Program-made: the position numbers and the translations under genes
Shown here: piece by piece, positions 1 through 20,463 of the stretch
Layout: every line of letters starts with the position of its first letter
Position numbering within the stretch: the stretch's first letter is position 1
Assembly: GCA_026388185.1 (NCBI GenBank)
Contig: JAPLKG010000009.1
Location: 1-20,463, forward strand
Source of the DNA: Candidatus Eisenbacteria bacterium
GTDB taxonomy: Bacteria > Eisenbacteria > RBG-16-71-46 > JAFGJU01
Length of the DNA stretch: 20,463 nt
Direction of reading: 5' to 3'
Notes under the pieces: model-generated
What the model was told of the DNA's origin: nothing
The model's input: the letters and a program-made list of their open reading frames with translations, nothing else
Database searches by the model: none

Positions 1-1028
1 GCTTCGTTCAGCAAGTAGTCGGCCAGATCTGTCGAGGTCAAGCCCGTCCTACTCGTGTTGGGGAAAACATAGAACGCGCCCTGCGGGCGCAGGCAGCTGA
101 AGCCCGGAATGGCGTTCAGCCCGTCCACGATCACGTCTCGACGCCGCTTGAACTCCGCCAAATAGCGCTCCGGCTCGCTCTGGGGGCCAACTATGGCCTC
201 GACGCCGGCCTTCTGAATGAAGCTGGCCGTGCAGGAGGCGCTGTTAGTCATCAGACGCGTTATGTGCGGCGCCAGGTCCGGCGGCAGAATGCCGTAGCCC
301 AGGCGCCAACCGGTCATCGCGTAGGTCTTGGAGTAGCCGTCCAGTATTATGGTTTTATCCTGCATTCCAGGGAACGACGCGATGCTCACGTGCTCACCTT
401 CGTAGAGTATCTTGCAGTAGATCTCGTCGGAGAGGACGAACAAGTTTTTCTTTCGAACGAGATCGGCGATCTCGCCAAGCTGCTCGCGCTTGAGCACGCC
501 TCCGGTAGGATTCTGAGGAGAGTTCAGAATAATCAGCCTCGTGCGGGACGTAATCTTCTCCTTCAGTTCTCCTATGTCGAGACCGAAATCGTTTTCTTCT
601 CTCAGGCGTATGGGAACAGGCTTGGCTCCGAAGAACCTGATGACGGACTCATAAATGGGAAAGCCGGGATTCGGATAGATGGCCTCGTCGCCCTCGTCGA
701 GAATCGCGAGGGCCGAAAAGAAGAGGATCGGCTTCCCGCCCGGAGTAATGACGACGTTCTCTGGAGCCACATTGATGCCTCTGTCCTTCGTGATGAACTT
801 GGCGATCTCCGCTCTGAACTCCGGCAACCCGGGAGACGGGTTATAGTGTGTCCAACCTTGCCTGAGCGCATCGATGGCCGCTTGGGTAATGTTGGCAGGG
901 GTGTCGAAATCGGGCTCCCCGATCTCGAGGTGCACCACGTCTACTCCCTTGGCCTCGAGCTTCTTCGCTTTGGCCAGAACGTCAAACGCCGTCTCTGTTC
1001 CCAGTTTCTTCATGCGCTTCGCATACAT
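1..1028 (-). CDS. Class I/II PLP-dependent aminotransferase (aspartate aminotransferase-like), 3' end outside window
   Basis: I translated this directly from the minus strand; 342 full codons are visible and the frame is open at base 1, so the C-terminus is missing. It is a fold-type I pyridoxal-phosphate aminotransferase, a cytosolic enzyme moving an amino group between an amino acid and a 2-oxo acid. Visible motifs are the N-terminal EIGEPDFDTP (about 35-44), NSPQNPTGG (169-177, cofactor Asn173), the SDEIY stretch (200-204, Asp201 and Tyr204), and GYSKTYAMTGWRLGY (231-245) with Lys234 as the expected Schiff-base lysine. The arginine that binds the substrate carboxylate would lie beyond the edge. 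The start is ATG at 1028-1026, with GGAGG six bases upstream. It begins 21 bases after the preceding gene's stop and probably shares its transcript. Substrate specificity (aspartate, alanine or other) cannot be read from this fragment. Confidence 0.95.
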   Translation of the reverse strand, partial: MYAKRMKKLGTETAFDVLAKAKKLEAKGVDVVHLEIGEPDFDTPANITQAAIDALRQGWTHYNPSPGLPEFRAEIAKFITKDRGINVAPENVVITPGGKPILFFSALAILDEGDEAIYPNPGFPIYESVIRFFGAKPVPIRLREENDFGLDIGELKEKITSRTRLIILNSPQNPTGGVLKREQLGEIADLVRKKNLFVLSDEIYCKILYEGEHVSIASFPGMQDKTIILDGYSKTYAMTGWRLGYGILPPDLAPHITRLMTNSASCTASFIQKAGVEAIVGPQSEPERYLAEFKRRRDVIVDGLNAIPGFSCLRPQGAFYVFPNTSRTGLTSTDLADYLLNE

Positions 1029-1034
1029 GTCTAA

Positions 1035-1039
1035 CCTCC
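1035..1039 (-). promoter_or_regulatory. Shine-Dalgarno site of the aminotransferase gene
   Basis: GGAGG on the minus strand, six bases before ATG at 1028. It fixes the start of a gene whose other end is outside the window. Confidence 0.8.
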
Positions 1040-1049
1040 GTCGCAGAAA

Positions 1050-3173
1050 TCAGAATGTGAAATCTAGCTGGAGCCCGAGTTCGGGGTTCCCGTCATCCTC
1101 GGCCGCATTTGTCTCGGTCAGATGAGTCTGCGAGTACTTCGCCTCGGCTCCGAGCCTCTTCCCTCTAACACCTAGCACCACGTACCATCTCACGCCCTCG
1201 CCCCAGAGCGGTGTAAGGGTCACGCGACCCGGCAGATCGTCTTCGTATTCGTAGACCCTGGACTCGTAGGACGAAGTATCAAAGTATATCACACGACCCC
1301 TGAGGGTAAGCAAGCCTTCTGGAGTGTAGGCGAAGCCCGTAAAAACGAGCGAGCCTTTCTCATTCTCCTCGGCTCGGACGGTCGAGATCCTCAACTTCAT
1401 CGTGAGGGGACTGCCGGGAGTCCAGGAAACGTCGGTGTTAATCGTTTCCCTCGACGAGACCGAGGAGATTTTTCCGTACGGGTCCGAAGGATCGATTGCC
1501 GAGCTGTCGTTCTTGGACAGCTTTCCCTTGACTCGCACCGTGATGCCGCTGCCCAGGTTCTGTTCTATCGAGCCCGCTGTCTCATAACCGGACGTGGGAC
1601 GGCTTGTCACAGTTGTCGGGCCGGGGCGCTGAACCCCATCCAGATAGCCACTGAGCTTGTACTTTCCAAGGCGACCCTGAAGTCCGACGTACACTCCTCG
1701 TTCGTTCCAGGGGTTGCCTCCCGAGAAAGAGGAGGCCCGCAAGTTGTAGAAATTTGTGTCGTATGACCTGAAGACGCTCGCAACCTCGACACCGTGCATG
1801 TCGGATACCCATCCCAACACGAACGCCTTGCTGCCTCCGCTCATGAGCGCGGCTTCTCCGAAAATGGCCGCCTGCCCGAGAGAGACATTCCCGCTGATCC
1901 CGCCCACCGAGGCTTTCTTCCCCGTGAAGGAATAAAGGTAAGGCTCCTCGCCCGATGAGAACGGGGGGTCGTAGTCCGCGGCGTAGAAGGTCGTCGCAAG
2001 AGAGAAGCTCTTTGTGCACTTTGCTTCCGCGTGAAAAGCGAGCAGTGTCTCCGTCAAAGCATCTTTTCCGCGAAGCTCCCAGGCCTCCCTGTGATAGCCG
2101 GTTTCCGCGAGCCTTCTCGCGGTTCCGTCATCGTTGAGATACACGTCGAGCTTGCTTCTAGAGAACAAGGTTTCAAATGAGAGCCACTTGCCCTTGAGTT
2201 TTGCGTGCGCTCCTCTCAGCGCTCCGTTCTCCAGAGAGGAACGATGGCCATGAACACCCGCACCGCCTCTGTCTGTTTGAGAGACCGCCTCGTATCCCCT
2301 GTAGAAACCTTGCGGAGCCCAGAGCACAAGCCCCTGGCCGAACTCCGCCGAGAGGTCCCCCGCCGACACCGACGAGAGAAGGGCGTCGCTTCGCACGGTG
2401 AGGTATCCTGCCTGGTAGTCTCCCATCGTGCTCTCTCCTTCATCTTTATCTGTGACGTAGGAAAGCTCTATCCTCTCGGAAGGCCGCGAGATCGCACGAG
2501 TATAGAAGTGGACGTCTTTGAACTCTCGCGCGGAGGTCGGTCCGACCGCCCTCACCCTACCCTCCAGGGGGATCCAGAAAGGAATCCCCTTTGCGGCCAT
2601 CGTCACGTAGGGGGCAATCTTGTTCAATAGCTGATAATCAACGCCTTCTATCGCCATCAAGTTGATGAGCGAGCGGAACCCGCCTGTCTTTTCGCGCAAG
2701 GACACTATCTTTCTCGCAAGGACCGGCGATATCCAGGGAAGCTGCGAGAGTTCAGCGGTGGTAGCAGAATTGAGGTCAATCGGTCTTGCCTTGAACCTCT
2801 CGAGCCTATCAACAAGGAAATCGGCTTCCACGGATCCCGCGTCTTCTCCGAGAATGTTTTCCAGATCGCTGACGTTTTCCGGCTCGGCGGAAGCTGCTTG
2901 AGAGGACGCTGCCTGTGACGTTCCCTGGAACACGCCTGACAAAGACGACACCGGGGGAGACGACGTTTGCCCGGCCGAGGCGACGGGTAGAATCAAGCTC
3001 GGAAGGACCAGAAGGAAGAGGCTCAAGGCCGAGCGCGAAAGATCGAGCAATGCCCGCGCCAGACGGTCCATAACATACTGAAAATAAAGGAATTGTGTCC
3101 CAGAGGTCCACCGTGAAGTCACAGCACAGAACGATAACAGCAGAGACGACGGGCGGCAAGTGATTTCTTTCAC
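1050..3173 (-). CDS. Outer-membrane beta-barrel protein with periplasmic ComEA-type helix-hairpin-helix domain
   Basis: A 707-residue exported protein (GTG start). Residues about 35-67 form a signal peptide with a long hydrophobic core ending in VASAG. A Ser/Ala-rich stretch follows, then a helix-hairpin-helix domain at about 130-191 (IDLNSATTAELSQLPWI, then RKIVSLREKTGGF), as in ComEA-type DNA-binding proteins. The remaining 500 or so residues alternate polar and hydrophobic residues with many Gly, Tyr and Trp, and end in QLDFTF. A terminal Phe is typical of barrels recognised by BamA. Start choice: GTG at 3173 forms a GTGA overlap with the previous stop and has AGGGGG seven bases upstream. 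ATG at 3071 gives a more standard signal peptide but lacks an evident ribosome site. Family knowledge: HhH-plus-barrel proteins occur in Bacteroidota-like genomes with unsettled roles. DNA binding or uptake is inference. Confidence 0.8.
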   Translation of the reverse strand: MKEITCRPSSLLLSFCAVTSRWTSGTQFLYFQYVMDRLARALLDLSRSALSLFLLVLPSLILPVASAGQTSSPPVSSLSGVFQGTSQAASSQAASAEPENVSDLENILGEDAGSVEADFLVDRLERFKARPIDLNSATTAELSQLPWISPVLARKIVSLREKTGGFRSLINLMAIEGVDYQLLNKIAPYVTMAAKGIPFWIPLEGRVRAVGPTSAREFKDVHFYTRAISRPSERIELSYVTDKDEGESTMGDYQAGYLTVRSDALLSSVSAGDLSAEFGQGLVLWAPQGFYRGYEAVSQTDRGGAGVHGHRSSLENGALRGAHAKLKGKWLSFETLFSRSKLDVYLNDDGTARRLAETGYHREAWELRGKDALTETLLAFHAEAKCTKSFSLATTFYAADYDPPFSSGEEPYLYSFTGKKASVGGISGNVSLGQAAIFGEAALMSGGSKAFVLGWVSDMHGVEVASVFRSYDTNFYNLRASSFSGGNPWNERGVYVGLQGRLGKYKLSGYLDGVQRPGPTTVTSRPTSGYETAGSIEQNLGSGITVRVKGKLSKNDSSAIDPSDPYGKISSVSSRETINTDVSWTPGSPLTMKLRISTVRAEENEKGSLVFTGFAYTPEGLLTLRGRVIYFDTSSYESRVYEYEDDLPGRVTLTPLWGEGVRWYVVLGVRGKRLGAEAKYSQTHLTETNAAEDDGNPELGLQLDFTF

Positions 3174-4066
3174 CGGGCTTCCCCCTTCCGCCGATCCTTC
3201 GCGCCGTCGCGCGAGGGGTAGGATCTTTCTCCCCTTCTGAACGTGAGCGTAACTACGTCCGTTCGGCCGAGTGCCGAATGGAACGAGGAGGCAGACTCAA
3301 TTGACAAGCGACCAATATCTATTGCGAATCCTATCGCGAGCTCTACCGGCTCTGTCTGGAGTCCGCACCTGATTCGAATCCCGCTCTGCGACGCGAGCTC
3401 CGCACCCAGGTGAAAGGAAGATTGCTTTCCCGGAATCTTCCGCACTTCTCCCGCGGCGGTCACACCCTTCCCGGGGGTCAGAACCAAGCCGAAGAGAAAG
3501 GTCGAGGGAACGGCTCCCCTGTACGAATCGGACGCCGAGCTCGAACCCAGATTGCCCAGGCCGACGCACGCTTCAAGAGATCGAACGGGCCTCGAACGCA
3601 GACCGGCGCCCAGGGCGAAGAATCTCGCTTCTCCATAACCATCGACGGACATCGAAAGTAACCCCAAGGAAAGCATGATTCTTGTCGAAGAAAAAGGCTG
3701 CCGAGAAGCGCAGGCGGAGAGAATCCTCTCCTTGTAGAGGCTGCCCCCTCTCTCGGCAATACCGAATGTCAGCACGTTGTCTCGTCGGGGGACGTTCAAC
3801 AGAACGTTCCTTTGCTCAAGCTCGGAGAGTCCGTACGGCGCGCAATAACAAGCGCTCGCGCTCAGGTCCGTCGCGAAGGGCGGCACGGGAGCGAGAAAAT
3901 GAAATCCATAATCTGACGCGCTCCAGCAGTCCCCCATCGCCGCAGTCTTTGAATCCACAAAGATTCCCTCGAAGGCCGCCCATGACTCGTGAACCGCGGC
4001 CGGCAGTGAGAGGAAGGCGAGCAGACACGAGAAAACCAGTTTGAGTGATGTTTTCATGGGGTTCAC
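3170..4066 (-). CDS. Exported PorV/PorQ-like hypothetical protein (small beta-barrel)
   Basis: 298 residues, not recognised with certainty. Residues 1-31 look like a signal peptide: MKTSLK, then a hydrophobic stretch, with possible cleavage near SWA-A. The mature start reads SKTAAMGDCWSASDYG, which resembles the N-terminus of PorV/PorQ (UPF0164) barrels, where an AxxMG motif leads to a segment about disordered or absent data. Short Gly-rich amphipathic strands follow, and a last strand near 269-277 (TDVVTLTF) precedes a basic tail of about 20 residues. It may be an outer-membrane barrel that works with the secreted protein encoded just upstream. The start is GTG at 4066, seven bases after the previous stop, with GAGG about ten bases upstream; ATG at 4057 is equally possible. 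It overlaps the next gene by four bases. Cysteines are unusually frequent for a barrel (for example 14, 47, 73 and 75). Confidence 0.65.
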   Translation of the reverse strand: MNPMKTSLKLVFSCLLAFLSLPAAVHESWAAFEGIFVDSKTAAMGDCWSASDYGFHFLAPVPPFATDLSASACYCAPYGLSELEQRNVLLNVPRRDNVLTFGIAERGGSLYKERILSACASRQPFSSTRIMLSLGLLSMSVDGYGEARFFALGAGLRSRPVRSLEACVGLGNLGSSSASDSYRGAVPSTFLFGLVLTPGKGVTAAGEVRKIPGKQSSFHLGAELASQSGIRIRCGLQTEPVELAIGFAIDIGRLSIESASSFHSALGRTDVVTLTFRRGERSYPSRDGAKDRRKGEAR

Positions 4067-4073
4067 TGTCTCT

Positions 4074-5822
4074 CTACCTCATTCCCTGCGGAGCCACGAC
4101 TATGGTGCTCTTGGATTCCTCCCACCCTCCGTCGGCTTCTTTTACGCCGAGGCTCACCACGTAGACACCGGGCGGGACGATTCTCCCTTCCTCGTCAATC
4201 CCGTCCCAAATCGTCTGGACGATCGTTCCGACTCTCCTCTGGTCAAGAAGTCGTCTCACTGTTCTACCGTCCGAGTCGAACACGGTGAGATTCGCTTTCG
4301 TCCCGAGCGAAGGAAGCGCGAACGAGAATACGACTCTGTCGTCGATTCCGTCTCCGTCCGGCGAGATCACGCGACTGCTCATACCGATTTCGAACGAGCC
4401 ACCGCCTCGCGCGGCCTCGCAGACGCTGTTACGTCCGCAGGGCGTCGAGCCCGAAGACGCCACGCTCGAAGACCAGTTGGCCGCCTGCCTGCCACTCACA
4501 GACGTAGAAACGCGTTCGATCGAGCCGTTGCTGCGAGTGGACCAGTCTTCGCAGTAGGCCACGTAGTCGCTTATGCAACCAGAGCTGTCCCTTATGCAGA
4601 CCACGTCGGCGTAGCTGTTTCCTCCAGACGCGCTGTTGTTCAGGGAAGGCCAGCTTCCCTCGGGTTCAATCGCCCGGCCTTCGCATTGATTCGGCGTCTC
4701 CTGAAAGAGTTTCTTGTCCTGAGTGACGACCAGGAATTCGCCGGGCCCGATCACTACCGGAAGCGATGTAAGGCGCGCCTTTTTTTGTGATGAGTCCTCT
4801 ATCCACCAGCCTCTCACGTCCACGGGCATTTGCCCTCTGTTGAAAAGCTCCACCCACTCGGGTTCTCCCGTGGCCGGTGCGTACATGATTTCGTTTACGA
4901 CGACGTCGCCCTCGCCGACGCGCAGACTTGTCGACGCGGTATCGTTGCTTCGATTCTCGTCTTCCCCAAGTCTGAGCACCGCCTCCAGAGTCATGCAGCT
5001 CTCGACTTCGGGGAGCAGGGACACCGACACGGTCTCGGACTGTTTCGGGGCGATTGCTCGCGTCGTGGTTGAGGCAAGAAAACTGCGCGCCGAATCCGCG
5101 ATCCCGAAGAATTCGACCAGGCATTCTCCGTCCGCGAGCTCGCGAGCGCCGAAATTCCCGACCTCGACAGTGATCTCGACATTCTCGAAGAGAAGAGGAA
5201 GGGCCGGCGTCGTGCTCAGAGTCCCGGAGACGAAACCGGCGTCTACGACGCACAAATTGCGTCTTCCGGGAGAAGGCGGAGAGAGGGCGCTGAAGTCGGC
5301 CGAGTTGTCCTGCGTGTCGACGCCGTCGGGCAGTCTTCCTACGCTGATTCCGGAAGCGACGTCCTCGCACGGAGTGCCCTCGTAGTACTCCGGGAACGAG
5401 TGCGAGCCCCATCCCACGAGGTCCACTATTTCCGTCGCTCTTCTTATCCTGCAGGCGTCGGGCCCGTTTTGTAGGTCTAGCTGCTTGACAAATTGAGGAG
5501 CAGGGCTCACGGCGTCTTCGCCTATGACAGCGTAGCCGTGGGCCTCGACGTAGTAGTCCGACTCCCACTGAATGGCGAGGCTCCAGTCTCCCTCCTTGGC
5601 GCCGTTTCCGGTCTCCAGCGCCAGCCCCTTGAGGGAAAGAGGGACCTCCGTGGGATTGTACAGTTCAACAAACTCGAGCCCCTCGTCGGTTCCCTCCGGG
5701 TCGTAGAGGATTTCGTTGATGACGAAGTCCTGGGCGGCCGAGGGAAAGACAGTTGACACTGAGACAATCGAAACAAAGAGGATCGAAGCAAGAGGAATCG
5801 AAGCGAAAAGGCCACCACCCAT
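4074..5822 (-). CDS. Secreted protein with two lamin-tail domains, a CARDB-like domain and a FlgD-like C-terminal domain
   Basis: 582 residues. A signal peptide covers about 1-30 (cleavage near SAA-Q). Two lamin-tail domains follow, each opening with the typical phrase: VINEILYDPEG at 34-44 with EFVELYNPT, and VVNEIMYAPATGEPEWVELFN at 308-328 (broken here into family signatures VNEIMY and WVELFN). Between them, about 196-304, is a CARDB-like beta-sandwich (VEITVEVGNFG). Residues about 476-577 form a FlgD-type Ig domain with ISPDGDGIDD, LTVFDSDGRTVRRLL, TIWDGIDEEG and PGVYVVSL. Such proteins are exported; lamin-tail domains in bacteria often accompany surface proteins and extracellular nucleases, but no catalytic domain is visible here. 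The function is probably structural or adhesive. ATG at 5822 is preceded by GGAGG at six bases. It sits between a VWA membrane protein and a small barrel. Confidence 0.85.
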   Translation of the reverse strand: MGGGLFASIPLASILFVSIVSVSTVFPSAAQDFVINEILYDPEGTDEGLEFVELYNPTEVPLSLKGLALETGNGAKEGDWSLAIQWESDYYVEAHGYAVIGEDAVSPAPQFVKQLDLQNGPDACRIRRATEIVDLVGWGSHSFPEYYEGTPCEDVASGISVGRLPDGVDTQDNSADFSALSPPSPGRRNLCVVDAGFVSGTLSTTPALPLLFENVEITVEVGNFGARELADGECLVEFFGIADSARSFLASTTTRAIAPKQSETVSVSLLPEVESCMTLEAVLRLGEDENRSNDTASTSLRVGEGDVVVNEIMYAPATGEPEWVELFNRGQMPVDVRGWWIEDSSQKKARLTSLPVVIGPGEFLVVTQDKKLFQETPNQCEGRAIEPEGSWPSLNNSASGGNSYADVVCIRDSSGCISDYVAYCEDWSTRSNGSIERVSTSVSGRQAANWSSSVASSGSTPCGRNSVCEAARGGGSFEIGMSSRVISPDGDGIDDRVVFSFALPSLGTKANLTVFDSDGRTVRRLLDQRRVGTIVQTIWDGIDEEGRIVPPGVYVVSLGVKEADGGWEESKSTIVVAPQGMR

Positions 5823-5828
5823 CGTCCA

Positions 5829-5833
5829 CCTCC
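5829..5833 (-). promoter_or_regulatory. Shine-Dalgarno site of the lamin-tail-domain gene
   Basis: GGAGG (followed by T) on the minus strand, six bases before ATG at 5822, within the 34-base gap after the VWA gene's stop. It decides the start. Confidence 0.8.
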
Positions 5834-5856
5834 CATTCTCGGCGACTTACGAAGAC

Positions 5857-8118
5857 TTACGGAAGTCCCGAACGTCGCCTCAACCACCACTCGATGGCCA
5901 CAAACATCGTGAAGGCCAGAAACAAAAGAGGATGATTCCAGAGTCTGACTTGACGTTCGACAGTCGCTTTCTCGCCGAAAGTCTGGATCTCGCGGGCGAG
6001 CGCGCCAACCTGGTCCGTCCCGAAAGACTTTCCTCCCGAAGCCTCGGACACGTAGCTCAGAAGACGTGAATCGGGAAGGAGGTTTCTGTACTCCGGCCCG
6101 TTCGAATCCACAAGGAAGCTGCCGGTAGAGATGGCGCGTCCTCCGTTTTCGACGTCGGAGACCTTGTAGTTGTACGTGCCGGGGGCGAGAACGCCGAGGT
6201 CGGCAGCCAGACTATCTGTGCCCGCTCTTCTTGTGAGGATGCGATCGAAATTTCTATTGTTGGCTCCAGTGACTTCAAGCTTGAGATTCGATTCTTCGCC
6301 GGAGGGAACGGGGGTCTCGGGAGCGCCCGTGGTCCTTCTCGGAGCGCCGCCGCCCGAAAATGTGACCTCTTCTCCATTCTGGAAGACCCACGATTGAGGC
6401 TTGAAGTCGAAAGCTCCGTCTTTCTCACCCTCCGAAAGCCACCATATTGCATTTGCTGTGAACCCACTGAAGAGCCTGTCGGAACCTCCCGCGCCCGGCA
6501 CCGAGAAACCCCATCTCCAAACCCCGCTCGCCGCAACGAGGAGCACCCTTCCCTTGCCGTAGGAGCCGGCGACGATAACGGGAAAACTCTTGTCCCCGGT
6601 CCCGGAATCAAAGAGCACCGAGGCGCCGGGTTTTGCGGAGTCAATCGCGTGCGAACCAAGAAGTGGCGAGATATCTCCCCAGCTCTCCGCGTTGGAAGAC
6701 GATTCCTTCTCGACATCACATATCGGGTGGTTGAGACCGTCGAACGTCACTCGACAGTTCAGATAGTTCTCGGGTCCCCAGGCGTTCGGCTTGAGCAGCC
6801 GGGCCGGCAACAGCCTCCTGGCAGGTTCCGGCACCTCTTTCAACCCCTCGGCGCCGGCGACGAACAGCCCTCCGCCGGAACTCACGAAACTCTCGAGGCT
6901 CTCCCACACGTCAGGGCCCAGGTAGCGCGCGGCGCCATCACCGACAAACACGACGGAGCTTCTGCCAAAACCCTGAGGCACGGATGAAACCAAGCCTTTG
7001 AGGGCCGGTAGCTTCGTCTTTCGTCCCGACACGAGAACGAACGTGGTCTCGAGCTTCGGATCGGACTCGAGCTGCCTCTTCAAGAATGTGAAGTCCCACG
7101 TGATGTCTCCTTCGAGGTAGAGAATCTTGAGCCTTTCGCTGAGCACACTGATTGCAAAGGAGGTCGAATTGTTCGCAGTGGAAGCCTCACCCTTGACCGC
7201 GGGGACGCTCACCTTGTAGAAATGAAGACCCGCCGAAGTCGGCTTGACGGAGAGGAAAATCTCGGTCTCGGCCGAGCCGGCGAGCTTCAGCATCCCTCTC
7301 GATATGACGGTCTCGCCTTCCGAGATACTCAAGGGAACGTTCAGGTTCTCGAGGCCGTAACCTTTCACGCGCACGAGCACGGGCGCTTCGCTGCCGGCGT
7401 AGCCGGACGCTGGATGAAGAACCTCCGTGATTTCGATGTCCCTGAAGGAACCCTCCTTTGCCGACAGAACGGTGTAAACAGGAAGCGAGATTCGCTTCGC
7501 CACGCTGGTCGGATCGGGGCCGAACGTGCTCGCGCCGTCGGAAATTACGACTATTGCCGCGGGAGTCTTCCCGACCCCGGAAGAGATGTCTTCCAGGGCC
7601 TGGCCCAGTGCGGTTCGACTTCCGGCCGCGTCAGTAGGCGGCTCGTTCGCACCCGTGGCCGCCGCAGCCGCAGGAATCGACTTCTTCTCGACTGCCCGCA
7701 GACTGTCTGAGAACACATAGACGGAACTATCAAACCTTCTCGGAAGCTGCTTGAGCAGACTCTGAGCCACGCCGAGCGCCACGTCGGCGCGGGAACGGCT
7801 CGAGTCCTCCGCAACCGCGAGATCGAAAGGCTGTTTCATGCTAGCCGAACCGTCCACCAGGACGAACACCTTGGGCCGGTGGCTCTCCTTGGACTCGATG
7901 CTCACGACGGGCTGAAGCAGGGCCAACAGGACGCACATGAACGCGGCGATACGTAGTCCCATGAGAAGTCGCCGCCTTTCCTTGCCGAGCCGAGTGTCCT
8001 TCCGCACGTACAGGCGAACGACCAGGAGAACGAGAAGTAAAGCGAGGGCGGACAAAAGAAGCCAGGACGAAACCGGTGAGAAGGAAAGGCCCTTTACGAA
8101 AGGAAGCCGACCACTCAT
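5857..8118 (-). CDS. Membrane-anchored VWA-domain protein with glutamine-amidotransferase-like domain
   Basis: 753 residues. Two transmembrane helices (about 18-36 and 54-72) precede a von Willebrand factor A domain at about 83-220. Its metal-ion adhesion site is complete: DGSAS (Asp89, Ser91, Ser93), Thr169 and Asp194 in SDG. Beta-sandwich material (about 225-325, CARDB-like) is followed by a Rossmann-like segment at about 330-560 beginning LKILYLEGDITWDF, which resembles the ThuA/glutamine-amidotransferase-like fold in related proteins; I see no convincing catalytic Cys. A third helix (about 728-746) ends in a basic tail. Proteins of this layout are common in FCB-type bacteria, often near MoxR/Bat clusters, but no MoxR ATPase or Bat partner is visible here. 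It probably acts in the periplasm as a binding or assembly factor. ATG at 8118 has GAGGA nine bases upstream and follows the 315-base gap, so it probably opens a transcription unit. Confidence 0.85.
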   Translation of the reverse strand: MSGRLPFVKGLSFSPVSSWLLLSALALLLVLLVVRLYVRKDTRLGKERRRLLMGLRIAAFMCVLLALLQPVVSIESKESHRPKVFVLVDGSASMKQPFDLAVAEDSSRSRADVALGVAQSLLKQLPRRFDSSVYVFSDSLRAVEKKSIPAAAAATGANEPPTDAAGSRTALGQALEDISSGVGKTPAAIVVISDGASTFGPDPTSVAKRISLPVYTVLSAKEGSFRDIEITEVLHPASGYAGSEAPVLVRVKGYGLENLNVPLSISEGETVISRGMLKLAGSAETEIFLSVKPTSAGLHFYKVSVPAVKGEASTANNSTSFAISVLSERLKILYLEGDITWDFTFLKRQLESDPKLETTFVLVSGRKTKLPALKGLVSSVPQGFGRSSVVFVGDGAARYLGPDVWESLESFVSSGGGLFVAGAEGLKEVPEPARRLLPARLLKPNAWGPENYLNCRVTFDGLNHPICDVEKESSSNAESWGDISPLLGSHAIDSAKPGASVLFDSGTGDKSFPVIVAGSYGKGRVLLVAASGVWRWGFSVPGAGGSDRLFSGFTANAIWWLSEGEKDGAFDFKPQSWVFQNGEEVTFSGGGAPRRTTGAPETPVPSGEESNLKLEVTGANNRNFDRILTRRAGTDSLAADLGVLAPGTYNYKVSDVENGGRAISTGSFLVDSNGPEYRNLLPDSRLLSYVSEASGGKSFGTDQVGALAREIQTFGEKATVERQVRLWNHPLLFLAFTMFVAIEWWLRRRSGLP

Positions 8119-8300
8119 ATCAACCCATCCTCACAATCACTGAATCCCCAAGGATCAGGAAAATCATCGCCACGCCCTTTCCGGAGGCGCGCGAGGATGT
8201 CGCGTCTCTCTTGGCGACACTCAAGGGCGTCACGTCTCAGTTGGAAACGAGCGGAAGCATCAGGTCTCGTTTGGAAGCACGCGATCACGCAAAAAATCAT
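8115..8300 (-). CDS. Doubtful 61-residue leader ORF containing ten-residue repeats
   Basis: An open frame from ATG 8300 to TGA 8115, overlapping the VWA start codon as ATGA. Because the DNA below it repeats every 30 bases, the peptide repeats every ten residues (ACFQTRPDAS, ARFQLRRDAL, ECRQERRDIL). Against it being real: no ribosome site precedes the ATG, the product is very basic and unlike anything I recognise, and the repeat alone would produce the pattern. It could be a coupled leader peptide or a coincidental frame in an upstream regulatory region. Confidence 0.15.
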   Translation of the reverse strand: MIFCVIACFQTRPDASARFQLRRDALECRQERRDILARLRKGRGDDFPDPWGFSDCEDGLI

Positions 8301-8433
8301 GCTGCTCGGTTCTCAAGATAAGAATACAACAAAACCGGCAGAGGAGGGTTGGAAAGTGGATAAAAGGCTTGGGTAGTGTGGTAACAAGAACGCTACCGGA
8401 AGACCCGAAGGCGTGTCAAGAAAATTCTGCCAC
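8119..8433. other. 315-base intergenic region between the STAS and VWA genes
   Basis: The only sizeable non-coding gap in the window. It holds three 30-base direct repeats (8191-8280) and the ribosome site of the VWA gene (GAGGA, 8128-8132). On the minus strand a TTGACA hexamer lies at 8419-8414, but the best -10 partner (TAGCGT, 18 bases on) matches poorly. I find no clear hairpin-plus-T-run terminator after the STAS stop. It is the most likely place for a promoter driving the downstream block. Confidence 0.6.
8191..8280. repeat. Three imperfect 30-base direct repeats
   Basis: Units start at 8191, 8221 and 8251. All three share the core TCnnGTCTCnnTTGG, beginning at 8200, 8230 and 8260, exactly 30 bases apart. 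Pairwise they agree at 17-19 of 30 positions by my hand alignment. A weak fourth match may lie at 8161-8190. The spacing is close to three helical turns, as expected of an operator array bound on one face of DNA, but a decayed minisatellite would look the same. Confidence 0.6.
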
Positions 8434-9312
8434 CTATTTCCTGCTTCCCGCCACGGCAAGCGAATCAGCGTAGCGTATGCGCTTTTCTCTCGTATCGAGG
8501 TTGAGGCGCTTGAGTTCCATGAACAGCGTGAGAGGATTGATCGGCCTCCTGTAGTCGTGCGCAAGTAGTTCTCTTGCAATCTTGATGCTACCGTAGTCGG
8601 GATGCTCCCGCACAATCTCACGGATCATTGCTTCGAGGTTCTTGCTCGAGGTGACGTCGGCCGCGTGAGATTCGGTCTCGAAAGTGCTGGGCGTGCCAAT
8701 TAGCGACGATGCCGAAGCAGTGCCAGCCGTTGTATTGCCGGCGGCTGCACCACCAGCCGTGACCGGAGCGCTACCAGTCGTTGTACCACCGGCGTTGGGC
8801 GAGGTATCACCGGCCGCGGCAGTGCCAACCGTGCCAGTACCGACCTGGGAAGCGGTCGCCGCTCCCGTACCCTGGCCCGTAGTCCCGTGCGCCACGGGCT
8901 CGGTGCCTTTGTCTGATTCGTCGGACCTCGGCTTCTCCTGTACCGGTGCGGCCTTCGGTCTCTCGAATTTTTCCACGGCAGCTTCCACGGTCTTGAAGGA
9001 TTCAAGTATGTTATGGAACTCGAGGAGCTCGAACACCTCTGCTACTTCCGGTGTCATTCCGATGAGCTTGAGATCGCCTCCGCTCTCTCTTATTCCACGA
9101 ATCTCGCTGATAAAGATTCCCCAGCCCGCACTGCTGATGTAGGTCACCTTGCCCAGATCGATGATTATCTCGAACTGGCGGTCCTTGAGCAGGTACTGCA
9201 GTCTTCGCTCAAGTTCGTGTGACGTCGTGGTGTCAATCTGGCCCAGCACGCGGACGACCGCTACCTGATAGTGGGAACCAGCCTGCTCAACTATTACATC
9301 GATGCCCTTCAT
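8434..9312 (-). CDS. STAS-domain anti-sigma-factor antagonist with C-terminal integrase-like HTH domain
   Basis: 292 residues in three parts. Residues 1-115 are a STAS domain of the SpoIIAA/RsbV type: RVLGQIDTTTSHELE near 21-35 and DLGKVTYISSAGWG at 52-65. Ser61 aligns with the serine phosphorylated in SpoIIAA. In this family a switch kinase phosphorylates the antagonist to inactivate it and a PP2C phosphatase reactivates it; both activities are encoded by the gene just upstream. Residues about 122-222 form a Gly/Thr/Ala-rich linker. Residues about 224-284 (HPDYGSIKIARELL, then LKRLNLDTREKRIR) match the second HTH of the neighbouring phosphatase and resemble transposase N-terminal HTH domains. 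ATG at 9312 overlaps the previous stop as ATGA and has GGAGG seven bases upstream. No sigma factor or separate anti-sigma factor is in the window, so the output partner is unknown. Confidence 0.85.
   Translation of the reverse strand: MKGIDVIVEQAGSHYQVAVVRVLGQIDTTTSHELERRLQYLLKDRQFEIIIDLGKVTYISSAGWGIFISEIRGIRESGGDLKLIGMTPEVAEVFELLEFHNILESFKTVEAAVEKFERPKAAPVQEKPRSDESDKGTEPVAHGTTGQGTGAATASQVGTGTVGTAAAGDTSPNAGGTTTGSAPVTAGGAAAGNTTAGTASASSLIGTPSTFETESHAADVTSSKNLEAMIREIVREHPDYGSIKIARELLAHDYRRPINPLTLFMELKRLNLDTREKRIRYADSLAVAGSRK
8461..8643 (-). other. Integrase-type HTH domain at the C-terminus of the STAS protein
   Basis: Residues about 224-284. Shared pattern with the phosphatase tail: P-x-YG-x3-I-x-REL, then about 20 residues later L-K-x-L-x-L-x-T-x3-R. 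The similarity is clear by eye although the loop between the two halves differs in length. DNA binding is inferred from the family, not shown. Confidence 0.6.
8647..8940 (-). repeat. Low-complexity Gly/Thr/Ala linker coding region
   Basis: About 98 codons dominated by Gly, Thr, Ala, Ser and Val. The DNA shows degenerate repetition; for example, similar 20-base stretches begin near 8724 and 8775 (CAGYCGTTGTAYYRCCGGC on the plus strand). It is probably a flexible tether between the STAS and HTH domains and a likely site of length variation. Confidence 0.6.
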
Positions 9313-11810
9313 TTGCTCTCCTCCTCCCCCACTGCGGTGGGCTGAGTGCTAGAGTGGACCTCTTCTGGTTCGAGGCCGACCGCAGTCGGGTACCCGGTGT
9401 TGTCCTCCATGTCGAGATTCATGATTTTTCTTGTGCCTTCTAAGGCAGACTTCTTTCTCTGATCTTTGGTGCCCAGGTCGAGTTTCTTGAGACATAGATA
9501 GATTTTCCCGGGCGAAACGTCGAGACTGCCAAACTCGGCCTTGCTCAGCTCGCGGCTGATCCGCTTCGGCCCGTAGGAAGGGAACGTCTTCGCAACCATG
9601 AGAATCTTCTGCTCGACTTCAAGGCTCACGCGTCCGAGTTTCTCAAGAGATCTCGGAATCTTGTCCCTGAGACCTTCCTCTCCCAGTTCGTGCATCCTCT
9701 TCTTGTACTTGTAATAGCTTGAAGGAGACACCTTCATTATCTCGCACGCTTCGTTCACGGACATACCTTCAACTTCAACCAAGTCAATGAGCTTCTTTCT
9801 GACGTCATATAGTATATCGTCAACAACCGCCCTTTCCTTTATGGCTACGAGCGTTATGTCGTCATTTTGTGCTTCCCCGCCCGTGAAGCCCGCCACCTCT
9901 TCGTCCAGCGTTCTGGCAAACTCTTGCGGCGGCAATTGGCCGTATTTCTTGATGACTCTCAAGAACCTCTCTTCGCCGAAGAGCTCGCCGTCCTTGTTCA
10001 TGGCCTCGGTTATGCCGTCCGTGTAAATGATGAGCATGTCCGCCTGCTTGAGCTTGATGCTCTCGGAGCCGATCGATTTCTCGAAGAGAGAACGATCCCC
10101 GAGGTCTATCCCCACGGGGAAACCCTTCGGATTGAGGAAATACGTCTCGCCGGAATCGCCCCTGTAGAGAATCATCGGGTTGTGACCCGCGCTGGCGAAG
10201 CTGATCACTCTGTGTCTCGAATCCAGAACCATGTAGAAAATCGTGACAAACATGCCCTTCTTCATGTCGTCCGTGACAAAGCTGTTCATTCTCGCAACGA
10301 CGTCCTTCGCCGACCTGTTGCCCCTCGCCTCCATTCTCAAGGCCGTTCTTATCATGGTCATGACCAGCGAGCCTGCGACCCCCTTGCCGGAGACGTCCGC
10401 CACGACAACGCCGAGAGTGTCGTCGTCCACCCACACGAAATCGTAATAGTCGCCTCCAACCTCTTTCGCGGCTCTGTAGAGAGTGCCGATTTCGAATCCC
10501 TCCGCCGTCGGTACCTCTCGCGGTAGAAGAGACTGTTGGATTTCCTGGGCCACCTGCATTTCTTTCTGCAGTCGTTCCTGTTCGACGAGGTTCTGCTGTG
10601 CCTTCTTGAAACGCGCGGTGATCTCGTTGAACGTGCGGGCTATCTCGTCTATTTCGTCGGGACCTCCTTCGTCCAGTTTTCTGTCGAGCATCCCCTCTCC
10701 GATTGCGCGAACGCCGTCGGACAGTTTTTGGAGCGGCTTGACAAAGCGGGACACGACGAACCAAACGGCGACGTTCCCCAGCGCAAGGACGAGCAGCGCC
10801 GTTCCCAGAAGCGCTCCTCTGGCCCGGGCCATGTACTGGTTAAGCGCGTCTCTTCTGATGTCAAGGTAAACCCTGCCTAGCTCGGCGGCCGCAGAGCCGG
10901 GAGCCTGGACGGCGATAGGTGTGGACAACGATATGAGCTTCGCCCGATACCCCTTGTCCTGCGCCTGAGATTCAGAAAGAATGGCCTCATACGAGGCAAA
11001 GACCTGCGCCGGTTTGTCGCTCGCCCAGATGTTTCCCTCCCTGTCAACGACCATTATGCCGGCGATCTGTGGATTCTCTTTCAGGGTACGGACGATCGTC
11101 TCGTTGAGGAGCGTCTGTTCTACGGAGAGCGGTTCTTTGGAGAGAAGAAGCTCGGTGCTCTGGCGGGCAATCCCCGCAGAGATGGCCTTGCTCCGTGCGA
11201 TTACTTCTATCGTGATGGTTCTGTCCTGGCGCACGACAAAGTAGAAGAAGGCACTCGCTACTATCGCGAACAAGATCGCGGATGCGTACAAGCTGAACTT
11301 GAACCTGAGACTCTTGTGCCATATAGGCCTCTTCCAGGCCAGAGGCGGGCGTTTGCGCTTTCCGAGAAGGTCCTTCCTCATTGTCAGCACGTTGCCTGAC
11401 GGCGTCACATTGTAGTTGACGTCGTCCATGAGCCTGTTCATGAGAAAGAGACCCAACCCACCTTTTCTTCCCGTGGCCACGTAGCGTCTCAGGTCAGGCA
11501 CTCGCACCTTTTGAAGGTCGAAGCTCTCTCCATTGTCCGTGAGGGAGATGGTGAGGCGGTTCGATCCGGACGCGACGACGGTGACCTTTATCGACCCCTT
11601 CTTCGATCTGTAGGAATGCTTGATGATGTTGGTGCTGGCTTCGTCAATCGCAAGCTTCATGGCGTTCGTGGCTGTGGATGCGACGTTGAGCTCGGCGCAC
11701 ACCTTGTCCACGAACTCCCGCACCTGGACCAGGTATCTCTCTTCACCCGGGATTTCCAGGTTGAACCGCTTTTCGCTTCTGTCACCCAGGATTTTTCTCA
11801 CCACGGTCAT
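9309..11810 (-). CDS. Membrane switch protein: RsbW-like kinase domain, sensor, HAMP, SpoIIE phosphatase and transposase-type HTH tail
   Basis: 833 residues from ATG 11810. (1) Residues 12-147: HATPase of the RsbW/SpoIIAB type, with N-box AIDEASTNIIKHSY (Glu57, Asn61), DNGESFD (92-98) and a GLGLFLMNRLMDDV glycine loop. (2) TM about 172-193, extracytoplasmic sensor about 194-332, TM about 333-355. (3) HAMP about 356-405 and a Gln/Glu-rich coiled coil to about 430. (4) SpoIIE/RsbU PP2C phosphatase about 440-660 with the metal-binding motifs intact: VGGDYYDF (Asp454), ADVSGKG (Asp472), YTDGITEA (Asp598), QNDDITL (Asp651). (5) Two HTH domains about 664-790. In this family the kinase and phosphatase set the phosphorylation of a STAS antagonist, here the next gene (ATGA overlap). 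The start lies one base after the previous stop. An upstream in-frame start at 11939 would overlap that gene by 128 bases and adds only a basic stretch. Confidence 0.9.
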   Translation of the reverse strand: MTVVRKILGDRSEKRFNLEIPGEERYLVQVREFVDKVCAELNVASTATNAMKLAIDEASTNIIKHSYRSKKGSIKVTVVASGSNRLTISLTDNGESFDLQKVRVPDLRRYVATGRKGGLGLFLMNRLMDDVNYNVTPSGNVLTMRKDLLGKRKRPPLAWKRPIWHKSLRFKFSLYASAILFAIVASAFFYFVVRQDRTITIEVIARSKAISAGIARQSTELLLSKEPLSVEQTLLNETIVRTLKENPQIAGIMVVDREGNIWASDKPAQVFASYEAILSESQAQDKGYRAKLISLSTPIAVQAPGSAAAELGRVYLDIRRDALNQYMARARGALLGTALLVLALGNVAVWFVVSRFVKPLQKLSDGVRAIGEGMLDRKLDEGGPDEIDEIARTFNEITARFKKAQQNLVEQERLQKEMQVAQEIQQSLLPREVPTAEGFEIGTLYRAAKEVGGDYYDFVWVDDDTLGVVVADVSGKGVAGSLVMTMIRTALRMEARGNRSAKDVVARMNSFVTDDMKKGMFVTIFYMVLDSRHRVISFASAGHNPMILYRGDSGETYFLNPKGFPVGIDLGDRSLFEKSIGSESIKLKQADMLIIYTDGITEAMNKDGELFGEERFLRVIKKYGQLPPQEFARTLDEEVAGFTGGEAQNDDITLVAIKERAVVDDILYDVRKKLIDLVEVEGMSVNEACEIMKVSPSSYYKYKKRMHELGEEGLRDKIPRSLEKLGRVSLEVEQKILMVAKTFPSYGPKRISRELSKAEFGSLDVSPGKIYLCLKKLDLGTKDQRKKSALEGTRKIMNLDMEDNTGYPTAVGLEPEEVHSSTQPTAVGEEESK
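9320..9327 (-). promoter_or_regulatory. Ribosome-binding site of the STAS gene inside the phosphatase gene
   Basis: GGAGGAGG on the minus strand, ending seven bases before ATG at 9312. It lies within the last codons of the phosphatase gene, so the STAS protein can initiate on its own as well as by coupling at the ATGA overlap. Confidence 0.75.
9441..9821 (-). other. Two transposase/integrase-type HTH domains at the end of the phosphatase
   Basis: Residues about 664-790. The first HTH reads GMSVNEACEIMKVSPSSYYK with the follow-on HELGEEGLRDK, the usual pattern of IS481-type transposase N-termini. The second reads VSLEVEQKILMVAK, FPSYGPKRISREL and VSPGKIYLCLKKLDLG, as in the P-x-(Y/W)G-x-(K/R)-(R/K)-I linker HTH of IS3/IS481 proteins. 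No DDE (rve) core follows; the protein ends about 40 residues later in an acidic tail. Confidence 0.75.
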
Positions 11811-11811
11811 G

Positions 11812-13809
11812 CTACTGCGCTTTCCTTTCGCCCGAAGAGAGTCTGGCCTTCGCCTTCTCAATGTTCCTGGCAACCATTTCGTTCTGAGGATCCACTGCCA
11901 TAATCTTCTTCCAGGACTCAATCGCCTTCTCGTATTCACCCAAGTTAAAGTGGTTCATCCCTTCTACGTAGAGCTTCTTCACGTTCTCTTCTACCTTGGG
12001 CGTTTTCGGAGAAAGCCTCTCTTCTATCTTTTCGGCAAGTCTGAGGCCTTCTTGATCGGCCGGGTAGAGTTTCAGCATCTCTTGGAGTTGCGCTTTGGCT
12101 TCTGTGTAATTTTCTCTGTCGTAAGCAGTTACAGCGTTCGTATAAAGTGTTAGAGCATCTATTCTGCGCATGGCCTCCACGAGGTCGCGTCCGACGGTCT
12201 CGACCGCGCTCTTCGAAGTCTCCATTCCTCTTCTGGCCTCTTCGTTCTCGGGACTCAGGATGAGCACCTTGTTCCACGCCGAGTATGCCTCGAGATATTT
12301 CCCCGAGGCGGCGAGATTCTTCGCAAGGGCGACGTTAGAGGCCACGTCTACGGCAATGAGTGAATCCGCCTGCCTGATGCCGCTCAAGGCCTCGGCGTTT
12401 CCGGGCTCGAGCTCGTTTGCCTGCCTAAACCGCAGCAGACCCGCATTGAAGTCGCCCTGGCTCACGTACTCCTTGGCCACCTCAAGTAACACATGAAGCT
12501 TCGCGTGCTCGCCGGCCATCCTGGCCTCTTCCTCGGTCTTCCTTGCCAGAGCCTCTCTTATCTTCTTGACGCTCTCCTTTGCCTGCGCGTTTTCCGGATC
12601 GTATTCGAGCACGAGGTTCCACTCGTCGAGGGCGCTGGAATAGCTCGCCTGATCGAATGCGCGCCTTGCGAGCTCGGCATGAGCTTCAATCCTCTTGGCC
12701 TTTTCTTCTTCGAGCATTCTCGCCAGCTCCCGCTTGCGCTCGCGCTCCTCGCGTTCTTTTCGCAGGGCAATTGGATCTCCGAAGGTGGCCGAGACCGAGA
12801 ACTGGTGCAGATTCCCCAGTTCGCTGTTTCCGATCGAATAGTCGAGTGAGTAGCTTCTCCATTTCACACCAACTCCGGCGCAGAGTTTCCCCTCTTTGAA
12901 TCCCGCCCTGAGAGCCACGAGTTGATCCACGACGTACTCGCCTCCCACTGAAACGTTGGTGTTTGCCTTCTCCGGCAGAGAGACGTCAATCCCGACGAGA
13001 AGCACGTCACGCCCCCCGCGCAGTGAGTCTCTGTAGGACCCGCCGGCACGCAGGGTGCGCGGAGTATTTTCGACTCTGTCAGCAAGCTTGAGTTTGGCGC
13101 CCGGCACGTCCCGGGCGGCCAGACCGAGCGCAAGTCCCTTGACGTACGGCACCGAGTAAAGGGCCCCGACGTCAAATCCCGCACCGTTTGTGCTCAGCTC
13201 TCCCATCCCCTGATTCACGATCTTCAGGGAAGCTCCGACGTTCACGTTGAACGGAATCTTCCGGCCGTAAGAAAATATCATTTCGCTCTGAGAGAAACCT
13301 ATCTGCCCCAGGCTTCTGCTTCTGTCGTCGTAGGCCTGTATTCCATCGGTTCCGACTCTCAAGAACGCGAAACCGATGCCACCGAAGCGGACGGTGGGGT
13401 GCGCTATCGAGAAGAAATCGAGTGAACTCCCCTCGAACAGCAAAGAATGAAATCCTGTGATGCCGGTCTGTCCGAGGCAGGAGAGCCCGGCAGGGTTCCA
13501 GTACGTTGCCGTCGCGTCGTCCGAAATCGCCGTGAAGGCGCCACCCATCCCGAGCGCTCTCGAGCCGGCGCCGAGTGAGAAAATGCTCTCGGTGCCTCCG
13601 GACACACTGCTTGCCGCAACGCTCGTGCCCGACGAAAGCGCAAGGAGAAGCAAGGTCGCCGCCAGGAGCCCTGCCGCGGCCATGACAGTGACTCTTGCAG
13701 AGGACGAGGCACGTACCCCAGCCGCCATGGCGGTCGCCACGGCGCCACAGGGCCCGATCTCAGGGCGACTGCGAATAGTCACGCGACCTTTTTGTGCAAT
13801 GCCTCTCAT
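11812..13809 (-). CDS. PorV/PorQ-like outer-membrane barrel fused to C-terminal TPR repeats
   Basis: 665 residues. After a long basic N-terminus, a hydrophobic signal segment lies at about 43-66. Residues about 75-343 match the PorV/PorQ (UPF0164) barrel family: FSLGAGSRALGMGGAFTA, then DDATATYWNPAGLS, the hallmark opening, with final strand HQFSVSATFG. A charged coiled coil (about 348-380) leads to about five TPR-like repeats (roughly 375-410, 438-472, 490-525, 553-590, 607-645) with phrases such as YDPENAQAKE, LEPGNAEAL, LSPENEEAR and VDPQNEMVAR. In type IX secretion, PorV carries substrates with C-terminal signals to the attachment complex; a comparable job for the giant protein encoded just upstream is inference. 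ATG at 13809 overlaps that gene's stop (ATGA) and lacks a strong ribosome site, suggesting coupling. An internal start at Met28 or Met43 would give a more normal signal peptide. Confidence 0.85.
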   Translation of the reverse strand: MRGIAQKGRVTIRSRPEIGPCGAVATAMAAGVRASSSARVTVMAAAGLLAATLLLLALSSGTSVAASSVSGGTESIFSLGAGSRALGMGGAFTAISDDATATYWNPAGLSCLGQTGITGFHSLLFEGSSLDFFSIAHPTVRFGGIGFAFLRVGTDGIQAYDDRSRSLGQIGFSQSEMIFSYGRKIPFNVNVGASLKIVNQGMGELSTNGAGFDVGALYSVPYVKGLALGLAARDVPGAKLKLADRVENTPRTLRAGGSYRDSLRGGRDVLLVGIDVSLPEKANTNVSVGGEYVVDQLVALRAGFKEGKLCAGVGVKWRSYSLDYSIGNSELGNLHQFSVSATFGDPIALRKEREERERKRELARMLEEEKAKRIEAHAELARRAFDQASYSSALDEWNLVLEYDPENAQAKESVKKIREALARKTEEEARMAGEHAKLHVLLEVAKEYVSQGDFNAGLLRFRQANELEPGNAEALSGIRQADSLIAVDVASNVALAKNLAASGKYLEAYSAWNKVLILSPENEEARRGMETSKSAVETVGRDLVEAMRRIDALTLYTNAVTAYDRENYTEAKAQLQEMLKLYPADQEGLRLAEKIEERLSPKTPKVEENVKKLYVEGMNHFNLGEYEKAIESWKKIMAVDPQNEMVARNIEKAKARLSSGERKAQ

Positions 13810-16800
13810 TTTGCCACCGCAATCTTGAACGTGGCGTTGACACCCGCTGCTTCGAGTTTGCAGATGTAAACGCCGTTCAGCACGACGTCGCCGCTACCGT
13901 TCTTGCCGTCCCAGAGAATCTCTCTCAACCCTTCCCTGCCCTCCGATTCCTGCTCGGAGAAAGTCTTCGCAAAGACGGGCTTCCCGTCGAGCGTGTATAT
14001 CCTGATCGTTACCTTGGAATCGCGCTCGAGATTGTAGGAAATCCTCGTGGATTCCATGCCCGCCCTGAACGGGTTCGGGTAGTTGTGGACACCCGTGAAC
14101 CATCTCGAAGGTGCAGAAAAAGTCCGCGGGAAGGTCTCGTTGTCCGAGGACACCACTCCTATTGCCTGTCCCGAGGCAACGTCGACAACTTCAAACGCCG
14201 CGTCTCCTTCGAGTTCAAGCACGAGACCGGTGCCGCCCGGGTACTGCGACACGTCAACCATGACCAGAAGCGTGTCGCTCTCGCCGGGACCAAGCGTGTC
14301 GGCTTCGGGCGCAAGCTCGACTCTCACGGGATTCGTTGACGAGACGCTCGCAATGCCCAGCAGGATGCCGGGTGAAGAGTATCGCGAGAGTTTCACGGCC
14401 GAGAGAACCGAAGATGGATTCGCGAGTCTTGCGTAATCCTCTCCGTCCACAAAGAAACTCAGAGCCTTGAGCACAATGTCGCTCCCCTCGCCGATCTCCT
14501 GGGGGTTAGTGATTCTTAGGGCCATCAACCATACGGAGCTCTCTCCAGGCGCCATCTGCGCCGGAGCTTCGACAAGAGGAGGCACGTCGGCAATCATGCT
14601 CTTGGCCTCCACGTACGCGGCGATGTCTTTAGTGCCGGTGGAAACGTAGGCTTCAGCGCCGGTGTTTTCGTCGAGAGGAATCACGGAAATGTATGTAGAG
14701 ATGCTCTGGATCGGAGAGGTCTCCGAAGGAGCAATCGCGTCCCAACGCACCGGGACCCCAACCGAAAAGTCCTGCTCTTGAGTGTAGCCCTCTGCCAGGG
14801 CGTAGCCCGCGGGGAGAGAGATCGCAATCTTCCCGCTCGCCGCTGGGGCCGCCGTCCCGAGGTTTGACACGGTGGCCACAATGGTGAACCGACTGCTCAC
14901 GTGCAGACTGCCGTCCGTGGCATCTGCGGGAGCAGTGATGGCGGATTGAAGCGAGAGGTTGGTCTTCACGACTACCGACGCGTCGAAAACTCTGCTCGCG
15001 TTCAGCGTGTCTGCCGCCTGGCCTGTGTTGATGGCGAGCGGTACGTTCGCCATCGTCACCAGGAATCCTTCCGAGTCGGATGGGTCCGCAGGAGCGACCA
15101 GCGACCATTCGACTGCGACACCGGGCTCGAAGCTCTGAACGAGCGGGGAGAGCAGGTTGAAGCCCTGTGGAACGGCGATGCCAAGCGTACCGCCTGAAGC
15201 CACTGATCCCTCTCCGGTGTTGGCCACGATCGCACGTATCTTGAAATTCTGCTGCGTCGACAGTATGTTATCGGTCGCTCCGGACGGTTCTGAGATCGAA
15301 GTCGAGAGCGAAAGGAGCGCGGGCAGTTCGATAATGGCGCTCGTCGTATCGTCGAGAGCGACGCCGACAAACAGGGGTTTCCCACTTATTGCTCCGACCG
15401 AAGACTCGATCTGCGCGGTAAAGGTCTCGGCTCCCCCAGAAGTACCTGCCTCCACTGGGATGCTGAGTGTTTTCCTGCTCTCACCCTGAACTACACCGGC
15501 AGTCACGGGGCCCCCGATGACGGAGCCGCCGTTCGAGGAGAGAGAAACAACGACGTCCAGTGCGTCTTCTTGGCCCACGTTTTCTACTTCGACGTCCACC
15601 ACGAACGCTTGCGACGTATTGACGCGCGGCGCGTTCGGTGAGTCGAGCGCGGTCGAGTAGATCCGCAAGTCTCCGGGCCTGTTCACGAGAACGCTGTCGG
15701 GAGAAGTCGAAAGCGTCTGGGAGAAAAGGAATCCATTCCCGTCCGTCCCCTCGAACTCGAGGGAAACGGCGTGGGGGCCGGCCGCTATTGCCGTGCTGTC
15801 AAGCGTTATGCTTCTGAAGTGCAGCGACGCCGTCGAATGGCCCGGCACATCACATCCTTGAGAACAATCCACGGTGTCGATGATGGTACCCAAAGACAGG
15901 AAGCTCGAGTCCGCCACGAAAAGCGTCGCATCGCCCGTGTTCTCCACTCTGAGCGAGAAACTTACGGTCTGCTCCTGCGCCACTACGTCCGGTGTCAGGG
16001 AATCGTAGACGTATCTCAGCGAAGATTCGCTCTGTACGACAAGTTCGCCCTGCGGCGAGAGAATCCTTGCCTCAAGCGGGAAACCATTCTCGACCCCTTC
16101 CAGATTGAGCTCCACACCGTACGACTGGGCCGCCATTGCAGGCGACAGCGTGTCTTGCACAAACTGAAGAACGGCGCTTTCGCGAGGAGCTATCAGAACG
16201 GGCGCGCCCAGACCGGCGGCGACGAATTCGTGTGCTCCGTCCCTGATGTCTATCTCGCAAAGAGTTGGCTCCACCAGGGCGGCCGCGTCTCCCAGGTTCT
16301 CGATTTCTAAAGAGAAGCCGACCACCTGGCCTGCCGTGACTCTCGACGGCGCCAGGCTGGAGGCGACCCAGCTAAGCAGTGCCCTCTTCTGGACGACGAT
16401 GCTACTGCCTGGAGTAATGAGACTGTCCTCGGCGATGCCGTTCTCCTCAATCTTCACGAGAAGTTCCGGATTGTAGGGACCGGTCGCAAAACTCGTGTCG
16501 ATCTCGGAGGCAGGGAAGGTGAGGGTCCGCAAGCTCTCGCTCTCCACGAGGAGAGACTCCGAAAAGAACGCCTCGAACTTCGGCGTTGTGCCGAAGCGCA
16601 AGCTCGTGCCGGGGAGAATCCGTGCAGCGGCCTCGCCTCTGTTAGCCAGAACAACGTTGAAAGACGGCGAATGGCCCGTGCTCACGGTTTCGGGAGAAAT
16701 GGAGACGTATTCAAGCACGGTAGGAAGCTCCACCCTCACAGTCTGCGGATCGCAGGAAAGCGTGTCCGCAAAGGCTGCCTGGTTCTCAGTTCCGGCCAGA

Positions 16801-19800
16801 ACAACCTCCACAGAATGTGCTCCTATCTCCATCGATGCGGGGACCTGAGCCTCGGCAAAGTGGACCACAGTCTCGCCGGCGCCGCTCAAGAGCGTGGGTG
16901 TCGAGAGACGCGCCACGTACTCCGACCCTGGCGCTCCGAATCTCATGTAGGTCAGGGACGTGTCCAGCTCCACCGAAACCGTTCCGGAATTGGCTATCGC
17001 CATCGAGAATGAGTGCGCCTGCCCCAGGGAAACACTCGCCCTCGTCAAGCTTTCGTCCACGTAAGAAAGAGCTGCACGACTCTGAACAAGCCACGTGGCA
17101 GTGCTGTCAGCATGAGTGCCGTTGACGTCAACTCCGCCGGACACGCCGCTTGCGAAACCGTCAATGGTACAGGGGCCGAGAGGGGCATACTCGTCCACGT
17201 CAACGAGGAACGAGAAGACTCGCGTCTCGCCGCCCGCCAGAATGTGAGGCAAAACGGGCGAGGAAAGCGAGTAACTGTGCCCCACGCTCGAGAACGTCAG
17301 GCCTATCGCCGTCACTTGAAGCGGAATGCTTCCCTCGTTCTCGACGGTCATTTCCAGCTCTGTGTCCAGGTCTCCACGGGTCACGCTGGATCTTGCAGAG
17401 ATCGTGCGAACGCGCATCGCGACCACGTTGACGGTGTTGGCCCCCGCCTGGAGACCCTGTAAGAAGGAATTTCCACGGCCGTCTCTCCCCGAAAGGCTCA
17501 AGATCGGCGAGTAGGAACCTGGATCGAGTTGATCGGGCACACTGACCGAGTCAAACGCGAGGCGCGCCCGCGTCCCCGCAAGAACCACGACCGTGTCGGA
17601 GAGGGTTGCGACGTAGCTGCCGTCGTTTCCGTCGTTGAACCCGAACGTAGAGGAAGGAGACAGGTAGACCCTGCCCCCACCCGTGTTTTCAAGCTCAAGC
17701 TCAAACGAGACCTTTTGGCCGTCGTTTACAACACCGGGAGAAACGGAACCGGCCACGTAGCGAAGGTAGGGCGAGTCGAGAAGAACGATGGTTTTGAGCC
17801 CGCTGGCGGTCCCTTCAATAGAGGCTGCACGTACGGTGTCGCTGCCGGCCACGGTGCCCGCCCTCAAGGCAAACGACACTTTGCCGTCCGCCGACGTCGA
17901 GAGTTGAATCCCGGAGACGCTCGTGTCCGCGTCAGGCGCCACAATCTGACAGAGACTGGCTGCCACCGTGACCTTGACCCCGGAGCCCACGTTGTTTCCG
18001 TAACCATCCGCGAGGGGCCCCGCACTTACAATTGTGGACACTTCCCCATTCGCGGTCAGAGTGTCCTCTAGAGAAGCGACGGTGATCGTGCCGGCGGGAA
18101 GAGCCGGCGTGACAGTGATGTTGCTCTTCGATGCGCTTATGAGAATCCCTTGAACGTCTTCTGCAAGAAGGCCGAGGTTTCCGGCCGTGGTGTCTGTAAG
18201 TTTCAGCCTTGACTGCGAAGAGCCCGAGACGAGTCGCAAGGAGTCCTCGGCAGTTGCGGACCACGCCGAACCGCCGTCCGTGGATATTCTTGCACTCGGC
18301 GAGGAGGCCCTGATCCTGACGAGGCTTGTGTCCGATGTGTCGAGGTTCCCGAAACTATCCTTGGCGTCTACCGAGAGCGAAAGCACGGCTCCGGCGGTGT
18401 CCATCACCGCCTGCGCGGGGAGTATTTCGAGAGACGTCGCTCCCGCCGGAGTTGAAGTGACGAAAATGTCGGACACCGACTGGTGATTCACGGTGGAACA
18501 GTATGCGTCGATCGTGTCACCGAGAGCCGACGCCTGTGGAGCACGATAGAGGACCGTGACGAGACCCGAATTGTCGGTAGCGCCCGTCTGAATGGAAACG
18601 CCGCCCGAAGTGTTGTTCGAGTTCGCCGGGTCGTCATCCAGAGAGCCGTCGGCTGCGTCCTTTATGACGACGCTCACGAGTTCGCCGGGACAAGAGCCTC
18701 CAAAAGCGTCTCTCACCGTGGCGCTGATGACTTGGGTCCCTGCGGCGTTCACATAAAATGCCCCGGGGGGATACAACTCGATGCTGGCCGCGGCTCCGGC
18801 CGTTACCTCTATTCCCTCGACGAAACCGTCTATCTGAGCGTCGGAGGTATCGCCGGCTGATATCGTGTGAGTACCGACCGTAGTAAGACGTACCCCGGCA
18901 GAGAAAACGTGAAGCCCGGCGTCAGTGGGCGCAAAACCGTAATCGACAGGAAGCACCGTCGCACTGCCAGTGTCGGACGAAGCAAAACCTACTACGCCTG
19001 TGTATCCGGTGGCCCTGTTCCCGTACTCATCCTTCGCCTCCACTTCGAGGTCGAGCCAGTCTCCGGCAGCCACAGACATTGAAGAGGCTCTGACAATCAG
19101 GGAATCGCAGGACTCCGGAACCACCGTTATGCCGCTCTGGGTACCAGTCACCGAAGGCTCTGACACATCGAAAGCGCTCACGGACTGCTCTCCAGAGAGC
19201 GTAAGCTTCACAGACAGCGGAAAGACGTGTCGCCCGCTGTCAGGCAGAACAAAGGTGTAGTCAGGCGGAAGAACGGTCTCGGGGTTGCCGTCGCTGCTCG
19301 AAAACGCGATTGTCCCATCGTAGTCGGGCACCCTGTTCCCAAACCTGTCTCTCACCTCAACGACAACGTCGCTCGAAGTTCCGGCAACGACAGGATCCGA
19401 GACGCTGGACACAATAAGGGTATCTTCTACGGAATAATGAATCGACACTTGTGCCGTGGCGGCCGGAAGCGCCGGCGCGTTAGTGTCGACGTCCATCACC
19501 GTGAGCTGTGACTCGACGGGCCTGGTGTCAACGTAATCGAAGGAAATCTGCGAACTATCTGCCGCCATCACCTTCTCGAATATCTCAACGCTCCCGCCCG
19601 TTTCCCTGAACTCTCCCGAGGCGGAATTCGTCCAAAGGTAGAGAGTCTGCGGAAGAGACGCTGGCGAAACGTTGCCAAAGGAATCCTTTATCGTAAGCGT
19701 GAAGGTACCTTGCGTGCCGGCCTCGAGGAACAAGCTGTCCGGGACAACGACAAGGACGGAAGGACTTCCGGGACCGACCTGGATGCCGGATACAATACCG

Positions 19801-20463
19801 TCTATCTGAGCGTCGGAGGTGTCGCCGGCTGATATCGTGTGAGTACCGACCGTAGTGAGACGTACCCCGGCAGAGAAAACGTGAAGCCCGGCGTCAGTGG
19901 GTGCAAAACCGTAATCGACAGGAAGCACCGTCGCACTGCCAGTGTCGGACGAAGCAAAACCTACTACCCCTGTGTATCCGGTGGCCCTGTTCCCGTACTC
20001 ATCCTTCGCCTCCACTTCGAGGTCGAGCCAGTCTCCGGCAGCTACGGCCATTGAAGAGGCTGTGACGATCAAGGAGTCGCAATCCTGCGGAACCACAGTT
20101 ATGCCGCTCTGCGTACCAGTCACGGAAGGCTCTGACACATCGAAAGCGCTCACGGACTGCTCTCCAGAGAGCGTAAGCTTCACAGACAGCGGAAAAACGT
20201 GCCGCCCGCTGTCGGGCAGAACAAACGTGTAATCGGGCGGAAGAACGGTCTCGGGGTTGCCGTCGCTGCTCGAAAACTCGATTGTCCCATCGTAGTCAGG
20301 CACCCTGTTCCCAAACCTGTCTCTCACCTCAACGACAACGTCGCTCGAAGTTCCGGCAACGACAGGATCCGATACGCTGGACACAATAAGAGTATCCTCT
20401 ACGGAATAACGAATCGAAGCGTACGTCGTGACTGTGGGGAATGCCGGGGCATTTGTGTCAACG
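13806..20463 (-). CDS. Giant secreted surface protein with Ig-like and CARDB-like repeats and FlgD/T9SS-like C-terminal domain, 5' end outside window
   Basis: The frame is open through base 20463, so at least 2,218 residues are visible and the N-terminus is missing; GTG at 20384 is internal. From the visible N-terminal side: Ig-like domains of the invasin/filamin type (about 20463-17775), each with a VEVRDRFGNRV or VEAKDEYGNRA phrase, then about nine CARDB-like domains (about 17770-14650) opening with LRYV or LSYV phrases and containing VENTG or IANSG. Next is a less typical domain (about 14620-14110) and a C-terminal domain (about 14105-13809) with NYPNPFR, KVTIRIYTLDGKPV, LREILWDGKNGSG and NGVYICKL. 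That ending matches FlgD-type Ig domains and type A T9SS sorting domains. It is probably an extracellular filament or adhesin. No catalytic domain is seen. The stop overlaps the PorV-like gene by ATGA. Confidence 0.9.
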   Translation of the reverse strand, partial: VDTNAPAFPTVTTYASIRYSVEDTLIVSSVSDPVVAGTSSDVVVEVRDRFGNRVPDYDGTIEFSSSDGNPETVLPPDYTFVLPDSGRHVFPLSVKLTLSGEQSVSAFDVSEPSVTGTQSGITVVPQDCDSLIVTASSMAVAAGDWLDLEVEAKDEYGNRATGYTGVVGFASSDTGSATVLPVDYGFAPTDAGLHVFSAGVRLTTVGTHTISAGDTSDAQIDGIVSGIQVGPGSPSVLVVVPDSLFLEAGTQGTFTLTIKDSFGNVSPASLPQTLYLWTNSASGEFRETGGSVEIFEKVMAADSSQISFDYVDTRPVESQLTVMDVDTNAPALPAATAQVSIHYSVEDTLIVSSVSDPVVAGTSSDVVVEVRDRFGNRVPDYDGTIAFSSSDGNPETVLPPDYTFVLPDSGRHVFPLSVKLTLSGEQSVSAFDVSEPSVTGTQSGITVVPESCDSLIVRASSMSVAAGDWLDLEVEAKDEYGNRATGYTGVVGFASSDTGSATVLPVDYGFAPTDAGLHVFSAGVRLTTVGTHTISAGDTSDAQIDGFVEGIEVTAGAAASIELYPPGAFYVNAAGTQVISATVRDAFGGSCPGELVSVVIKDAADGSLDDDPANSNNTSGGVSIQTGATDNSGLVTVLYRAPQASALGDTIDAYCSTVNHQSVSDIFVTSTPAGATSLEILPAQAVMDTAGAVLSLSVDAKDSFGNLDTSDTSLVRIRASSPSARISTDGGSAWSATAEDSLRLVSGSSQSRLKLTDTTAGNLGLLAEDVQGILISASKSNITVTPALPAGTITVASLEDTLTANGEVSTIVSAGPLADGYGNNVGSGVKVTVAASLCQIVAPDADTSVSGIQLSTSADGKVSFALRAGTVAGSDTVRAASIEGTASGLKTIVLLDSPYLRYVAGSVSPGVVNDGQKVSFELELENTGGGRVYLSPSSTFGFNDGNDGSYVATLSDTVVVLAGTRARLAFDSVSVPDQLDPGSYSPILSLSGRDGRGNSFLQGLQAGANTVNVVAMRVRTISARSSVTRGDLDTELEMTVENEGSIPLQVTAIGLTFSSVGHSYSLSSPVLPHILAGGETRVFSFLVDVDEYAPLGPCTIDGFASGVSGGVDVNGTHADSTATWLVQSRAALSYVDESLTRASVSLGQAHSFSMAIANSGTVSVELDTSLTYMRFGAPGSEYVARLSTPTLLSGAGETVVHFAEAQVPASMEIGAHSVEVVLAGTENQAAFADTLSCDPQTVRVELPTVLEYVSISPETVSTGHSPSFNVVLANRGEAAARILPGTSLRFGTTPKFEAFFSESLLVESESLRTLTFPASEIDTSFATGPYNPELLVKIEENGIAEDSLITPGSSIVVQKRALLSWVASSLAPSRVTAGQVVGFSLEIENLGDAAALVEPTLCEIDIRDGAHEFVAAGLGAPVLIAPRESAVLQFVQDTLSPAMAAQSYGVELNLEGVENGFPLEARILSPQGELVVQSESSLRYVYDSLTPDVVAQEQTVSFSLRVENTGDATLFVADSSFLSLGTIIDTVDCSQGCDVPGHSTASLHFRSITLDSTAIAAGPHAVSLEFEGTDGNGFLFSQTLSTSPDSVLVNRPGDLRIYSTALDSPNAPRVNTSQAFVVDVEVENVGQEDALDVVVSLSSNGGSVIGGPVTAGVVQGESRKTLSIPVEAGTSGGAETFTAQIESSVGAISGKPLFVGVALDDTTSAIIELPALLSLSTSISEPSGATDNILSTQQNFKIRAIVANTGEGSVASGGTLGIAVPQGFNLLSPLVQSFEPGVAVEWSLVAPADPSDSEGFLVTMANVPLAINTGQAADTLNASRVFDASVVVKTNLSLQSAITAPADATDGSLHVSSRFTIVATVSNLGTAAPAASGKIAISLPAGYALAEGYTQEQDFSVGVPVRWDAIAPSETSPIQSISTYISVIPLDENTGAEAYVSTGTKDIAAYVEAKSMIADVPPLVEAPAQMAPGESSVWLMALRITNPQEIGEGSDIVLKALSFFVDGEDYARLANPSSVLSAVKLSRYSSPGILLGIASVSSTNPVRVELAPEADTLGPGESDTLLVMVDVSQYPGGTGLVLELEGDAAFEVVDVASGQAIGVVSSDNETFPRTFSAPSRWFTGVHNYPNPFRAGMESTRISYNLERDSKVTIRIYTLDGKPVFAKTFSEQESEGREGLREILWDGKNGSGDVVLNGVYICKLEAAGVNATFKIAVAK
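13809..14105 (-). other. FlgD-like / type IX-sorting-like C-terminal domain of the giant protein
   Basis: The last 99 codons. The pattern YPNPF, then TRISYNL, IRIYTLDG, WDGKN and NGVY is the one databases call FlgD_ig or T9SS type A sorting domain. Without the secretion genes in view the route of export is not proven. Confidence 0.75.
14650..17774 (-). repeat. About nine CARDB-like protein repeats within the giant gene
   Basis: Repeats of about 105-130 residues recognised by openings such as LRYVAGSVSPGVV, LSYVDESLTRASV, LSWVASSLAPSRV and LRYVYDSLTPDVV, and by VSFSLRVENTGDA-type strands. They are diverged at the DNA level, unlike the tandem copies upstream. Confidence 0.7.
18820..19491 (-). 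repeat. Direct repeat copy within giant gene (972-base period), downstream copy
   Basis: Pairs with 19792-20463 at a constant offset of 972 bases (324 codons). Several 60-base lines differ at only one to three positions, with a more divergent patch around 19081-19115 and toward 19440-19491. It encodes two Ig-like domains. The third Ig-like domain of the 324-codon period (about 19500-19790) is replaced by a diverged relative after this copy. Confidence 0.9.
19792..20463 (-). repeat. Direct repeat copy within giant gene (972-base period), upstream copy
   Basis: Partner of 18820-19491. The match continues to the window edge, so further copies may lie outside. The 26 codons before the internal GTG at 20384 (ending YSVEDTLI) repeat the sequence at the equivalent place one period downstream. 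Confidence 0.9.

Follow-up and report, generated by a model that had tools for sequence, protein, structure and literature searches.

A transposase-type helix-turn-helix module common to a membrane-bound SpoIIE-type phosphatase and its STAS partner

Domain organisation of the tailed phosphatase

The locus described here raises the question of why a membrane-bound SpoIIE-type phosphatase, P0001, should end in helix-turn-helix (HTH) domains of the kind found in transposases. Its gene lies at 9309–11939 of the window (the stretch of DNA analysed, which is an entire contig of 20,463 bp), and this and all other gene and domain features given below are on the minus strand. The ORF is listed with a GTG start at 11939 and 876 aa, but ATG 11810 is the likelier true start because it adjoins the stop of the upstream gene; this yields 833 aa, the numbering used in the initial annotation of this DNA. 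From the N-terminus, P0001 consists of a HATPase_c_2 domain of the anti-sigma kinase type (residues 64–189, 11373–11750; Pfam E = 2.6e-25, RsbW E = 7e-21), two membrane segments flanking a cache-like sensor, a HAMP domain (residues 395–441, 10617–10757; Pfam E = 3e-11), a SpoIIE domain of the PPM phosphatase type (residues 505–701, 9837–10427; Pfam E = 3e-51), and two HTH domains, HTH1 and HTH2. The SpoIIE domain has the conserved motifs GGDYYD, SGKG, AGHNP, YTDG and DD, with the metal-binding motifs kept, and the best PDB match of its model is 3ke6 (Rv1364c). Three other SpoIIE proteins are encoded in the window's genome, all of them GAF-linked and tailless.

HTH1 (HTH_28-like; residues 706–757, 9669–9824) and HTH2 (HTH_32/HTH_21-like; residues 773–834, 9438–9623) were delimited using profile matches and AlphaFold2. 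Pfam HTH_28 matches residues 714–763 with an E-value of 4e-8, exceeding the curated cut-off, and Pfam also detects HTH_32-like sequence at residues 742–814. The NCBIfam IS481 transposase profile matches residues 714–831 (E = 4.6e-19) and is covered from position 2 to 116 of 284; as the match stops there, no DDE core follows the HTHs in P0001. All nine tails tested (9/9) matched IS481, IS3 and IS630; in this comparison the P0001 tail matched the start of IS481 with E = 1.4e-18, and for IS3 the E-value was 7.9e-9. An AlphaFold2 model of residues 480–840 (mean pLDDT 88.3, pTM 0.85) contained two helical domains with an HTH pattern, with predicted helices at residues 706–722, 728–735 and 739–757 in HTH1, and at 773–785, 791–798, 810–819 and 825–834 in HTH2. 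When the tail was compared by sequence with solved structures the best match was weak (3o60, the Lin0861 protein, E = 2e-4), and the best 50 Foldseek matches of the phosphatase-tail model were phosphatase folds only, with no independent match to the tail fold.

Pfam, NCBIfam and AlphaFold2 therefore agree with the initial annotation, which had placed two transposase-type HTHs and no DDE core after an intact SpoIIE domain, at coordinates (9441–9821) nearly equal to those of HTH1 plus HTH2; both the profile and the structure check it proposed for the tail return an HTH fold. Its suggestion that the tail resembles a captured transposase fragment is likewise borne out by the match to the N-terminal part of IS481 and the absent DDE core. 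It had also recognised P0001 as a membrane SpoIIE sensor but did not mention the RsbW-type HATPase domain at the N-terminus, by virtue of which P0001 joins the kinase and phosphatase of a partner switch.

The adjacent STAS protein carries a copy of HTH2

Overlapping the phosphatase gene by 4 bp is the gene for P0002 (8434–9312), a 292 aa anti-anti-sigma homologue. Its STAS domain (8962–9300; Pfam E = 2.5e-17, with ant_ant_sig above cut-off) has SpoIIAA in complex with SpoIIAB as its closest fold in Foldseek, and contains, within the motif YISSAGWG, a predicted phospho-acceptor, Ser61, that is invariant in 10/10 aligned STAS proteins. A low-complexity linker, predicted to be disordered (residues 121–209, 8686–8952; pLDDT mostly <50), leads to a C-terminal domain of four helices (residues 213–290, 8443–8676), which structure modelling and profile comparison identify as a copy of HTH2. 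Using hhalign, this C-terminus aligned with the phosphatase HTH2 over 57 columns (98% probability, E = 5e-14), and in the models the same four helices occur in the same order in both. HTH_21 was found in the STAS tails of 9/10 relatives at E-values up to 0.1, the best being 6.5e-6. Furthermore, over 20 whole genomes a STAS-tail profile matched phosphatase tails and ORFs of about 225–400 aa; all of the STAS-size ORFs that were read encode STAS proteins, and there were no transposases among the matches listed at E ≤ 0.01. The best 50 Foldseek matches of the P0002 model were mostly STAS folds, and the tail fold again had no independent match. The phosphatase tail thus stands as first described, but not as an isolated feature, and because the neighbouring STAS partner carries a second HTH copy the tails look like a shared pathway module. 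This is a clear evolutionary case in which the second half of a transposase-type region is common to an enzyme and its substrate.

We compared divergence of these domains across 21 related pairs. In values not corrected for the tree, divergence of the phosphatase HTH2 tracks that of the partner's STAS domain (partial r = 0.63), but not that of the SpoIIE domain in the same protein (partial r = -0.14), while HTH1 co-diverges with SpoIIE (0.61). The two HTH2 copies showed no co-divergence with each other once phylogeny was allowed for (partial r about -0.05, 21 related pairs). At sampled loci, phosphatase HTH2 scores ranged from 49 to 82 bits with a tailed or fused STAS and from 19 to 48 bits where the adjacent STAS is without a tail, a comparison that is biased, since tailed lineages contributed to the profile.

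Distribution and origin of the module

Further SpoIIE proteins with this tail, for which the initial annotation had suggested a search, were found in several phyla. In the phylum of the window's genome the tailed phosphatase is present in 11/47 genomes, and an adjacent STAS gene with HTH2 accompanies it in 11/11, although in two of these the STAS gene shows apparent frameshifts or deletions. In the Krumholzibacteriia-containing phylum, 31/80 genomes match at E = 1e-10, a count that takes in one partial match in a 365 aa ORF. Most of the complete proteins read from this phylum are 1380–1493 aa long and unite the phosphatase, both HTHs and then three STAS domains in one polypeptide, with no second HTH2; two bare STAS genes usually lie downstream, and one locus (L108) has the non-fused form. 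The fused proteins (e.g., L005, L008, L012) end in a short conserved IRSMGWKEYGRKL-like motif after the third STAS. In many loci, genes for a ParA-type ATPase and a TPR protein are found directly 3' of the fused HATPase-SpoIIE-HTH-3xSTAS gene (e.g., L099:10295-12332).

The module is present in 81/82 genomes of the G180 phylum, typically with three matches per genome, one in a large ORF and two in ORFs of about 220–270 aa; in those sampled, the matches were a single phosphatase together with STAS-HTH2 proteins, of which one is encoded next to it and the other is unlinked. Among relatives of G056, 26/59 genomes match; an adjacent STAS-HTH2 is found in several, and in others the STAS is tailless or HTH1 has been lost. 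STAS-HTH2 is encoded at a separate locus in a group related to a Bacteroidetes-labelled MAG. In ten loci (L014, L235–L239 and L241–L244) an HTH2-like remnant alone follows SpoIIE, with HTH1 undetectable. As a negative control, the phylum of a Holophagaceae MAG yielded the tail in 0/199 genomes at E = 1e-15. Being near-universal in at least one phylum, the module probably acts as a core regulator in bacteria that are for the most part uncultured.

All 68 tailed SpoIIE domains fell into one clade of a FastTree phylogeny built from this domain (support 0.68, with few outgroups). The phylum of the window's genome, the Krumholzibacteriia-containing phylum, the G180 phylum and the G052 group were each monophyletic at 0.957 or more, and the G056 relatives were not. 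These data fit best with one old capture and vertical inheritance thereafter; most likely, a bacterial signalling pathway here took over a DNA-binding region of transposase type. The window's genome does hold an IS481-type transposase gene elsewhere (C19; L155:4171-5412), and a recent transposon insertion or an assembly chimera might have fused the 5' end of an IS481 element to the phosphatase gene. However, the junction, domains and neighbours are the same in many genomes of several phyla and the tailed SpoIIE domains are monophyletic, and an assembly chimera is excluded because the architecture recurs in other genomes, the single-contig G002 among them. Conservation and synteny thus rule out such an event, to which we assign a negligible probability, and the tailed phosphatase is an ancient, retained module rather than a fresh transposon insertion. 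Sequence and structure prediction together establish the domains, their conservation, the module and its common descent.

Gene neighbourhood and possible outputs

Upstream of the phosphatase gene is a gene (11812–13809) whose product has a UPF0164/OMP-like N-terminal region and TPR repeats, an operon order that is conserved elsewhere, and next to it a conserved neighbour encoding a giant Ig-like/CARDB protein with a FlgD-type C-terminus (13806–20384). Downstream, a VWA-like membrane protein (5857–8118) is likewise a conserved neighbour. The order giant Ig-like, OMP/TPR, tailed phosphatase, STAS, VWA and lamin-tail is common to the class of the window's genome and the Krumholzibacteriia-containing phylum, and given the presence of these giant Ig-like/FlgD-type, OMP/TPR, VWA and lamin-tail proteins, the conserved cluster around the switch genes (4074–20384 of the window) suggests a cell-surface or secretion role. 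The giant gene itself contains near-identical stretches at 18970–19260 and 19942–20232 (seen as plus-frame ORFs), about 970 bp apart, which point to a recent internal duplication.

The window's genome encodes eight sigma-70 region 2 proteins, among which one looks FliA/WhiG-like by eye. No sigma gene was recognised within the conserved cluster, and a promoter scan around the switch genes found no promoter. In 6/6 sampled genomes of one phylum (L182, L219, L221, L222, L224 and L225; Pfam-tested in one and assigned by sequence clustering in the rest), a second, unlinked STAS-HTH2 gene is located directly upstream of polysaccharide-export (PF02563) and chain-length/tyrosine-kinase-type genes. This arrangement recalls SiaABC and SypA, related switches that control biofilm (PMC7647112, PMC8256260).

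A model for the switch and its alternatives

Judged by their sequences, the SpoIIE, HATPase and STAS parts bear the features of a partner switch. We tentatively favour a membrane-anchored partner switch in which the shared bipartite transposase-type HTH module assembles the phosphatase with its STAS substrate, and put the assembly role of the tails, to which this estimate refers, at a little under an even chance. HAMP would relay a periplasmic signal to the SpoIIE domain, and this domain would dephosphorylate the STAS serine (predicted Ser61); an RsbW-type kinase domain, be it the one at the N-terminus of P0001 or a different one, would rephosphorylate it. The phosphatase HTH2 would recruit the STAS protein, whose HTH2 copy is attached by a flexible linker, and where the STAS is covalently fused the second HTH2 is absent. 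HTH1 would probably bind DNA and place the switch near its target genes. What we infer in this scheme is the biochemistry of the switch, its docking, its binding to DNA and its target; the scheme offers a possible answer to how SpoIIE-type phosphatases stay specific for one STAS partner.

The two recognition helices differ in character. That of HTH1 (SPSSYYKYKKR in P0001) keeps the S-x-S-T-Y-Y-[KR]-Y-[KR] pattern, as in transposases, and has a net charge of +3 or +4 in 31/32 proteins, whereas that of HTH2 is near neutral in phosphatases (mean +0.75). As the basic helix is kept in HTH1 and that of HTH2 is near neutral, it is HTH1 that possibly binds DNA, and for a near-neutral, shared HTH2 partner docking is no less fitting a role than DNA binding. 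Docking through HTH2 is favoured because this domain co-diverges with the partner STAS and not with its own SpoIIE, and scores lower beside tailless STAS proteins. The adjoining of STAS-HTH2 and phosphatase in the class of the window's genome and two other groups is consistent with assembly; counting against it are the absent co-divergence between the HTH2 copies and the lineages in which the phosphatase is tailed but the STAS is not, or from which HTH1 has gone.

Membrane-tethered gene control by the tailed phosphatase is possible, and binding to DNA is the usual role of transposase-type HTHs. Both tails may be sequence-specific DNA binders, with STAS-HTH2 as a phosphorylation-dependent promoter regulator and the phosphatase binding the same site. 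The retained HTH1 helix pattern, the second STAS-HTH2 gene just upstream of the polysaccharide-export and chain-length-type pair, and the ParA-type ATPase gene beside the fused form all speak for this reading. Yet the domain that the STAS carries is HTH2, with its near-neutral helix in phosphatases, the basic linker present in several compared transposases is not retained, DNA-binding proteins fixed in the membrane are unusual, though known, and no DNA site was identified; we regard it as a serious contender that falls well short of probable. We think it rather unlikely that the switch has a direct output with no sigma factor, in which a phospho-regulated STAS-HTH would act on promoters (e.g., of exopolysaccharide-export operons) while the phosphatase is bound via its matching HTH at the membrane. 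An ordinary partner switch with a sigma factor as its output, with the HTHs serving as inert spacers or for dimerisation, would account for the presence of all the classical parts and could draw on the sigma-70 region 2 proteins of this genome, including the FliA/WhiG-like one. However, the module is kept in nearly every genome of the G180 phylum and in several other phyla, the conserved tail columns take in recognition-helix residues, and the cluster has no recognised sigma gene, which makes such a switch improbable.

Comparison with known systems

In agreement with the initial annotation, which regarded the layout as undescribed, we found no SpoIIE-type phosphatase or STAS protein with a transposase-type HTH in the open-access papers that we searched; shared tails of this type on a phosphatase and a STAS protein appear to be an undescribed wiring of a stress-type switch. 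IS481 and IS3 transposases have an N-terminal bipartite HTH like the P0001 tail, but P0001 has no DDE catalytic core and no basic linker of the kind seen in several compared transposases, and sits in a conserved operon context.

Partner-switch domains are fused in new orders in SsdA/SipA of Actinoplanes missouriensis, where SsdA joins a STAS to a sigma-factor domain (PMC10733313); there the added domain is a sigma factor and not a transposase-type HTH, and the phosphatase is absent from the fusion. In SiaABC(D) of Pseudomonas aeruginosa a PP2C phosphatase controls an anti-sigma-antagonist-like protein, with a non-sigma output that affects biofilm (PMC7647112), but unlike P0001/P0002 this system has a separate kinase protein, no HTH tails and a diguanylate cyclase as its output. 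In SypA/SypE of Vibrio fischeri a STAS protein controls polysaccharide/biofilm genes via an unknown target (PMC8256260), although SypA is STAS-only and SypE is a dual kinase/phosphatase. RsbU/RsbV/RsbW and SpoIIE/SpoIIAA/SpoIIAB have the three enzymatic/partner domains, their motifs and the predicted phospho-serine in common with P0001/P0002, but their sigma target is known, and neither their phosphatase nor their STAS protein bears a domain of DNA-binding type. Finally, Rv1364c of Mycobacterium tuberculosis combines a SpoIIE/RsbU-type phosphatase, an RsbW-type kinase and a STAS in one polypeptide (PMC12143880), with a PAS input, the order PAS-phosphatase-kinase-STAS and no HTH, whereas P0001 has its kinase domain at the N-terminus, a membrane-bound sensor and two HTHs after the phosphatase.
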